This document shows positions 1 to 64,000 of a stretch of 64,000 nt of DNA, in pieces. Position 1 is the stretch's first letter, and the number at the start of each line of letters is the position of its first letter. The DNA is taken from positions 1-64,000 of the forward strand of contig MNJR01000051.1 of assembly GCA_001920415.1 (NCBI GenBank), written 5' to 3'. The position numbers and the translations under genes are program-made. The stretch comes from Acidobacteria bacterium 13_1_20CM_3_53_8. Its GTDB lineage: Bacteria; Acidobacteriota; Blastocatellia; Pyrinomonadales; Pyrinomonadaceae. A model generated the notes under the pieces. It was not told where the DNA came from. It saw nothing but the letters and a program-made list of their open reading frames with translations, and ran no database searches.

Positions 1-1
1 T

Positions 2-1546
2 GCGAAGATGCGCGAGATGGCCGGGTCGGATTCGGGCGAGGCTACGAAGCTAACGGTTGCGGGGCAGATTCTTGGAACGCCCTACTATATGTCGCCGGAG
101 CAGTGGGGTGAAGTGCCGCGCGACATGAACCCTGAGATTGACGGGCGCGCAGACATCTACAGCCTAGGTAACGTCTTTTACGAAATCATAGCCGGGCAGA
201 AACCTTTTAATGCGAACTCTCTAGCCGAATTGAGAAAGCAGCATATCTCTGTATTGCCTCAGCCTCTGCACGAAGTTTTCCCCGAAATACCGGAAGCATT
301 CAGCCGCGCCGTAGAGCGCGCTATGGCGAAAGACAGAGGCGACCGTCAGGCTACTGCGGGAGAGCTTGCGAACGAATTGAGAACTGCTCTGGGCTTGCCA
401 CAGTTAAGCATCTCATCACCAAATATCTATGCTTCGGCGACGGGCGCAAACTTGAGCGAAAGCTCTGTGACGCACACAGGCGAAATTCAGGAAGGCAGGC
501 AGACGAACGCGGAAGTATCAGCACAGCAGACCGTGCTCACACTCGATTCTATGAAGCAGGGAAGCGTCGCAGCCTCTCAGCCTCCTTCAGTGCAGCCGCC
601 GCCTTTCGATCAATCTGTTTCGCAGCCCTCGCAGGGAACTGCGTTCGCATCGCAGCAGGGCGCGCCGTCGGGCACAATCGCCAGCAGCCCTGCCGTGATG
701 AATCAGTCCGTAAGCCCGCCACCATTTTCTTACGCGCCTTCAGTTCAACCCGCCGAAGCTCGACGTGGTCGCTCGCCCGTCATACCAATTGTCATAGTTG
801 TAGTCGTGCTTCTCTTAATCGCAGGCGGCATCGGCGTCTGGTTCTTGATGAAAGGAAAGGGAACGGACGAAACGAACGATAACGCGGTTGCGTCGAAGGG
901 CAATGATACTGGTACGACGAAAGGAAGCGATACTGGCACAACTAAGACCGATGTAAAGCCGAATGGTGACAATGCGAGCGATTCCGCAGCGACGCAAGAA
1001 GGTTTGCACTACTGGCTTGAAATCGCGTCGGAGCAACCTGACGGGGAGTCAACGCGCGTGGCCGGAGTCGTGCCGCTACTTTCCGGGCAATCCTTTAAGT
1101 TCCATTTCACTCCGCGTGAGGACGGCTATCTTTACATCATAGCGGCGGGCGCTGGAATCGAACCGACGACTTTCCTGACTGCTAAGCCAGGCCCGCACGC
1201 GGGCTTGAAAATGAATCGAGTAACCGCCGGGATGGATTTAGCTTTCCCGAACGGCGACAACAACTGGATTACACTTGACCAGACGCCGGGCGCGGAAACC
1301 TACACGATAATATTCTCGCCCACACCGCTCAGCGATCTGGCTTTTCTAAACCAGCCTGCGGAGAGACCTTTGACTAAGGTAGAACAAGGCGAGCTTGATA
1401 ATTTCCGCAACCAGTACAAAGCAAATACTGCGGGCACGGACGTCATCAACGGGAGTGGCGTTGACCCGTTCGTTTCAGTAAAAATTCCGCAGTCGAAGGT
1501 GGCAGGCCAGCCCGTCATCTTCGACGTGCGCGTTGAGCATAAATAG
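2..1546 (+). CDS. Membrane Ser/Thr protein kinase with C-terminal DUF4384-like domain (5' end outside window)
   Basis: This is the C-terminal part of a Hanks-type Ser/Thr kinase. The reading frame is open at the window edge, so the true start and the catalytic loop lie upstream. Visible kinase features are the activation-segment end GTPYYMSPEQWGE and the DIYSLG helix-F motif (D about residue 50). A Pro/Gln/Ser-rich linker follows, then one membrane span at about residues 258-282. The exposed C-terminal part (about 330-460) contains a segment resembling DUF4384, with the GYLYII strand typical of that family. Known homologues phosphorylate cytosolic proteins while the domain beyond the membrane may sense a ligand. 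The next two genes run the same way and share the DUF4384 theme. The kinase call is firm; the ligand and targets are unknown. Confidence 0.88.
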   Translation, partial: AKMREMAGSDSGEATKLTVAGQILGTPYYMSPEQWGEVPRDMNPEIDGRADIYSLGNVFYEIIAGQKPFNANSLAELRKQHISVLPQPLHEVFPEIPEAFSRAVERAMAKDRGDRQATAGELANELRTALGLPQLSISSPNIYASATGANLSESSVTHTGEIQEGRQTNAEVSAQQTVLTLDSMKQGSVAASQPPSVQPPPFDQSVSQPSQGTAFASQQGAPSGTIASSPAVMNQSVSPPPFSYAPSVQPAEARRGRSPVIPIVIVVVVLLLIAGGIGVWFLMKGKGTDETNDNAVASKGNDTGTTKGSDTGTTKTDVKPNGDNASDSAATQEGLHYWLEIASEQPDGESTRVAGVVPLLSGQSFKFHFTPREDGYLYIIAAGAGIEPTTFLTAKPGPHAGLKMNRVTAGMDLAFPNGDNNWITLDQTPGAETYTIIFSPTPLSDLAFLNQPAERPLTKVEQGELDNFRNQYKANTAGTDVINGSGVDPFVSVKIPQSKVAGQPVIFDVRVEHK

Positions 1547-1620
1547 GTTTTTCCGAAAAATTTTCATTCATTGAATGCGCTAAATCGAAACCGATAGCAT
1601 CGGGGAGAGACGAAATAAGA

Positions 1621-1697
1621 TGATCCACGAAACCACACTAACCTGCACGAAACTGGTTGAGTTTTCTTTGTGTCGTTTAGTGTGGCTTCGTGGATCA
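1621..1697. repeat. Long palindrome, family A copy 1
   Basis: The left arm begins TGATCCACGAAACCACACTA and the right arm is its near-exact complement ending at 1697, with a loop of about 38 bases. It lies between the kinase and the DUF4384 gene. Six further copies with CCACGAA/CACACGAA words occur in this window. Confidence 0.85.
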
Positions 1698-1762
1698 TTT
1701 ATGGCTCGTGTGTCAATCTCTCATGCTTCGATTTAGCCATTTTGAGCTTTTTGGAGGTTGTA

Positions 1763-2683
1763 ATGAGATTCAAGTTGTTCCCCCTTCTTCTCTTAATCAC
1801 ACTCGTCTCAAGCATCTTTGTCTTTGCGCAATCGCAGGACGAGGATGTGCGCGGCGCTTTCCTTAGCACGCGCGTTACGGTTTCAGCCGGAAGCAGCGAA
1901 ACACGTACGAGCACGCGCAGGTCAAGCCGACGCAGAAGCAGTTCCGCTTCGTCAAGCTCTAATAGAAGACAGACGAGCACGACGACGAGCGCGGGCGCAA
2001 GCGTAGGGCTTGTGAATAGCTCTACGGGCAACACGCGCGTGCATGCGGCAGCTTCAAACGCGCCAATCGGTCTGGGCTATTCATTCTTTATACGCGATCA
2101 GGGAGGCCAACCCGTGCGCGTTGATCCTGCGCGAGAGTTCCATGCGGGCGATAGAATTCGCCTGTCGTTTGAAACGAATGTTGATGGTTATCTCTACGTC
2201 TTTCACACAGAAAACGGCGGGACGCCTGAGATGATCTACCCTGATGCGCAATTGGACGATGGGCACAACGAAGTGGACGCTCATGTGCCTTACGAGATTC
2301 CCTGGAGTCCAGAAGAGGACGAGCGCTTTCACTGGTTCGTCTTCGATAACAGGCCAGCGACCGAGCGGCTTTACATAGTCGTCACGCGCGATCCGCTGCC
2401 GGGCGTGCCTACGGCTGATGCTCTTGTGAACTACTGCCACTCGAATCGCTGCCCCTGGCAGCCATTGCCGCAAGTGTGGACGCAGGTGAAGGCGGGCGCA
2501 GAAGGCCGAGTTTCAGAGAGTAAGGCTACCGTTTACGGTCAGGCGCAGACTTCAGGAGAGAGAGAAGCAACGACGCGCGGCATGGGCTTAGATAGAAGCG
2601 CGCCTCCGCCTTCAGTCGTTCGCATGAACGTTACGTCGAATGCGCCCGTGCTTGTTACTGCGATTGACCTAATTCACAGGTGA
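1763..2683 (+). CDS. Secreted DUF4384 domain protein
   Basis: A 306-residue exported protein. The ATG at 1763 is chosen because GGAGG lies 5 bases upstream (1753-1757) and the protein then begins with a clean signal peptide (MRFKLFPLLLLITLVSSIF, cleavage near FAQ). A Ser/Arg/Thr-rich low-complexity stretch follows at about residues 45-85. After that comes a DUF4384-like domain (about 100-200) with FFIRDQGG, GDRIRLSFETN and DGYLYVFH. The same GYLY strand occurs in the C-terminal part of the upstream kinase. In other bacteria DUF4384 is found fused to caspase-like peptidases or kinases and is taken to be a surface or sensor domain. Its neighbours here, the kinase and a TPR-CHAT protein, fit that association. 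The molecular function is not known. Confidence 0.8.
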   Translation: MRFKLFPLLLLITLVSSIFVFAQSQDEDVRGAFLSTRVTVSAGSSETRTSTRRSSRRRSSSASSSSNRRQTSTTTSAGASVGLVNSSTGNTRVHAAASNAPIGLGYSFFIRDQGGQPVRVDPAREFHAGDRIRLSFETNVDGYLYVFHTENGGTPEMIYPDAQLDDGHNEVDAHVPYEIPWSPEEDERFHWFVFDNRPATERLYIVVTRDPLPGVPTADALVNYCHSNRCPWQPLPQVWTQVKAGAEGRVSESKATVYGQAQTSGEREATTRGMGLDRSAPPPSVVRMNVTSNAPVLVTAIDLIHR

Positions 2684-2741
2684 TTGGAATTTTCGACCGG
2701 GCAAAAGTTGTCCAAGGCTTGAACTTATGCAATACGTGATT

Positions 2742-2839
2742 CACCACAGAGACCGGAGAGCGCGCTGAGACAGCACAGAGGGTTGAGCGTCTCCAAACTC
2801 TCTGTGCATCCTCGGTGAACTCTCTGGTCTCTGTGGTGA
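2742..2839. repeat. Long palindrome (CACAGAGACC type)
   Basis: The arms CACCACAGAGACCGGAGAG and its imperfect complement TCTCTGGTCTCTGTGGTG enclose a shorter internal inverted pair around AGCACAGAGG and CTCTGTGC. It lies between the DUF4384 gene and the TPR-CHAT gene and may act as the terminator of the former. Confidence 0.75.
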
Positions 2840-2894
2840 AGTTTTTTATTAGACTGTAGCAATTTGAATATGACTGCTCTGGCTAGCATCCTCA

Positions 2895-3046
2895 GTCAGT
2901 ACCGCCTGCGGTAGCGGGCGGGTCTGTTAACACAGTCAAAAGTAAAAAGGAAAAAGTAAAAAGTGAGAAGAAGCCAATCTTTCTATTTCCTTTTGCCTTT
3001 TTACTTTTGACTTCTTCACCCGCCCGCTACCGCAGGCGGTACTGAC
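2895..3046. repeat. Nested palindrome: family C outer arms around a family B hairpin
   Basis: The outer 28-base arms at 2895-2922 and 3019-3046 are exact complements (GTCAGTACCGCCTGCGGTAG and onwards). Inside them, 2935-3012 is a family B hairpin made of AAAGTAAAAAGG words and their complement. The structure ends 24 bases before the TPR-CHAT start codon, so it sits in that gene's leader. Confidence 0.9.
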
Positions 3047-3070
3047 CTATCTTCCCCTGGAGGCAATGAC

Positions 3071-5932
3071 ATGAAAGCGAAATCCCTCGTTTACCTGCTG
3101 ACCTTCTTGATGCTTACTGCGGGAGTGCCCGTAGCTTCGCTTGCGTCTGGAAATTCCCCTGCAAATTCGCAGCCCGTAGAACAACAGAGCGGTGATACAT
3201 CGCAAGCTGCGCAGAATTTGAAGCAGGCGCGCGCGCTGATGAAGCGCGGAAGGTCTGATCAGGCGCTAGGTCTTCTGGACAATGCGCTCAAGCAATTCAC
3301 GCAGGCGAACTCGCCGCGAGGCATAGCCGCGACCAACGATGCCTTCGGCGATCTTTACATGCGTCAGGGGCAGTACGCCGTCGCGCTTAAGCATTACCAG
3401 AATGCGCACGACGCTTTCAAAGCGGCTGTGCAGGGGCAGGGCGCTGTTGAGAACGCTGTGGGGATGCCGGACAACGAGTACAACGCAGACCTTATGCTGG
3501 CAAAAATTGGCGACGCGAATTTCCGCATGGGCAAAACATCGGAAGCGGGCGCGGCCTACGCGCAGATTGATGTTGCGAAGCCCAATCCTACGTCGCTTGC
3601 AACGGGCAACAGCACGACGGCTCCGCCGAAGAAGAAGCGCGGACTTCTGGGAGGAGTTTCAAGCGTAGTGAGCAGCGTACCGGGCGCGGGCGGCGCTTCG
3701 GGCGCAGTCGGCACAGGCGCGGCAGTTCTTCAAACAGTTCAAGCCGCCGTTGCGCTTTATCGCCAGACGATACTTTATTCTCTGCGAGAAGTAGGTCAGG
3801 GGCGCGTTGATTACTCGAACAATCAACTCGATAGTTCCAAAAAACATTTTACGGACGCGCTGGATACTGCGAGCATGGCTATCATAGGAAAGTTCGGGCA
3901 ATCGCGCCGCGTTCGCGCAGCCGCGCGCACAAGTCTGGGCGACATTGCAGTTCGTCAGAACAACCCGCGCGATGCAATCAAGTTCTACACGGACGCCGTT
4001 AAGGGCGCGACCGAAGATCACAGGCTTGATTTGATGTGGCCTGCGCAACGCGGGCTTGGCAGAGCAAAGTGGCTGCAAGCCGCGCAGGAAAGCAACCAGA
4101 CGAAGGCTATGCAGGCAAGAGAAGGAGCGTTGGCTTCTTACCGCGAAGCTCTGCAAACGGTTGAGACCATACGCTCAGGAAGCCTGCGCGCGGACGAAGC
4201 TCGCACGACGTTTCTTGCTTCAATCAAAGATGTATATGACGAAGCTGCAAGCGCTATGGCCGAGATGGCTTTGATGAGCGCGCCCGCTTCCGGCGGAATA
4301 CTTTCCGGCAAAGCTCTGGATTACGCCGCCGAAAGCTTCAAAGTTGTGGAGCAGGGACGCGCGCGTTCCCTGTTAGACCTTCTGGGCGAAACAGGCACGA
4401 ACATTACAGAGGGTGTGCCGCCTGAGCTTCTGAAAAGAAAGCAGGATAATCTTGATCGTCAACAGGAGATTGAACAACTGTTGACGGGCGTGTCGGCTAC
4501 AGAGGGCGAGAAGCCGGACGTTTCAAAACTTGAAGCTGAACTTGAAACTCTCTCGACCGAGTACGATCAGATAGAGAATCAGATTCGTGCGGCAAGCCCG
4601 CGTTACGCAGCGCTGACAGCGCCGCAACCGCTCTCGCTCTCGGAAGTTCAGCAACAAGTTTTAGACGACCGCACGGCGCTTCTGGAATACAGTCTGGGCG
4701 ATGAGCGCTCCTTTCTCTGGGTCGCAACCCAATCGGGCGTGTCGCTCTTCCGAATGCCCGCGCGCAATGCCGTCAACCAGCAGGCGCAGGACTTCCGCGC
4801 ACAACTCATCCCGCCGCGTCTTCAACGTCGCATCGTAGGCATTGACGTTGCCGCGAACCAGACGCGAGGGCTTGGACTTTCGAGCACGCCGCCCGCCAGC
4901 GGCGCAGACGCGAGCGCTTTCGTCGCTGCATCGAACGCTCTTTACAAAACCGCCGTCGAGCCAGCCGCCTCAACCTTTGGCGATAGACGCCTTCTAGTCG
5001 TAGCGGACGGCGCGCTCAACTACATTCCCTTTGAAGCTTTAGTCACGGCTGGCGGCGGCACGGATTATTCAACCTTGCCTTATCTAATCAAGACGAACGA
5101 AGTGGTCTATGCTCCTTCTGCATCTGTCATTGCGGTTGTGCGAAAGCAATCGAGCAGACCCACAGGGCGCGATGTCTTGCTCGTTGCCGATCCCGTCTTC
5201 AATTCTTTAGACCCGCGCGCGAGCGGTGCGGCAGCAGTTTCGTCGCCAGTCGCGGACACGCGCGGTTTGGGATTGCAGAGCGCGTTGACGGACGTTGCCG
5301 GAGATCAAGCCAACGCCGCTTCATCGAATACGCAGATGAAAGGGTTGCCGCTCGCGCGCTTGAATGGAACGCACGACGAAGCGCTGCAAATCTCAAGACT
5401 CGTGACGACCGCAGGCGGACGCGCGGAAGTGTGGGAAGGTCTAAAGGCTAGCGAGGACAACGTTGAATCGCAGAGCATCAAGCAGTACCGCGTTGTTCAC
5501 ATAGCCACGCACGGCCTACTTGATGCAGAGCGACCGCAGTTTACAGGCGTCGTGCTCTCGCTCATAGGAAATCGAAACAGCGACGGTTTCCTGCGCACAG
5601 ACGAAATCTTCAATCTTCGGCTAGGCTCGCCTCTAGTCATGCTCTCCGCCTGCGAGACAGGTCTTGGGCGCGAGCGTCGCGGCGAAGGTGTAATCGGGTT
5701 GACACGCGCGTTCATGTACGCTGGCGCGCCCACGGTTGGCGTGAGTCTATGGTCTGTAGCCGACCAATCAACGGCGCTGTTGATGACGGGCTTCTACAAA
5801 CGTCTTCTGACAGGGCAAGGCGAATCCGCTTCATCTGCCATGCGCGCCGCACAGTTGGAGATGATTCAGAACAAGCGCTACAGCGCACCGTTTTACTGGG
5901 CACCGTTCATACTCGTTGGCGAGTGGAGGTAG
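3071..5932 (+). CDS. Secreted TPR repeat protein with C-terminal CHAT (caspase-like) domain
   Basis: A 953-residue protein. The start is supported by a GGAGG upstream at about 3059 and a signal peptide (residues 1-27, ending near ASLASG). Residues about 45-420 hold TPR-like helical hairpins, for example an SDQALGLLDNALKQF unit and GDIAVRQNNPRDAIKFY. A coiled-coil segment follows at about 455-510. The C-terminal third (about 640-953) is a CHAT domain with both expected catalytic positions: His814 in HIATHG and Cys861 in SACETG, and the family ending PFYWAPFILVGEW. CHAT domains are caspase-clade cysteine proteases, and TPR-CHAT proteins are the usual bacterial form. A signal peptide implies action outside the cytoplasm, which is unlike the cytosolic TPR-CHAT of type III-E CRISPR. 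The gene follows a kinase and a DUF4384 protein in one direction. The substrate is unknown. Confidence 0.88.
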   Translation: MKAKSLVYLLTFLMLTAGVPVASLASGNSPANSQPVEQQSGDTSQAAQNLKQARALMKRGRSDQALGLLDNALKQFTQANSPRGIAATNDAFGDLYMRQGQYAVALKHYQNAHDAFKAAVQGQGAVENAVGMPDNEYNADLMLAKIGDANFRMGKTSEAGAAYAQIDVAKPNPTSLATGNSTTAPPKKKRGLLGGVSSVVSSVPGAGGASGAVGTGAAVLQTVQAAVALYRQTILYSLREVGQGRVDYSNNQLDSSKKHFTDALDTASMAIIGKFGQSRRVRAAARTSLGDIAVRQNNPRDAIKFYTDAVKGATEDHRLDLMWPAQRGLGRAKWLQAAQESNQTKAMQAREGALASYREALQTVETIRSGSLRADEARTTFLASIKDVYDEAASAMAEMALMSAPASGGILSGKALDYAAESFKVVEQGRARSLLDLLGETGTNITEGVPPELLKRKQDNLDRQQEIEQLLTGVSATEGEKPDVSKLEAELETLSTEYDQIENQIRAASPRYAALTAPQPLSLSEVQQQVLDDRTALLEYSLGDERSFLWVATQSGVSLFRMPARNAVNQQAQDFRAQLIPPRLQRRIVGIDVAANQTRGLGLSSTPPASGADASAFVAASNALYKTAVEPAASTFGDRRLLVVADGALNYIPFEALVTAGGGTDYSTLPYLIKTNEVVYAPSASVIAVVRKQSSRPTGRDVLLVADPVFNSLDPRASGAAAVSSPVADTRGLGLQSALTDVAGDQANAASSNTQMKGLPLARLNGTHDEALQISRLVTTAGGRAEVWEGLKASEDNVESQSIKQYRVVHIATHGLLDAERPQFTGVVLSLIGNRNSDGFLRTDEIFNLRLGSPLVMLSACETGLGRERRGEGVIGLTRAFMYAGAPTVGVSLWSVADQSTALLMTGFYKRLLTGQGESASSAMRAAQLEMIQNKRYSAPFYWAPFILVGEWR

Positions 5933-5974
5933 GAAGAGCAAGAGTAAAGCTGAGTCAAGAATTGCCTTCATTGA

Positions 5975-6016
5975 GATGCGCTGTCTGAAGAATTTTTCAG
6001 GCGGCGCATCTTCTTT
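5975..6016 (+). terminator. Rho-independent terminator after the TPR-CHAT gene
   Basis: GATGCGC (5975-5981) pairs with GCGCATC (6004-6010), with an inner CTGAA/TTCAG pair, and TTCTTT follows. It begins 42 bases after the CHAT stop codon. The rest of the 5933-6320 gap holds only a family A palindrome. Confidence 0.7.
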
Positions 6017-6118
6017 CGTCTGAAAGGTGCTGGTAAAGTTTTAGAGGAGAGAAGCATCTTGTAATCAACAGGGATTTGTAGTAATACGGAGTTGCAATGA
6101 AAAGAGATGAAGAGACAA

Positions 6119-6186
6119 TCCACTAATTCACACTAAACGACACGAAACGGGTTCTATCTTAGTGTGGCTTCGTGTGATTTAGTGGA
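6119..6186. repeat. Long palindrome, family A copy 2
   Basis: TCCACTAATTCACACTAAAC and downstream bases pair with GTGTGGCTTCGTGTGATTTA and following bases. The element precedes the STAND-nuclease gene by about 135 bases. Confidence 0.8.
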
Positions 6187-6320
6187 CAACGTGACCTCTC
6201 TTATTATTGCATCTTGATATAATACCATCGAGCGCGCCTCTTCAAGCTTGTAGGTTTCAGTGGTCGCATGAATCCGGCCTCATAGCAGCACCTAAAGATT
6301 TGCCGTCTGTTCTCATTTAG

Positions 6321-9300
6321 ATGAGCATTCCTCAGTTCAACAAGCACCTGGAGACAAGACCGGCCACTGAAAATGCTGGTGATCTCTTTCAGACATTCGT
6401 TTATGAAGTATTGCTTGAAGATTATGAAGGACTGCATCTCTTTCCCGGAGGCGGTAAAGACGGCGGCATTGATCTCATTCAAACAGTAGAAGAGCCGAGG
6501 CTTGTCGTTGAATGCAAATATATCGGTAACGGCGGGCTGGATGAGGCTCGGCAGCGCTGGCGTGGTGTTGCAGGAAACTTAAGCAAACACATAGTCCATC
6601 CTGATGGGCCAACTAAGGGAGAGTCGCAGTATAAACCCTGGTATAGAAATATTCCGGGCATCAGTCGTTACATCTTCTGTGTCAGTTGCGTCTTATCCAA
6701 TCAGGCAGGGTTCGAGAGTCTGCAACACGAAATTGAAGGTTTCTTCCATCACCTGGGCGAAGAGCATGAGCACCTGAAGCATCTGCGCGATTTGTCGGTC
6801 ACGATTCTGGATTGGAGCGAGTTGTGGGGCTTGCTACAGCGTCGTCCGCGAAATCTATTGCTCAAATGGTTTCCAGAAGAGCGCATTCCAGGTCTGGTCA
6901 AACTCGCCGCAGCAACCGAACACACAAGCTTTCGCTCTTATCTCAATAACGACAAACTCTCTTACTACTCGCGCAGCCAGCACCTGATACTCAACCCTGC
7001 TCCTGAAGGGCTTGAAATCCCGGACGAAGATGCCCTGCTCGATCAACTCAAAGAGGGTGAGCTAACGGGCTTAATCATCACTGGCAGCGGCGGCATAGGC
7101 AAGACTCGATTGATGCTGGAGCTTGGACGCTTAGCTGAGAGCAAAGATTGGGTTGTACGACGTGTGTTAAGCAATTTTACGGAAGAAAGCATAGAGCGTT
7201 TTGCTTCGATGGTCACGACGGAGACGCGCGTTCTGCTCTTAATTGATTACATCGAGACGCAGCGAACTTTTGCGCAGCTTGTTGATACTCTCATTGAATT
7301 TAACAGTGACCGCTCGCTTCATCTGCGCTTCGTAGCCAACTGCCGCACGAGCTATTACCCTTCGGTCGCCACTACACAGAATCATAAACGCGTTGACCTA
7401 TCGCCTCTATCTCAAGACTCGGCCTTCATCGAATGGCTTGGAGTTTATCGGCAGGAGACAGCCCGCTACATTCTCAGTCAAAGCGGATTGAGTGTGTCTG
7501 AAAAACAGCTGACCGTTTTTCAAGACATGCCCGTCCTCGCAGCCTTCATCTCTTATCTCTACAGAACTAGAGGGCAGCAAGCGTTTGAACAACTTCTCGA
7601 AGCAGAAGATTTCAGTCGCTGGGTTCAGATGCGAGTGAGATTGAGTTTTGGCGAAGAGACAATCCCGCGCGATTTGGCGCTGCTCATCGCCATGCTTCCC
7701 ATGACGACAACATCTGTCTCAAAACTTGATTTGCAGAAGTATGGAGACCTGCTGAACAGATCGGCTATAGATGGCTGGGTCGAAAAACTTCCCGTTGACG
7801 AATTGCACGCCGAAGAGACTTGGGAGTCCGCTCACGACGTAATAGCTGATCGCATTCTGCTCTCGTACCTTGAAACGATTGCCCCGACAATAGAATTCTT
7901 CGTGCGCGAGCTTCTCAATCTTGCGCGCGCGAGCGGCGTCCTGCGCTCGGCATTAATCACATTACAAAGAGTCGCTGCCCAGCCACTCCTGAAGTCACTC
8001 AACTGGGCTAGAATATTAGACGACGAGATAGGCAAAGCCCCGCACGATTGGCTCGATGTGCGCGACATCCTGATAAGCACTTCGCTGCTTCAACCTTTAG
8101 AAATTATCGAACTGCTTGGAAAGCATGAAGCTATCTGGGAAAGCGCGGAAGAGAAAGGAGATTTTCAATACGGATTAGCCCGTCTTATAGAATGGGCGCT
8201 AAGCGATGAAGGTGAAGACCTGATTGATGAAGCGCGCAAGTCAATTCTCATCTCCTGGACGAAGAAGGCTGCTGCTCACGCCACAGTGAGCAATTATATC
8301 CTGACTCGTGGCATACGTTTTTGTCCCGAAGTAGTCCGTAAATATGCCTTGAACTGGATCGTCACACGCCCGCATGTGTTTCAAACGCACTACCTGATGG
8401 TCGTCTGGCTGAATCAAGGTGAATCGCTTGAAGACATCACTTCATCGGTCAAGATATGGAGCACAAGTTTTGAAAGATCATATCATTTAAGTTTTGTGGT
8501 TAGAGCTTGGCTAAAAGCAGGCGGCGATAAAGAAATCTTACGCGAACATATCGCAGCTTGGCTCGGCAGGTACAGAAATATCGCTGAAGCTCGATTCGTT
8601 TATAAAGCATGGCTCGATGCTAGCGGTGATAAAGAGTTAGTAAGAGAAGGCATTGTGGCATGGCTCGCTGAGCATAGGACTGACTTGGAGGCAGATTTTG
8701 TCTATCGTAGTTGGCTTGATGCTGGCGGTGATAAAGAATTAGTAAGAGAAGCTATTGCAGCGTGGCTCGTTGAGCATAAAAGCATTGCCGATGCTGGATT
8801 TGTTTATGAAGCGTGGCTAGATGCTGGCGGCGATAAAGAATTAGTACAAGATTCTATCGTAGCGTGGCTTGTTGAGCACAAGGTTATCATCGAGGCCGGG
8901 TTCGTTTATCATGCGTGGCTAGATGCTGGCGGTGATAAAGAGTTAGTAAGAGAAGACATTGTGGCATGGCTCGCTGAGCATAGGACTGACTTGGAGGCAG
9001 ATTTTGTCTATCGTAGTTGGCTTGATGCTGGCGGTGATCTGGAACTTGTGCGAGACGTACTTGTAGCTTGGCTTGAAGTTCATGGCGATTATAGCGAAGC
9101 TGATTTCGTTATTAAGGGCTGGCTTGAAAGAAGAGGAGATTTTTCTTTGGTTCGTTCAGCCGCAATCCGGTGGTTAAGTCAGAACTATGATAAAGAAAGG
9201 GCAGTCTATTTAACTAAATTTCTGGCTAAGCAGAAGGATATTCCTATCGAGACCATTAAAAGTATTCTTAAGTGGTGTCAGGGATTCCCAAATAACGAAG

Positions 9301-9788
9301 ATGCTATATGGCGTCTGAACCAGTTGAGGAGTCATCTTCTTGAAAAAGAAGTGGCCGAGGAAGTTTATGCCACTTCTGAAATTGTTTTGAAGCCTTTGCT
9401 ATTACGAACAGGGTTAAAGCCTGTCACTAGAGGGCTGATTATCTCTCTCCTCTCTTATTTAATCTCTGCGTCTGGCCTTTACGAAGGTCAATTGCGGGAA
9501 CGCGTAGACATATTGCTGCTGGAATGGCTGCGCCACCCGCAATCGTATGGCAGTTATCTACAACCAGAATTGCAGAATCAAAGGGCGAGTTACTTCCGGC
9601 GAATTAAAGAGTTGATTGATAAAAACGCTTTAAGCGTCACGGATGATCGTGAATCTCTTGTACGCTTTCTACATTGGATCAATAACTGGGATGAGGAACG
9701 TAAATTAGAACTGAGTGATATTCTTGAATCACTTGAGCGGCGTTATCCCGACCCGGAGTTGTGGGGAATCATTAAGATTAGTTCATAG
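6321..9788 (+). CDS. PD-(D/E)xK nuclease / STAND-type P-loop ATPase with seven 34-residue repeats; candidate Avs-like antiphage protein
   Basis: A single 1155-residue protein in three parts. Residues about 15-170 look like an Mrr/Cap4-type PD-(D/E)xK nuclease: GGGKDGGIDL with Asp51, then Glu64-Cys-Lys66 in VVECKYIG. Residues about 240-560 form a P-loop ATPase with Walker A GSGGIGKT (255-262) and Walker B VLLLID (Asp309), followed by a helical region, which is the layout of STAND/NACHT-like ATPases. Residues 725-962 are seven consecutive 34-residue units of the form FVYxxWLDAGGDKELVRExIxAWLxEHxxxxEA, likely an alpha-solenoid. A further helical stretch runs to the end. Avs proteins share this order: N-terminal effector nuclease, central STAND ATPase, C-terminal sensor repeats. 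The gene stands alone and its repeat region is AT-richer than its neighbours, which would fit acquired defence DNA. The defence role is inferred and no phage trigger can be named. A restriction-type role is the main alternative. Confidence 0.82.
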   Translation: MSIPQFNKHLETRPATENAGDLFQTFVYEVLLEDYEGLHLFPGGGKDGGIDLIQTVEEPRLVVECKYIGNGGLDEARQRWRGVAGNLSKHIVHPDGPTKGESQYKPWYRNIPGISRYIFCVSCVLSNQAGFESLQHEIEGFFHHLGEEHEHLKHLRDLSVTILDWSELWGLLQRRPRNLLLKWFPEERIPGLVKLAAATEHTSFRSYLNNDKLSYYSRSQHLILNPAPEGLEIPDEDALLDQLKEGELTGLIITGSGGIGKTRLMLELGRLAESKDWVVRRVLSNFTEESIERFASMVTTETRVLLLIDYIETQRTFAQLVDTLIEFNSDRSLHLRFVANCRTSYYPSVATTQNHKRVDLSPLSQDSAFIEWLGVYRQETARYILSQSGLSVSEKQLTVFQDMPVLAAFISYLYRTRGQQAFEQLLEAEDFSRWVQMRVRLSFGEETIPRDLALLIAMLPMTTTSVSKLDLQKYGDLLNRSAIDGWVEKLPVDELHAEETWESAHDVIADRILLSYLETIAPTIEFFVRELLNLARASGVLRSALITLQRVAAQPLLKSLNWARILDDEIGKAPHDWLDVRDILISTSLLQPLEIIELLGKHEAIWESAEEKGDFQYGLARLIEWALSDEGEDLIDEARKSILISWTKKAAAHATVSNYILTRGIRFCPEVVRKYALNWIVTRPHVFQTHYLMVVWLNQGESLEDITSSVKIWSTSFERSYHLSFVVRAWLKAGGDKEILREHIAAWLGRYRNIAEARFVYKAWLDASGDKELVREGIVAWLAEHRTDLEADFVYRSWLDAGGDKELVREAIAAWLVEHKSIADAGFVYEAWLDAGGDKELVQDSIVAWLVEHKVIIEAGFVYHAWLDAGGDKELVREDIVAWLAEHRTDLEADFVYRSWLDAGGDLELVRDVLVAWLEVHGDYSEADFVIKGWLERRGDFSLVRSAAIRWLSQNYDKERAVYLTKFLAKQKDIPIETIKSILKWCQGFPNNEDAIWRLNQLRSHLLEKEVAEEVYATSEIVLKPLLLRTGLKPVTRGLIISLLSYLISASGLYEGQLRERVDILLLEWLRHPQSYGSYLQPELQNQRASYFRRIKELIDKNALSVTDDRESLVRFLHWINNWDEERKLELSDILESLERRYPDPELWGIIKISS
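8493..9206 (+). repeat. Seven in-frame 102-base tandem repeats in the STAND gene
   Basis: The repeats encode residues 725-962. Units 2-3 and 5-6 are almost identical in DNA over about 108 bases, at a distance of exactly 306 bases (three units): the stretches from about 8628 and from about 8934 differ at one visible position. This points to recent duplication of a three-unit block. Confidence 0.9.
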
Positions 9789-10037
9789 CCGCAAGCTGGT
9801 TGAGCCTTCCTAAGAATCAACTATTGATTAATTACGCAAACATCGTCAAATAGCAGGCTCATACAATCTCACTCGTACCCCGGCGAGCAGCACAGAATTG
9901 TCAGTGTGTGGTGCGCGTTCGCTTTCGTGAAGGAAAATCAATATTTTCTCGCGCTGCCCTTGATTGTAGTAAAGGAGCGCGTGAGCTAATATCAAAGCAC
10001 CCCTTTGCTAATCATATTCGTTATCGAAGAAAGCCAT
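9789..10037. other. Intergenic space without recognisable features
   Basis: About 250 bases between the STAND-nuclease gene and the YtxJ-like gene. I see no strong hairpin, repeat family or open frame in it. Confidence 0.5.
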
Positions 10038-10373
10038 ATGAGTAATCATTTTAATTCCATCGAAAATGCTGAAGCGTTGGACGAATTGCTCGCACGCTCG
10101 CACCGGGAACCTGTCGTGCTCTTCAAGCATAGCGCCATGTGCCCAATCAGCGCGTCGGCCTACCAGGAGATGAAAAAACTGGACGGCGAAGTCTCGCTAG
10201 TGGTTGTGCAGCGTGCGCGTCCGGTCTCAAACGAAATAGAGTCGCGCACAGGCGTGCAGCATGAAACGCCGCAGGCAATTATATTGCGCAACGGTCAGGC
10301 CGTATGGTCTGCATCGCACTGGCGCATATCATCAGAAGCGGTCGAGCAGGCTTTGAGAGAGCACCGAAGATGA
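10038..10373 (+). CDS. ytxJ: Bacilliredoxin-like protein, YtxJ family
   Basis: A 111-residue thioredoxin-fold protein. The motif FKHSAMCPIS has a single active-site Cys followed by Pro-Ile-Ser, as in YtxJ/BrxC-type monothiol bacilliredoxins. The downstream ETPQAII segment contains the conserved cis-Pro of the fold. Known relatives remove bacillithiol from S-thiolated proteins after oxidative stress. The ATG at 10038 is preferred over upstream alternatives because the domain begins there and a purine-rich GAAGAAAG precedes it. The stop codon overlaps the start of the DUF971 gene (ATGA), so the two are probably translationally coupled. Bacillithiol use in this organism is inferred from the family only. 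Confidence 0.82.
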   Translation: MSNHFNSIENAEALDELLARSHREPVVLFKHSAMCPISASAYQEMKKLDGEVSLVVVQRARPVSNEIESRTGVQHETPQAIILRNGQAVWSASHWRISSEAVEQALREHRR

Positions 10374-10705
10374 ACGAAGCCAAGCCCAGAGAGCCTAGAG
10401 AAGCTATAGAGCCGCGCGAGGTGATGCAGGAAGACGACGCACGATTGCGCATCACCTGGGCTGACGGGCGCATCTGCCATTACATCGCGTCCGAACTTCG
10501 TCGCGCGTGCCCTTGCGCTCAGTGCGTCAACGAATGGAGCGGCGAGCGCATGCTCAATCCTGAAGCCGTTTCGGACGATTTGAAGATTGGCGACATCTCA
10601 ATCGTTGGCCGCTATGCGCTCAATTTCCGCTGGAGCGACGGCCACGAGACAGGCATCTACAGCTTTCGCTATTTGCGCGAGCTTTGCGGAAAGGACAGTT
10701 TTTAG
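10370..10705 (+). CDS. DUF971 domain protein
   Basis: A 111-residue protein beginning at an ATG that overlaps the ytxJ stop in ATGA. The core (about residues 25-110) carries the DUF971 pattern: LRITWADGR, a Cys cluster PCAQC, and RYALNFRWSDGHETGIYSF near the end. DUF971 also forms the N-terminal domain of gamma-butyrobetaine hydroxylase-like proteins and is often linked to iron-sulfur metabolism. The cysteine pair fits metal binding. The last residues and the TAG stop lie inside a family D palindrome. The function is not established, but coupling with ytxJ suggests a redox or Fe-S role. Confidence 0.82.
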   Translation: MNEAKPREPREAIEPREVMQEDDARLRITWADGRICHYIASELRRACPCAQCVNEWSGERMLNPEAVSDDLKIGDISIVGRYALNFRWSDGHETGIYSFRYLRELCGKDSF

Positions 10706-10774
10706 TTTTCAGTTTTCAGTTTTCAGAAAGAAGAGCGAGCAAGCTTTTTACTTAAAACTAAAAACTAAAAACTG
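10696..10774. repeat. Long palindrome, family D copy 1
   Basis: Built from AGTTTTCAG words and their complements (ending AAACTAAAAACTG). It contains the DUF971 stop codon and ends 8 bases before the receiver gene. It probably separates the two transcripts. Confidence 0.85.
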
Positions 10775-10782
10775 TTCCTATT

Positions 10783-11151
10783 ATGAGTAGCGAGAAGAAA
10801 ATCTTAGTGGTGGAGGACAATACGGAGGAGCGCGAGTTGATGTGCATGGCGCTCAGGCGTAGCGGCTACTTTGTGGTCGCGGCGGAAGACGGTGTGCAGG
10901 GTTATGAAGAGGCTGTGCGAGTCCGTCCTGATCTGATTATCACGGACATCAGCATGCCCGCAGCGGATGGAATTCACCTGGTTCGCCGCGTGCGCGACAC
11001 GCCGGAGATAGCTAACGTTCCTATCCTTGTGACGACGGGCTTCGGCACAGGCAACGCCACGTTCTCGTTATCGCAGGGCGCGACCGCGTATGAGCCAAAG
11101 CCATTGGAAGCTCGCAGCTTTCTTGCTACGGTAGAGAGATTGCTGGTGTGA
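10783..11151 (+). CDS. Single-domain response regulator (CheY-like receiver)
   Basis: A 122-residue receiver with no output domain. The acidic pocket is Glu11-Asp12 and the phospho-acceptor is Asp55 in LIITDISMP. A Thr-Thr-Gly strand (VTTGFG) and Lys in YEPKPLE complete the active site. Such stand-alone receivers act through protein partners or as phosphate sinks. No histidine kinase is adjacent. A PilZ-like gene remnant follows 80 bases downstream, which hints at motility or second-messenger signalling, but this is weak. Confidence 0.9.
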   Translation: MSSEKKILVVEDNTEERELMCMALRRSGYFVVAAEDGVQGYEEAVRVRPDLIITDISMPAADGIHLVRRVRDTPEIANVPILVTTGFGTGNATFSLSQGATAYEPKPLEARSFLATVERLLV

Positions 11152-11231
11152 GAATTTTTCGTCTGGTCTCGGAACAGGCAAGAGATGCTCGCCGCTTTCC
11201 GAAGAAGACCGCGCGTGATTGATTAATCCAG

Positions 11232-11554
11232 ATGATAGAAGGTCGCTACGCCAACAGGCGAAGGGCGCAATTTCCCGTCCGCATCAAACGCGCGACATAA
11301 GCGAGACGGGCGCAGGCGTAATCGTCTCGGCCAGCAAGATCAAACATTACCTGTCACGAAAGAACTGTCGCATTGATCTCGTGATAGAACTACCCGGAGG
11401 CTCTGTACGCGCCGAGAGCGTCCTTGCTCGCTTTCAGCCGTTGGAAGAAGGTGGAGTCATCAAAGGCTATTTCATAGGCGTGAGCTTCACAAAGGTGAGC
11501 GACGAAGACCAAGCTCGAATAGTTCAGTTTGCGACCAACGATGATGCCGACTAA
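11232..11554 (+). pseudogene. Frameshifted PilZ domain gene
   Basis: From the ATG at 11232 the frame reads a typical PilZ start (RYANRRRAQFPVRIKRA) and then meets TAA at 11298-11300. The frame one base earlier continues with the expected PilZ sequence DISETGAGVIVSA and then GVIKGYFIGVSF to 11554. The join lacks the roughly ten residues normally found between the R-rich start and the DxSxxG motif, so a deletion of 3n+1 bases near the AAACGCGCG at 11286-11294 is likely. PilZ proteins bind cyclic di-GMP through these two motifs. The gene may be a true pseudogene or an assembly error. A TTG start at 11219 in the second frame is possible but would lose the PilZ arginine motif. Confidence 0.7.
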
Positions 11555-11636
11555 TCTTTAAGCGACTGATGAAAACTTAAAAGGACCTTCATCCATCGAA
11601 TCAAACAAGAAGTTATTTAGAAACCCCTAGCAACTG

Positions 11637-11780
11637 CTCAACCCGTTTGCGAGCTTATCTCTTATCTTTGCGCCTTTGCGAGAAACTGCAATTCACATGA
11701 ATCTTGAGTATTAAGAGAGTTGCAGTTTCACGCAAAGGCGCAAGGAGAAAAACTTAAGCTCGCAAAGAGTTTTGAGAGGG
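11637..11780. repeat. Long palindrome, family G copy 1
   Basis: TTTGCGCCTTTGCGAGAAAC pairs with CACGCAAAGGCGCAAGGAG, with outer arms CGAGCTTA/TAAGCTCG. The loop AATTCACATGAATCTTGAG and the following TATTAAGAGAGTTG are shared with the copies at 39.8 and 42.2 kb. It fills most of the 11555-11934 gap. Confidence 0.85.
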
Positions 11781-11934
11781 ACTCTGAACGATAGAATCTT
11801 CTGCAAATAAAAGCTTGTCATTCAACCTCAATTCCTGTTAAAGAAGAGCGGTCTTCCCTCAAGAGAAAATTTTACGTTCGGGCAATCACCGATTTACTTG
11901 GCCCATGTTGCTGAAAAAGGAGATGGTTTTCCGC

Positions 11935-13170
11935 ATGACCCTTCAACGCATAAAACTTTCCGTCCTGATAGCGACGCTCGTCCTTTCGCTCGGATTCTTC
12001 ATCACGAACATGAAGATCAGAAGCGCGAGCGCGCGAGCAGGGAATAATCACGATGCCGCTCTCTCATTCGAGATGACAGCCATGCAGCAGGGCGCGCAAC
12101 AGCAAGCAGACCCTCCGGTCGAGCAGGTTCAGAAGAACATAAAAGTTTTGAATGGGCTGCCCGTGTCGCAACTAATCCCTGTTATGAATTTTATGGCATC
12201 GTCGCTTGGCGTAAGATGCGATTACTGTCACGTGCGAGGCCAGGACGGCCACCTTCAGCCGGACAGCGATGCTAAGCCTACGAAGCAGACCGCTCGCGGC
12301 ATGATTCAGATGGTTCTTAACATCAATAGAACGAACGCCGCCGCTCTACAGGGCGCGACCGTCACCTGCTACACCTGTCACAGAGGCCAGACCGCGCCGC
12401 AAAATCTCCCAACGCTCCCGATAGCGACCGCGACGCGCGGCCCTGGTGGCGCAGCACCCGTAGGCGTTGGCGCTGCGGCGGCTGCACTGCCTACGGCGGA
12501 GCAGATTCTGGAAAAATACATCACGGCAATCGGAGGCCGTCCTGCAATAGCAAAAGTTCAGACCATTTTGATGAAGGGTACGACCGAAGGGCAGGGCGGT
12601 CGTCAAATGCCTTTTGAAATCACATTGAAATCCCCCGAAAATCTGTTGACGAGCATGGCAGCGCCGCAGGGTGGGACTTTCTCGCGCGGACTAAACCCGT
12701 CGGGCGGCTGGATGCGTGGGCCAAGAGGAGCGCGAGCAGCGAGCGCGTCGGATTTAGTCCAGATGAAGCGGCAGGCTCAGGCTTTCTGGGTGCTCAAGCT
12801 CAGCGAGCCTTTCCCGAAGATGACTGTGGTGGGAAGAGATCGCGTAGGAGACCGCGACGCCTTCGTGCTCGAATCAACGCCGAGCGAGAATATGAAGCAA
12901 CTTTTCTATTTCGATGCAGAGACGGGGCTACTACTGCGCGAGCTTATCATCACGAAGACGATGCTCGCGCCGCTGCCTGAGCAGTTCGATTTCGGCGACT
13001 ACAGAGACGTTGACGGCGTGAAGCTTCCCTTTATGCTTCGGTATTCAAACGTGGATGACAGCACGCAGCTTTCTATCACAGAGGTGAAGAGCAACGTGCC
13101 GGTTGACGACAGCATCTTCAAGATGCCGCCGCCCGCACCAGCCGCCACGCCCACGCCTTCCAGGCCTTGA
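11935..13170 (+). CDS. Dihaem c-type cytochrome (reaction-centre cytochrome-like) fused to a LolA-like domain
   Basis: About 411 residues with an N-terminal signal or anchor helix (residues 6-25). Two haem-binding motifs are visible, CDYCH at 95-99 and CYTCH at 145-149. The surrounding QLIPVMNFMASSLGVRC and QMVLNINR segments match the photosynthetic reaction-centre cytochrome family, which in non-phototrophic Acidobacteriota occurs as short soluble cytochromes. After an Ala/Gly/Pro linker (about 165-185), residues about 190-400 resemble an outer-membrane lipoprotein-sorting (LolA-like) beta domain, with FYFDAETGLLLRE and PEQFDFGDYRDVDGVKLPF. Starts at 11905 and 11923 are in frame; 11935 is favoured because AAGGAG lies about 12 bases upstream. 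It probably carries electrons outside the cytoplasmic membrane, but its partners are unknown. Confidence 0.82.
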   Translation: MTLQRIKLSVLIATLVLSLGFFITNMKIRSASARAGNNHDAALSFEMTAMQQGAQQQADPPVEQVQKNIKVLNGLPVSQLIPVMNFMASSLGVRCDYCHVRGQDGHLQPDSDAKPTKQTARGMIQMVLNINRTNAAALQGATVTCYTCHRGQTAPQNLPTLPIATATRGPGGAAPVGVGAAAAALPTAEQILEKYITAIGGRPAIAKVQTILMKGTTEGQGGRQMPFEITLKSPENLLTSMAAPQGGTFSRGLNPSGGWMRGPRGARAASASDLVQMKRQAQAFWVLKLSEPFPKMTVVGRDRVGDRDAFVLESTPSENMKQLFYFDAETGLLLRELIITKTMLAPLPEQFDFGDYRDVDGVKLPFMLRYSNVDDSTQLSITEVKSNVPVDDSIFKMPPPAPAATPTPSRP

Positions 13171-13184
13171 AGTTGTCCCAATCT

Positions 13185-13234
13185 CAAAGGCGCGCCGCGC
13201 TAATACTCTTCCAAAAATTTGCGTGGCGCGCTTT
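13185..13234 (+). terminator. Rho-independent terminator after the cytochrome gene
   Basis: AAAGGCGCGCCGCGC pairs with GCGTGGCGCGCTTTT across a loop of about 20 bases and ends in a T run. It lies 15 bases beyond the cytochrome stop codon. Confidence 0.65.
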
Positions 13235-13255
13235 TCATTTGTAATAATTCACGGA

Positions 13256-13528
13256 ATGAACGAAAAAGATTTCTTCAACGAGAAAGAGGAGCGCAAGCGC
13301 GCAAGCTTCGTCTGCCCGTTCTGCCGCGAGCGAGCAGACTATGAAGTGCGCTGGCTCCGTCGCACAAAGAAAAGAGAGTTGCCGCGCGGCGCAAACGAAC
13401 AGGATCGCGCACGCTTTCAAAAATCGCGCGACTACATGGTGCGCATTGACGACATGGTGGCTTGCAAGAACATACGCTGCCGCCGCCGGTTCGAGATTCC
13501 GAACTCGCAATCGGTAGTCTTCATTTAG
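13256..13528 (+). CDS. Small zinc-ribbon-like protein
   Basis: A 90-residue basic protein. Residues 17-20 form CPFC, and a second cysteine pair, CKNIRC, lies near residue 73, so a zinc ribbon is plausible. The middle is rich in Arg, Lys and Glu. The ATG at 13256 is chosen because the frame upstream lies within the terminator of the cytochrome gene. I do not recognise a named family. It is a short hypothetical with a possible nucleic-acid or metal-binding role. Confidence 0.6.
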   Translation: MNEKDFFNEKEERKRASFVCPFCRERADYEVRWLRRTKKRELPRGANEQDRARFQKSRDYMVRIDDMVACKNIRCRRRFEIPNSQSVVFI

Positions 13529-13614
13529 AAATCGGAGCGGTCTTAAAAAGGGATAGCGTGGGCTAGAGATAAACCATCAGTAGATGAGAAGGAAGGAATG
13601 AGCTATCCACGAAT

Positions 13615-13666
13615 TCACACGAAACCACACGAAGAAGAGGCGAGAAATTCGTGTGAATTCGTGGAT
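13615..13666. repeat. Long palindrome, family A copy 3
   Basis: ATCCACGAATTCACACGAAA pairs with GTGTGAATTCGTGGAT at 13651-13666. The arms are almost perfect and the loop is short. Confidence 0.85.
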
Positions 13667-13728
13667 GATTATCTTTCCTTTCACTCTTACTATTGAACTC
13701 ACGTTATATTGATTCAGGAGGAGCAAAG

Positions 13729-13944
13729 ATGAATGAATTGATTAATCAGGTGGTGCAGCGAACAGGCATCCCTGAAGATAAGGCCAGGATGGCCGTCGAG
13801 ACGGTTTTAGGGTTTTTGAAGACAAAACTTCCAGCGCCCATTGCCGGGCAGATTGACAACGTAGTTGGCAGCGGTGGAGGCGAAGGCAGCGCTGGCGGTC
13901 TCAGTGACGTTGCAGGAGCGCTCGGCGGCATGCTCGGTAAGTAA
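13729..13944 (+). CDS. Small helical protein, possibly DUF2267-related
   Basis: A 71-residue protein with a good ribosome site (AGGAGGAG at about 13716-13723). Residues 1-45 form amphipathic helices (INQVVQRTGIPEDKARMAVE, then VLGFLKTKLP). The rest is Gly/Ser-rich and ends in GGMLGK. The helical part recalls DUF2267 and related small bacterial proteins, but the match is by eye only. No catalytic residues are seen. Confidence 0.65.
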   Translation: MNELINQVVQRTGIPEDKARMAVETVLGFLKTKLPAPIAGQIDNVVGSGGGEGSAGGLSDVAGALGGMLGK

Positions 13945-13965
13945 TAAGCTGAGATGAGAGATAAA

Positions 13966-14020
13966 TTCCTGCGTCAGACTGCTAGCATTTAAGCTACAGT
14001 AGGGCGCAGGAACTCTTTAT
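13966..14020 (+). terminator. Terminator-like hairpin
   Basis: TTCCTGCG (13966-13973) pairs with CGCAGGAA (14005-14012), with a weaker inner ACTGCTAGC/GCTACAGT pair, and CTCTTTAT follows. Nothing further is recognisable from there to the small gene at 14273. Confidence 0.6.
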
Positions 14021-14272
14021 AATAGAAAACCTGTGTTCATGCATTTGCATTCCTATCCCTCCCATAAACGATTGTTGGCGAGCTTCAAAAATTTATTGAC
14101 AATCGCATGCACGCCAGCATAAAGTCGGGTCGCTCTTTCTCATAGCTTCTTTATTCTTCGCAATTATCAACAGGCTCGTGCGCTTACTTACATTCACTAG
14201 GTCTACTCGCTATACAGCATTATATGCAACTCACCAGATTCCAGCTTTACTCACTGAAAGGAGCTAAAACCA

Positions 14273-14374
14273 ATGGCAACTAAAAAGGGCGGAAAAAAAG
14301 GCGGCGCAAAGGGCGGAGGGAAGAAGGGCGGGCCGAAAGGAACAGGAAAGCGTCCAGGTAGCAAAAAGCGCTGA
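14273..14374 (+). CDS. 33-residue Lys/Gly-rich basic protein
   Basis: A short frame made almost only of Lys, Gly, Pro, Arg and Ser, with repeated KGGKKGG units and the ending KRPGSKKR. The ribosome site GAAAGGAGC lies 8-9 bases upstream of the ATG, which supports translation. The composition resembles histone H1-like tails and small nucleoid or RNA-binding peptides of other bacteria. No fold is expected. Its size puts it below the usual gene-calling limit. The coding call rests on the strong ribosome site and the biased but consistent codon pattern. Confidence 0.6.
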   Translation: MATKKGGKKGGAKGGGKKGGPKGTGKRPGSKKR

Positions 14375-14417
14375 ACCGCGCGATAGCTAAGGTCCCTCTG
14401 TTCTCGAATATTGGGCG

Positions 14418-14458
14418 TAGCCCCGTTCTCCTGTAGGCGGGGAAAGGATTATTTTTGT
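14418..14458 (+). terminator. Possible terminator after the Lys/Gly-rich gene
   Basis: GCCCCG pairs with CGGGG around TTCTCCTGTAGG, and an ATTATTTTTG tract follows about 8 bases later. It is a modest hairpin. Confidence 0.45.
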
Positions 14459-14516
14459 CTTAAGACGCTCTCTATCTTCTTACGATTATAGCTTGTAACC
14501 TCATTGAAGGAATGGC

Positions 14517-14954
14517 ATGACTGACATTCAAATTCAATTCATGATTATTGCTGTCTTTGGCCTAGTCGCTCTCGTCGGCGCATTCATACGAATAAAGGGC
14601 GGCTTCCATTTTCAGAATGTGGCCGTGTTGAGCGTGCTCTTAATCACAATACTGGCCGCGTTGTTTACGGTTGCAGGTAAAACAGTCGCGGCAGTCATCT
14701 TCGGAGCGCCAGCCTTACTACTTCTCGCCTACCTCGCGGTTGAAAAATGGAGGGCTACCACGAGTTCTGATATTTCATATGAGAAGAAGCAGCAGGAAAA
14801 TTCCGTAAATGAACTTAAGGATGGCGATAAAGATGCGGAAGCTACTCCAATCGGCTCAAGCTCTACGGATGAAAACAAAATGGCTCTAGATGAAGAGAAA
14901 GCTGATAAAACAGATACGGAGCAGGGTAACCCAAACGAAGAGAAGCGGGGCTGA
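14517..14954 (+). CDS. Membrane protein of unknown function with acidic tail
   Basis: 145 residues. Three likely membrane spans lie at about residues 7-27, 35-53 and 55-75. Residues about 80-145 are hydrophilic and rich in Glu, Asp and Lys. GAAGG ends 6 bases before the ATG. I do not recognise a family. The next gene, also a membrane protein of unknown function, begins 226 bases later in the same direction, and the two may be functionally linked. Confidence 0.6.
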   Translation: MTDIQIQFMIIAVFGLVALVGAFIRIKGGFHFQNVAVLSVLLITILAALFTVAGKTVAAVIFGAPALLLLAYLAVEKWRATTSSDISYEKKQQENSVNELKDGDKDAEATPIGSSSTDENKMALDEEKADKTDTEQGNPNEEKRG

Positions 14955-15180
14955 GGCCGCAGTTGCGAAGAAGTAACGACCTTAACGATCTTCCTTGAAT
15001 TGAAGACTCTATTATTAAGCCTGATATCAGGAGAAAATTATGATGTGCCCTGTAAACGCAATGCCAAGCAGTTTTTGATGCCAGCGCCGTCAGAAACTTC
15101 AATTGTTGCTATTGCGTCTTGAAAGAAGAGCAGGGCTTTGAAGAAACTTTATCTCTTAGGGCTGAGATAAGCACAGGTCT

Positions 15181-16326
15181 ATGAAGCTTCCATTCGAATT
15201 TGGCATTAAGCTAATCTTCCGGCTTGTAATACCCGGATTTTTCCTCAGCTTGGGATTTATACCACTGCTTAGGACGATTCTGGATTTAACCGGGTGGGGC
15301 GACAAATTCGAGTACATCTTCGCCATATTAGTTATCTTCATGGGATGGCTAATCATCATCTCAGACATGTTGATCTATATGTGGTTTGAAGGGCGTCGCT
15401 TCTGGCCGGGCTGGTTGCGGAGAGCTTTTATTCGTCTTGAAGAGAGACGATTAAAGGGGATTAAAGAAAATATGCGGGCGGATAAGACGCCGGAATGTGA
15501 GCAACAAAAGAGACAGATAGAAAGAATCAAGGAAAAAATCGCAAACCTTAGACCGGACAAACAGCCATCAGTTGCGTTGCTGAAATCGAAAAAGAGATTG
15601 GAGGCTTCTTTAGCTGCCGCAGGTAATATGGCTGATGAGGCCTACTTCGATATACGCAACTTCCCAATAGAGGATGATGATTATGTCGTTAAATTCCCTA
15701 CGCAATTAGGTAATCTGATGAATGCCTATGAAGATCATTCATGGAGAGTTTATGGAATGGATTCCGTCTTCTACTGGTATCGCATCTGGTTAAAAGTTGA
15801 TAAGGACTTACGCGAAGAGCTTGATGACAGACAAGCGCTCGTTGATAGCACGGTTTATACTTCGTTCGCCCTCTACTTCACAGCGTTTGTCTGGCTGATC
15901 TCTGCTCTTTTTACATACTTACACCTGTTTATTAAAAACTATCTGCCGTCGGTTGAGTCTTATCTTCCGGCAGCTAGAGTTACGATTTATCAACATCTTC
16001 CGCGCCTCTCAAATTTGTGGCTTCTCTTTGCGCTCTTTCTAATATTGGGTTACGCCGTTTATCGCTTATCGATACGTCTTAGCGCCCAGTATGGCGAGCA
16101 CTTCAAATCGCTGTTCGATGTCTATTGGAAAGAAATTAATGTTGATGATACGGTCGATAAAGTAGTGGCCGCTACTTGTAAAGCTCCGCTTGAAAGAGAA
16201 CTCAAGCGCGATGAGAAATTCAAGATCGCTTACTACTACCTACAGTTCAACGTCTATCTCTGTCCGCACTGCGGTGGATATCTGAAACCCGGGGAAGCCG
16301 CCAAGCACAATTGTACGGTCACATAG
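15181..16326 (+). CDS. Membrane protein of unknown function with C-terminal Cys cluster
   Basis: 381 residues. Hydrophobic spans are at about 8-30, 40-64, 222-250 and 278-300. Between spans 2 and 3 is a long charged segment (about 75-215) that includes a predicted coiled coil at 95-140. The C-terminus has CPHCGG followed by HNC, a possible zinc site. No ribosome site is obvious before the ATG. I see no enzyme motif. It is convergent with the NtrC-type regulator, whose stop lies 48 bases away. Confidence 0.65.
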   Translation: MKLPFEFGIKLIFRLVIPGFFLSLGFIPLLRTILDLTGWGDKFEYIFAILVIFMGWLIIISDMLIYMWFEGRRFWPGWLRRAFIRLEERRLKGIKENMRADKTPECEQQKRQIERIKEKIANLRPDKQPSVALLKSKKRLEASLAAAGNMADEAYFDIRNFPIEDDDYVVKFPTQLGNLMNAYEDHSWRVYGMDSVFYWYRIWLKVDKDLREELDDRQALVDSTVYTSFALYFTAFVWLISALFTYLHLFIKNYLPSVESYLPAARVTIYQHLPRLSNLWLLFALFLILGYAVYRLSIRLSAQYGEHFKSLFDVYWKEINVDDTVDKVVAATCKAPLERELKRDEKFKIAYYYLQFNVYLCPHCGGYLKPGEAAKHNCTVT

Positions 16327-16332
16327 AATGAA

Positions 16333-16354
16333 TCGCTTCCGTTGTCGGGCGGAA
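16333..16354. terminator. Hairpin between convergent genes
   Basis: GCTTCCG pairs with CGGAAGC around a loop of about 8 bases in the 48-base gap between the membrane-protein gene and the regulator. It could end transcription from either side, but there is no clear T run. Confidence 0.45.
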
Positions 16355-16374
16355 GCAGCAATTGATTGTTCAAT

Positions 16375-17736
16375 TCAAACAGCGTCGTAGCGTTTCAATT
16401 TACGGTAGAGCGTAGAAAGGTCTATGCCAAGAATATTGGCGGCGCGTGCCTTGTCCTGATTGACAGAGGCTAGCGTTTCAAAAATATAACGGCGCTCTAT
16501 CTCTTCGAGCGTGGGACGCAGACCGTCTGGGTCGCGCATCTCGAAATGGCCTCCTGCGGCTGCGTCGCGCACGCGAGGCGGGAGGCTTTCCGTATCAATT
16601 GAATCGCCGCTCAAGGTGAACGCGCGCTCGATTGCGTTCTGAAGCTCGCGCACGTTGCCGGGCCAGTTGTAGTTGATGAGTGCGGACATGGCCTGTTGTT
16701 CAATGGCCTTTTCGTCGTGCCCCTGCTCGCGCGCCGTTCGCGCTATGAAATGTCTGGCGAGAAGCGGGATGTCTTCACGACGCTCACGAAGGGGCGGCAA
16801 GTGAATCTCTATGACGTTCAGGCGATAGAACAAGTCCTCGCGGAATCGGCCTTCCGCAACTTCTTTCTCCAAATCTCTGTTGGTCGCGCAGATGATGCGC
16901 GCGTCGAATTGTATGGGAGCGCTCGAACCTACGGGCGTGACCTCGTGCTCTTGAACCGCGCGAAGCAGCCTGACCTGCATAGCCTGTGAAATCTCGCCGA
17001 CTTCATCTAGAAAAATAGTTCCGCCTTCTGCCGCGCGAAACAGCCCGGACTTGTTCGCCACAGCGCCCGTGAACGCGCCCTTCATGTGGCCGAAGAGTTC
17101 CGATTCGAGAAGCGTTTCGGGCAGAGCGCCGCAGTTGATTGCTACGAACGGACGGTCAGAGCGCGGGCTGTTGTGATGAATAGCGCGTGCGACCAACTCT
17201 TTGCCAGTGCCGGATTCGCCTTCTATGAGAATGTTAGTGTTCGTGGCTGCGACTTTTTCGACTAGGCGGAAGACGGCTTGCAGAGATTCGCTCGTGCCTA
17301 TGATCTCCGAAAAGCTGTAGCGGCGATCAAGCTCGCGGCGCAGCGCACGGTTCTCGCGGAAAAGCTCGCGCTGGCGTATGGCGTTCTTGACCGCTTGCAG
17401 CAGGTCTTCGTTGACGAAAGGTTTCGTCACGTAATCGTAAGCGCCAGAGCGCAGCGCAGCGACCGCAGAATCAACAGACGAGTAAGCTGTCATCACTATG
17501 ACGAGCGCATCCCTGTCAATATCTTTTATCTTGTCGAGCAGAGCCAGCCCGTCCATGCCGCCCATGCGTATGTCCGTGATTGTGACGGCCACATCTTCGG
17601 ATGCGAACTTTTCAAGCGCCTCTTCTGCGCTCGAAACAGCCAGAGCACGATAACCGGACTCTTCCAGCAGGCGCGTCAAGATCGCTCGCATCAAATCTTC
17701 GTCTTCGGCGATGAGTATTAGCGGTGATGTCTTCAT
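16375..17736 (-). CDS. NtrC-family sigma-54-dependent response regulator
   Basis: 453 residues in the standard order: receiver (about 5-120, acceptor Asp55 in VTITDIRMGG), AAA+ domain (about 140-370) with Walker A GESGTGKE and the sigma-54 contact loop GAFTGA, and a Fis-type helix-turn-helix at the end (ARAANILGIDLSTLYRKLKR). It activates transcription at sigma-54 promoters when phosphorylated. The histidine kinase gene lies immediately upstream on the same strand and is the likely partner. The 294-base gap between them is occupied by a nested palindrome. The controlled genes cannot be named from this window. Confidence 0.93.
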   Translation of the reverse strand: MKTSPLILIAEDEDLMRAILTRLLEESGYRALAVSSAEEALEKFASEDVAVTITDIRMGGMDGLALLDKIKDIDRDALVIVMTAYSSVDSAVAALRSGAYDYVTKPFVNEDLLQAVKNAIRQRELFRENRALRRELDRRYSFSEIIGTSESLQAVFRLVEKVAATNTNILIEGESGTGKELVARAIHHNSPRSDRPFVAINCGALPETLLESELFGHMKGAFTGAVANKSGLFRAAEGGTIFLDEVGEISQAMQVRLLRAVQEHEVTPVGSSAPIQFDARIICATNRDLEKEVAEGRFREDLFYRLNVIEIHLPPLRERREDIPLLARHFIARTAREQGHDEKAIEQQAMSALINYNWPGNVRELQNAIERAFTLSGDSIDTESLPPRVRDAAAGGHFEMRDPDGLRPTLEEIERRYIFETLASVNQDKARAANILGIDLSTLYRKLKRYDAV

Positions 17737-17761
17737 AATCGTTAAAAAATCAATCGAAACA

Positions 17762-17964
17762 TGTAAGCCGCGCTAGCGGCTGCTAGATTTTAGCCCGGCG
17801 TTTCAACGCCGGGAGAGAGTGCCCGAATTCAATTAACGTCGCGCGAGCGACGGTTGAGTTTAGAAGTGATTCAATCGTCGCTCGCGCGACGTGGCGTTGC
17901 GGTTGCGATTCAATTCCCGGCTTTGAAAAGCCGGGCTAAATTCATCTAGACGCTAACGCGGCTC
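17762..17964. repeat. Nested palindrome with three self-complementary modules
   Basis: The outer arms of about 50 bases each contain a short hairpin (AGCCGCGCTAGCGGCT on the left) and a TAGCCCGGC...GCCGGG hairpin (17790-17813 and 17916-17938). The centre holds CGTCGCGCGAGCGACG (17837-17852) and its exact complement at 17876-17891. The element separates the two genes of a two-component system. Confidence 0.85.
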
Positions 17965-18030
17965 ACTTTGCGCGCACGCTTCAGTTAATTGAGCAAAACT
18001 TTAAGATTCATCAGGGCAATTACACTCAAA

Positions 18031-19797
18031 CTATTTCTGCACGGGCAGACTAACGCGCACGCATGTGCCTCTTCCATCGTTCGCACCAATCTCAATGTGC
18101 CCGCTGTGCGCCGTTATGATGCCGTAACAGACAGCCAATCCTAAGCCCGTTCCTGTTCCGGCAGGTTTAGTCGTAAAGAACGGGTCGAAGATTTTCGGGA
18201 GAATTTCTGGGTTGATGCCTGAGCCGCTATCACACAATTCTATGACTACAGCGTTCTCTTCAGGCTCGAAAAATGTTTTGACAAGAAGGTTGCCGCCGTC
18301 CGGCATAGCATCGCGCGCGTTCAAGAGGATGTTGAGGAAGACCTGCTGAATCTGATCCGCGTCGGCCAGAACGGACGGCAGATTGTCGCTGGCTTGAACT
18401 TGAACATGCAATCGCTGGAACGCTTTATCAAATCCAGCAAGGCGCAGGCTAGCGTCGAGCGCGTGGTTTATGTCTAGCGAGCGGCGCACGGGCGGGCGCG
18501 TGCGTGCAAAATCCATCATGTCGCGTAAGACTTGAGTGATGCGCGCAATCTGAGTCTGAATCAGGCGAAGCATCTCGCCTGTTTCTGCGTCCACCATCTC
18601 GCGCGCCTGAAGCATTTGAATGAGCGATGAGATAGAGGCGAGCGGATTGTTAACTTCATGAGCTATCCCTGCTGCAAGCGTTCCTGCTGCCGCAAGCTTT
18701 TCTGTTCGAATCAAGTGCTCGTTCAATTCGTGCAGGCGCTCTATGTCTGCGGCCATCTTACGGCTCATCTCGTTGAATGATGCTGCCAGCAATCCAACTT
18801 CGTCGTTGCTTCGCAAATCCACCTGCGCGCCGTACGAGCCGCCAGCGACCGCGACCGCCGCCTCTGTCAATCTGCGCACAGGGCGCGAGATTGTGCGTAT
18901 CACAAGCGCAACCAGAATCAGATTCGGCACGAGCGCCGTGACTACGCTGAAGACAAGATAACGACGCCACGCTTCTGCCATTTCACCGGAAGTTGTCCAG
19001 CCTCCGAAACTCCACAAGACTATGGGGATTTGCAGAAGCATGAAACTCAAGATGGCTACAGCAGCAATCGAGAGCGCGACTTTGTAGGCTATCGGAAAGA
19101 GACGAAACTGGTCTAGCGCTGATTGAAGCGAGAAGAGTTTGAAGTTAGAGATAGCGTAAGCGTAGACGAGCACGCCCGGAACGACGAAGATCGAGCCGAA
19201 TTTCAAGTAGGAATAGACGCCAGCAAGCGGCAGCACCACATTAGCAATCGTGTTGAGCACGACCGTAATAATCAATCCCCACAGAACCGCGCCGAGTTGT
19301 TTGCTCCAGAGCTTGCCCCTGTAACTACGGTATTTTTGAAAGAGAAGAAGGAGCGCGTAAGCGAGTATCGCATAGATGTAGAGGCCGAAAGCGTAGGCGA
19401 GCGGCGTCAGTTCAATCTCGAATCTTGCGCCTACGAAGTTGACGCGCTTCCACATCAGCCCCGCGAGTATTGCCGGAACGAAGACAGCGCCCGGCGCGAA
19501 TATAACCGCAGCGCTCTTTACCGGGAGCGGCCTGTTTTCGGGAAAGACCCAGGCGAATATTAGAGTTGAGTATTGAAGAAAAAGCGAGATCAAAAAGCTT
19601 GCGCCAGCCCACCACGCGACCGAATTTTCAGGAGATTCAAAACCCCACAGCACTATATCCTTTACAGTCCACAGCGCAAGACATGAGACGAAAGCAGCGA
19701 AAGTCTGATGTACCAGACTGCGCGGCGCGGCAACGAAAACATAGAAGCCTAACAGCACTAGCAGAAAAAGCGTGATGAGCAGCAGGGCTAGAAGCAT
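18031..19797 (-). CDS. Membrane sensor histidine kinase
   Basis: 588 residues. The N-terminal third holds about seven hydrophobic spans (residues about 1-215), followed by another membrane pair at about 240-310. A HAMP-like linker follows ([13 protein letters not shown]). The dimerisation domain has His380 in [14 protein letters not shown], and the ATPase domain has the N box ([11 protein letters not shown]), DSGSGI and [12 protein letters not shown]. It is a complete kinase that should phosphorylate the NtrC-type regulator encoded just downstream. The polytopic input domain suggests sensing within or at the membrane. The ligand is unknown. Confidence 0.92.
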
Positions 19798-19803
19798 CTT
19801 GAA

Positions 19804-19900
19804 CAGTTTTCAGTTTTCAGTTCTTAGTTTTCAGAAAGAAGCGGATAACGCGGGCTGATAATCAACCAACTGAAAACTGAAAACTAAAAACTGAAAACTG
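19804..19900. repeat. Long palindrome, family D copy 2
   Basis: The left arm is CAGTTTTCAGTTTTCAG and the right arm CTGAAAACTGAAAACT, extended on both sides. It fills the gap between the histidine kinase start and the upstream membrane-protein gene. Confidence 0.88.
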
Positions 19901-19903
19901 CTT

Positions 19904-20551
19904 TCACATTCCCAGAATGAACATGGCAATCGTCATCGTGACGCCGAAGACGAGCGGCCAGAAGTGGCGCGCGTCAATCATACCACCGCGCGCTAGAAGA
20001 CGATGAAGGGAAGTGAAAAGCGGGAACGCTATCATTGCAACCGGAACCGCACAGAACGCTCCGAAGATTGCGCCGATGCCGAAGAAAGCCAGGCCCCCAA
20101 TCGCACCCGTTGCCGCTCCCCAGCAGGTCCCGATGAGCATTGAATAGAGCAACATCTTCGTCCACGAGGCTCGTTCGTACTCGTTAATGCCTTTGCTGAG
20201 CAGTCCTCCCATGCGATGGCCGAAGATTGCGCAGGCCGTGTTCATCGCAACGCAAATAAGGAACATGACGGGCGTGTTGCCAATGTGTCTAGAAAAGCCA
20301 TAGCCGAAAATTTTCAGGAAGATGGCCGCAGGGACGAGTATGCCTAGCAGAAGGCCGAAGAGGGAGAAAGCCTGCCGTGTCGGAAGGGGAAGCTGCATCA
20401 AGCGCATCTCTTCTTCTTCGCTCGCGGTGCGATAGAGTCGCCGCTGCTCGGCTTCATAGGTATTAACTGCTATCAGCCAGCTTAACCTTTCGTTCACGTC
20501 CTGGTCTGCGATAGGCCAGTGAAGGCCAAATGGTGTGCGTGTGGCTTGCAT
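19904..20551 (-). CDS. Membrane protein of unknown function
   Basis: 215 residues with a soluble start of about 60 residues and four or more hydrophobic spans from about residue 62 to the end, several of them Gly/Ala-rich. The start is supported by GGAGGTGG about 8 bases upstream. It overlaps the 3' end of the preceding gene by 58 bases, which implies cotranscription. No family motif is recognised. Confidence 0.65.
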   Translation of the reverse strand: MQATRTPFGLHWPIADQDVNERLSWLIAVNTYEAEQRRLYRTASEEEEMRLMQLPLPTRQAFSLFGLLLGILVPAAIFLKIFGYGFSRHIGNTPVMFLICVAMNTACAIFGHRMGGLLSKGINEYERASWTKMLLYSMLIGTCWGAATGAIGGLAFFGIGAIFGAFCAVPVAMIAFPLFTSLHRLLARGGMIDARHFWPLVFGVTMTIAMFILGM

Positions 20552-21339
20552 GATTCGTCCACCTCCGAACTCTCTTCACCCGAACCGGAAACTTCTCTTT
20601 CCATACGACGCAGCCGCGCGCATTCGGCTTCAAGCAAGCGCGACGCTACGCCAGTAGCCCGCTCATCTTCCGCCAGCGAGAAGAGATTGAGAGCCTGACC
20701 GTAGAGTTTCAGGAACATTACACTCAAATCCCGCTGAAAAGTTTCATCACTTTTGGACGGATGCCCTTCACGGTCTCGCGCCGTAATCTCGCGCAGTTCC
20801 GCGAGCGTGTGCAGAAGCTCCATGCGCGCGCGCGCCTGATGCTCTATGAGTCGCGCGTGATTGCGCCTGTGCAGACAGCGCACGGCGGTCGCCGCGTCCT
20901 CGCCCGTGCGACCAGCCACGCGGAAAAGCTCCGTCTCGTGTTTATACGGCTGCGACCCAAACCGCGTTTCCCGCACGGACAGTGTAAGACAGATGTACTT
21001 CTCTATTCGGTCGCGGGCAGCGATTACAGAACGCGCAAGTTCATCAGAATTGCGCCCGCTCTCAACCGATTCGCATATCTCGTTTAGCGCGTCGGTTAAT
21101 CTCTCTCCAGCCTCTTCGATCTTGTTTACATAGTTCGCGCCGCGCCGACGGCGGTCGCGTATAGCCTTTACCTTTTTGACTAAGAACGAAATGATAGTGA
21201 AAGGCCAGAGCACAAACGCGACTGTTGAGCGCGCCAGAGTGGCTAGACGATTCGCGCGGCCACGCACGCTCATAACTTGATGAGCAACGAAGGGCGACCC
21301 GGCGGCAAGATATATGACTGTAAGCTCTATCAACTTCAT
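20494..21339 (-). CDS. Unknown helical protein with N-terminal membrane anchor
   Basis: About 281 residues from the ATG at 21339 (an in-frame ATG at 21360 is also possible). One or two hydrophobic spans lie in the first 60 residues, followed by a basic segment (AIRDRRRRG). From about residue 75 onwards the protein is mainly charged helix with coiled-coil character. No catalytic motif is visible. It overlaps the next membrane-protein gene, so the two probably act together. Confidence 0.6.
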   Translation of the reverse strand: MKLIELTVIYLAAGSPFVAHQVMSVRGRANRLATLARSTVAFVLWPFTIISFLVKKVKAIRDRRRRGANYVNKIEEAGERLTDALNEICESVESGRNSDELARSVIAARDRIEKYICLTLSVRETRFGSQPYKHETELFRVAGRTGEDAATAVRCLHRRNHARLIEHQARARMELLHTLAELREITARDREGHPSKSDETFQRDLSVMFLKLYGQALNLFSLAEDERATGVASRLLEAECARLRRMEREVSGSGEESSEVDESCKPHAHHLAFTGLSQTRT

Positions 21340-21550
21340 ACCGCTACGGCTAATGGGCAATGGACATGCCAGCGCGCTCGTTCGTCAACCTTATCAATCG
21401 AACTGATGAGGCTTTCTGTTAGAAGCAAAAAACTTAGCAGGCAATATGTAGTTGCGTCGGAAGTGAAAAGTTAATGCTCGCCGTTGGCAAAGCGCACCGG
21501 AGACTAATTTAATTTTGCAAAGTGCCAAAGCGAGTGAAGAGCAGTAAGAA

Positions 21551-21670
21551 GAAGAGAGGACGCGGAGAGTGGGAGACGCGGAGACGCGGCGAAAGAAGAA
21601 GAATGGTGTAAGAAGATTATCCTCTTCTCTCCGCGTCGCCGCGTCACCCACTCTCCGCGTCTCTTCTTCT
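21551..21670. repeat. Long palindrome, family E copy 1
   Basis: The left arm contains GACGCGGAGAGTGGGAGACG and onward GACGCGGCGAAAG. The right arm is the complement (CGCGTCACCCACTCTCCGCG). The loop is about 40 bases. Apart from this element and a short frame at 21805, the gap from 21340 to 22086 shows nothing recognisable. Confidence 0.88.
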
Positions 21671-21804
21671 TCTTGCTCTTCACTCGCTATCCGAAATGTG
21701 TACGTGGTGAGGCGTAGATGTACGCAATAAAGCCACAGTGAAAGCAGTTGCGTTCAGCTTGGTCACATGACGAAAGCGTTGTGCGTTGCACGAAATGGTA
21801 GTTG

Positions 21805-21915
21805 ATGAAACATAGTGTTCACTTTGAAGTTGAAGAAGAATCTTCGGAAATTCATAGAGAAACAGCGCGTCTGGCCTTGATTTCTTTCGCCAAACGAATC
21901 CGTTCCTTCGTCTAA
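21805..21915 (+). CDS. Possible 36-residue small protein
   Basis: A short open frame reading MKHSVHFEVEEESSEIHRET and a further helical stretch ending in AKRIRSFV. The charge pattern looks protein-like, but there is no good ribosome site and no neighbour that explains it. It could be a remnant of a longer gene. Confidence 0.25.
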   Translation: MKHSVHFEVEEESSEIHRETARLALISFAKRIRSFV

Positions 21916-22086
21916 TTACGTAGCTGGAATGTAAGGCATCGCATCACGAGTACGACTAACAAAGTGTGGCCCGGCATTTGCTGATTAAGTCGCTCAAGCC
22001 AGATGTCAGGTAAAGATTGGAACTTTGGCTTGGCAAATTCGTTTGAAAGGTTGATCCCGCGATAATTTCAGGGAAACTTAAATTTT

Positions 22087-22314
22087 ATGGTGAAGAAGAC
22101 TGCAATCAAGGTAATCAAACGCGAAGAGCGAATTCGTCAGGAACAGACTGGCGAGAACGCGCAACAGGTGGGCGAATCGCCGCAGAAGGGCGCGCGCGAA
22201 GTAGTGACGACCGTAACCAATTGGGTCAACGAGTTTCAGCAGAAGCGACGCGATGAGACTCAGCGAGCTATCAAGACGCTTTTCTCTGACAACACGCGAC
22301 CAAGCGAAGCCTGA
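22087..22314 (+). CDS. Small charged protein of unknown function
   Basis: 75 residues, mostly helix-forming with many Lys, Arg, Glu and Gln. No cysteine or membrane span is present. The ATG follows an AT-rich leader without a clear ribosome site. The hairpin at 22388-22415 would end its transcript. No family is recognised. Confidence 0.5.
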   Translation: MVKKTAIKVIKREERIRQEQTGENAQQVGESPQKGAREVVTTVTNWVNEFQQKRRDETQRAIKTLFSDNTRPSEA

Positions 22315-22387
22315 AAGTTCTGACAGTTGGCGCTAGACAAATGCGCCCACCAGCACGCGCCTCATCAAATTCAAAAAAATTCATACA

Positions 22388-22416
22388 GGGGCAAGATGAA
22401 TTTCCATCTTGCCCCT
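22388..22416 (+). terminator. Hairpin after the 75-residue gene
   Basis: GGGGCAAGATG pairs perfectly with CATCTTGCCCC around AATTTC. TCTCGATTT follows, so the T run is poor, but the stem is strong. Confidence 0.55.
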
Positions 22417-22445
22417 CTCGATTTGAAAGGCAGATGCTGATAAAA

Positions 22446-22570
22446 AGTCTGGAGTCGGATTGATTTTAGATTTTGGATTTGCGATTTTCGATTTAAGAAG
22501 CTCTCCGCTTCTTCCAATCTAAAATCTAAAATCCAAAATCTAAAATTAGTCTGACTCCAGACTCCAGACT
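22446..22570. repeat. Long palindrome, family F copy 1
   Basis: The outer words are AGTCTGGAGTC and GACTCCAGACT. The inner arms are ATTTTAGATTTTGGATTTG and its complement, built from AAAATCTAAAAT words. Confidence 0.85.
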
Positions 22571-22633
22571 TCTTTTCGTGCGTTGACACCTGTTGGCGGC
22601 GCGTCTTAGCATCTTGCCACCTTCGAAAAATTT

Positions 22634-22831
22634 GTGGGAGTAGAAGACGTGAAAAAAAGCAGCACGAAATCTGCGAAGAGATCGAACGAGCGTCCGATTT
22701 TCAGCTCGATTCGCAAACCGCTTGCGCCTCCGGGACACCCATTGGCTCAAGCCAAGCCGGAAGAACGCGTTCACCCTTCCGGGCGGAAAGCCAAACACAA
22801 GGGGCGTCTGAAACCTGCGGATGAGGAGTAG
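22634..22831 (+). CDS. Small basic protein of unknown function
   Basis: About 65 residues from a GTG at 22634, or 60 from a GTG at 22649. It is rich in Lys, Ser and Pro, with IRKPLAPPGHPLAQAKPEER and a basic end, and should be disordered. There is no strong ribosome site. It lies in front of the DinB gene in the same direction. Coding status is uncertain. Confidence 0.45.
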   Translation: MGVEDVKKSSTKSAKRSNERPIFSSIRKPLAPPGHPLAQAKPEERVHPSGRKAKHKGRLKPADEE

Positions 22832-22897
22832 GGGCGCTCGGCGTCGGCCAGGATGCTATACATTCTCGAAGATAACGATTAATCAATAGAGCGATTA

Positions 22898-23428
22898 ATG
22901 CCTGAAGTCTCTGAAAATTTCCTGGATAAAGCGCGACGACTGCTCGCAGAAGAGTATCTGCCGAAGATTGAGCGCTGCATGGAACGATTGAACGACGAGC
23001 AAGTATGGTGGCGCGCGAGCCGTGAATCGAACAGCATAGGCAACCTGATGCTGCACATGGCAGGCAACGCGCGGCAGTGGATTTTGAGCGGCGTGGGTGG
23101 CGCAACGGACGAGCGTGACCGCCAGAGCGAATTTGACGAGAGGCGCGCTATTCCTAAAACCGAGTTGCTGGCGCATCTGAAAAGAGTGCTCGCAGATGTT
23201 GATGAAGTCCTTGCCGGTCTGAATTCTTCTGCGCTTCTAGAAACGCGAAAGATTCAAGGCTACGATGTCACCGTTCTAGAAGCCGTCTTTCACGTCGTCG
23301 AACATTTTTCTATGCACACAGGGCAGATCATCCTGCTCACGAAGATGCTCACGCAAGGGGATATGCGTTTCTACGACTTTTCGGGCAATGCCCCGAAAGA
23401 GAACTGGGATAAAAAGTCTGGAGTCTAG
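22898..23428 (+). CDS. DinB-family four-helix protein
   Basis: 176 residues of the DinB/DUF1572 type. The three metal-binding histidines expected of the family are visible: His in LMLHMAGN (about residue 50), then His in VFHVVEHFSMHTGQI (about 130-143). DinB proteins form four-helix bundles that bind a divalent metal, and some are thiol transferases for bacillithiol or mycothiol. A YtxJ-like protein elsewhere in this window makes a bacillithiol link conceivable but unproven. The last codons (KKSGV) and the TAG stop lie inside a family F palindrome. Confidence 0.85.
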   Translation: MPEVSENFLDKARRLLAEEYLPKIERCMERLNDEQVWWRASRESNSIGNLMLHMAGNARQWILSGVGGATDERDRQSEFDERRAIPKTELLAHLKRVLADVDEVLAGLNSSALLETRKIQGYDVTVLEAVFHVVEHFSMHTGQIILLTKMLTQGDMRFYDFSGNAPKENWDKKSGV

Positions 23429-23497
23429 AGTCTGGAGTCAGAAGAAGAAAAGCTTTTTGCCTTTGACTCCAGACTCTAGACTCTAGACTCCAGACTT
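23414..23497. repeat. Long palindrome, family F copy 2
   Basis: AGTCTGGAGTCTAGAGTCTG pairs with CAGACTCTAGACTCTAGACT, extended to CCAGACT. The DinB stop codon is inside the left arm. Confidence 0.9.
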
Positions 23498-23639
23498 ATG
23501 TTGTGCTTAATATATTTGCGTTCTCAAACATTATGTGGCTTGGGCGGGATGGCCGCGTGGAATTTTTGGATAAAAGTATGTGCTTTTCTCATCCCGCGAT
23601 ATTTCAAAAAAGAGATGGTTCGAGGAGGTTGAAACTTTA

Positions 23640-23915
23640 ATGACGTATACTGTTTGCGAACCGTGTGTGAACTGCCGCTACACGGATTGCGCGCTGGTCT
23701 GCCCCGTTGATGCTTTTCATCTGGACGACGATATGCTCGTTATCAACCCGGAGACGTGCATTGATTGTGACGCCTGCGTACCCGAATGTCCTGTGGAAGC
23801 AATCTTCCCGGAAGATAAAGTGCCGGAAGAGTGGGTGCACTTTACGCAGATGAATGCCGACAAAGCGCTGAGCGGTCTGCCCACGATAAGCGAAAAGCTC
23901 GAACCGTTGTGCTAG
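23640..23915 (+). CDS. fdxA: Seven-iron ferredoxin
   Basis: 91 residues. The start at 23640 is supported by GAGGAGG about 10 bases upstream and by the family start MTYTVCEPCVNCRYTDC. The cysteine pattern CxxCxxxxC...CP followed by CIDCDACVPECPVEAI is that of FdxA-type ferredoxins carrying one [3Fe-4S] and one [4Fe-4S] cluster. It is a small soluble electron carrier. Its partner is not encoded nearby. Confidence 0.93.
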   Translation: MTYTVCEPCVNCRYTDCALVCPVDAFHLDDDMLVINPETCIDCDACVPECPVEAIFPEDKVPEEWVHFTQMNADKALSGLPTISEKLEPLC

Positions 23916-24070
23916 ACGGATAGCAAGCTCATTTGTTTTTATTCACACACACAAGCGGCGCGCGACTCATTCATCAATTTTCGAGTCGTGCGCCGCGACT
24001 TGTATTCGGAGGAAGAAACCAAGATAGTTAAGAGAGAAGAGACCTTGCTATTGGCCGAAGCCCAAGCCTG

Positions 24071-24373
24071 ATGAAGAAACAGACGAAACGTTTGATGGGA
24101 ATGCTTGCGCTCGCTGCCGGAGGCTTGGGCGCAGCCGGAGCGGTGTTGATTAGGAAGAGAGGGCAACGCATGAAGGCAGGAGCAGAACGTGCTGTAGATG
24201 TGTGGGCGCGACCGGGCATGAGCGTGACTTTCCGCGCGGAGGTGATGCCGGGGCGCGAACGTTCGGAAAGAACTTTCCAAATCGAAGAGGTGCTGCCATC
24301 GGGGCGCGTCACACTGCAAAATTTTACGGGCGAGCATGCCGAAAAAGAGTTTGAGCCTGTCAGATTCAAATAA
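24071..24373 (+). CDS. Small membrane-anchored protein
   Basis: 100 residues with a hydrophobic Gly/Ala helix at about 9-27, then a basic and polar region that ends in beta-like strands (RTFQIEEVLPSGRVTLQNF). It may be an inner-membrane protein with a short cytoplasmic domain. The downstream TPR gene starts 20 bases after its stop, so the two probably share a transcript. No family is recognised. Confidence 0.6.
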   Translation: MKKQTKRLMGMLALAAGGLGAAGAVLIRKRGQRMKAGAERAVDVWARPGMSVTFRAEVMPGRERSERTFQIEEVLPSGRVTLQNFTGEHAEKEFEPVRFK

Positions 24374-24392
24374 GTCGCGGAAAGGTTTTGTG

Positions 24393-24731
24393 ATGTCGCA
24401 ATCAAGAATAGAGATTTTCGCCGCGATGGCCGCCGAGCAGCCACAGAACGAGATGATCTGGTATGGGCTTGCCAGCGAGTATTTCAAGGAAGAGAAATGG
24501 CAAGAGACCATTGACTCTCTGCGAAAGGTTTTAAGCATCAAGCCGGATTACACGGCTGCGTATCAGATGCTTGGCACGGCGCTAGTTAATCTGGGCCAAC
24601 GGGATGAAGCGCGCCGCGCATGGGCCGAAGGCATAGAAGTCGCAGAGCGAACGGGCGCGTGGAAGGCAAAACAGCATATGGAAGGCTTGCTTGCGGGCGA
24701 AAAGAGTAAGTCTGAGTTTTGTGCGGAGTGA
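24393..24731 (+). CDS. TPR repeat protein
   Basis: 112 residues holding about three TPR helical hairpins, for example MIWYGLASEYFKEEKWQETI and YTAAYQMLGTALVNLGQRDE. The ATG at 24393 is preferred; an in-frame ATG at 24336 would overlap the previous gene. TPR units mediate protein contact, and no catalytic domain is attached. The partner may be the small membrane protein just upstream. Confidence 0.8.
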   Translation: MSQSRIEIFAAMAAEQPQNEMIWYGLASEYFKEEKWQETIDSLRKVLSIKPDYTAAYQMLGTALVNLGQRDEARRAWAEGIEVAERTGAWKAKQHMEGLLAGEKSKSEFCAE

Positions 24732-24863
24732 AGCGAAGCGAGCCTCGCGCATTAGCAGCGAGACAGATAGCGTTCCGAAGTTCAACCTTCAGGTTGCTGA
24801 TTAGCAGGCACAAGGTTTGTGCTTGAACTCTAAACCGACTCACTACTTACGCATTATAACTAT

Positions 24864-25397
24864 ATGCCACTTCCAATAGCGCATGGTTGTGTAGGGGCGG
24901 GCATAGTGGCTCTCTCTCGTCCTAAAAGCTCGCTCGGCATGGACTGGCACATGCTCCTCTTTGGCGCAGTGCTCGCCATCATCCCTGATCTGGACTTCAT
25001 GCTCATCTGGGTGTTCCACTTGAGCAACGGCTGGCACAGAAGTTTTACGCATTCGATTCTAATGGGCTTTATCGTCACGGCGCTATTGATAGGCTTACTT
25101 GGCACTGCGCGCATTCGTGAAGCCGTAGCGTACGGCGCAGCTTACCTGTCGCACGGGATATTAGATTTCCTTACGGCCAAGCATGGCGGAGGCGTAGAGC
25201 TTTTCTGGCCCTTTGTACATGAGAGATTCAAACTGGGGCTGATAAGTTTTTCGGAATTAATGCACGGGATAACCTTATCGGAGATGTTTAAGGCAAGCCT
25301 TATAGAGTTGACCATCTTCGCCCCTATGCTTCTTGCATTACTGCTTGTCAGAGAGTTTGTTCTATCCGGTTTGCGCTCTTCGCAGGGCGAGGCGTGA
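24864..25397 (+). CDS. YdjM-like inner-membrane metal-dependent hydrolase (DUF457)
   Basis: 177 residues with four or five membrane spans. Conserved polar motifs of the family are present: HGCVGAGI near the start, IIPDLDF, HRSFTHSI, and LSHGILDFLTAKHGGGVELF. These His and Asp residues are thought to bind metal. Relatives are described as membrane-bound metal-dependent hydrolases of unknown substrate, the best known being LexA-regulated YdjM of E. coli. No LexA site is evident here. It is a single-gene unit followed by a family A palindrome. Confidence 0.82.
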   Translation: MPLPIAHGCVGAGIVALSRPKSSLGMDWHMLLFGAVLAIIPDLDFMLIWVFHLSNGWHRSFTHSILMGFIVTALLIGLLGTARIREAVAYGAAYLSHGILDFLTAKHGGGVELFWPFVHERFKLGLISFSELMHGITLSEMFKASLIELTIFAPMLLALLLVREFVLSGLRSSQGEA

Positions 25398-25405
25398 TCT
25401 ACTTT

Positions 25406-25555
25406 ATACCGGATTGCAGAATAAAATAAGATCAACGGACTGTCCACGAAGACACACGAAACAACACGAAGTCAGTCGCTGGGTTTCGTGTCGTGCGCGT
25501 GTGATGCGCGTGGATAGTCTTTTGCTGTACCTTATTTTATTCTGCAATTCGGTAT
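25406..25555. repeat. Long palindrome, family A copy 4, with extended outer arms
   Basis: The inner arms (25442-25516) are TGTCCACGAAGACACACGAA and its complement. The outer arms are ATACCGGATTGCAGAATAAA (from 25406) and TTTATTCTGCAATTCGGTAT (to 25555). The outer word also precedes copies 5 and 7, so the full family unit is longer than the core hairpin. Confidence 0.88.
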
Positions 25556-25586
25556 TAGATTCCTTACCATTACATCCACAGATGCT

Positions 25587-26306
25587 TTACCACTCATACG
25601 TCCTTCCGGGTTCCATGACCTGTAGGCGCGGGATGTTGAGTGCATTGAGTTCTTCTATGACTGTGGCGCGGGAGGCTTTGCACATGGATTCGGGCGTAAA
25701 GTGTCGGGAATCTTCTGCGAGTTTCGACATTGAATTTGGGAAAGATGCTTCAATCATCAGCGCATCAATGCGCGGCGTCTGGTTCAAGACTTTCCAGAAC
25801 TCTTCCGTCTCCGCAGTGTCGGAACTGAATGCAACGGTTGTTTTCCCGTCGGAGATAATTAAGCCAACGGTCGGGACTATGTGATTGACGGGGACGGCTG
25901 TGATGCGCAACTCCCCTATCTTGAACTCTTCGCCCGCGCGAAACGGAACGTACTGCATCACAGGCCCGTGCTCGTTCTTCAACTCGGAGAAACGTGGATA
26001 GACCATCCAGTTGAAAATGTCTTTCTCCAGAGCTTCTATGACTTCTTCGGTTGCGTAAACGCGTATGGGTTCTCGAAGAAATCCGAACATGTCGTCAATG
26101 AAGATTGGAAGACTTGCTATGTGATCCATGTGCGGATGCGTGATTATGATGTCGCGCACGCTCCCTCGTTGCTCGTCCGTCAAAGCGATTGCTATGCTAC
26201 CGGCATCAACGGTGACGCTATCGTTGATGAGAAAGCAGGTCAGCCGCTGCTCAAGGGCTACGCGGCCATGATCGTCGAATGTGCTGGGTAGAAGTTGGAT
26301 TTTCAC
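25587..26306 (-). CDS. Metallo-beta-lactamase-fold hydrolase, cyclic-nucleotide phosphodiesterase-like
   Basis: 239 residues beginning at GTG. The metal-binding signature THPHMDH (about residues 56-62) is followed by a conserved His in VPVNHIVPT and Asp in FSSDTAET, which together would hold two zinc ions. The sequence TVDAGSIAIAL and ITHPHMDHIASLPIFID are close to class-II cAMP phosphodiesterases and the related 3',5'-cyclic hydrolases. The substrate may therefore be a cyclic nucleotide, but tRNase Z-like phosphodiesterases share the same core. It is monocistronic as far as can be seen. Confidence 0.8.
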   Translation of the reverse strand: MKIQLLPSTFDDHGRVALEQRLTCFLINDSVTVDAGSIAIALTDEQRGSVRDIIITHPHMDHIASLPIFIDDMFGFLREPIRVYATEEVIEALEKDIFNWMVYPRFSELKNEHGPVMQYVPFRAGEEFKIGELRITAVPVNHIVPTVGLIISDGKTTVAFSSDTAETEEFWKVLNQTPRIDALMIEASFPNSMSKLAEDSRHFTPESMCKASRATVIEELNALNIPRLQVMEPGRTYEW

Positions 26307-26396
26307 GTGTCAGACACGAGCGCGTTAACTTCGAGCGCGCGAGGTCGGCCTAAGTATAAGGCAAAGAGGCGAAAACGCGCGAGTTATTTTCTAAGG

Positions 26397-27566
26397 TCAG
26401 GTTCGAATCTGTCTGAGCCGCTGGCCTAGCTCGTGCATCATCTGTAGGTAAGCGGCTTCGCGTTCGCGCGCCTCCTGCTCGCTTCTAACGATACCGCGCG
26501 CCACTCGACTGCGATGAAATGCAAGCTCGCTCGCAAGTTGATTCCACTGCATGCGGTCGCGCCATATGCCGAAGCCTCCGCCCCTGAGCGCTCTGAAACT
26601 TGAACCCATGCGACCGGGAACGCTGCACAGCGACTGGTACTCTTCGGGCGTAAGGAATCCGCGCTGGTAATCGCACAGAAGATTCTCGCGCACGACGCGC
26701 CCCTCACGCCTTAGCGCGAAGAAGATTACAACGATTGCCGCCAGGAAAATCGGAACCATCACCAGAAAGTAGGTGAGAAGAAAACCAAGTCCGCCGAAGA
26801 ATGTGATTGATCCGTTCCACGTCGCATGAAGGAAGATAGCAAGTCCGAAACCTCCTACGGGCGCTGCGTATTTGACGAACTGGTTGGTGGTTTGCCTAGA
26901 CCATCCAAGCCCGATTCCGGTCATGCTGGTAAACAGCGGGTGCGAGAACGGACTCATCAATCCGCGTACAATGAAGATGCCGCCCAAGTGTCCTGCGAGC
27001 GCGCCTCTGCCGTAGTAGCTTATGTTCTCCGTCATGGCGAAGCCTAGCGCGACCATGCCAGCGTAAACGATGCCATCAACTACGCCATCGAACTCGTCCT
27101 TCTTCCAAAAATAGAGCGTGAAGAGCGCGAACGCTTTTGCGCTCTCTTCGACTATTGGCGCTGAGATGACAGCGCCGAAAGCTTCGCTGAAGATGACTAT
27201 GCTCAGCGTGTTGATTATGAGCGCGCTGAAGGTTGCGAATACTGCGCCCCAGATGAAAGCAACGCCCAGAAGCCAGAGCGGTTCGGCTTCGTAGCGATCA
27301 ATCCAGAGTATGAGCAGAACGTACACGGGTACGGGCAGCGTAGCCATTACCAGACCGAGCAGGAAAGCAATCGGCCCCTGCTCGCTATTCATGTTCGTCA
27401 GTTCCGCCCCGGCCAGAAAGAGCGTGAGCAACCCAAGCAGACACGCTACTAGAAGGAAGATAATAATCAAGACCCATTTAATCGCGCGCCTGTGGCTGGA
27501 CGACCTGACGGGGACGGGCGGCGGAAAGGGCTGCTGGTAATAGTTCTGTGGCGGCTGGTTGTACAT
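26397..27566 (-). CDS. PrsW-family intramembrane metalloprotease
   Basis: 389 residues. A Pro/Gln/Tyr-rich start (about 1-25) precedes eight or so membrane spans between 28 and 290. The PrsW motifs are visible: EESAK (Glu-Glu, about residue 143), ENISYYG, SHPLFTSMTGIG and FLHATWNG. These form the membrane-embedded metal site. PrsW of Bacillus subtilis cuts the anti-sigma factor RsiW, but many PrsW-like proteins have unknown targets. The soluble C-terminal part (about 300-389) is helical and charged. No anti-sigma factor lies nearby. Confidence 0.88.
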   Translation of the reverse strand: MYNQPPQNYYQQPFPPPVPVRSSSHRRAIKWVLIIIFLLVACLLGLLTLFLAGAELTNMNSEQGPIAFLLGLVMATLPVPVYVLLILWIDRYEAEPLWLLGVAFIWGAVFATFSALIINTLSIVIFSEAFGAVISAPIVEESAKAFALFTLYFWKKDEFDGVVDGIVYAGMVALGFAMTENISYYGRGALAGHLGGIFIVRGLMSPFSHPLFTSMTGIGLGWSRQTTNQFVKYAAPVGGFGLAIFLHATWNGSITFFGGLGFLLTYFLVMVPIFLAAIVVIFFALRREGRVVRENLLCDYQRGFLTPEEYQSLCSVPGRMGSSFRALRGGGFGIWRDRMQWNQLASELAFHRSRVARGIVRSEQEAREREAAYLQMMHELGQRLRQIRT

Positions 27567-28265
27567 GCTTCAGAAGAAGAGATCAGTTTATAGAAACGGC
27601 GGTTTCGGAAAGTCGGGACTCGGTCGCAACCTATGTTCAAAGGCTCAGTGAAACATTCGAGCGATTGCCAGAGTATAGCCGTAGATGCGTTCAAGATTCT
27701 AGTGTTTGCGAGCTTGGTTGGCAGGTTAATTTGAAATCGAGAAGTTGTGAAAGTTGAAACTCACTACCGCAAGCACAGAGAGAGCGGAGAAAGCACAGAG
27801 GATTTTTAATCTTTAATTTCAAATCTGGAATCTCAAATTTGGGTAATAATATATTTCAATCACCACATCTTGCTTTATAGTTTACAATTCGCATGTATGA
27901 GTAAAGCAAGGCCGCCGCGCAACATGACGTGGGAGGTCAACGCGGCGGCCTCTCCTGCACAAACCCGAACCCACACTTAACGGGCGTGCAAGCTTCGGGA
28001 GCGCGGCCTACCCTCATCGCCACGCTCCCGAATCGAATTGTTTAGAGATATGAAGTCATAGGGTGAAGCGTGCTATTATTCGCGCGCTCTGGTTTTTGAA
28101 AAAGTAACGGCTTATGCGTCTGCTCCCTCAACCTCAAGGATGAGTGATGAGCGCCGTTGAGTTTGAAAGGTTCACTCTCACGGCAGCAAAATTGAGCGAG
28201 CGCATATTAACGGCATTTGCCGTTGAAAGCAAGTCGCTCTGTGTCCCATCGGGAGGCCGCGCCTG
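27567..28265. other. Intergenic space with hairpins and the left arm of a long inverted repeat
   Basis: It contains the left arm of the inverted repeat described at 27765-27853, a GC-rich hairpin (AGGCCGCCGCG near 27908 with CGCGGCGGCCT near 27941) and a second hairpin around GGGAGCG and CGCTCCC (about 28000-28033). A 27-codon frame begins at 27897, but it overlaps the first hairpin and I do not call it. Confidence 0.5.
27765..27853. repeat. Left arm of an inverted repeat around the XRE regulator cassette
   Basis: It ends in CAAATTTGGGTAATAATATA at 27834-27853, the exact complement of 28924-28943. Outward, both arms carry CACAGAGAGAGC, CACAGAG and TTTTTAAT words in the same order, so the match is imperfect over about 90 bases. 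Confidence 0.8.
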
Positions 28266-28550
28266 ATGGGAACAAGAGCACGCCATAAGCCGGAACGTCT
28301 AGCCGAAAAGCTTTTACAAATTCGGACAGCGTTGGGTCTGTCTCAAAGCGAGATGATTAAGCGAATGGGAGTTGAGGAACTAATCGCGCAGAATACTATT
28401 TCAGAGTATGAGCTAGGAAAGCGAGAGCCGCCGCTAAGGATTCTCTTGCAATACGCGCGAGCGGCTAATGTAACTTTGGAAATGCTTGCTGATGATGAAA
28501 TGGACTTGCCAGAGAAGTTACCGAGCAAGCGGAAGAATACTCGCCGCTAG
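28266..28550 (+). CDS. XRE-family helix-turn-helix regulator
   Basis: 94 residues. The domain (about 12-75) has the usual pattern: LQIRTALGLSQSEMIKRMGV, then AQNTISEYELGKREPPLRIL and a final helix ANVTLEMLADDE. The C-terminal tail is basic. GGGAGG lies about 9 bases upstream of the ATG. It binds DNA, probably as a dimer. Together with the next small membrane-protein gene it lies between two inverted repeat arms. An addiction- or phage-type repressor and a self-regulating element gene are both possible. Confidence 0.88.
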   Translation: MGTRARHKPERLAEKLLQIRTALGLSQSEMIKRMGVEELIAQNTISEYELGKREPPLRILLQYARAANVTLEMLADDEMDLPEKLPSKRKNTRR

Positions 28551-28602
28551 ATGAGTCAAGATAGGTCGAAGGAATTTTTTCCACAACGAAGAGATAGGCT
28601 GC

Positions 28603-28901
28603 ATGAAATGGACTCCACTCATAATCGGCCTCACTGTTGCCTACTTCCTTCTTGCCTCAATAACTACGTTCGATGTAAGGATGACTCAGGCCAAGCGTCA
28701 AGGAATTTTACCGCCTGATGAGCCGATGTTGCCAAAATGGGTGATTGTGTTCTATTGGTTAGAGTGGGAATCTTGCTCGTATTATTGTACTTAAATTGGA
28801 AGTATGCGCTAGTCTTATTCGTGATTAAATTCTTGCTCAAGGTCTTACCCGTATTAGAAACGATAGGGAATATTTTGATGAGGCCATTCAGACCTCGCTG
28901 A
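28603..28901 (+). pseudogene. Frameshifted small membrane protein
   Basis: The first frame gives a membrane span (residues 5-22) and ends at a TAA near 28794. The frame one base earlier carries on from about 28757 with strongly hydrophobic sequence (VGILLVLLYLNWKYALVLF) and the end MRPFRPR, with a stop at 28899-28901. Joined by one added base near 28757-28761 they would give a protein of about 100 residues with two spans. Either the gene is broken or the assembly lost a base. No family is recognised. Confidence 0.5.
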
Positions 28902-28923
28902 CACACCCTTATGGTGAGTCAAC

Positions 28924-29012
28924 TATATTATTACCCAAATTTGAAAGCTGAAACTTAAAAGGCAAAAGTAAGGAATTAAAAATTAAAAATTCTCTGTGCT
29001 CTCTCTGTGGCG
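28924..29012. repeat. Right arm of the inverted repeat around the XRE cassette
   Basis: It begins with TATATTATTACCCAAATTTG, the exact complement of 27834-27853. It continues through AATTAAAAATTAAAAATTCT and CTGTGCTCTCTCTGTGGCGA, which mirror the left arm. Confidence 0.8.
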
Positions 29013-29082
29013 AGCAATTCTTTCATCACTCTGGGCACTAATCATCCCTGCTCACCGAACATTAATGATTTTCATACACCCT

Positions 29083-29856
29083 CTACCTGGCACAAGTTTG
29101 AGCGCGCCCGCCGTCAATCGAATAGGTCGCGCCGGTTATCCAGCCAGCGCGGTCTGATGCCAGGAAAAGAATCAATTCGGCGACCTCGCTCGCCCGGCCA
29201 ACGCGGCCAATCGGGTGCGTCTGTTTCGATCTTTCTAGAAACGCTCTGTAAGCCTCTTCGCTCATCCCGCCTCGCCTGTGAATCTCTGTGACGACGACGC
29301 CCGGATTAACTGCATTGACTCTCACGCCTTTCGACGCAAGTTCCAAGGCGGCGCAGCGAGTCAGTTGATCCACTCCGGCCTTAGAGACGCAGTAGGCTAG
29401 TACGCCGGGAAACGCCCGAAGACCTGTAACGCTAGACACGTTCACGATGTTGCCGCGCCTGGCTTCTAGATGAGGCGTGGCAAGTTGCATCAGATAAAAG
29501 ACGGAGCGCAGGTTGACCTGCATCATAGCATCCCATGCTTCGAGCGTTGTGTTCTCAATCGTGCCGTTCGATAGATGACCTGCGGCATTAACGAGCACGT
29601 CCAGCGCGCCGAATTTTTTGACCGCTTCGGAAAGAGCGCGCCTCATGTCGCTCTCAGCAGTTACGTCCGCTCGAACGGCCAGCGCATAGCCTCCAGCCGC
29701 AGCAGTCTCATCAACCAATGAGCGCAGCGCCTCTTCGTTTCGTCCGACTGCGGCGACGCGAGCGCCCGCCTCTGCGAAACATAAAACGGTGGCGCGGCCA
29801 ATTCCCGAAGTCGCGCCCGTGATGAGCGCGAAGCGTCCTTCCATATCTTTCTTCAT
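29083..29856 (-). CDS. Short-chain dehydrogenase/reductase
   Basis: 257 residues of the classical SDR type. The cofactor motif TGATSGIG is at residues 14-21, NAAG at about 90, catalytic Ser at about 143 in VNVSSVTG, and Tyr-x-x-x-Lys in YCVSKAG at about 156-160. The end ITGATYSIDGG is typical of the FabG/3-oxoacyl-like subgroup. It should reduce a carbonyl with NAD(P)H. The substrate cannot be read from sequence and there is no pathway neighbour. GGAGAGAG precedes the start codon. Confidence 0.9.
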   Translation of the reverse strand: MKKDMEGRFALITGATSGIGRATVLCFAEAGARVAAVGRNEEALRSLVDETAAAGGYALAVRADVTAESDMRRALSEAVKKFGALDVLVNAAGHLSNGTIENTTLEAWDAMMQVNLRSVFYLMQLATPHLEARRGNIVNVSSVTGLRAFPGVLAYCVSKAGVDQLTRCAALELASKGVRVNAVNPGVVVTEIHRRGGMSEEAYRAFLERSKQTHPIGRVGRASEVAELILFLASDRAGWITGATYSIDGGRAQTCAR

Positions 29857-29877
29857 TCGCTCTCTCCTCTACGTTAA

Positions 29878-30041
29878 GGCAAAAGTAAAAAGGCAAAAGG
29901 AAAGGCAAAAGGTAAAAGTAAAAAGGCAAAAGTAAGGAGGAAACCGCTTTTACAGATTTGTAAGAAGTAATAGAAATGATTTCATCCTTATCCCTTTTGC
30001 CTTTTACCTTTTTACTTTTGCCTTTCTTTTACCTTTTTACT
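29878..30041. repeat. Long palindrome, family B copy 2
   Basis: The left arm is a run of AAAGTAAAAAGGCAAAAG and GGTAAAAG words. The right arm is CTTTTGCCTTTTACC and further complements. It lies between divergent genes (SDR and the next plus-strand gene). Confidence 0.88.
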
Positions 30042-30186
30042 TATTATGTTGACATAATCGCGGGAAAAAGTTGACTATACAGCACCGTCCGGCGGCGCGG
30101 GCGATTATCTTCCGCCTTCATTTTATTGGCATAGCATTCTTAGCTTAAAATTTCGCTACGGAAAATTTCCTACAGAGGAAAAGGGA

Positions 30187-31245
30187 TTGCGCACAAGGCC
30201 AGCCGACCCAGCATTCACAAGACACAATTCGCGTGGCATGAACGCGCGCGCGAGCGCTTCGGGCGCACATCGCCGGGCGCCTTCGGCGCGAATGCCTTCG
30301 ACTGCCGGGTACATGATTGCCGCAGCTATCACGGCTGCTGCGCTCTTCTTTGTGCTCTGGTGGATGTTGCAGGCGAGCGGGGATGAATCGCCTTGGGTTC
30401 CCGCAGGGTTGGCGGCTAGCGTTGTCATGCTGGTCGCTGTGGCAGCGCGCGAGGTTGTGATGCGACGCGCATGGACGCGCTACTTACTTGAGCAAGATCA
30501 GCCGGGATTATCCAACAGCAGTGAATCCAGAAAATATAGGCCAAGCCGCTCAATGCATGGCAGCCGACCTGTTGGCAATTCAGTGGCTGAAGCTCATGCG
30601 GCTCAGTTTCGCGCAATTCAAAAACAGTCAGCCGATGTAGACTCGCTCTCGACATCCACGCCGGAAACGCATCTTGATCTCTTTAACGCCTGCAAAGATT
30701 ATCTGACTAGCACGGATGAAACCCTACGCTCGGTCGTGCTCTCGCCCGAAAGTCGCAGTAACCTGCGCATAAGCCAGGAGCGCGTGCGCGCTCTAAAAAA
30801 ACATCATCTTCTTTCGTGGGCGCGCGGCGCTTCACAATCACTTGTTCAAGAGGCGCAACGGCGCGTGCTCTACGGCGATAAGATAGAGACGGCGCGACGC
30901 GCGCTTGATTGTCTGGATTCTGCCCTGAAACTTTACCCGGAAGAGACTGAATTGAACAAATCCGCGTTGGCGCTGCGCGAGTATATAGTCTCTATGAAAG
31001 TCGGGCGATGGGTAGAGATGGCCGAGCGCGCCGCCTTCAAAGGAAAATTCAGGCGCGCGATTGATCGTTACTGCGACGCGCTCTTCTATCTTTCGCGCGA
31101 AGAGATGGACGAAGCTGTGCGCGCCGAAACTGCCGAGCGAATCGGGCGCGAGATAGAGATGCTGCGCGCGCGAATCTCGACTGTGAAAGAATCTGAGACT
31201 TCGAGTGAAGAGAGAGCAGACGGTTGGTCTGTGCCGGAGTCTTGA
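30187..31245 (+). CDS. Membrane-anchored helical repeat protein of unknown function
   Basis: About 352 residues from a TTG at 30187 (GAGG lies 8-10 bases upstream); an ATG at 30238 would shorten it by 17. Two membrane spans lie at about 42-63 and 73-90. The rest is cytoplasmic and helical, and its C-terminal half (about 215-325) resembles TPR-like units (ALDCLDSALKLYPEETELNK). No catalytic motif is present. It may be a scaffold at the membrane. Confidence 0.6.
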   Translation: MRTRPADPAFTRHNSRGMNARASASGAHRRAPSARMPSTAGYMIAAAITAAALFFVLWWMLQASGDESPWVPAGLAASVVMLVAVAAREVVMRRAWTRYLLEQDQPGLSNSSESRKYRPSRSMHGSRPVGNSVAEAHAAQFRAIQKQSADVDSLSTSTPETHLDLFNACKDYLTSTDETLRSVVLSPESRSNLRISQERVRALKKHHLLSWARGASQSLVQEAQRRVLYGDKIETARRALDCLDSALKLYPEETELNKSALALREYIVSMKVGRWVEMAERAAFKGKFRRAIDRYCDALFYLSREEMDEAVRAETAERIGREIEMLRARISTVKESETSSEERADGWSVPES

Positions 31246-31378
31246 TGCATGACCGGCATTACTAGAGGAACTTTGATTTGGACTGAAGCGTAATCGAAAT
31301 AGCGCGCGTTAGAGTCGGTTACAAAATCTGATTGAGTATAGTAGTATTGAATCTCCCGACCCCGGCAGTGAACTCACG

Positions 31379-31603
31379 ATGATTAGCCAGCGTTGTCCTA
31401 AATGTAAAAGCTCGCGCATACGGCGCGGTTACAAGCCTACGCCTTTGCTGCTACGCTTGTTTGGCATCTATAACCTTTTATGCGATCATTGCAACCTGCT
31501 ATTCAAAGGTCTTGCCGTGCCGGGGACTGTGCCGAAACACGGCAGCCGCCGTAGGAAAAAGCAGGTCTCAAAGACACCAGAGCGCAACCAGTCCAGCATC
31601 TGA
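31379..31603 (+). CDS. Small zinc-ribbon protein
   Basis: 74 residues. The pairs CPKCKSSRIRRGYKP and CDHC, about 30 residues apart, form a likely zinc ribbon. The tail is Lys/Arg-rich. Proteins of this shape in Acidobacteriota are annotated only as hypothetical. The gene begins at an ATG after an AT-rich leader. It precedes the SLBB gene by about 150 bases in the same direction. Confidence 0.65.
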   Translation: MISQRCPKCKSSRIRRGYKPTPLLLRLFGIYNLLCDHCNLLFKGLAVPGTVPKHGSRRRKKQVSKTPERNQSSI

Positions 31604-31756
31604 GTCTTTTGGGAAAATTGCTATTTGGTAATAAACCGTCCGTGCAGCCTTTTCATCTCTCAAGACATCTTGATTGAGCGGGCGCGCAAATTTTTAGCCG
31701 CAAACGCCCGCGATGAATTAATCGTCAGGCAGAATCGCTTTTTTGAGGTTAAAGCA

Positions 31757-32788
31757 ATGAAAGCTACTACTTCGCTCTTCCTACTCCTCGTAATCTTGGG
31801 CGCAACGGTCGCGCTTCGCGCTCAAGGCACTGCCGCTCCCGCGCAATCAAGTGCGCCGACGGCTCAGCCCGCGCCCATCTCTTCGTCCTCTTCAATGGAT
31901 ATTCAGGGCATAAGAAACTACCTGCTCGGACCCGGCGACACAATCTCTGTGCGTGTGTTCGCGCAGCCAGACTTCAACTGGGACGGCGAGGTTGATAGCG
32001 ATGGCAACATAAGAATCTTCTTCGTTGACACGCCCATAGCGGCGCGCTGCAAATCCGAGCAGGACTTACAGAAGGCCATCAGCACAGCTTATTCCAGGTA
32101 CTTGCGAAACCCGCAGGTGAGCGTGCGCATAACGGGACACAATAGCCGCCAGCCCGCCGTCATTCATGGCGCTGTCTATACGCCGCAGCGTATTCAGATG
32201 ATGCGCGCCGTTCACCTCAACGAGCTACTGGCAGTCGCGGGCGGAATCACCGAGCGCTCTAACGGCACAATAGAAGTCCTGCATACGCAGGAAGTGATGT
32301 GCCCTGAGCCGGGCGAGGTGGTGGACGCTGCGCCGCTACACTATTACAAGGTCGCAGACCTTCTGACCGGGAGAGCGGAGGCAAACCCTGTGATTCGTCC
32401 CGGCGACATAGTGCGCGCAATAGAGGCCGAGCCTGTTTACATCACCGGCAACGTTGTTGCGCCGCAAGGTCTTTACCTGCGCGAACAGTTTACACTGACG
32501 CGCGCTCTGGCGATGGTCGGCGGAGCAGGCCCCAATTCCGATCTGTCAAGGGTTACGATCATACGGCAGAAGCCCGGCGACTCAGAGCCTCAGATAGTCA
32601 AGGTCAATTACAGCGCGATCAAGAAAGGGCAGCAGCCCGACGTACATTTGCAGCCCTACGACGTGGTCAATGTGCCGCGAGAGGGCGAATTGACGCCAGC
32701 GGGTATCCTTAAATCTCTGATTCGCACGGTAATTCCTGCAACGATGCAAAGCACCGGGGCAATGCTGCCTTATAGAATTATCTACTAA
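31757..32788 (+). CDS. Polysaccharide export protein with SLBB domains
   Basis: 343 residues with a signal peptide (MKATTSLFLLLVILGATVAL). The ATG at 31757 is chosen over the upstream frame because GAGG and the signal sequence lie there. A Ser/Pro/Ala linker follows. The export domain (about 50-135) has YLLGPGDTISVRVF and DGNIRIFF. Two SLBB-type segments follow, one around AVIHGAVYTP and one around VYITGNVVAPQGLYL. Wza-type proteins form outer-membrane channels for capsule or exopolysaccharide. No other polysaccharide genes lie near, so its system is unclear. A terminator follows directly. Confidence 0.88.
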   Translation: MKATTSLFLLLVILGATVALRAQGTAAPAQSSAPTAQPAPISSSSSMDIQGIRNYLLGPGDTISVRVFAQPDFNWDGEVDSDGNIRIFFVDTPIAARCKSEQDLQKAISTAYSRYLRNPQVSVRITGHNSRQPAVIHGAVYTPQRIQMMRAVHLNELLAVAGGITERSNGTIEVLHTQEVMCPEPGEVVDAAPLHYYKVADLLTGRAEANPVIRPGDIVRAIEAEPVYITGNVVAPQGLYLREQFTLTRALAMVGGAGPNSDLSRVTIIRQKPGDSEPQIVKVNYSAIKKGQQPDVHLQPYDVVNVPREGELTPAGILKSLIRTVIPATMQSTGAMLPYRIIY

Positions 32789-32812
32789 GAGTTTGCCTGA
32801 ATCTTAAATTGC

Positions 32813-32850
32813 AATAGGCTGGCCTGCACTCAAGCCAGCCTATTTTCTTG
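32813..32850 (+). terminator. Rho-independent terminator after the SLBB gene
   Basis: AATAGGCTGGC (32813-32823) pairs perfectly with GCCAGCCTATT (32834-32844), and TTCTT follows. It is the strongest conventional terminator in the first half of the window. Confidence 0.85.
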
Positions 32851-32876
32851 AGCTTTAGAGAAGGGAAGAATGAAGA

Positions 32877-32998
32877 AGGCAAAAGTAAAAAGGCAAAAGG
32901 CAAAAGGGATAAGGATGAAAGAAATTCTATTATTCCTTCCTCCAAATCTGAAAAAATGGTTTCAGCCTTACTTTTGCCTTTTTACTTTTACCTTTCTT
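32877..32998. repeat. Long palindrome, family B copy 3
   Basis: GGCAAAAGTAAAAAGGCAAA on the left and CTTTTGCCTTTTTACTTTTA on the right, with a loop of about 60 bases. It comes after a complete conventional terminator, so termination need not be its role here. Confidence 0.88.
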
Positions 32999-33094
32999 CT
33001 GCCTTCTTCCTTCTGCCCGGTTCGCCCTCTCGCCTCTCGTTGTGATAAATTGTTCGCTTCTCAAATTTAAGGATTTTCGGAGAGTGATTTCATT

Positions 33095-33409
33095 ATGAGT
33101 CGAAGACTTCCTTCAGCCGCCGCAGCGCGAAGGCGCAGACGCACCAGAACTCTAATCTGGGTGGCGGCTCTGGCTATCATCACAATTTCGCTCATCTATT
33201 TCGAGCAGACGGCGCTTCTATACATCTTGGCTACGCTGGGCGTCACTGTGCTGCTGATTGTTGTCGCTATGGCCGATCTTGCTGGTACGGAGAAGACCGC
33301 AGCGCAAACGCCCGTACCGGCTGACGACGCGGCTGCCATAGGCAGCGGGATGGCTGCGGCCTCAACCCCAACCGTAGCGAGCCAGAAGCGCACGGGTCAA
33401 AGACGCTGA
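33095..33409 (+). CDS. Small two-span membrane protein
   Basis: 104 residues. An Arg-rich start (AARRRRRTRT) is followed by two membrane spans at about 19-36 and 41-62 and a low-complexity Ala/Thr/Pro tail. The positive-inside rule puts the start in the cytoplasm. GGAGAG lies about 12 bases upstream of the ATG. No family is recognised. Confidence 0.6.
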   Translation: MSRRLPSAAAARRRRRTRTLIWVAALAIITISLIYFEQTALLYILATLGVTVLLIVVAMADLAGTEKTAAQTPVPADDAAAIGSGMAAASTPTVASQKRTGQRR

Positions 33410-33456
33410 TCTTTGAGTAAGAGAATCTTTTTGGAAAGAGACGAGTTTCAGGGAAG

Positions 33457-33597
33457 TTAGCTGCGACGAGGCTTCTCTTTAACGGGAGGCCTCGAATCAT
33501 ATTCGCGCTCAAGCGCCTTCGGGTCGCCCAAGTGCTCAAGAAAAAGCACTACACCTGCGACCGCAATAGCTACGACGATTATGAGAGCGAAAATCAT
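33457..33597 (-). CDS. 46-residue single-span membrane protein
   Basis: The ATG at 33597 has AAAGG about 7 bases upstream. Residues 2-21 form one hydrophobic span (IFALIIVVAIAVAGVVLFL), followed by a charged tail with many Pro, Lys and Arg. A longer frame upstream exists but lacks protein character. It may assist a membrane complex, but none can be named. Confidence 0.5.
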   Translation of the reverse strand: MIFALIIVVAIAVAGVVLFLEHLGDPKALEREYDSRPPVKEKPRRS

Positions 33598-33784
33598 TTG
33601 CGACCTTTCGGAATCTCGCGCGAGCTTGGCTGAGCTTCCAAGAACTTCAATAAATCTCCCACGCGGCTCCGCGTTTGCATGAGCAATAGACATGCCGCTC
33701 TTAAATCGCTGCAACCATAGTCAAGCGGCAAATTCGCACTGTGGCGTTTTGGACAAGCTACACGCGAATGCCACAACGAAGGAA

Positions 33785-33875
33785 TGACACGGCGACGCGG
33801 TGACGCGGTGACGCGGCGAAAGAAGATACTTTTCTCTCCGCGTCACCGCGTCTCCCCTTCGCCGCGTCTCTTCTT
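33785..33875. repeat. Long palindrome, family E copy 2
   Basis: GGCGACGCGGTGACGCGGTG and the following GACGCGGCG pair with CGCGTCACCGCGTCTCC and following bases. It ends immediately before the histidine kinase start codon at 33876, inside its leader. Confidence 0.88.
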
Positions 33876-35531
33876 ATGCGTCCTCTAAAACTGCACACGA
33901 AGACGACCGTGCTGGCTTCGGCTATAACGGTGACTGTGCTGGCGATTTTGCTGGCGCTGGTCATTCCGCGCGTTGCTGAGATAGTCAATGAAGAGCAGCG
34001 CTCGCGCGCAGAGCTTCAGGCTATAAATCTTGCCGAGCAGATTAGCCACATGCCAGAGCCGCGCGACCCGCAGATGCTGGCGCGCGCTGCGACAATCGTT
34101 CGCGGCTCGCGCCCCAGCATAGTGGCCGTACGTGTGTGGGAGCGCGTCGGCGGCAAGTATGTGGAGACGGCTGCCGCTGCCGGAAGCGAGCCTGCCGAGG
34201 AGATTCCTGACGATACAATAGCGGCGCTTCGCAGCGGTCTTCAGTCAACCGTGACGAGACCCTTAGCGGCAAACGCCAACGCTTCGCTCTATCGCGTCTT
34301 CGCGCCTATCACTGAGCAGACGGGCGGCGAGCAGCGACGCAGCGGCGCGGTCGAACTCGTAGAGCGTTTGGACGACGCGCCGCTCATAGCGGTACGCTTT
34401 GAGCGCACGGCTATCATGGCCGCGCTCGCCGCTGTCATCCTCATCACGCTCGGCACATACCTTCTGTTTCGTCAACTCGTTTACAGACCCGTAGAACGCT
34501 TGCTGCTAGCAATGGCTCGCGCAGAGGCAGGAGACCTTCAAGCGGAAGCGCCGCCGCGTGCGCCGGACGAGCTAGGGCTGTTATCGCGCAACTTCAATCG
34601 CATGATCGCGCGCATAAGCCAGATGACTGCGGAGCGCGACGCGCAGAGGCGTATGCTGGAAGAGCGCGTGCGAGAAAGGACTGCGGAGCTTGCACAGAAG
34701 AATGAGCAGTTGGAGGAGCAGAACCGCGACCTGTTGCAGATAACCAGACGCAACACAGAGCTTGAGCGCCTTGCAGCCGCAGGGCAGACAGCCGCGCAAT
34801 TTGCGCACGAGGTCGGCACGCCTCTGAATCTAATCAGCGGCCACGTGCAGCTTCTTCGCTCGCAGGTGCAAAGGGACGAGCGCGCTATGTCAAGGCTCGA
34901 TACCATAAACGCGCAGATAGAGCGTATAGAGCGAATCGTGCGCGGCATGCTTACACGCACTCGCCCAGTAGTGAGCGAGCACCAGCCCGTTGATTTGAAC
35001 GCACTGCTGCTTCGCATATTCGACGCGACAGCACCGGCGCTGGACGCGCGCGGCGTGAAGTTGGAGACAGAGTTGACCGAAAGTCTGCCGCAGGTTGCGG
35101 GCGACTCAGACCGCCTTCAGCAACTCTTCATAAACTTAATCAACAACGCGCTGGACGCAATGCCTGAAGGCGGGAAGCTCATCGTCCGCACCGCTTCCGC
35201 AACGAGCGACGCACATCTTGCGGCGCCGCGCGTGGATGATGACGGAGCGTCACCGAGCGCCGTTCTCATCGAATTCGCAGACACAGGCATGGGAATGGAT
35301 GAAGAGATTCGCTCGCATCTGTTCGAGCCGTTCTATACTACGAAGGGGACGGGGCGCGGCTCCGGTCTGGGGCTTGTAGTCGTGCGCCAGGTCGTGCGCG
35401 AGCACGGCGGACAGATTGAAGTGGAGAGCAGAGAAAGTGAGGGCACGCGATTTCTGATAACGCTTCCCGCGATTGTAAAGAAGAGGACGGAAGCTGAAGG
35501 TCAGAGGCCGGAAGCTGTCGTAAAAATTTGA
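33876..35531 (+). CDS. Sensor histidine kinase with periplasmic sensor and HAMP
   Basis: 551 residues. Span 1 lies at about 11-33, an extracytoplasmic sensor domain at about 34-170, and span 2 at about 171-193. HAMP follows (about 195-245), then a coiled coil (255-300). The phospho-acceptor is His311 in AAQFAHEVGTPLNLIS. The ATPase domain shows NLINNALDAMPEGG, DTGMGM and GRGSGLGLVVVRQV. It is the probable partner of the NtrC-type regulator encoded 100 bases downstream. The start codon comes straight after a palindrome without a clear ribosome site, so the true start could differ slightly. Confidence 0.92.
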   Translation: MRPLKLHTKTTVLASAITVTVLAILLALVIPRVAEIVNEEQRSRAELQAINLAEQISHMPEPRDPQMLARAATIVRGSRPSIVAVRVWERVGGKYVETAAAAGSEPAEEIPDDTIAALRSGLQSTVTRPLAANANASLYRVFAPITEQTGGEQRRSGAVELVERLDDAPLIAVRFERTAIMAALAAVILITLGTYLLFRQLVYRPVERLLLAMARAEAGDLQAEAPPRAPDELGLLSRNFNRMIARISQMTAERDAQRRMLEERVRERTAELAQKNEQLEEQNRDLLQITRRNTELERLAAAGQTAAQFAHEVGTPLNLISGHVQLLRSQVQRDERAMSRLDTINAQIERIERIVRGMLTRTRPVVSEHQPVDLNALLLRIFDATAPALDARGVKLETELTESLPQVAGDSDRLQQLFINLINNALDAMPEGGKLIVRTASATSDAHLAAPRVDDDGASPSAVLIEFADTGMGMDEEIRSHLFEPFYTTKGTGRGSGLGLVVVRQVVREHGGQIEVESRESEGTRFLITLPAIVKKRTEAEGQRPEAVVKI

Positions 35532-35544
35532 AGTCACAAGCGAA

Positions 35545-35602
35545 TATTCCAGATTTAATTTCAAATCTGAAATTTGAGATTTGAAATCTGAAATCTTAAA
35601 AC
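35545..35602. repeat. Palindrome of AAATCTGAAAT words
   Basis: AGATTTAATTTCAAATCTG pairs with AAATCTGAAATCTTA and neighbouring words. It lies between the kinase and regulator genes. Similar words occur at 45.69 kb and in the arms around the XRE cassette. Confidence 0.7.
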
Positions 35603-35631
35603 CAGCATACTGCATCTAAAATCTGCTTTTT

Positions 35632-37017
35632 ATGAAACGCATTCTGGTAGTTGACGACGACCGCGCTTCGTGCGAGTTGCTGCGCGAAATCTTTGCCGCG
35701 CAAGGGTGGCAGGCCGAGACCGCTCAGACGCCCGCGCAAGCTAAAGAGCTTTCCGAGTCGCATGCCTTCGATCTGGTGGTTAGCGACGTGAATCTTGAAG
35801 CAGAGGAATCGGGGCTGGATATATTGCGAATCTTGCGCGACAAGTGTCCTGTGATTCTTGTGACAGGGTTCGGCACACTGGACGCCGCCGTGCAGGCTTC
35901 GCGCGAAGGCGCTTGGGATTTCATCTCAAAGCCTTTCAAAGTTGAAGAGGTCGTGGCAACTGCGCGGCGCGCAATGGAAAGAGAGAGTGGCGAGAAGAAA
36001 GAGGCGAAGGAAGCGGAATCGGTTGCGCCTAACTACGAGCAGACGGGGCTGGTCGGTCGCTCGCCCATAATGATAGAGCTTTACAAAGAGATTGCGCGCG
36101 TAGCTCCCGCGCGTTCGACCGTGCTTATCACCGGCGAATCCGGCACAGGCAAAGAGTTGGTCGCACGCGCCATTCACCAGCACAGCCCGCGTGCCGCGCG
36201 CCCGTTCGTTCCCGTTAACTGCGGCGCTCTTACAGAAACGCTTCTAGAAGCGGAACTCTTCGGCCACGTGCGCGGCTCGTTCACGGGCGCTGTAGCGGAT
36301 CGCAAAGGACTCTGGGAAGAGGCTGAAGAGGGCACGCTCTTTCTGGACGAGACAGGCGAGACGAGCCAGGCCATGCAGGTCAAGCTGCTGCGTGCGCTTC
36401 AGGAAGGCGAGATTCGTCGCGTAGGTTCTTCAAAGCCAACGCGCGTTAACGCACGAGTCGTCGCAGCTACGAACCGCGATCTGGAACGCGAAGTTAAAGC
36501 AGGCAGATTCCGCGAAGACCTCTTCTACCGTTTGAGCGTGGTCACGCTAGTTGTCCCGCCCTTGCGAGACAGGCGAAGCGACATCCCGCTTCTAGGCGAA
36601 AGATTTCTGCGGCTCGCAGCCGAAAGGACAGGACGCCGCCTCAGATTCTCGGACAGTGCGCTCAATCTTCTGATGGCTTACGACTGGCCGGGCAATGTTA
36701 GGGAACTTGAGAACGCGGTCGAGGCGGCAGCGCTGCGCGCTCGCGGCGCGGAGATAGCTCCCGAAGATTTGCCCGTGAAGATGCAGACGAGCGATGTGAA
36801 GGCGCGCGCTGCTCTATCACGCTCGCCGCTGACGGCTATGTACGCAGACCTCGTCTCGATGGATGAATTGGAACGTCGCTACCTTCTTCACGTGCTGGAA
36901 GCGACGGGCGGCAACCGCACGCGCGCGGCAGAAATCCTGGACATTGATCGCCGAACGCTCTATCGCATGGCCGAGCGCTTCGGAATCAAGCTGGAAGAGC
37001 GCGAGCGTGAAGTGTAG
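35632..37017 (+). CDS. NtrC-family sigma-54-dependent response regulator (GSFTGA variant)
   Basis: 461 residues: receiver (acceptor Asp52 in VVSDVNL), AAA+ domain with Walker A GESGTGKE and Walker B LFLDETGE, and a Fis-type helix-turn-helix at the end (RAAEILDIDRRTLYRMAERF). The sigma-54 contact loop reads GSFTGA instead of the usual GAFTGA. Ser at the second position occurs in some natural activators, so function is likely kept. The ATG is followed by a well-formed receiver core. It pairs with the histidine kinase upstream. Target promoters are unknown. Confidence 0.93.
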   Translation: MKRILVVDDDRASCELLREIFAAQGWQAETAQTPAQAKELSESHAFDLVVSDVNLEAEESGLDILRILRDKCPVILVTGFGTLDAAVQASREGAWDFISKPFKVEEVVATARRAMERESGEKKEAKEAESVAPNYEQTGLVGRSPIMIELYKEIARVAPARSTVLITGESGTGKELVARAIHQHSPRAARPFVPVNCGALTETLLEAELFGHVRGSFTGAVADRKGLWEEAEEGTLFLDETGETSQAMQVKLLRALQEGEIRRVGSSKPTRVNARVVAATNRDLEREVKAGRFREDLFYRLSVVTLVVPPLRDRRSDIPLLGERFLRLAAERTGRRLRFSDSALNLLMAYDWPGNVRELENAVEAAALRARGAEIAPEDLPVKMQTSDVKARAALSRSPLTAMYADLVSMDELERRYLLHVLEATGGNRTRAAEILDIDRRTLYRMAERFGIKLEEREREV

Positions 37018-37103
37018 AAAAGCAAGGATGAATGAGTTGCTACTGATATGTCGCTCCTCTAAGAGCTAATACCGAATTGCACAATAAAATTAAGGTCAAC
37101 AGA

Positions 37104-37355
37104 TTATCCACTAAATCACACTATCAATACTGTGGACAGTTTTTGATGGCAAAAAGCTCAATAAATCAGCCGGTTTTCGCGTGGTTTTGAATTATTTGCA
37201 AGTTAGCTCCACGAGCAGACTTTGATTAAATTCAGCCGCGCTTGAAGAATCAATAACTTACGGAAATCGCGACTCTAAAACTGTCAACAGTATTGACTAT
37301 ACTACACGAAGAGAACTGTTCGTTTCGTGTAGTATAGTGTGATTTAGTGGATAAT
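37104..37355. repeat. Long palindrome, family A copy 5, split by an inserted element
   Basis: Without the insertion at 37125-37295 and one ACTAT copy, the arms read ATCCACTAAATCACACTATA plus CTACACGAA and its exact complement, a perfect stem of 29 bases. An outer word AATACCGAATTGCA lies just upstream, as in copies 4 and 7. Confidence 0.9.
37125..37295. mobile_element. MITE-like element, 171 bases, with ACTAT target duplication
   Basis: The terminal inverted repeats CAATACTGTGGACAGTTTT (from 37125) and AAAACTGTCAACAGTATTG (to 37295) differ at one position. ACTAT flanks both sides (37120-37124 and 37296-37300). The interior has no open frame. Removal restores the interrupted palindrome exactly, which proves insertion into a pre-existing hairpin. 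The transposase family that moved it cannot be named from this window. Confidence 0.88.
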
Positions 37356-37478
37356 TCATTCGCTCCTTTCTCTTAAAGGCTTATATCGAACTCACGTTAG
37401 GTATCATTAACTCGATTGAATTGTTATGCGAAGCGATACGACTACTCTTTTATGCCTCTTATTTTATACTTCGGCTCT

Positions 37479-38015
37479 TCACGGAGATGGCACGGCTTCA
37501 GTTCGCGTCTCTTCTTCGGGCGTGACGGGGGGCAGATTCAGATTGTCCAGAGTCTTGTCTAAGGCTGCGAGCTGGCGCGCAGCATCGCTTGCGCCGCGCT
37601 GCACGGCACGCTCGGCAGTGTCCAGGTCTCTGAGGATTCCGCGCAACGCTGTGTGGCTCGTTTCATCATCATGCGCGCGTGCACGCAGGGCGCGGTTGAT
37701 TGCGGTCTCGGCTTGATTCAGGGCACGCAGCGCGACCTCGCGGCGGTCGCGCCTGCGCGAATTAAGATATGTCCTGGCCTCTGCTATGCGGTCGCCTGCG
37801 ACCTCTATGTCAGCGTCACGCGCGGGCAGGTCTGGCTGGTGCGCTACGGGCTGCGCGCCCGGCGGCACGACCGAAGCGCGGCTGGCATCTGTCGTCACTA
37901 TCTCTTCGACGGGGTGCGACGCGCATGAAGCCGCAAGCATCAGGCCTAGGCAGAGCGAGAAGAGTTTGAGTGCGTGCGTCCGCTTTCCATTAGTTTGCGT
38001 CTCTAGCTTTATCAT
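37479..38015 (-). CDS. Lipoprotein of unknown function
   Basis: 178 residues with a lipoprotein signal: a basic start, a hydrophobic core (LKLFSLCLGLMLA) and lipobox LAASC at about residue 31. The mature part is a Pro/Ala linker (about 45-65) and then a charged helical region rich in Arg, Glu and Ala (about 70-155), which probably forms a helical bundle or coiled coil. GAAGAG precedes the start codon. The protein should be anchored to a membrane facing the periplasm. No family is recognised. Confidence 0.7.
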   Translation of the reverse strand: MIKLETQTNGKRTHALKLFSLCLGLMLAASCASHPVEEIVTTDASRASVVPPGAQPVAHQPDLPARDADIEVAGDRIAEARTYLNSRRRDRREVALRALNQAETAINRALRARAHDDETSHTALRGILRDLDTAERAVQRGASDAARQLAALDKTLDNLNLPPVTPEEETRTEAVPSP

Positions 38016-38104
38016 CTCTTCAAAACTTCTATTAGCTTATACGATTTCTTCCCGCACCTGAAAGGAGCGCGCCGACGCGCTAATCCCGACCATAGGAAAA
38101 GGCG

Positions 38105-38144
38105 AGAGGGGCGTGACTACCTCCTCATCATAGTCACGCCCCTC
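38105..38144 (-). terminator. Strong hairpin downstream of the His-rich peptide gene
   Basis: GAGGGGCGTGACTA pairs perfectly with TAGTCACGCCCCTC. On the minus strand it is followed by TCGCCTTTT, so it probably ends the His-rich transcript. A second hairpin (CTAGCGGCC/CGCCGCTAG) lies at about 38257-38293. Confidence 0.65.
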
Positions 38145-38305
38145 TACATCGCGCGCAAGTAAACCCATAGGGCTTGCTTACGCGCAATCCCCTTGCCACG
38201 TCTTTAGGCTGAAAGCTCTGAAGTCGGGGCAAACTAATAATACTTTGTCAAAAATCTAGCGGCCACACGCTTCAAGCGCACGCGCCGCTAGATTAGTGTT
38301 TGGAG

Positions 38306-38494
38306 TTACTCCATGTTCGCATTGCCGCCAGTGCGAGCAGCGTGGCGATGGTGACGCCTGTGATGACGGTGATGCCTGTGATGGCCGCCGCCCATGTTGC
38401 CGGTGCCGCCCATGTTCATGTTCTGCGCGAAAGCAAGGCTGCCGAAGCAGAGCATGAAGATGATTGTCAGAACGAGACTGAGTTTGCTTCTCAC
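38306..38494 (-). CDS. Secreted His/Gly/Met-rich small peptide
   Basis: 62 residues starting at GTG, with AAGGAGA about 8 bases upstream. Residues 1-23 are a signal peptide (ending SLAFAQ). The mature part begins with Met/Asn/Gly (NMNMGGTGNMGGG) and then has about ten histidines interleaved with Arg. Such composition suggests binding of copper, nickel or zinc outside the cytoplasm. Being only about 39 residues when mature, it may be a metal buffer or chaperone. No metal transporter lies next to it, so the role is inferred. Confidence 0.65.
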   Translation of the reverse strand: MRSKLSLVLTIIFMLCFGSLAFAQNMNMGGTGNMGGGHHRHHRHHRRHHRHAARTGGNANME

Positions 38495-38765
38495 TAGTGA
38501 TTTCTCCTTTGAGTTTTACCGCAAATGCGGATTTGTGATCATGATCCAAGAACCGCTTTGAAAGGCGAGCTTCAGACTGATAACACGACATCGAAATCGC
38601 GCTGATGCACATTACCTGTTTGCTCGCACCAGACCCGGCGAGCAACGTTCGTGCCAATCTCACCGGCATGAGAACACGCGCTTTTTCTACCAATTTTTCA
38701 ACGGCTCAAGATCGTAGAGCACGGAAAGCTGTGGCAACTTTGCCCGAACCACATAATTGCCACAA

Positions 38766-38885
38766 CGAAGGGATGAAGGATGAGGGATGAGGGATGAGGG
38801 CGAAGGGATGAATAAGAAGGAGTAATTGCGTCAACGTGCAACAGGCTCCTTCTTATTCATCCCTCATCCCTTCCATCCTCCCTGC
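38766..38885. repeat. Long palindrome, family H copy 1
   Basis: GAAGGGATGAAGGATGAGGG and further GGATGAGG words pair with CTCATCCCTTCCATCCTCCC. The loop side CTCCTTCTTATTCATCCC is shared with copy 2. It contains the stop codon and last codons of the DUF1003 gene. Confidence 0.85.
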
Positions 38886-39483
38886 TCTTCTTCTCCTTCC
38901 GCCTTCCGCCTTGCTCTTCAGCGACCCTTTTCACATCTTTCGACTTGGCGTTCACAGTCTTCTCAATCACATCTAAAACTTCCTGCGGCTCTGGCGAGAC
39001 TTTGAGCGCTTCGGCCTCCGGGTCGTGCTTTAAGCTGAAATCGTCATGAAGATGGTCTAGTTGCTGTGCGATCTCCTGGAGCATGTCCAGAACTTTCGCG
39101 GCCTTCTGCTCGGCCAGCAGGTTTACGTGAAGGTCAAGTTCAGCACGCCGCTCACTTAACTCTTGCGAGCGATTCTGCGAGATGAGCACGAATGTAGAGA
39201 GGAAGATGGCTTCGAGCGAGACTATCATGGTCAGTAGCTGGAATGGGAACGGGTCGAATTCTGAGATGTAGTGAATGTGAACGAGACCAATGTTGAGCAG
39301 AATCCAGAGACCGAACCAGATGGCGTGAACATAGACGAACGCCATTGAGCCGAAGAAGGCAGTTATGAGGTCGGCTATGCGAGTCTGGAACGTGCGCGAG
39401 CGCTCGGCTTTATTCTGCATCTCTATGACAGCCGAAATGTTCTTTCGCAGAATTTCGCTTTGTGAAAAGTTTTCGTCGCTCAT
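38857..39483 (-). CDS. DUF1003 membrane protein
   Basis: 208 residues. The DUF1003 core spans about 25-135 and includes the two membrane spans near 45-62 and 80-102, with the family pattern FFGSMAFVYVHAIWFGLWIL and FDPFPFQLLTMIVSLEAIFL. A coiled-coil segment follows (SRNRSQELSER-like, about 105-150). The C-terminal 17 or so residues are strongly charged (KEKKSREDGRDEG) and are encoded inside a family H palindrome, so the natural end may once have been shorter. The function of DUF1003 is unknown; it is widespread in bacteria. Confidence 0.88.
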   Translation of the reverse strand: MSDENFSQSEILRKNISAVIEMQNKAERSRTFQTRIADLITAFFGSMAFVYVHAIWFGLWILLNIGLVHIHYISEFDPFPFQLLTMIVSLEAIFLSTFVLISQNRSQELSERRAELDLHVNLLAEQKAAKVLDMLQEIAQQLDHLHDDFSLKHDPEAEALKVSPEPQEVLDVIEKTVNAKSKDVKRVAEEQGGRRKEKKSREDGRDEG

Positions 39484-39586
39484 CAGGTCTGTTCAGCCCT
39501 CCCGGATTCGACTATTGCTAAAAAATTAACACAGTACGAAAGAAAATGGACGAATTTATGAGGGGCTGTAGGGGGGCGAACGGATT

Positions 39587-39615
39587 TTGTCTCAACGCGG
39601 TGGCAGGAATATAAA
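39587..39615 (+). promoter_or_regulatory. Sigma-70-type promoter for a candidate small RNA
   Basis: TTGTCT (39587-39592), a 17-base spacer, then TATAAA (39610-39615). Transcription would begin near 39622. No open frame follows before the terminator at 39714. Confidence 0.55.
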
Positions 39616-39619
39616 AAGC

Positions 39620-39755
39620 GGGTTGCAACTTTTTCACGGCTGGTGCATAATCCGTTTGCGCCCGACTCCCCGTTGGGCGAAGTGGTCGCGTGGGGTGAGG
39701 ACACGTGGCCTTAGGGTGGGGGCAGTGGGAGGCCCCCGCCCGCTTATTTTTTTAG
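39620..39755 (+). ncRNA. Candidate structured small RNA of about 135 nt
   Basis: The segment runs from a promoter-like site to a GC-rich terminator and has no coding frame. It contains hairpins GGTTGCAAC and GCCCGACTCCCCGTTGGGC, and the ends AGCGGG and CCCGCT can pair. It does not match the core of SRP RNA, tmRNA or RNase P RNA as I know them. It lies between the divergent DUF1003 and APC transporter genes. The call rests on promoter, structure and terminator only. Confidence 0.45.
39714..39755 (+). terminator. Rho-independent terminator of the candidate small RNA
   Basis: GGGTGGGGGC pairs with GCCCCCGCCC around AGTGGGAG. GCTTATTTTTTT follows. Confidence 0.75.
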
Positions 39756-39816
39756 GCCTAAAATTTTCCAGCCACACTTTCTATTCAAATTCATTTCACA
39801 ATCTTAAAGCGCATTT

Positions 39817-39956
39817 TCAACTCTTAGCGAACTTAAGCATTTCTCTTTGCGCCTTTGCGTGAACCCTCAATTCACATGAATCTTAAGTATTAAGAGAGTT
39901 GCTGGATCACGCTGGAGGCGCAAAGAAAAGAGCAAAGACCGCTAAAGGGTTGAGCC
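39817..39956. repeat. Long palindrome, family G copy 2
   Basis: CTTTGCGCCTTTGCGTGAAC faces GGAGGCGCAAAGAAAAGAGC. The loop AATTCACATGAATCTTAAG and TATTAAGAGAGTTGC matches copy 1. The right arm is more degenerate than in the other copies. Confidence 0.8.
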
Positions 39957-40097
39957 ACTTCCACCAGGTTTTGAATAACTTGTAGGTCGGCATCAATAAG
40001 TCGAAATTCTCTCTAAAGGTAGCTTTCCTCTATTCGACACTTGCTCATCGTGCTATATTGTGCGAGCACTTTTCCCCTGAAATACTTACGTGCAGGA

Positions 40098-40121
40098 GTA
40101 GGCCAGAAAATTCTGGCCTAC
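40098..40121 (+). promoter_or_regulatory. Hairpin in the leader of the APC transporter
   Basis: GTAGGCCAGAA pairs perfectly with TTCTGGCCTAC over a minimal loop, 74 bases before the start codon. A second hairpin (AAATTC...GAATTT) lies just before the ribosome site. A regulatory role is possible but unproven. Confidence 0.4.
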
Positions 40122-40194
40122 ACGGGTGTGGCTGGAATTGATGTTCTAACTCAAATTCAGAAAGCAAAGCTTTGTTCGAATTTGAAAGGCCATC

Positions 40195-42189
40195 ATGCAG
40201 ATTCTGTTAACTAACTGGAAGAGACGATTCAAGCTCTGGTTTTTTAAGGGGAGTAAAGAAGCGGAAGGGCCGCATGAGCAGGAAGGCCAACACCCGCAGC
40301 ACGCCTGGTGGCAGGTGATGTGCCTGACGGGCGTTGACTATTTCTCTACGCTCGGTTACCAACCGGGCATAGCTTTTCTTGCAGCAGGGTATATCTCGCC
40401 GATTGCGACAATCATCCTGGTGCTGCTAACACTTTTCGGCGCGCTTCCCGTTTACAATCGGGTCGCAGAAGAAAGCCCGCACGGCGAAGGCTCAATCGCC
40501 ATGCTGGAAAATTTGCTCTCGCGTTGGAAGGGCAAGCTTTTCGTGCTGGCGCTTCTTGGATTCGTCGCTACGGACTTCATCATTACAATCACGCTCTCGG
40601 CTGCTGACGCGACAGCGCACGTCATAGAAAATCCTTTTGCGCCTCTCTTTCTAAAACATCAAATCGGATTCACGCTTTTCTTGATAGCCTTGTTGGGAGC
40701 AATCTTTCTCAAAGGGTTCAAAGAAGCAATCGGAATCGCAGTCTTGCTGGTCTGCGTCTACCTGCTGCTAAACTTCGTGGTCATCTCCGTAGGAATTTAC
40801 GAAGTGATGACGCATCCATTTCACCTGCCTGAGTGGAAGCACGCGCTTTTAGCAGATCAGCGAGTTCACGGCAATCCTCTCTTGGTCATAGGCATTGCGC
40901 TACTGCTTTTCCCAAAACTCGCGCTGGGATTGTCCGGCTTCGAGACTGGCGTTGCTGTAATGCCTCTGGTGAAGGGTGACAAAGAACTGACGGACAAAGA
41001 TTGGAATTCCATACATTCTACGCGAAGCGGAATTAAGGTAGTGCCCGACGCGCAGGCGTTACTAAAGGCGCGCATCGAGAACACGCGCAAGCTGCTCAGA
41101 ACCGCCGCGCTGATTATGAGCGTCTATCTAATTGCGAGCAGCTTCGTCACAGCGTTGCTCATCCCGCCGCAAGAGTTTGAAGAGGGCGGTGGCGCGAACG
41201 GTCGCGCGTTAGCCTTTCTTGCCCATAAATTTTTGGGCAACGGGTTCGGCACCGTTTACGACTTGAGCACTATCTCGATTCTGTGGTTCGCTGGCTCGTC
41301 CGCAATGGCGGGGCTTTTGAACATCGTTCCGCGATACCTGCCTCGCTACGGCATGGCTCCGAACTGGACAAAGGCAACAAGGCCACTTGCAATTGTCTTC
41401 ACAGCAATAGCCTTCGCCGTCACGCTCATATTCAAAGCGGACGTGAATGCGCAGGGCGGCGCTTATGCTACGGGCGTTCTGGTACTGATGAGTTCGGCGG
41501 CTGTGGCCGTGACGCTCTCTGCGCGGCGGCGTGGGTCTACGTGGTGGCCGTTCCTGCTCATCTCGCTCGTCTTCGCATATACGACTGTGCAGAACATACA
41601 CGAGCGACCCGAAGGAATTAAGATCGCCTCGTTCTTCATAGGCGCGATGATTCTGACCTCATTCGTCTCGCGCATCTTGCGCACGACGGAACTGCGCGTA
41701 CAGAACGTGGAGTTGGACGAGTCGGCCAGAAAAATTATTGAAGAGGCCGCGCGCGGCACAATACGCATCGTCGCTAACCGCTGCGATTCAGGCGACGTGA
41801 GCGAGTACGAGATGAAAGAGCAGGAGAAGCGCTACGACAATCACATTCCTGCGGGCGAGCCAATCATCTTCTTCGAGGTTACGCCGGGCGACGCTTCGGA
41901 ATTTGCCGGGGTGCTGCGCGTGTGTGGCGAGCGCGTGGACGGTTATCGCGTGCTCAGAGCGGAAAGCCCTGCGGTGCCGAATGCAATCGCAGCGTTTCTT
42001 CTGCACTTGCGTGATAAGACTGGAAAGATACCGCATGTCTATTTTGGCTGGAGCGAAGGCAACCCTCTGTCATACATCTTCAAGTACATAGCTTTCGGCG
42101 AGGGCGATACTGCGCCCGTCACGCATGAGGTTCTACGCCAGGCCGAAGATGACCCTGAGCGCCGCCCTGTCGTGCACGTCGGCGGCTAG
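40195..42189 (+). CDS. APC-superfamily permease with C-terminal cytoplasmic domain
   Basis: 664 residues. A basic start of about 40 residues is followed by about 11-12 membrane spans from 45 to 490. The first spans carry the APC-type signature [20 protein letters not shown] and [12 protein letters not shown] cytoplasmic tail of about 170 residues follows (about 495-664), which could be regulatory. The protein is distantly like KimA and amino-acid permeases. The neighbouring kimA gene, 523 bases downstream in the same direction, makes a K+ or amino-acid substrate plausible, but I cannot choose. GAAAGG lies upstream of the ATG. Confidence 0.8.
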
Positions 42190-42218
42190 CATTCAGTGGA
42201 ATGAATATTACTTCAAGC

Positions 42219-42363
42219 ACATTCAAAACCTCCTTTGCGGTCTTTGCTCCTTTCTTTGCGCCTTTGCGTGAACCAATAACTCTCTCTATCTTGAGTATTA
42301 ATAGAATTGCAGTTTCACGCAAAGGCGCAAAGGAAAATGCTTAAGCTCGCTAAGAGTTGAGTG
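42219..42363. repeat. Long palindrome, family G copy 3
   Basis: CTTTGCGCCTTTGCGTGAAC pairs with TTTCACGCAAAGGCGCAAAG. The loop again contains ATCTTGAGTATTAATAGAAT. It follows the APC transporter stop and precedes the riboswitch. Confidence 0.88.
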
Positions 42364-42469
42364 GGCGTTATAGGTTTTGAAATTATCTCTTGATTTTCAG
42401 ATTGCCCTGCTCGAACGGTTCAGGTTTACCGCTTCGATGGGCAACGGGTTTATAATGTCGGTCGTTTGA

Positions 42470-42667
42470 AAACTTGTCGCCGAAGCCGCTCGCCGTGTTC
42501 GGGTTTTGAGGATAACGAGACGGGCGGCGCGGGGGAACCAGAGTCCTCTTTTTTTCGGGAGGACGCGGGGCGTATCGTATGCGCTCGGACGCGCGAACAT
42601 TCTCGCTCGGAGAGCATGCGATGGATACTTCCTCAATCCAAGCCCGTCAGCTAACCTCGTAGGCAAT
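42470..42667 (+). promoter_or_regulatory. ydaO/yuaA-type c-di-AMP riboswitch
   Basis: The conserved core GGCGCGGGGGAACCA (42525-42540 region) is followed by the GGGGCGTATCG segment and the hallmark 3' end CCGTCAGCTAACCTCGTAGG (42643-42662). These match the ydaO family in order and spacing. The class binds cyclic di-AMP and usually turns off K+ importers. The riboswitch lies about 46 bases before the kimA start codon, just where such control is expected. I identified it by motif and did not fold it. Confidence 0.85.
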
Positions 42668-42712
42668 AGAGGGAAGGGCAATGCCGCTAACCGCAGGAGA
42701 AGGAGTCGAACA

Positions 42713-44713
42713 GTGGTTGCATCACTCAAGCGTTGGGTTGTAGGAACTCCTATAAGAACAGAGCACGCCGCACACGAAAGACTCTCTAGAAAGACTGCGC
42801 TCGCAGTCTTTTCTTCTGACGCGCTGTCGTCAACCGCCTACGCTACGGAAGAAATTCTGCTCGTGCTGGCGGCGGCTTACGCTGCCGGACAGACCGCTGC
42901 ATTCAGCAAAGTCATACCCGTCTCAATCGGCATTGCGACTCTGTTGGTCATCGTTGCTATCAGTTACAGGCAGACGATTCGCGCTTATCCTTCGGGCGGC
43001 GGCGCGTACATCGTTGCGAAAGATAACTTGGGCACGATGGCTGGATTGATTGCAGGCGCGTCTCTGCTCGTTGACTACATACTGACGGTTTCGGTCTCTA
43101 TAGCTGCGGGTGTGGCGGCGCTGACATCTATGTTTCAGGGAACGCGCTTTTACTGGTTGGACGATCACAAGGTCGCGCTCTGCCTCTTCTTCATAGCTTT
43201 CATCGCAGTAGCAAACCTGCGAGGCGTGCGCGAATCCGGCGCGCTCTTCGCCGGGCCAACCTACGCATTTCTCGTAGCGTTCATCTTCATGATCGCCTAC
43301 GGCTTTGTTCATTACTACGCGAATCCGGGCAGCATTCCGACGCCACTCGCGCCCGGACAAGACCCTGAGCTAAAGATCGCTGAAGGATACATCATTCAAT
43401 CGCTCTCGATCTTTCTAATCTTAGGCGCGTTCTCGAACGGCTGCGCTGCGTTGACGGGTATAGAAGCCATATCAAACGGCGTGCCTGCGTTCAAGCAGCC
43501 CGAAGCTCATAACGCTTCCGTGACGCTGACATGGATGGCTGCGCTTCTGACCATTATGTTCGTGGGCACAAGCGTGATGGCCTATCTCTACAACGTTCAT
43601 CCGCATGAGCATGAGACTGTGATTTCGCAATTCGCCCGAATCATCTTTCATGGCCCTATGGGCTGGTTCTACTACGTCGTGCAGATAACTACGGCGGCAA
43701 TCCTTGTGCTCGCGGCCAACACTTCATTCGCAGACTTTCCACGTCTTGCGCAACTTCTAGCGCGCGACCGCTTCCTACCTCGTCAGTTCGCTAATCGAGG
43801 CGACCGCCTTGTCTTCTCTAACGGCGTAATCATACTGGCAGTCTTCTCAGGGCTTTTAGTCACGGCTTTCGGCGGCGACACTTCGCGCCTGATTCCGCTC
43901 TACGCCGTGGGCGTCTTTCTCTCCTTCACGCTTTCACAGACGGGCATGGTTCGCCACTGGCTCAAAGAAGGGGCTGCGTTAAGAAGGAAGGGGAGGATTG
44001 CGGGCGCGCACAAAGAGGCGTTGAATGAAGAGGGAGTAAAAATAAAGGTCGCGGATAATCCGGTTGATGAAGCTGAAGAAAAAGAGGAGGCTTCGCACTG
44101 GAAAAAATCTATCGTCATCAACGGCGTCGGCGCTATTGCGACTTTCGTAGTTCTGGTCGTCTTCATCGCAACAAAATTTATTCACGGCGCTTGGGTCGTC
44201 GTCCTTCTCATTCCGCTGCTGGTTCTGCTGTTCCGCTCTATACACAGCCACTACGTTGAAGTTGCGAAGCAGCTTTCAACCGAAGGCTTGGAGAAACTTC
44301 GTCCTATCAAGCATGAAGTGATTGTGCCGATTTCGGGAATTCATCGCGGCGTAATCAGCGCGCTGGAATACGCCAAGTCAATCGCGCCGGAGCACGTGAC
44401 AGCCGTTTACATTGACCTGGACGAAGAGGCTACTAGAAAGCTTAGAGAGAAATGGGATCAGTGGGGCGTGGGCGTAAAACTCGTCGTGCTGGCTTCGCCG
44501 TATCGTTCGCTCGTTAGACCGCTGCTAAGCTACATTGACCGTGTGGAAAGACGCGCGCACGATGATGTGGTGACTGTTGTTTTGCCTGAGTTCGTCCCGG
44601 CAAGATGGTGGCAGAACCTGCTGCACAACCAGAACTCTCTACTCTTGAAAGGCGCGCTCCTCTTCAAGAAGGGAATCGTCGTCACCAACGTCCCTTATCA
44701 TCTGGAACACTGA
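42713..44713 (+). CDS. kimA: KimA-type high-affinity potassium importer
   Basis: 667 residues from a GTG at 42713, chosen because AAGGAG lies 7 bases upstream and the protein then begins SLKRWVVGTPIRTEHAAHER, as KimA does. Earlier in-frame codons lie within the riboswitch. About 12 membrane spans run from 40 to 500, with SSDALSSTAYATEEILL, SYRQTIRAYPSGGGAYIV and AGASLLVDYILTVSVSIAAG in close agreement with KimA (YdaO) of Bacillus subtilis. A cytoplasmic domain of about 150 residues closes the protein. KimA imports K+ with protons and is inhibited by c-di-AMP; here the c-di-AMP riboswitch upstream supports the same control. Confidence 0.92.
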   Translation: MVASLKRWVVGTPIRTEHAAHERLSRKTALAVFSSDALSSTAYATEEILLVLAAAYAAGQTAAFSKVIPVSIGIATLLVIVAISYRQTIRAYPSGGGAYIVAKDNLGTMAGLIAGASLLVDYILTVSVSIAAGVAALTSMFQGTRFYWLDDHKVALCLFFIAFIAVANLRGVRESGALFAGPTYAFLVAFIFMIAYGFVHYYANPGSIPTPLAPGQDPELKIAEGYIIQSLSIFLILGAFSNGCAALTGIEAISNGVPAFKQPEAHNASVTLTWMAALLTIMFVGTSVMAYLYNVHPHEHETVISQFARIIFHGPMGWFYYVVQITTAAILVLAANTSFADFPRLAQLLARDRFLPRQFANRGDRLVFSNGVIILAVFSGLLVTAFGGDTSRLIPLYAVGVFLSFTLSQTGMVRHWLKEGAALRRKGRIAGAHKEALNEEGVKIKVADNPVDEAEEKEEASHWKKSIVINGVGAIATFVVLVVFIATKFIHGAWVVVLLIPLLVLLFRSIHSHYVEVAKQLSTEGLEKLRPIKHEVIVPISGIHRGVISALEYAKSIAPEHVTAVYIDLDEEATRKLREKWDQWGVGVKLVVLASPYRSLVRPLLSYIDRVERRAHDDVVTVVLPEFVPARWWQNLLHNQNSLLLKGALLFKKGIVVTNVPYHLEH

Positions 44714-44715
44714 GA

Positions 44716-44957
44716 AGAACAGTTTTTAGTTTTTATAGCGGTTCTCACTTGGGTGCGACCACTCTGATCAAGGCATGCAGGTCAGTACCGCCTGCGGTAG
44801 CGGGCGGGTATCGGTGCGGCTACGACCCGCCCGCTACCGCAGGCGGTACTGACATGAGTCGCATTCAAGTGAGAACCGCTATAGTTTTCAGTTTTCAGAA
44901 AGAAGCGAACTGCTTTTCACTGAAAACTTAAAACTTAAAACTTAAAACTGAAAACTA
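44716..44957. repeat. Triple-nested palindrome: family D around a TATAGCGGTTCTC hairpin around family C
   Basis: The outer words are CAGTTTTTAGTTTTT and AAAACTGAAAACT (D type). The middle arms are ATAGCGGTTCTCACTTG (near 44735) and its exact complement CAAGTGAGAACCGCTAT (near 44864). The centre is a family C pair at 44781-44808 and 44826-44853. The order suggests successive insertion. Confidence 0.88.
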
Positions 44958-45323
44958 TTCTTCTTGTCCGCGCGTTGCCAGGAAGCAGGAGCGGCAGTAC
45001 ACGGGTCGTCCTTGCGAAGGGTAGAAGGGAACTGTGGTCTGTTGGCCGCAATGGGCGCATTGAACGGAGACTTCTACGCGCTGGCGCTGGCCTGATGCCT
45101 GAGCGGCTGCTATGGCTGCGAGCCGTTCGTTCTTAGCTTGCTTGCATGGCTTGCATCGCTTCGGCTCGTTCTTCAGACCTTTGTCATGAAAAAAGACCTG
45201 TTCGCCAGCAGTCCAGATGAAATCCTCGCCGCAGTCAACGCACTGTATTGTGCGATCCTCGAATTCCATCTCTGCTTGACTCCATTTACCGTTTGATTCG
45301 GCAGTAGCCTGAGCGTGTGACAT
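44955..45323 (-). CDS. Zinc-ribbon protein with CxxC-x17-CxxC domain
   Basis: About 122 residues from an ATG at 45323, where GGGGGAG lies about 7 bases upstream. The first domain (about 27-65) has CVDCGED and CKPC with the FHDKGL segment seen in zf-trcl-type ribbons. The second is CAHC, 17 residues, then CRSC, the pattern of the CxxC-x17-CxxC family. Both should bind zinc. A paralogue with the same two domains lies at 61708. The function is unknown; nucleic-acid binding is a guess. Confidence 0.8.
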   Translation of the reverse strand: MSHAQATAESNGKWSQAEMEFEDRTIQCVDCGEDFIWTAGEQVFFHDKGLKNEPKRCKPCKQAKNERLAAIAAAQASGQRQRVEVSVQCAHCGQQTTVPFYPSQGRPVYCRSCFLATRGQEE

Positions 45324-45398
45324 GGTGTGCTCCCCCAAGTTTGTTCTCACTGCCCGCGATTCGTTCGTGCGCGACTGTTGTCGGAAGGAGAGTCGCAA

Positions 45399-45660
45399 TA
45401 CGTGCGATGCGCGGGTTTCATTTCATTGTTGTGCAGATTAGCGAGGCGACTGCTATCCGTTCGAGATAGCAAGCAACAACGATTGACGCGGCTGTAATAA
45501 TATTAAAAGCGCGGGATTGATGCGTATGCGGGGCGTATGATCTGTAAAACCCAGCCGCTGACAGTTGAAAAGTATATCCATGTCAAAACAGTGTCAAGCA
45601 TTTTCGTAACCATTTTTCGGATGCGGGTAAATTTGAGTTGAGCGGTGAGGGGATTTGAGA
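45399..45660. other. Upstream region of the zinc-ribbon gene, no clear feature
   Basis: An AT-rich stretch between the zinc-ribbon gene and the next palindrome. I saw no convincing promoter pair or hairpin in it. Confidence 0.35.
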
Positions 45661-45793
45661 TTAACCGCCGCAGGGCGCAGAGAAGAATTTAATCTGAAAT
45701 CTCAAATCTGAAATTTCAAATCTCAAATGCTTTATTCTTCCCTCTGCTTCCTCCGTGTCCTCTGCGAATACCTCTGCGTCCTGCGGCGGTTAA
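45661..45793. repeat. Long palindrome of TTAACCGCCGCAGG type with AAATCTC words inside
   Basis: The outer arms TTAACCGCCGCAGGGCGCAG and CTGCGTCCTGCGGCGGTTAA are near-perfect complements. Between them lie AATCTGAAATCTCAAATCTG words on one side and CTCTGCTTCCTCCGTGTCC on the other. Confidence 0.82.
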
Positions 45794-45893
45794 ATCATCT
45801 TTCAATCACTCTCAACAACAATATGACTTGCTACAATTTTTGGGTAGCGGGTCAATTTCAGAATAGAAGCGCAGAAGGGAAAGGAAATAGAGA

Positions 45894-45976
45894 AGATAAT
45901 CCACTAAATCACACTAAACTACACGAAACGAAAGATTCCCTCTTCGTGTTATTTCGTGTGATTTGGTGGATTATCT
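45894..45976. repeat. Long palindrome, family A copy 6
   Basis: AGATAATCCACTAAATCACA pairs with TGTGATTTGGTGGATTATCT, with inner ACTACACGAAACG. It lies 150 bases before purD. The gap 45324-46128 otherwise holds only the preceding palindrome. Confidence 0.87.
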
Positions 45977-46128
45977 TTTGGCTCTTTCTTCTATCGCCAA
46001 TGTTGATCTCAATCTCAAACTGACCCACTACACGTTTTCTAATAGCTTGACAGCAAAGTTACGTCGTGACAGCATCCGCGCTGCTTCACGCAATTGTTCA
46101 TCGTTAGAATGAAGAGAGAAACGCTGTA

Positions 46129-47430
46129 ATGAATCTTCTTGTCATTGGCTCTGGCGGGCGCGAGCACGCGCTTGTATGGGCATTGAGGAAAGGGCACGAC
46201 GCAAGTTTGAGCATCGCTTGCGCACAGGGAAACGCAGGTATAGCTGAGATAGCAGAGTGCGTCCAAATCAATCCGACGGACACTGGCGCACTGGCCGAGT
46301 TCGCAGTAGAGAAGAGAATTGATCTTACAATCGTAGGCCCGGAAGCTCCGCTCGCTCTGGGTTTGGTTGACGAATTCGAGCGGCGCGGTCTCTTAATCGC
46401 TGGCGCGAATCAAATGGCCGCACGACTCGAAGCAAGCAAGGCTTTCGCCAAAGATTTCATGGCGCGCCACAATATTCCTACGGCGCGATACCAGATTGTA
46501 AGCTCGCCCGAAGAAGCCCAAAAAATTCTCAATCGCGGCGAGTTCGGCACAGAGAACGATCCGGTCGTTGTGAAGGCTGACGGACTTGCGGCTGGCAAAG
46601 GGGTTGTCGTCGCACGGTCACGCGCGGAAGCAGAAGAGGCCATAAACGACCTGATGGTTGGCGGCGCAGTCGGAGCGGAAGCCGCGCGACGCGTAATTAT
46701 TGAAGAAGCGCTTGCTGGGCGCGAAGCCTCGCTTCTCTTATTTTCCGACGGGCGCGATTACGCGCTCATGCCAGCCGCGCGCGATCACAAGCGTATAGGC
46801 GAAGGCGACACAGGCCCGAATACAGGCGGCATGGGCGCAATCACGGACGCGAGTGTGCTAGACGAAGAGACGCTCCAACAAGTTGTTCGTGAAATAGTAG
46901 AGCCTACGCTTGAAGGGGCGCGTGCTGACGGCTTCGCTTTTCGCGGCGTGCTCTTCATAGGATTAATGCTGACCGAAGAAGGCGCGCGCGTGCTCGAATA
47001 CAATGTGCGATTCGGCGACCCGGAAGCGCAGGCGATTCTTGTAAGACTCGAAAGCAATCTCATTGAAATCATGGAATCGGTCGCGCGCGGGGCTGGATTA
47101 GACCGAACAGAAGTTCGCTGGTCTGATGAATCTTCCGCATGCGTAGTCCTGGCCGCGCGCGGTTATCCTGCGCGCCCTGAAACAGGAGACAGCATCACGG
47201 GTCTGAAACGCGCAGCGGAAATTCCGGGCGTACAAATCTTCCACGCTGGAACAGCGCGCTCGGCAGAAGGCCAAACAATCACATCCGGCGGTCGCGTCCT
47301 CGGCATCACTTCAAGCGCCGTTGATTTGGACACCGCTCTACGCAGATGTTATGACACGATTGATTGTATTAGCTGGAACGGTATGCAGTATCGGCGCGAC
47401 ATAGGAAGATTCGGAGGAAGGAAAAAGTAA
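46129..47430 (+). CDS. purD: Phosphoribosylamine-glycine ligase
   Basis: 433 residues, the usual length of bacterial PurD. The N-terminal domain begins MNLLVIGSGGREHALVWAL. The ATP-grasp region contains DPVVVKADGLAAGKGVVVA and GPNTGGMGAI, and the metal-binding EYNVRFGDPEAQ. The enzyme joins glycine to phosphoribosylamine with ATP in purine synthesis. No other purine gene is adjacent, which is common outside operon-rich lineages. The last codons and the TAA stop are part of a family B palindrome. Confidence 0.95.
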   Translation: MNLLVIGSGGREHALVWALRKGHDASLSIACAQGNAGIAEIAECVQINPTDTGALAEFAVEKRIDLTIVGPEAPLALGLVDEFERRGLLIAGANQMAARLEASKAFAKDFMARHNIPTARYQIVSSPEEAQKILNRGEFGTENDPVVVKADGLAAGKGVVVARSRAEAEEAINDLMVGGAVGAEAARRVIIEEALAGREASLLLFSDGRDYALMPAARDHKRIGEGDTGPNTGGMGAITDASVLDEETLQQVVREIVEPTLEGARADGFAFRGVLFIGLMLTEEGARVLEYNVRFGDPEAQAILVRLESNLIEIMESVARGAGLDRTEVRWSDESSACVVLAARGYPARPETGDSITGLKRAAEIPGVQIFHAGTARSAEGQTITSGGRVLGITSSAVDLDTALRRCYDTIDCISWNGMQYRRDIGRFGGRKK

Positions 47431-47563
47431 AAAGTAAAAAGGTAAAAGGCAAAAGGAGAAGAATAGAGGTTAGAAGTAAGTTAATCGCTTTGCTAACCTC
47501 TAATCTCCAACTTCTAGCCTCTTCTTCTTTACTTTTGCCTTTTACCTTTTTCCTTTTTACTTT
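47422..47563. repeat. Long palindrome, family B copy 4, with inner pair
   Basis: GAAAAAGTAAAAAGTAAAAA and AAAAGG words face CTTTTACCTTTTTCC and TTTTTACTTTC. Inside is a second pair, AGAGGTTAGAAGTAAG and CTAACCTCTAATC. It contains the purD stop codon. Confidence 0.88.
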
Positions 47564-47724
47564 CTACGCGCGCTCAACTCCTGCTATACTTTCCCCAGAA
47601 AGCTGGCCGGTAAATTGCAACCGTCCTGTCCGAACGTGCGTACTAACAGAGGCGGCGTCGGACGCAGGGGTGGGTGCTCGCAGCTTTCGCAAGATAAGAA
47701 AGACGCCTGGAGGATGAGAAGAAG

Positions 47725-48504
47725 ATGGGACTTTGGAGCAGAATGAAGCGTTCGTTCCGCGCTATGTTCGGCGGGATTATTGAGAAGACTGAAGACCCGG
47801 AACTCATTCTTCAGCAGACCATACGAGACATGCGCGACCGCGTGCCTGAGTTGAACAACTCTGTGGCGCAGGTGATGGCGACCGAGAAGCTCCTGTCGAA
47901 GAGCAAGGAGCGATTGGAGAGCCAGGTCGTTGATCTGGATTCAAAAATCAAAGCTTCGGTGAAGATGGGGCGCGACGACATCGCTACGGCTTACATAGGC
48001 CAGTTGCAGCAGGCGCAGGTTGATCTGCAAAAGACTTCGCAGCAACTTGAACACGCGCAACTCGCATCCAAACAGGCGCTCAAGGCGCGCGATAATTATG
48101 TGCTACAGATGCAGCGGCGCACAGCCGAGGCCATGCAGCTCATAAATCAGTCGAAGCAAGCGAAGCTTCAAGAGCAACTTGCTCAGACTATGGAGTCGTT
48201 CGAGTTGGGCGACGACGCTTCGACCTTCAACGAGATGCGCGACAAGATTGACCGCCGCGCGGCGGCAGCCGAAGCGAAGATGCAGTTGGGCACGGCCTCG
48301 GTTGATTCGCAGATGCACGAGATTGAGCGCGAGGCGATGGACATGCAGTTGCAGGACAAGCTACTCGACTACAAGCGGCAGATGGGATTGCTGCCTGCGT
48401 CAACCGGAGGTGCGGAGCCGGGCGCGCTGCCTGCGCAGGGCGAAACGAGCGCGAGCAACGAGACGCGCCAGATGGTGAAAGAGGGAGACGGCAGTGCGGC
48501 CTGA
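47725..48504 (+). CDS. pspA: PspA/IM30 family protein
   Basis: 259 residues. The start MGLWSRMKRSFRAMFGGIIE contains the amphipathic N-terminal helix, and EDPELILQQTIRDM is the usual family sequence. Residues about 25-215 are long alpha-helical coiled coil, and the Pro/Gly/Ala-rich tail is likely disordered. PspA proteins of the ESCRT-III superfamily bind and remodel stressed membranes. GAAGAAG precedes the start codon. The next gene, 80 bases downstream, encodes a membrane coiled-coil protein and probably belongs to the same operon. Confidence 0.9.
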   Translation: MGLWSRMKRSFRAMFGGIIEKTEDPELILQQTIRDMRDRVPELNNSVAQVMATEKLLSKSKERLESQVVDLDSKIKASVKMGRDDIATAYIGQLQQAQVDLQKTSQQLEHAQLASKQALKARDNYVLQMQRRTAEAMQLINQSKQAKLQEQLAQTMESFELGDDASTFNEMRDKIDRRAAAAEAKMQLGTASVDSQMHEIEREAMDMQLQDKLLDYKRQMGLLPASTGGAEPGALPAQGETSASNETRQMVKEGDGSAA

Positions 48505-48584
48505 ATCTGCTCGTGCGAGCAGAATCGAAATGGCGCGCGCGTCCTCTCGTTTTGAAAAATTTCCTTAAGCTTTGATTCAAGGCC

Positions 48585-49418
48585 ATGGCAGAGTTACCCA
48601 AGATTGATTTGCAATATTTGAAGGAAGCGGTCAAAGAACCCGTCAATTTCTGGGGCATGGCGGGTTTCGCCGTCGCTGCCGCTTACACACAATCACTGAT
48701 ACCCTTGGGCTGCGCCCTGGCCGCCGAAGGACTTTATCTAGCTACAGTGCCAGCAAGCTCACTTTACAGGCGATTGGTTGACAGCCGCGAGAAGAAGCGT
48801 CTGCGCGCTCTACGTGAGAAGCAGCGCGAGGAGATGATTAAGGGATTCGACCCGCGCGAGCGCGAGGCCGTTGAATACCTGCGTTGGATGAAGAACCAGA
48901 TTTACTCTAACTACAGAAAGTTCACGGGCGCGCGCGAGCTTCCAGCGAACATACAGAGTCTTGACCAGCGCTGGGAAGATTTCGTTGATCTTCTGGACGT
49001 TTACCGCCGTCGCAAAAATCACCTGCGCTCGATCAATCGTCAGGCCGTTCAGAATCAGTTGACACAGGCCGAGCGCTCGGCAGAAACAGCGCCTGACAAC
49101 CGCACGCGCCGCGTTAATCTTGCGAACGTAGAAATCCTGAAGCGCCGCGTCGCGCAGTTCAACGAACTCGAACGCTCTGTCAAACTGGTCGAAGGCCAAC
49201 TGCAATCTATAGAAAACTTCTTCGGGCTTGTGAACGATCAGGTCGTGACGCTGCCTACGCCAGAAAGAGTCTCCTCGCTTGACTTCGAGCAGTTGAGCGA
49301 TTCCATAGCGATGACCAAGCAGATGCTCGAAGACACTTCAGACACTTTCGCCGCGCTAGACAGCCACAACCGCGACTACGGCAACTACGACATGTTGCCA
49401 AGCGCGCCTACGAAATAA
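48585..49418 (+). CDS. Membrane coiled-coil protein cotranscribed with pspA
   Basis: 277 residues. A hydrophobic hairpin lies at about 20-57 (GMAGFAVAAAYTQSLIPLG and the following span), and the rest is soluble and mostly helical with many Arg, Glu and Gln. No catalytic motif is present. Position behind pspA with an 80-base gap suggests a role in the same membrane-stress response, perhaps as a membrane receptor for PspA. A strong terminator follows. Confidence 0.7.
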   Translation: MAELPKIDLQYLKEAVKEPVNFWGMAGFAVAAAYTQSLIPLGCALAAEGLYLATVPASSLYRRLVDSREKKRLRALREKQREEMIKGFDPREREAVEYLRWMKNQIYSNYRKFTGARELPANIQSLDQRWEDFVDLLDVYRRRKNHLRSINRQAVQNQLTQAERSAETAPDNRTRRVNLANVEILKRRVAQFNELERSVKLVEGQLQSIENFFGLVNDQVVTLPTPERVSSLDFEQLSDSIAMTKQMLEDTSDTFAALDSHNRDYGNYDMLPSAPTK

Positions 49419-49438
49419 GAACGGCATAAAAGAGATCA

Positions 49439-49480
49439 AGACGGCGCGGAAGAGATGTTTCATTCTTCAGCGCCGTCTCG
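49439..49480 (+). terminator. Rho-independent terminator of the pspA operon
   Basis: AGACGGCGC pairs perfectly with GCGCCGTCT across a loop of about 22 bases, and CGCCTTT follows. It begins 21 bases after the stop codon. Confidence 0.8.
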
Positions 49481-49545
49481 CCTTTGCTCCTGCTTATTTC
49501 AGCCACCGAATACCGAATTGAAATTATAAGGCGAGAACGAAGCCT

Positions 49546-49617
49546 ATCCACGCGCAGCACACGAAGCCACACGAAAATAGAATCTCTTTCGTGTGGCTTC
49601 GTGTGATGCGCGTGGAT
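49546..49617. repeat. Long palindrome, family A copy 7
   Basis: ATCCACGCGCAGCACACGAA and GCCACACGAAA pair with TTTCGTGTGGCTTCGTGTGA and the rest. The word AATACCGAATTG lies upstream, as in copies 4 and 5. It sits between convergent genes. Confidence 0.9.
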
Positions 49618-49650
49618 CATTATTTACTTCTCTACACTCCTACGGAAGCT

Positions 49651-50637
49651 TTATTCTTTAGCGACCATTTCACCTTTCAGAATATTCTCAAGCGCCTCTT
49701 CATTCAGCCTATAAGATTCATTGCAGAAGTGGCACGTCATCACTGCGCCGCGATCTTCGCGCAGCATTGATTCAACTTCCGAACGATCAACCGAAGAGAT
49801 AAGCGACACCGCGCGCTCGTAAGAGCAAGGGCAAGCGAAGCTCACACGCTTTTCATCCAGAATTTCAAACTCCACTTCGCCGAGCGCCGTGCGTAGCAGG
49901 TCAACGGGGCGCGCGCCCTCACTTATCATCTGCGTAGTGTGCGGCGTATGGCTGACACCCGATTCAATCGCCGCGATTGTTTTATCGTCCGCGCCGGGCA
50001 TGATTTGAATCATCAAACCTCCGGCAGCCGCTACGAAAGCTTCGCGCTCATCTGCGGCGCGCAGTAGAACTCCAAGGCTGACAGCCGAAGGAATCTGTTC
50101 GGACATCGTAAGGTAGTATGCAAAGTCTTCCGCTATCTCGCCCGAAGTGATGGGCACAGAGCCTCTATACGGCTCGCGGTAAAGACCCACGTCGTAACCC
50201 GACTCGCGTATTACATAGAACATGCCGTTGCCAACAACTGCGCTCACGTCGAACTTTCCTTTTTCGTTTAGCGGCACCTCAGCATCAGGATTGCGAACGT
50301 AACCGCGCACCTCGCCGCGCGCGTTCGCCTCCGCAGTAATGCCGCCGATTAGCCCATCGCTCACTATCTGCACCGTCAGCCGGTCAAGCTCTTTCAAACT
50401 CGACGCTAGAAGAAGCGTGCCCGTCAACGTGCGACCAAGCGCGGCTGTTACGGTCGGACTCGTGACGTGACGGCGCGCGGCTTCAGCCACTAGGTCGGTC
50501 GTCACGGTTGCTATGCAGCGAACAGTCCCGCCTGCGGCTGTCGCCAGAACCAGCGAATCCTCTTCTGCTTTTATAATGTTTCCCAACACCCTTTTCTCGA
50601 CTTTCTCTTTTTGACTAACTGCCAGCCTCGGTCGCAT
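49651..50637 (-). CDS. hslO: Redox-regulated chaperone Hsp33
   Basis: 328 residues. The N-terminal domain has the family pattern from about residue 20 (LVLATAAGGTVRCIAT) and TAALGRTLTGTLLLASSLK. The C-terminal zinc switch is complete: CPCSYER and CHFCNESY, about 30 residues apart. Under oxidation these four cysteines form disulfides, zinc is lost and the chaperone becomes active. Known Hsp33 proteins are near 290 residues, so the first 15-20 residues may be an extension or the start may be further in. It is convergent with the pspA pair. Confidence 0.92.
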   Translation of the reverse strand: MRPRLAVSQKEKVEKRVLGNIIKAEEDSLVLATAAGGTVRCIATVTTDLVAEAARRHVTSPTVTAALGRTLTGTLLLASSLKELDRLTVQIVSDGLIGGITAEANARGEVRGYVRNPDAEVPLNEKGKFDVSAVVGNGMFYVIRESGYDVGLYREPYRGSVPITSGEIAEDFAYYLTMSEQIPSAVSLGVLLRAADEREAFVAAAGGLMIQIMPGADDKTIAAIESGVSHTPHTTQMISEGARPVDLLRTALGEVEFEILDEKRVSFACPCSYERAVSLISSVDRSEVESMLREDRGAVMTCHFCNESYRLNEEALENILKGEMVAKE

Positions 50638-51108
50638 AATTAAACCGAAGCAAATTAGAGCGAATTGTGCCTCCTATATTGTATGCCCTATAAGGCTCCG
50701 TGCCGGGCGGAAAATAAATTTTGAGGAGAAGTTTCAGCGCCCAAATTCTTTTAAACTCGCCGGAAATTATTGATAAGGCTGACAATCTTGGATGTTAATG
50801 TGGATTCTCAGGTTGCACATTCTATTGGATTGAAAAAAAAGGTGAACACAACATATTGACATTCCCGAAAATTGTATGTATAGTCCGCGACGCTTAGACG
50901 AAACCATTAGAGCAGAGATGCTCTTACGGGCCTTGAGCGCTCTGCCAGGAGTTTTGTCGCCAGCGTTGTTGTAGGCCAACCGAAGTAAACGAAACAAAAT
51001 TTTAGAAGAGGCGCGCCCCGAATTTTGAACGCGCCAAATTTTTTCTGACGTCATAAGTGTCCGCGCTCTCCGAGTCCCCTTTAGCGCGGGAAAGGCAAGA
51101 TTAAAAGA
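50638..51108. other. Divergent control region between hslO and nrdJ
   Basis: About 470 bases. It holds a strong plus-strand promoter at 50856-50884 and a leader of about 220 bases. The leader can form hairpins such as GAGCAGAGATGCTC and GGCGCGCC-type pairs near 51015-51045. There is no B12-box (GCCACTG-like) sequence, so it does not look like a cobalamin riboswitch. An imperfect NrdR-like ACACAACATATTG lies at about 50846-50858. Confidence 0.45.
50856..50884 (+). promoter_or_regulatory. Strong sigma-70-type promoter of nrdJ
   Basis: Consensus TTGACA at 50856-50861, a 17-base spacer, then TATAGT at 50879-50884. The expected transcript start near 50891 leaves a leader of about 218 bases before the nrdJ start codon. 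Confidence 0.75.
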
Positions 51109-54100
51109 ATGAGCACCGTACTCGACCCGAACGCCGCCAACCAGAACTCCACGCCGCTTTTCTCCCCTACGCAGCGTAAGGGTAAGGGGCAGCCGCTCGG
51201 ATTGAATGCACGCCGTGTAATCAGCAAGCGGTATTCGCTCAAAGACGCGCAGAGCAATCCGATTGAGGAATGGCCTGATATAGTGCGCCGCGTCGTAGGG
51301 CATGTTTCCGTGGCTGAGCCGGACGCGCAAGGCCGCGACGAATTTTACGCGGCGATGACGGAGATCATGCTTGAACGCGAGTTCGTCCCGAATACGCCTT
51401 GCCTTGTCAACGCCGGAAAGTCTAACGGGCAGTTGGCTGCATGTTTCGTCCTCGAAGTGCCTGATTCAATTTCGGGAATCATGGATCATGCCAAAGCCGC
51501 CGCGACTATTCATCAAACAGGGGGCGGTTGCATCGCAGCGGACGCTCGCGTGTGGACGACCTTTTGTGGGCTTGAGCCGATTGAGGTGCTCTTTAATCGT
51601 GCGACCGCAGACGGGCGTGTGGGCGTCCTTCAAGGTCGCGGCACTACTTACAACGTAGAAGACCTGAATATCAAAACAGTGGCGTTGAATCCACAGACAG
51701 GCGAAAGTGGTTTGCGGCAGGTGACGCACGTATGGAAGTTCGACGTGGCGCAGGAGGATCAGATCGTCGTCAAAACGCGGCAGGGCGTTGAGGTACAAAC
51801 GAGCGCCTGGCATCCATTCATGGTCTTACGCGGAATCGAATTGGTTGCTGTGCGCGCTGACGAAGTGAAGCGGGGCGATATTATTCTAGGCCCAGAACGC
51901 GCGGATGCTTACTGGCCGCATAATGAGTATAGGGCGGTGCGTAGCTATATCGTCAACGAAGAGTTCGGGTGGCTGATAGGTTTCATTCTAGGTGATGGCT
52001 GCTTTGATTACGTGCCGAGTCAAAGGCTGCATCGTCTGCGCCTGTTTTCGGGAAAGACGGATGTGTTAGAGAAGGCGCGCGCTGTGCTGGCGACGCTCGG
52101 CACTGAATTGCGCATCAGTCAAGACAAGCGTGACCTTTATAGTCTGACCACATTCCGACAGGAGATTGTGCATACGCTGTTTGAGGCGTGCGGCCTTGCC
52201 CAGTACGGTGCGAAAGGCGCGCGTATTCGCGTGCCCGAAGTGATCGCCAAGTCGCCCCTTTCCGTTGTCAGAGCATTCATCGCAGGGCTTCTGGACAGCG
52301 ATGGATACGTGGCGAAGGATGGCTCTCCTTCATACTCAACGGAGAGCGAGGAGATGGCGCAGGATTTGGCCGCGCTCTGTTCGCTACTCGGCTATCAACC
52401 GCGCGTACAGGCAAAAGCTCCGCATGGCAAAGGCCGTCATACGATTTACAGTGTGCAGCTTTGCGTACTGCCGCAGGTCAACAATCTAGCAGAAGACTTG
52501 GGCGAGTTTATGGCCTGCTTGATGCGCCGCGAGCGTTTGCGCAGTGAGAGCCGTCGTCAGGATCGTTTGCGTGTGCCGATTGATACTTGGCGCGAACGGC
52601 TGCGAAAACTTGGGCTGGCTTCCACGCGCGGCTCGCAGAATGCTGGAGTATGCGCCGAAGAGTTGGACAAGTGGTCGTGTGATGTGGAAGGACGCTCGAA
52701 CCGTGACGCGCTCAAGCGTATCGGCCAACGCATGATGCAGGCAGGCGACCATGCTGGTGAATTGCTGGCGCGCATTGCTTCCTACGGTCTTGAAGTTGCG
52801 CGCGTGCGGCCTGCGACCGAGCGCAAGGACTATTACGATCTAAGCGTTGCCGACTGGAACACCTATGCTGCTGGAACAAATGGTTTGGTGATGGTTCACA
52901 ACACGGGAATGACTTATGAGTTCCTTCGTCCATCAGGAGCTATGGTCAGTTCTACACGCGGTGTTGCAAGCGGGCCTGTCTCTTTCATGAACATCGTCAA
53001 TCAGGTGACAGATGTTGTGAAGCAGGGCGGCGTTCGTCGCGGCGCGAATATGGGAATGTTGCGATGTCTGGCAGGCGATACGATGATTTCAACTCTTTCA
53101 GGTCGCATCGCCATTAAAGACCTCGTCGGAACGCGCCCTTATCTTTACTGTACAGATGGCGAAAAAGTTTGCATTCGTCAAGCCGTTAAGGTCTTCTGCA
53201 ACGGTGTCAGGGAGACTGTGCGTGTGAAGTTTGATGACGACACTTATCTAGATTGCACGCCAGATCATCTGATTCTACTTGCTGACCGAAAGACCTACCG
53301 TGAAGCCGGTCAGCTGCGCTTCGGCGATTCAGTTGCCGCACTGACCAAGCAGCTTTCCGGCAGGTATCTTAGATTACGAGTGACTGGCTCGCGCCTCAGC
53401 GTTGCGGAACATTTGGCCGTCGCGGAGATGAAGTATGGCATGTACCCGACCGCGCGTGGGCGAGGTAGAAAGGCCACCGACACCATCGTCCATCATATTG
53501 ACCACAACTCGCTCAACAACTTGCCTGAAAATTTGGAGATGGTCTGCTTGCGAGACCACGCGCGACATCATGCAGAAGTTGACGGCATCTTGGCAGCCAA
53601 TCAAGCGCGCATTGCAGCAGAACGCAAGGGCAAGACTTGGGAAGAGTATTACGGTGTAGAGAAGGCGGCTGAATTAAGAGAGAGAAAGTCCAAAGCGATG
53701 ACTGGGCGCGCATCGTGGAATAAAGACTTGCCGACTAATGAATACCGTCGCCATTATCCGGCGGGCTTCAGTAATCAACATAGCCCCGCGCCGAATCATA
53801 AAGTGATTAAGGTCGAACCGCAGGGACGGCAAGATGTCTTCGATATCTCCATGCCGGAATTTCATAACTTCGTCGCCAATGGCGTTTTCGTACATAACTG
53901 TACGCACCCTGATGTGCTTCGCTTCATTCACGCGAAGAACGACCAGCACTCGCTTACTAACTTCAACATCTCTGTCAACGTTACGAATGCTTTCCTGGAT
54001 GCGGTGGATAAGCACGAGTGGTTCCAGCTTGAGTTTGGCGAAGAACCGTGGACTGAGCCGATCTATGATCCTGTGACGGGCAAAGATTATGTCATCTATC

Positions 54101-55869
54101 GTCGTCCTGACAACTCAACCATGACCTTCCGCGACAAGGCCATGTTTGAGGCCGCAGACCTTTCCAACTGCACGATTGAAGAGCCGCCGCATCCCGGCAT
54201 GATTTACGCGCCAGACATTTGGAATCGTATCATTGCTTCGGCGCACAAATACGCTGAGCCGGGCATCTGCTTTATTGATGAGGTTAATCGTCATAATTAC
54301 CTTATGAAATCCATGGGGCCGATTTATGCGAGTAATCCATGCGGCGAGCAGATGCTCCATTCCAACAACTCCTGCAACCTGGGTTCGATTGACGTGGCGA
54401 AGTTTTATGACGAAGAGCACAAGGTTGACTGGGATCGTCTGCGCGAGGTGACGCACTGGTGCGTGCGTTTTCTTGATAACGTGATTGATACGTGCACGTG
54501 GCCGCTTCCAGAAATTGATGACGTGGTGAAACGCACGCGACCCGTAGGACTTGGCATAATGGGCTTCGCAGACCTCTGTCTGAATCTGAAGGTAACATAC
54601 GGTTCGCCCGCCTCTATTGATTTGATGGACGAAGTGATGGGATTCGTCAGGCGCGAGGCGTGGATGGAGAGTTTAAGAATAGGCGCGGAGCGTGGGGCTT
54701 TCCCAGAGCTTGAGCCTAACAAAGAGGCTTATGCGGACTTTCTTTACAATCAGATTGGTGTGCCGCGCGATATAGCACTCACGCCGCGCAATTATGAAGT
54801 GACTACGATTGCGCCTACTGGGACAATCTCTCTTGTGGCGGAAACTTCCAGCGGGATAGAGCCGAATTTCTCTTGGGCTTATGTTCGCACAGACACTTTG
54901 GGCACGCGCACATACGTTCACACGCTTGCGGCTCGCGCGCTCGGCATTGAAGTTGACCAGACGGATCAGGACTCTATTGACCGCGCGGCGGCTTACGTAG
55001 TAGAGCACGAACAGGAGTTGCCGCCTTACTTCATCTCCGCTATGGCTATTAGCGCGCAGCAGCATGTTCATGTATTGGCCGCTGCGCAGCGCAACGTTGA
55101 TAACTCTGTGTCGAAGACTTGCAACGGCGCTGTAAACGATACGGTCGAATCCGTTGACGAGCTTTATCATCTGGCGCGACAGTTGGGCTGCAAGGCGGTG
55201 AGCTACTATCGCGACGGCTCGCGCGAAGGTCAGGTGCTAACGACCATGAAGCGAGAAGAGGAGCCTAAGGGCGAGTTGGCCTGCAACCCTGAAGCGCAAG
55301 TTGAGGCTTTGGACGAGCCTCCAGCCACGCACGAAGATGCTGCTCACTTGACGCAGATGAGCGCAAGAGACGTGGATGACACGGTGCGCATAGAACGCCC
55401 GCGCGAGTTGCGCGGCGCGACATGGCAGATTCCTTTCGACGGACAGAACCTGTACGTCACTGTCAACCACGACGACCTTCACATTCTGGAGGTCTTCGCA
55501 ACCGGGCCAATATCGGGCGGTGTGGGCTTGCTCGCGTCGAAGATGTTGCGCGGCGGGTTCGAGGCCACGGAGGTCGCGCACAGCTTGAACAAGGTGACGG
55601 GCACGCACGCCGTCTGGTTCAACGAAAGATTGTTGACAAGCCCTGAGCAGGCAGTGTCCGAATGCATCATGCTCACCAACCGGCGTCTTCAAGGCCAGCC
55701 CGATTCCGCTCGCGTAGCGGGCAAAATGCAAGCGTCTCAACCGACGGGCGCTGCGAGCGGCATCGTCATGTCCAGCATGATAGGCACTTGCCCAGAATGC
55801 CACGGCCAACTTGAGCACGCATCAGGCTGCGACTTTTGCCGCGATTGTGGTTACTCAAAATGTAAGTAA
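51109..55869 (+). CDS. nrdJ: Adenosylcobalamin-dependent ribonucleotide reductase (class II) with two inteins
   Basis: The precursor has 1586 residues: extein 1 (1-140), intein 1 (141-598), extein 2 (599-652), intein 2 (653-930) and extein 3 (931-1586). The spliced enzyme would have 850 residues, normal for NrdJ. Host motifs are HQTGGG-TGMTYEF across the first splice, RRGANMG before the second, and NPCGEQ with the thiyl-radical Cys1078 (precursor numbering). The C-terminus has a cysteine pair region CPECHG...CRDCGY for zinc. The enzyme makes deoxyribonucleotides with coenzyme B12 without oxygen dependence. A consensus promoter and long leader precede it and a terminator follows. Both inteins must splice for activity. 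Confidence 0.95.
51529..52902 (+). mobile_element. Intein 1 of NrdJ, LAGLIDADG type
   Basis: 458 residues (141-598). It begins with Cys (CIAADARVW) after HQTGGG and ends VMVHN before Thr, so the nucleophile of the second splice step would be Thr. The B-block TSAWHPF is present. Two homing-endonuclease motifs are visible: LIGFILGDG (about 289-297) and [11 protein letters not shown] (390-400). All splice residues are intact. It is an active-looking, full-length homing element in a conserved nucleotide-binding loop of the host. Confidence 0.92.
53065..53898 (+). mobile_element. Intein 2 of NrdJ, HNH type
   Basis: 278 residues (653-930). It begins [10 protein letters not shown] after ANMGMLR and ends NGVFVHN before Cys of CTHPDVLRF. 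The B-block CTPDHLILL is present. The middle carries an HNH endonuclease ([19 protein letters not shown], from about residue 794), not LAGLIDADG. It lies only 54 residues after intein 1, and its terminal residues are all intact. Confidence 0.92.
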
Positions 55870-55894
55870 GCAAAGAACTGTAAAAATTTCTTCT

Positions 55895-55933
55895 GACCGC
55901 CTGCGTTAGTGAAATCTGCGCGGGCGGTTTTTT
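55895..55933 (+). terminator. Rho-independent terminator of nrdJ
   Basis: ACCGCC (from 55896) pairs with GGCGGT (55923-55928), with inner TGCG pairing, and TTTTTT follows. It lies 26 bases after the stop codon. Confidence 0.85.
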
Positions 55934-55945
55934 AATTGAATCCAA

Positions 55946-56104
55946 GTCAGTACCGCCTGCGATAGCGGGCGGGGGGACAAAGGGATGAGGGATGAGTAAG
56001 ATAAAGTCAATTGCATGTTGACGCTTCCACTCCTTCTTATTCATCCCTCCGCCCTCATCCCTCATCCCTTCAATCGCCCGCCCGCTACCGCAGGCGGTAC
56101 TGAC
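55946..56104. repeat. Nested palindrome: family C outer arms around family H copy 2
   Basis: The family C arms lie at 55946-55973 and 56077-56104 (one mismatch, GCGATAGCG on the left). Inside is AAGGGATGAGGGATGAG facing CTCATCCCTCATCCCTT, with the same ACTCCTTCTTATTCATCCC loop side as copy 1. Confidence 0.9.
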
Positions 56105-56192
56105 TTGTTTGCTAACACTCAGCCCGAATTTGCACTAAAATGAGAAATCGTTTCAATGATTTCAGAGAATCTTCTTCTTAGAATTGCCCGAA

Positions 56193-57488
56193 ATGTCTAG
56201 TCCCGTTCCTGTCCCCTCGCCGCTTGAAAATGAGAGCGCACACGCGTCGCGCCGCTCCTCGTTTTCGGCGCTACGGCACAGAGATTTCCGGCTACTGTGG
56301 ATGGGCCAGATCGTCTCTGTGACCGGGACACAGATGCAGCTCGTAGCGATTAACTGGCACATCTATCTCTTGACGAAATCGCCGCTCGCGCTAGGATTAG
56401 TCGGCTTAGTGCGTGTAGTGCCGATCATACTGTGTTCGCTGGTGGGCGGCGTGGTGGCTGATGCGGTAAATCGAAAGCACCTGATGTATGTGACGCAGGC
56501 GGTGGCGATGCTGAGCGCGCTTGCGCTTGCCGCTGTGACGGCATTGGGGCTTGAAAGCGTTTGGCCCATCTACCTGCTGACGGCTATGAGCAGCGCGGCG
56601 TTCGCTTTCGATAATCCTGCGCGCCAGGCGCTGCTGCCTTCGCTTGTGCCCGCGCGTGATTTCGCCAACGCAGTCAGCCTCGGCCTCATAGCTTTTCACA
56701 CGGCGACAATCTGCGGCCCTGCGCTAGCGGGTCTTATACTGGGGTCGCGCGGCGGCCCCGCGCTTGTTTACGCGCTCAACGCCGCGTCGTTCCTGGCTGT
56801 TATCGTCGCACTTTTTCTGATGAGAACAAGCGGTCAAGTGGAAAGGGGAGCGAGCGAGGTCGCGCGTTTCAGCTTTGGCGCGCTCAGTGAGGGACTGCGG
56901 TTTGTGTGGCGAACGCCCATTATTGTTCAGACGATGACGCTCGATTTCATAGCGACGTTTTTCGCGTCGGCCTCTGCGCTGCTGCCAATCTTCGCGGCGG
57001 AAGTCCTGCACGTTGACGCGCGCTGGTACGGCGTGCTGGCCGCGTCGCCTGCCACCGGGTCTGTGCTGACAGCACTGGTGCTCGCGCGCATAGGGCAATT
57101 GCGAAGAGAAGGCAAACTGGTCGTCGTCTCAATCGCTATCTACGGCGGGGCAACTGTAGAGTTCGGCATTTCAAGAATCTTCTGGCTCTCCGTTCTCATG
57201 CTTGCCATCACGGGCGCGGCTGACACTGTGAGCACAGTTCTGAGGCAGACCATCAGGCAACTTGCTACGCCGGACAATTTGCGCGGTCGCATGACATCAA
57301 TCAACATGATCTTCTTCATGGGCGGCCCGCAGTTGGGCGAACTTGAGGCTGGCGTTGTCGCGCGACTCCTTGGTACTCCGCTCTCGGTCGTGACCGGCGG
57401 ACTCGGCTGCCTCATAGCCGTCGCCATCACCGCGCTGAAAGCTAAAAGCCTCTTGAGATATGAAGGCGAGAAGGAAAGGCAAAGTTAG
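56193..57488 (+). CDS. MFS transporter, EntS-like group
   Basis: About 431 residues from the ATG at 56193 (a TTG at 56184 is also in frame). A disordered start of about 25 residues is followed by 11-12 membrane spans. The sequence FSALRHRDFRLLWMGQIVSVTG and FDNPARQALLPSLVPARDF are characteristic of MFS_3 carriers such as EntS. They export siderophores or drugs. No siderophore genes lie near. A related but damaged carrier is found at 63137. Confidence 0.88.
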   Translation: MSSPVPVPSPLENESAHASRRSSFSALRHRDFRLLWMGQIVSVTGTQMQLVAINWHIYLLTKSPLALGLVGLVRVVPIILCSLVGGVVADAVNRKHLMYVTQAVAMLSALALAAVTALGLESVWPIYLLTAMSSAAFAFDNPARQALLPSLVPARDFANAVSLGLIAFHTATICGPALAGLILGSRGGPALVYALNAASFLAVIVALFLMRTSGQVERGASEVARFSFGALSEGLRFVWRTPIIVQTMTLDFIATFFASASALLPIFAAEVLHVDARWYGVLAASPATGSVLTALVLARIGQLRREGKLVVVSIAIYGGATVEFGISRIFWLSVLMLAITGAADTVSTVLRQTIRQLATPDNLRGRMTSINMIFFMGGPQLGELEAGVVARLLGTPLSVVTGGLGCLIAVAITALKAKSLLRYEGEKERQS

Positions 57489-57489
57489 G

Positions 57490-57590
57490 ACGGGACACGG
57501 TGACGCGGAGACCGAGGCGAGAAAAGCTGCTTTCGTCTTACTCTTTCGCCTCGGTCTCCTCGGTCGCCCACTCTCCGCGTCTCTTCTTCA
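57490..57590. repeat. Long palindrome, family E copy 3
   Basis: GACACGGTGACGCGGAGACC faces TCTCCGCGTCTCTTC with intermediate GGTCTCCTCGGTCG words. It follows the MFS stop directly. Confidence 0.8.
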
Positions 57591-57672
57591 CTTTTGCCTT
57601 ACTAGAAATGAGCGTGTACCATTCGGAGTGGTTGAGTGTAAGGCCATATTTTTCTTAAATGTTTCGGAAGAT

Positions 57673-57987
57673 ATGTTTGAGACGCCCAGACAGAACGAGC
57701 GAGTGCAGTTGCCTCTTGAAGTGCGCTGGCATGGTCTGTCTGGAAAGCACAGCGCGCGCACGAGCGATATAAGTTTAGGCGGTTGCTACATAGAATCTAT
57801 GGCGCAGGTGACCGACGGCGAGCGTATACTTTTTGAGATTCAACTGCCGTCGGGGCGCTGGATACCTCTGAGCGGATACGTCGCGCACCATCATCAAGGT
57901 TTAGGATTCGGTATACGCTTCTCGCTCCTTTCGGATATGGTCACGAAGATGCTCGAAGAGGCGATTGAAGCGATGCGGCTTCGCTGA
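57673..57987 (+). CDS. PilZ domain protein
   Basis: About 104 residues from the ATG at 57673; the upstream frame runs through a palindrome and is not protein-like. The PilZ c-di-GMP motifs are visible: RQNERVQLPLEV near residue 6 and TSDISLGGCYIES near 33-45 (DxSxxG). The rest matches the family beta barrel (GLGFGIRFS). It should bind cyclic di-GMP as a one-domain adaptor. The next gene begins 34 bases later and may be its partner. It is the intact counterpart of the broken PilZ gene at 11.2 kb. Confidence 0.88.
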   Translation: MFETPRQNERVQLPLEVRWHGLSGKHSARTSDISLGGCYIESMAQVTDGERILFEIQLPSGRWIPLSGYVAHHHQGLGFGIRFSLLSDMVTKMLEEAIEAMRLR

Positions 57988-58021
57988 AAAGTTTCCGCCA
58001 GACGCGCTCGCGCTTGAGACA

Positions 58022-58477
58022 ATGGACTTCGAGTGGACACAGCAGGAGACGGATACTTATCAGGATCACGTCATTGAGCACGTGAAGGGTACGACCGTGC
58101 TAGGCTATTTCGTGGCGGACGAGGCTATACATCTTCTGCTTGACATAGGCTTCATCCTGACCATTTACGCTGACGCTCAGATGGCGCTAGCCCTACAGTC
58201 TGTCTGCGTCTCAGGGCTTGCGCTGGAAGGCTACGTTAAGGCTGAACTGCTGAATGATATTCAGCTATTGCATGACGAAGGGCGCAGCGTTGAAGGTCTT
58301 GCCTTGATGACGCCCGCGCCCGCCGATTGTCTGATAACTGAAATTAGTCTCTACGCGCTGGACGAGCGCCGCCGCATTCTGCTCACGGGCGAAGATGAGA
58401 GTCTTCTGATTGAGACTTCGCTGGGCGAGGGCGAAATCAGCGTAGAGAGTTTCAAGTTCGCTGCCGACACCATGTAG
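58022..58477 (+). CDS. Protein of unknown function downstream of PilZ
   Basis: About 151 residues from the ATG at 58022; an in-frame ATG at 57965 would overlap the PilZ gene. The protein is soluble and acidic, with mixed helix and strand (HLLLDIGFILTIYADAQMAL). No family or catalytic motif is recognised. Its close position after PilZ suggests a shared transcript. Confidence 0.6.
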   Translation: MDFEWTQQETDTYQDHVIEHVKGTTVLGYFVADEAIHLLLDIGFILTIYADAQMALALQSVCVSGLALEGYVKAELLNDIQLLHDEGRSVEGLALMTPAPADCLITEISLYALDERRRILLTGEDESLLIETSLGEGEISVESFKFAADTM

Positions 58478-58506
58478 CGTTCAAGCGGAAAGGAGTTTCG
58501 TTAAAA

Positions 58507-58815
58507 ATGGTCTCTGTGCGAAGCGCTTTCATCACTACAAACGGGTCAGTACCGCCTGCGGTAGCGGGCGGGTCGTTGTCGCTGTGCGACTTGCTTGCTA
58601 TCTCAAAACGCTACCCGCCCGCTACCGCAGGCGGTACTGACTCGATGCTTTCTGCCAGTGAATCACCAAAGCGCGAAGGGGAAGAAGATGCTCTCGAAAA
58701 AGCTGCGCGCAAAGAACGCGAGTACGTTAAGGCGCGTTTGCACGAAGAGTTGAAGCGCGAGCCTACGGAAGATGAAGTGAACGAATGGCTGCGCGAACAG
58801 ACGGAAGGATATTGA
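58507..58815 (+). CDS. Small charged protein whose N-terminal coding region contains a family C palindrome
   Basis: 102 residues from the ATG at 58507, which has AAGGAG about 10 bases upstream. Residues about 13-46 are encoded by a family C palindrome (SVPPAVAGG... and PPATAGGTD). The remainder, from Met47 at 58645, is strongly charged helix (ALEKAARKEREYVKARLHEE). If the palindrome is an insertion, the original protein was about 65 residues. Alternatively translation begins at 58645, but no ribosome site is seen there. The function is unknown. Confidence 0.55.
   Translation: MVSVRSAFITTNGSVPPAVAGGSLSLCDLLAISKRYPPATAGGTDSMLSASESPKREGEEDALEKAARKEREYVKARLHEELKREPTEDEVNEWLREQTEGY
58545..58641. 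repeat. Family C palindrome inside a coding region
   Basis: The exact 28-base arms are at 58545-58572 and 58614-58641, with a loop of 41 bases. The length and phase keep the frame of the surrounding gene open. Confidence 0.9.
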
Positions 58816-58923
58816 AAAGGTAAAAGTAAAAAGGCAAAAGTAAAAAGTTAGGACAAAAGCACTTTTAATAAAAAGAATGGTTTCAGCCTTCCTTTTGCCT
58901 TTTTACTTTTACCTTTTGCCTTT
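58816..58923. repeat. Long palindrome, family B copy 5
   Basis: AAAGGTAAAAGTAAAAAGGC and onward pair with GCCTTTTTACTTTTACCTTT and onward. It fills the whole gap between two convergent genes (stops at 58815 and 58926), so it could serve as a two-way terminator. Confidence 0.88.
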
Positions 58924-58925
58924 GA

Positions 58926-59546
58926 CTATTGCGAGGGGGTGACAGCAATCTCGTTATCAATTGCCTTCACGCCTTTGACACTTCTCACCAGCCGCTCGGC
59001 CTGTTGCTTCAATGCATCGGACGAGACTGTTCCGGTCAGCGTAACTTTCCCGTCAATCACAATTGCGGTCAGCCCCAGTTGTCCTAGCGTCTGATCCTGC
59101 GAAAGCTTGCGATCAAGCGCAGTCTGAATCGCCGAGTCGTCCGTTCCATTCGTAGCGCTTGTCCCTGAAGTTGTCGTCGAAGACGAGGTTGCCGGTGGTG
59201 CGACGACAATGGGCGCAGGCTGCGTTGTCGGCGGAGCCTGCACTATCACTGGCTGTTGCTGTGGCAAAGGCGCGGGCGGTTGAATTACGACCGGCTGCTG
59301 CGCCGCTGGCTGCGGGTTAACGGGCTGCGTTGTGCTTACAGTAGTCGTGTCCTGCCGACCGTTCATCAAAAATAGAAACAGGATGGTGCATAGCGCGACC
59401 GTAGCAACGACTATGGCCGCGACCACTCCCGTAGAGATTCCGTTACGCTCAGGCGCGCGGTCGTAGTGGCTGTGAACCTCTTCGCGCCGCGCCGTTGGCG
59501 TCTCGACAACAATACGACTCCTTTTCTGTCCTTCATCGTAAGCCAT
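58926..59546 (-). CDS. Membrane-anchored BON domain protein
   Basis: 206 residues. A cytoplasmic start of about 38 residues is followed by one membrane span (VVAAIVVATVALCTILFLFL). A long Pro/Gln/Thr-rich linker (about 65-135) comes next. The C-terminal BON domain (about 140-203) reads QTALDRKLSQDQTLGQLGLT, then IDGKVTLTGTV and VKGVKAIDNEIAV. BON domains bind membranes or other envelope parts. AGGAGAG precedes the start codon. The adjacent glycine-zipper gene on the same strand also encodes an envelope protein. Confidence 0.88.
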   Translation of the reverse strand: MAYDEGQKRSRIVVETPTARREEVHSHYDRAPERNGISTGVVAAIVVATVALCTILFLFLMNGRQDTTTVSTTQPVNPQPAAQQPVVIQPPAPLPQQQPVIVQAPPTTQPAPIVVAPPATSSSTTTSGTSATNGTDDSAIQTALDRKLSQDQTLGQLGLTAIVIDGKVTLTGTVSSDALKQQAERLVRSVKGVKAIDNEIAVTPSQ

Positions 59547-59670
59547 AAATTTTTCTCTCCTGCGAGTAAGAAACTTTTTAATCAGGCGCGCGAGCGCTAA
59601 TGCGATTGAAGAAAAGGTGGCCGTACTCCTGGCCGACCACCCTTACTTTCGTACGAACCAGCTTGCCCGG

Positions 59671-60066
59671 CTAGTAACGACGCCTGTAGTGGCGGCTCTT
59701 CTTCGTGTAGATGTAGGAGCCTACAGCGCCTGTGGCAGCGCCAATGGCCGCGCCGCGACCGTGACCGCCTACGCCAGCGCCCAGAAGCGCGCCGCTTGCA
59801 ACAGTCCCAATCCTGCGGTTGCTACGTTTGAAGTGACGACGCGCCGCCCCTCTGTTCATAGCATAAAGTCCGGCAGCGCCAGCGCCTATGGCCGCGCCTC
59901 TGCCGTGACCAATCGCCGCGCCTGCCAGAGCGCCACCGCCAACAATCGCGGCAGTGCGCGCCTTACGCCCGAAGCGCGAGCGGTGACGACGATCCTGCGC
60001 AGAAACGGGCACAAGGCTAGTGACGAAGAGCACCAGACAGAGCAGTAATAAAGCAAATTTTCTCAT
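59671..60066 (-). CDS. Secreted glycine-zipper protein
   Basis: 131 residues with a signal peptide (residues 1-23, ending PVSAQ). Two Gly/Ala-rich segments (GGGALAGAAIGHGRGAAIGA at about 43-66, and LLGAGVGGHGRGAAIGAATG at about 94-115) have the GxxxG pattern of glycine-zipper domains. Basic stretches separate and end them. Such proteins associate with the outer membrane or its peptidoglycan. AAGGAGA lies about 8 bases upstream. The two repeats look like an internal duplication. Confidence 0.78.
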   Translation of the reverse strand: MRKFALLLLCLVLFVTSLVPVSAQDRRHRSRFGRKARTAAIVGGGALAGAAIGHGRGAAIGAGAAGLYAMNRGAARRHFKRSNRRIGTVASGALLGAGVGGHGRGAAIGAATGAVGSYIYTKKSRHYRRRY

Positions 60067-60280
60067 CGTTCATTCTCCTTCAAGATTGATCTCGTCCTGA
60101 AATCGTATTCTGGGAGAGAGCCTATCTCATACCGAATGAGAATTGAGCAAATGTTATTCCGCACAATATGAAAAAGACGGGGCAGGAAAAACCCGTAATT
60201 ATCAGAGCTTTATGCAATGGTCGGCGCATTCGCCCAGAAAGCGCAAGCGCACGATTCAAGAATCGTCGCGTATGTATTTA

Positions 60281-60385
60281 AGGCAAAAGGTAAAAGTAAA
60301 AAGGCAAAAGTGAGGGGAAGCCAATCTTTTAATTAAAAGTGGTTTCCGCCTTCCTTTTGCCTTTTTACTTTTACCTTTTGCCTTT
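60281..60385. repeat. Long palindrome, family B copy 6
   Basis: AGGCAAAAGGTAAAAGTAAA and AAGGCAAAAG face CCTTTTTACTTTTACC and TTGCCTTTCTT. It lies in the 334-base gap between divergent genes, immediately before the histone-deacetylase-like gene. Nothing else is recognised in that gap. Confidence 0.88.
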
Positions 60386-60400
60386 CTTATAATCGTTCGC

Positions 60401-61345
60401 ATGACGACGGCGATCATTCATCATCCAGTTTTCTTCGATCACGATACAGGCTCAGGCCACCCGGAAACTCCGCAACGTTACGCGGTCATTCTTGACGCTC
60501 TGCGCAAAGACGCAGAGCTTTGGCCCAAACTTCTTGAGATTGAGGCTGGCGTTGCTCCGCGCGGCGACGTGCAGTCGTGCCACTCTTCACAGATGTACAA
60601 GACGGTGGAGCGCGCCGTGAGCGAAGGGCTAGGCTTCCTTGATGCGGACACGACCGTCAGCTTGCGCTCGCTCGAAGCAGCGCTCAGGTGCGCGGGCGGC
60701 GCGTGCCGCGCAGTTGATGCCGTGATGAAAGGCGAGGCGCAAAACGCTTTTCTTCCGCTCAGACCTCCCGGTCATCATGCGACCGCAGACCGTTCTATGG
60801 GATTTTGTCTCTTCAACAACGTGGCGGTCGCGGCTCGTTACGCGCAGAGGAATTATCCAGAGATCGAGCGTGTCGCAGTAGTTGATTGGGACGTGCATCA
60901 CGGCAACGGGACACAGGGGATTTTTTATGACGACCCATCGGTCTTCTTCTTCTCTATGCACCAGTACCCTTGGTATCCGGGCACAGGTTCCAGGGGCGAA
61001 ACGGGCACTGGGCGCGGTCGCGGTTTCACATTGAATGTGCCTGTGCGCGCAGCGACCAGAGCAAATGATCAGCGGCGCATGTTCGATGCGGCGTTAGAAG
61101 AGATTGAGACGAAATTCAGACCTGACTTCATCTTCATCTCTGCCGGCTTCGATGCGCACGAGGGCGACCCGTTGGGCCAACTCAGGCTCGAAGATGAAGA
61201 CTTCGTATTGATGACCCGCGTTGTTAAAGAGTGGGCGGCACGCGCCTGCGAGGGCCGAATCGTCTCATGCCTCGAAGGTGGCTACAACTTGAGCACATTG
61301 GGCCAAACGGTTCGCGCGCACGTGGCGGAATTGAGTAAGAAGTAA
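60401..61345 (+). CDS. Histone deacetylase-family amidohydrolase
   Basis: 314 residues. The zinc and catalytic motifs of the arginase/deacetylase fold are visible: GSGHPETPQRY near the start, RPPGHHAT (catalytic His pair, about 120-128), VVDWDVHHGNGTQ (metal-binding Asp and His, about 162-174), and GFDAHEGDPL with a further Asp at about 246-255. Bacterial members remove acyl groups from polyamines or small metabolites rather than from histones. No acetoin or polyamine genes lie near. The stop codon lies within a palindrome. Confidence 0.93.
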   Translation: MTTAIIHHPVFFDHDTGSGHPETPQRYAVILDALRKDAELWPKLLEIEAGVAPRGDVQSCHSSQMYKTVERAVSEGLGFLDADTTVSLRSLEAALRCAGGACRAVDAVMKGEAQNAFLPLRPPGHHATADRSMGFCLFNNVAVAARYAQRNYPEIERVAVVDWDVHHGNGTQGIFYDDPSVFFFSMHQYPWYPGTGSRGETGTGRGRGFTLNVPVRAATRANDQRRMFDAALEEIETKFRPDFIFISAGFDAHEGDPLGQLRLEDEDFVLMTRVVKEWAARACEGRIVSCLEGGYNLSTLGQTVRAHVAELSKK

Positions 61346-61461
61346 GCAGTGAGCAGTAGGGAAGAGGTTAAGAGGCTTGCTGTCTTTAATCTTATCTCTT
61401 AACCGCGAATGCTCAACAAATCTACTGCTTACTGCTCACTGCTTACCGCTTACTTCTTACT
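61334..61461. repeat. Long palindrome of AGTAAGCAGTGAGCAGTA words
   Basis: AGTAAGAAGTAAGCAGTGAG and onward face CTCACTGCTTACCGCTTACT and TCTTACTG. An inner pair, AGAGGTTAAGAGG and TATCTCTTAACC, is enclosed. It includes the stop codon of the deacetylase-like gene. The remaining space to 61707 shows only weak repeats. Confidence 0.85.
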
Positions 61462-61707
61462 GCTCACTTCCCAAAATATTTGTGCCATTGGGTGAACGTA
61501 AGGTAAACTCTGAGGCGTTCAAAAGGTTTCAGGGGCTGATGCATCGCGCCCGAAGCATTTTGAGTTGAAAGGCTTTCGGCCTACTTCCTCATAAGGTAAA
61601 GGTTCAAAGACCGAAAGCTTGTAGAGACCTAGCGGGCATCATTAGGCCTGCAAGTGAAAATGGAGCGCTCGCCTTCGGGCGTCGCGCGTCAATCAGGGGA
61701 GAAAATT

Positions 61708-62001
61708 ATGCCGGATCGGGAGATAACATGCACGGAGTGCGGGACGCCCTTTACCTTCACCGAGCGCGAGCAGGATTTTTACAGAGAGAAAAACTTGAGC
61801 GAGCCGCGTCGCTGCAAAGCATGTCGCGACGCGCGACGAGCGAACTTCAGCGGCGGAGGCGGAGGGGGCGGCGAACGCCAGCGTTACGAGATAACCTGCG
61901 ATAAATGCGGCAAACAGGACAGCGTGCCATTCAAGCCGTCTAGCGGCAGGGCTGTTCTCTGCGGCGAATGCTTCGGCGCCATGCGCTCGCAGCATCAATA
62001 G
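61708..62001 (+). CDS. Zinc-ribbon protein with CxxC-x17-CxxC domain, second paralogue
   Basis: 97 residues from an ATG at 61708 with GGGGAGAA upstream. Domain 1 has CTECGTPFTF and CKAC with the FYREKNLSEPRRC segment, domain 2 has CDKC, 17 residues, CGEC, and a Gly-rich linker (about 46-55) joins them. It is the same layout as the protein at 44955-45323 but more compact. Zinc binding is expected; no function is known. A terminator follows. Confidence 0.82.
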   Translation: MPDREITCTECGTPFTFTEREQDFYREKNLSEPRRCKACRDARRANFSGGGGGGGERQRYEITCDKCGKQDSVPFKPSSGRAVLCGECFGAMRSQHQ

Positions 62002-62109
62002 CTGCAAAGCCAGGCTTCCTGAAATTTTCCGTGCCGTGGCGGCGAACAAAACAGCCGCCCCTGCCGTATAGGCCAGAGAGAAGACGCGCCGAACGCATCA
62101 GCATTCGAT

Positions 62110-62147
62110 GAGGAGAGGAGATAAAACTCTTCTCCTCCTGTTTTTAT
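62110..62147 (+). terminator. Rho-independent terminator of the second zinc-ribbon gene
   Basis: AGGAGAGGAG faces CTTCTCCTCCT, and GTTTTTATTTT follows. The T tract ends only 6 bases before the next start codon. Confidence 0.75.
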
Positions 62148-62153
62148 TTTAGG

Positions 62154-62948
62154 ATGAGCTACGAAACTATCCAATTCGAGATGCACAGGACCGTTGGGCT
62201 AGTCACGCTCAATCGTCCCGCGCAATTGAACGCGCTCAGCCTAACGGTCGCGCACGAGTTTCGCGCAGCGTTTTCTGAAGCTAGAGAGAGCGGCGCGCGC
62301 TCAATCGTCATCACGGGCGCGGGGCGCGCGTTCTCTGCCGGAGGCGACCTGCGCGATATGCAGAGAATGGCCGAGACGGAAGGCAATGTAGGAGCTTTCT
62401 TCGACGAGCCGCTGAAACTTCTGCACGAGTGCGTTCTGCTAATCAGAAGGACGCCGCTTCCAGTTATAGCCGCAGTTAACGGCATTGCTTCCGGCGGAGG
62501 CTGCAATCTGGCGTTAGCATGCGACCTGGTCGTAGCTTGCGAAAGCGCGCGATTCAATCAGGCGTTCATCAAGATTGGTCTCACGCCCGATTGCGGCGGC
62601 ACGTTCATGCTTCCTCGTCTAGTGGGGATGCACCGCGCAGCAGAGCTTATGATGACGGGCGACATGGTTGATGCTCGGCGCGCTTATGAGATGGGAATGA
62701 TTAATCGCGTCGTAGCGGATGATGATTTGATGAATGAAGCGCTCGCAATGGCAGCGAAACTGGCCGAAGCGCCAACCGCATCAATCGGTCGCATCAAGTG
62801 GTTGCTGGACGCTAGCGCTACAAGCGACTTCGCGGCACAACTCGATCTTGAACACAAGGCGCAGGTTCAATCGGGACAATCACAGGATTTCAAAGAGGGC
62901 GTCGCAGCCTTTTTAGAGAAACGGCCACCAAAGTTTGTAGGAGGGTGA
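62154..62948 (+). CDS. Enoyl-CoA hydratase/isomerase (crotonase) family protein
   Basis: 264 residues. The N-terminal core reads LNRPAQLNALSL, the oxyanion-hole region AFSAGGDLRDM (about 61-71) and AVNGIASGGGCNLALACDL (about 105-124). The acidic residue that is Glu in hydratases is Asp here (TPDCGG at about 141-146), as in PaaG-like isomerases. Crotonases act on acyl-CoA double bonds in beta-oxidation or aromatic degradation. No partner enzyme is adjacent. The start codon lies immediately after a terminator, so its promoter must overlap it. Confidence 0.9.
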   Translation: MSYETIQFEMHRTVGLVTLNRPAQLNALSLTVAHEFRAAFSEARESGARSIVITGAGRAFSAGGDLRDMQRMAETEGNVGAFFDEPLKLLHECVLLIRRTPLPVIAAVNGIASGGGCNLALACDLVVACESARFNQAFIKIGLTPDCGGTFMLPRLVGMHRAAELMMTGDMVDARRAYEMGMINRVVADDDLMNEALAMAAKLAEAPTASIGRIKWLLDASATSDFAAQLDLEHKAQVQSGQSQDFKEGVAAFLEKRPPKFVGG

Positions 62949-63020
62949 AACCGCTTCTGAAGCTTTCCGAAAAGGCTGCGAGCCGCTTGGATGATGAATC
63001 CGGCGGCTCGAATTATTTTA

Positions 63021-63120
63021 AGTCAAAAGGTAAAAGTAAAAAGGCAAAAGTGAAGACAAAGCATTAAGGAGCATCTGAATTCCTCCGCACTTTTGCCTTT
63101 TGCCTTTTTACTTTTGACTT
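63021..63120. repeat. Long palindrome, family B copy 7
   Basis: AGTCAAAAGGTAAAAGTAAA and AAGGCAAAAG face CTTTTGCCTTTTTACTTTTG. It ends about 16 bases before the MFS start codon. Confidence 0.88.
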
Positions 63121-63136
63121 TCTTCGGGGTGAGGCA

Positions 63137-64000
63137 ATGGCAACGCTGACATACATGCAGGTGCTTAGGGGAAATCGCACGTTCCGGCGTTTGTGGTTGG
63201 GGCAGGTGGTTTCGGAACTTGGTAACTGGTTCAACTTCATAGCCGGTCTGGGCCTTGTGCGTGCGGTCTCGGCAAGCGCGCCGGAGGCTACGGCCATAAT
63301 GCTCATGTGCCGTCTTGCGCCGTTCGCGCTTATCTCGCCCATAGCGGGAGCATTCGCGGATCGCTGGTCGCGCCGCACTGTCATGCTCGTGACAGACCTT
63401 GCGCGCGTTGGTGTGGCGCTGGGGTTCCTGCTGGTCAGAGGGCCGGAGGATTTGTGGATAGCCTATGGCTGCAACGTCGCGCTCACTATCTTGGGCACCT
63501 TCTTTGAGGCGTCGAAGAACGCGGCCACGCCGAACATAGTGGGCGACGAAGGCTTGCTGGCCGGAAACGCGCGGGTGGGCGTCTGCGCGCTTCGGCTATC
63601 ACACGGCATTCGTCATCAACTCGATCTCGTTTCTGGTCTCGGCTTATTCCGTATGGCTAGTGCCTGAGCGAGAGACCAGGCAGGAAAAGAGAGAAAGAGA
63701 AGCTCCGCAAGCTGCGCTCTGGCGAGACGTGCGCGAGGGCTGGTCTTACATTTTTGGAAATTCGTTGGTCGCAGCGATCATAGGAGTGAACATACTGTGG
63801 GCTACGGGCGGCGGCGCAGTGAACCTTATAACGGATCGCTTAGGCGGACTGGTCTTCGCCGGAGGTCAGAGCGGTATGAAGCCTGACGCTGCGGTCGCTG
63901 CGCTCTATGCTGCGGCGGGCGCTGGCTTATTTCTGGGGATGATGCTCGCGCGTCGCGTAGGCTCGCACGTAGAACTACATCGTGCGACGGTTCCGTTCAT
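63137..64000 (+). pseudogene. MFS transporter with internal deletion and frameshift (3' end outside window)
   Basis: The first frame reads an MFS_3-type start (LRGNRTFRRLWLGQVVSELG) through about residue 144, ending in GLLAGNA. It then loses similarity and stops at 63665-63667. The next frame carries on from about 63573 with WASARFGYHTAFVINSISFL, and then NSLVAAIIGVNILWATGGG to the window edge. About 20 residues that normally separate these parts (around spans 4-5) are missing, so a deletion of 3n+2 bases near the AAACGCGCG at 63565-63573 fits. Whether the gene is dead or the assembly is wrong cannot be told. It resembles the intact carrier at 56193. Confidence 0.75.

Follow-up and report, generated by a model that had tools for sequence, protein, structure and literature searches.

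Palindromes are known targets of insertion sequences. REP palindromes are entered by ISPsy8, ISPpu9, ISPpu10, ISRm22, IS1397 and IS621 (Tobes and Pareja 2006, PMC1525189), and IS1272 is reported to transpose into inverted repeats by replacing them (PMC5678879). Target duplications differ among the families of the IS4 superfamily, being exactly 4 bp in IS701 (elements of 1.40-1.55 kb), 4-5 bp in ISH3, 5-6 AT-rich bp in IS1634 (1.5-2.0 kb) and 7-13 bp in the IS4 subgroups (PMC2266710). IS630-type elements insert at TA (PMC2170065), and the title of Tenzen and Ohtsubo 1991, as cited there, gives the TA in CTAG as the preferred site of IS630.

The locus described here lies in a 64,000-nucleotide stretch of DNA (the window), and is a well-supported case of a nested MITE insertion, in which a 171-bp element (MITE-1) interrupts a family A hairpin. 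As in the REP-targeting systems (PMC1525189), extragenic repeat palindromes are broken and are restored perfectly on excision, and another element, MITE-3, repeatedly enters them at the same point. In those systems the target is the REP, whereas the palindrome here forms the centre of an element that is itself MITE-like; and while IS1272 replaces the inverted repeat, MITE-1 is a clean insertion. The kind of event is already known from nested MITEs and from palindromes that serve as insertion-sequence targets. The MITE families appear to be new, and it is these families, together with the repeated landing of elements in a single family of hairpins, that are novel here; the type of event is not. 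The features of the locus, in window coordinates, are as follows.

35632-37017, + strand: sigma-54-dependent NtrC/AtoC-like response regulator, the upstream gene, convergent with the downstream gene
37051-37083, + strand: at the place expected for the left outer arm of MITE-2, a weak likeness, seen by eye and in direct orientation, to the right outer arm (TCGCTCCTCTAAGAGCTAATACCGAATTGCACA)
37103-37124, unstranded: the 22 outermost nt of the family A hairpin's left arm, with the first ACTAT as its last five
37120-37124: first ACTAT copy of the target-site duplication
37125-37295, + strand: MITE-1 (171 bp, non-coding), bounded by the inverted ends CAATACTGTGGACAGTTTTTGA / CAATACTGTTGACAGTTTTAGA
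37125-37146, + strand: MITE-1 left inverted end
37274-37295, - strand: MITE-1 right inverted end
37296-37300, unstranded: second ACTAT copy of the target-site duplication
37301-37310, unstranded: hairpin left arm, inner 10 nt
37311-37323, unstranded: hairpin loop GAGAACTGTTCGT
37324-37355, unstranded: hairpin right arm of 32 nt, which pairs perfectly with the left arm once that is rejoined
37356-37398, unstranded: MITE-2 right outer arm (TTCATTCGCTCC...GAACTCACGTT)
37479-38015, - strand: 178-aa lipoprotein-like protein, the downstream convergent gene, conserved with the regulator in relatives

With its insert, the palindrome spans 37103-37355, so that the interval given by a first-pass annotation of this DNA (37104-37355) was essentially right, and its 22-nt outer arms are 100% complementary across 209 nt. 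The 171-base element bracketed by ACTAT that the annotation described is borne out at the positions listed above. Its 19-base inverted ends are also present but do not match perfectly, having one mismatch (GTGGAC versus GTTGAC); over 22 nt, the two ends agree at 20 of 22 positions. The interior contains no ORF of 60 aa or more. Removal of MITE-1 together with one ACTAT yields ATTATCCACTAAATCACACTATACTACACGAA - GAGAACTGTTCGT - TTCGTGTAGTATAGTGTGATTTAGTGGATAAT, a hairpin whose 32-nt arms are complementary at every position and enclose a loop of 13 nt; the restoration is as perfect as had been claimed, and the reported stem length of 29 bases was a slight undercount. At control positions near the MITE-1 sites of relatives, the best hairpin score had a median of 5 and a maximum of 18, compared with 32 at the window site. 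Given these low control scores, the full complementarity of the outer arms and the presence of the same element, with duplications, at unrelated sites in relatives, the combination of palindrome and insertion is not a product of chance.

The exact restoration of the stem also supports the order of events proposed in the annotation, in which the hairpin predates MITE-1, and thereby provides a relative date for the two. It is the one argument for 'hairpin first', since no relative carries the hairpin without MITE-1 at this site; that a strict empty site once existed at this locus is what we infer.

Further members of the MITE-1 family were sought in 119 genomes of the same order. In its own genome, a 6.1-Mb draft of 155 contigs, MITE-1 is a single copy: sequence and end-pattern searches of the draft found no second one, and end matches with one or two mismatches were close in number to those of a reversed control. 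Across the order, the end pattern had matches in 13 of the 119 genomes and the reversed control pattern in 0; matches to MITE-1 at 76-79% identity were found in genomes G021 and G015, with partial ones in G024 and G010. Relatives contain about 20 further copies, mostly with 5-6-bp AT-rich duplications. Among 16 two-ended copies in relatives, the duplication was 5-6 bp long in 12, 4 bp in 1 and absent in 3 (the repeats included ATTAC, ATAAT, TTATAT, ATTAAA, TTTTAA, TTATT, TTTAAT, ATTAA, GTAAT, ATCTTT, AAAAAA and ACATAA). Three of the four two-ended copies in G127, which belongs to another family, had a 5-bp duplication (ACAAA, ATTAA and TTGAG), giving pooled counts outside the window of 15/20 with 5-6 bp, 1 with 4 bp and 4 with none. 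Seven copies that could be aligned have their ends and several internal blocks in common.

These copies bear on the alternative that the 171 bp was there from the start, as a large loop or insert within a longer palindrome, and that ACTAT is repeated by accident. The segment does sit inside a palindrome and has inverted ends of its own, but homologous elements with the same boundaries occupy unrelated sites with their own duplications, and other family A hairpins in the same genome lack the 171 bp. We regard the original-loop explanation as refuted by these homologues and insert-free hairpins and give it virtually no credence; MITE-1 is treated as an insertion in what follows.

Elements of 1.30-1.35 kb with MITE-1-like ends (CAATAGTTCGGACAGTTTTTGAC / CAATGGTTCGGACAG) are present in G025, G104, G021 and G015, and several contigs of G010 end inside such an element. 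One copy (L113) contains an intact 415-aa ORF at 901-2148; L114 and L116 are related copies, and L111 is frameshifted. The L113 protein has a Pfam DDE_Tnp_1 domain (41 bits, cut-off 23), and its segment YKARFQIEFIFRDAK fits the complete Y-2-R-3-E-6-K motif of IS4 (YREK). Its best NCBIfam model is IS701_3 (NF049999; 111.2 bits, under the cut-off of 170), and it scores 57.7 bits against NF033540, under the cut-off of 150. The IS1634 model (NF033559) does not match it and gives 22.8 bits, against a cut-off of 100, for the G010 copy. No duplications were seen at the full copies L113, L114 and L116; in G010, 6-bp duplications (GTAAAT and ATAAAT) were recovered by pairing contig ends.

With duplications of 5-6 bp instead of 4 bp, canonical IS701 is excluded, and the NCBIfam score of 111 of 170 bits likewise falls short of that family, as does the length of 1.30-1.35 kb compared with 1.40-1.55 kb. 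IS1634 membership, guessed from the 5-6-bp AT-rich duplications that this family also produces, was rejected because its model does not recognise the transposase and because 1.30-1.35 kb is below the 1.5-2.0 kb of IS1634. The IS4 family proper shares the YREK motif but duplicates 7-13 bp. Judged from sequence, the 1.3-kb element is best described as a member of the IS4 superfamily near IS701 and outside the IS701 definition.

MITE-1 and this insertion sequence are alike only at their ends: the left 15 nt of MITE-1 are identical to one end of L116 (in G021), and the best BLAST match is 13 exact nt. A deletion derivative sharing the interior of the insertion sequence was rejected on this ground. 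MITE-1 resembles the MITEs of the IS4 superfamily (IS701, ISH3 and IS1634 group; PMC2266710) in being short and non-coding, in inverted ends that resemble those of insertion sequences with a DDE_Tnp_1 transposase and in its AT-rich 5-6-bp duplications. Everything that defines a MITE was found, namely a short non-coding body with inverted ends, a target duplication and, in relatives, both dispersed copies and an autonomous element with matching ends, which supports the annotation's classification. A transposase gene with these ends, which the annotation proposed to look for in the genome, was located in relatives; none of this kind was found in MITE-1's own genome, a 155-contig draft in which absence is no proof. 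MITE-1 therefore looks orphaned there, and with a single copy and no such transposase found, its mobilisation within that genome is not demonstrable. The 1.3-kb element provides a probable autonomous partner for an otherwise orphan MITE.

The host palindrome has a history of its own, which the first-pass annotation overlooked: it forms the centre of a MITE-like element that is dispersed in the genome and of which the window copy is truncated on the left. Many family A hairpins of this genome form the core of a longer, self-complementary element of ~150-165 bp with ends AACGTGAGTTCGA, which we named MITE-2. It occupies about 40 loci in the genome (L234-L262), and its end pattern has 41 + 38 matches there compared with 1 + 1 for the control. 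When small boundary shifts are allowed, direct repeats of ~4-6 bp flank the majority of the full copies. The window copy matches positions 44-164 of the element, without the left outer arm, which was presumably lost. With MITE-1 sitting in a palindrome that forms the centre of MITE-2, a dispersed element in its own right, the locus is a nested insertion. No partner transposase was recognised by eye among the ORFs beside lone MITE-2 ends.

The family A palindromes of this genome are thus often cores of mobile-looking elements that are themselves struck again. Nested insertions in MITE-2 copies were also observed at L263, L264, L286, L289, L291, L292 and L293, some of them being the same MITE-3 copies that are counted below. 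Two more hairpin elements, with ends TATTACGGTTTACAG and TAGAGCAGTGTG, are nested in the MITE-2 copies at L264 (G000:C1) and L286 (G000:C7).

We compared the orthologous site across 13 relative loci that carry both flanking genes, two of which, L141 (QHXM01000114.1, Acidobacteria gp4) and L143, are identical between the genes and may come from one and the same genome. The annotation had named the presence of the same 171 bases in all relatives as the finding that would speak against it. MITE-1 is absent from 13 of 13 loci, though the family A hairpin is likewise absent from all 13 and none is a strict empty site. Neither being present in these relatives, hairpin and MITE-1 would both have been gained in the window lineage after the split from them, or lost in all of them.

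Between the two convergent genes, L141/L143, L145, L149, L150, L151 and L152 have other long near-perfect palindromes, mutually unrelated in sequence and built of degenerate ~7-nt tandem units; the remaining loci have no palindrome or only a weak one. Unrelated palindromes at one gene-pair site have the look of rapid replacement at a fixed position. A long palindrome at this site in about half of the relatives with the gene pair, together with its convergent intergenic position, is also what might be expected if the MITE had been co-opted and the composite hairpin either terminated transcription from both directions or signalled RNA processing. We consider such co-option quite improbable, as there is no T-run 3' of the hairpin, a long palindrome is missing at this site in the remaining relatives and no known RNA family reaches gathering level, the one Rfam match (18.6 bits) being far below its gathering score of 211.

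It is highly probable, in our assessment, that MITE-1 is related to an IS4/IS701-like insertion sequence and was mobilised in trans into a pre-existing family A hairpin, where it is nested in a truncated MITE-2 at what is most simply a tolerated site. This account draws on the clean insertion and restored palindrome, the duplications of the relatives' copies, the end-matched insertion sequence, the dispersed host and the orthologous sites free of MITE-1. A DDE transposase supplied in trans would have inserted MITE-1, as the non-autonomous relative of such an insertion sequence, through a 5-bp staggered cut at ACTAT in the left arm of the hairpin already standing between the two convergent genes, and the outcome would be one MITE nested within another, truncated, MITE-like element. 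The mechanism was presumably cut-and-paste, and the transposase of the 1.3-kb insertion sequence is the one that we infer to have moved this copy.

The annotation further took transposition to use the palindrome either as a target or as a safe site. For MITE-1, one event cannot show targeting, and the window insertion was omitted from the statistics because it had been selected for its palindrome. In 400 kb of G010, 2.85% of the intergenic bases lie in palindromes with a score of at least 20. Outside the window, 2/22 insertion sites of the MITE-1 family fall in long palindromes (p=0.13), which does not amount to significant targeting; within G010 alone the count is 2/8 (p=0.02). A palindrome excess for this family is suggestive at most.

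It is unlikely that the hairpin is an active, preferred target, with the MITE-1 transposase recognising extruded cruciforms or the palindrome sequence. The G010 count is in its favour, its two cases being a family copy inserted where the loop meets the stem of a perfect 31-bp palindrome (L176, duplication TTATAT) and a full insertion sequence in the arm of another palindrome (contigs C62/C92, duplication GTAAAT); so is the repeated entry of MITE-3 into family A hairpins. However, the 22 sites give no significant excess, the majority of copies sit in ordinary AT-rich DNA between genes, C62/C92 rests on paired contig ends and MITE-3, which duplicates TA, belongs to a different mechanism class. 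Most simply, the intergenic spot with its hairpin is a tolerated site for MITE-1.

A preference for family A hairpins is well supported for MITE-3, which is unrelated to MITE-1, and not for MITE-1. MITE-3 is about 146 bp long with ends TAGCGGTTCTCACTTG. Its duplication is TA in 31/31 distinct two-ended copies, often in a YTAR context, a duplication like that of IS630/Tc1-mariner elements. In 13/31 copies the insertion point is one fixed TA in a family A hairpin (CCAC-TA-AATCAC). The elements that target REPs, by contrast, are complete insertion sequences, with an association of 100% in some cases, whereas the elements here are non-autonomous. The window contains five CCAC-TA-AATCAC-type sites and 626 intergenic TA, giving 0.25 expected insertions, a roughly fiftyfold excess and a binomial p of ~1e-19, which is indicative since the background comes from just one 64-kb region and two mismatches were allowed in the motif. 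Copies of one composite element were rejected as the source of this recurrence: the inserts are 97% identical (median), compared with about 80% for the excised hosts, and on these identities the insertions were most likely independent. Outside family A, a MITE-3 excess in hairpins is unclear, so that recognition of sequence and of structure are inseparable. The window copy of MITE-3 (44736-44881) sits in an ACTGAAA-type palindrome.

A broader reading, which we consider rather unlikely, is that family A hairpins are shared landing pads that attract mechanistically unrelated small elements (the 5-bp IS4-superfamily MITE, the fixed-TA MITE and at least two others) and so absorb insertions between genes, and that any one convergent-gene site has its hairpin sequence replaced over time. 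The fixed-TA hotspot of MITE-3 allows a direct test of whether hairpins steer transposition or are merely tolerated.

Short tandem heptamer repeats in intergenic DNA have been described in Beggiatoaceae, in a paper that reports a single inverted repeat and makes no mention of palindromes (PMC4679880). Between 2933 and 63121 in the window, intergenic palindromes of low-complexity tandem units (AAAGGCAAAAGT, ATTTGAAATCT and CACAGAGAC types) are abundant.
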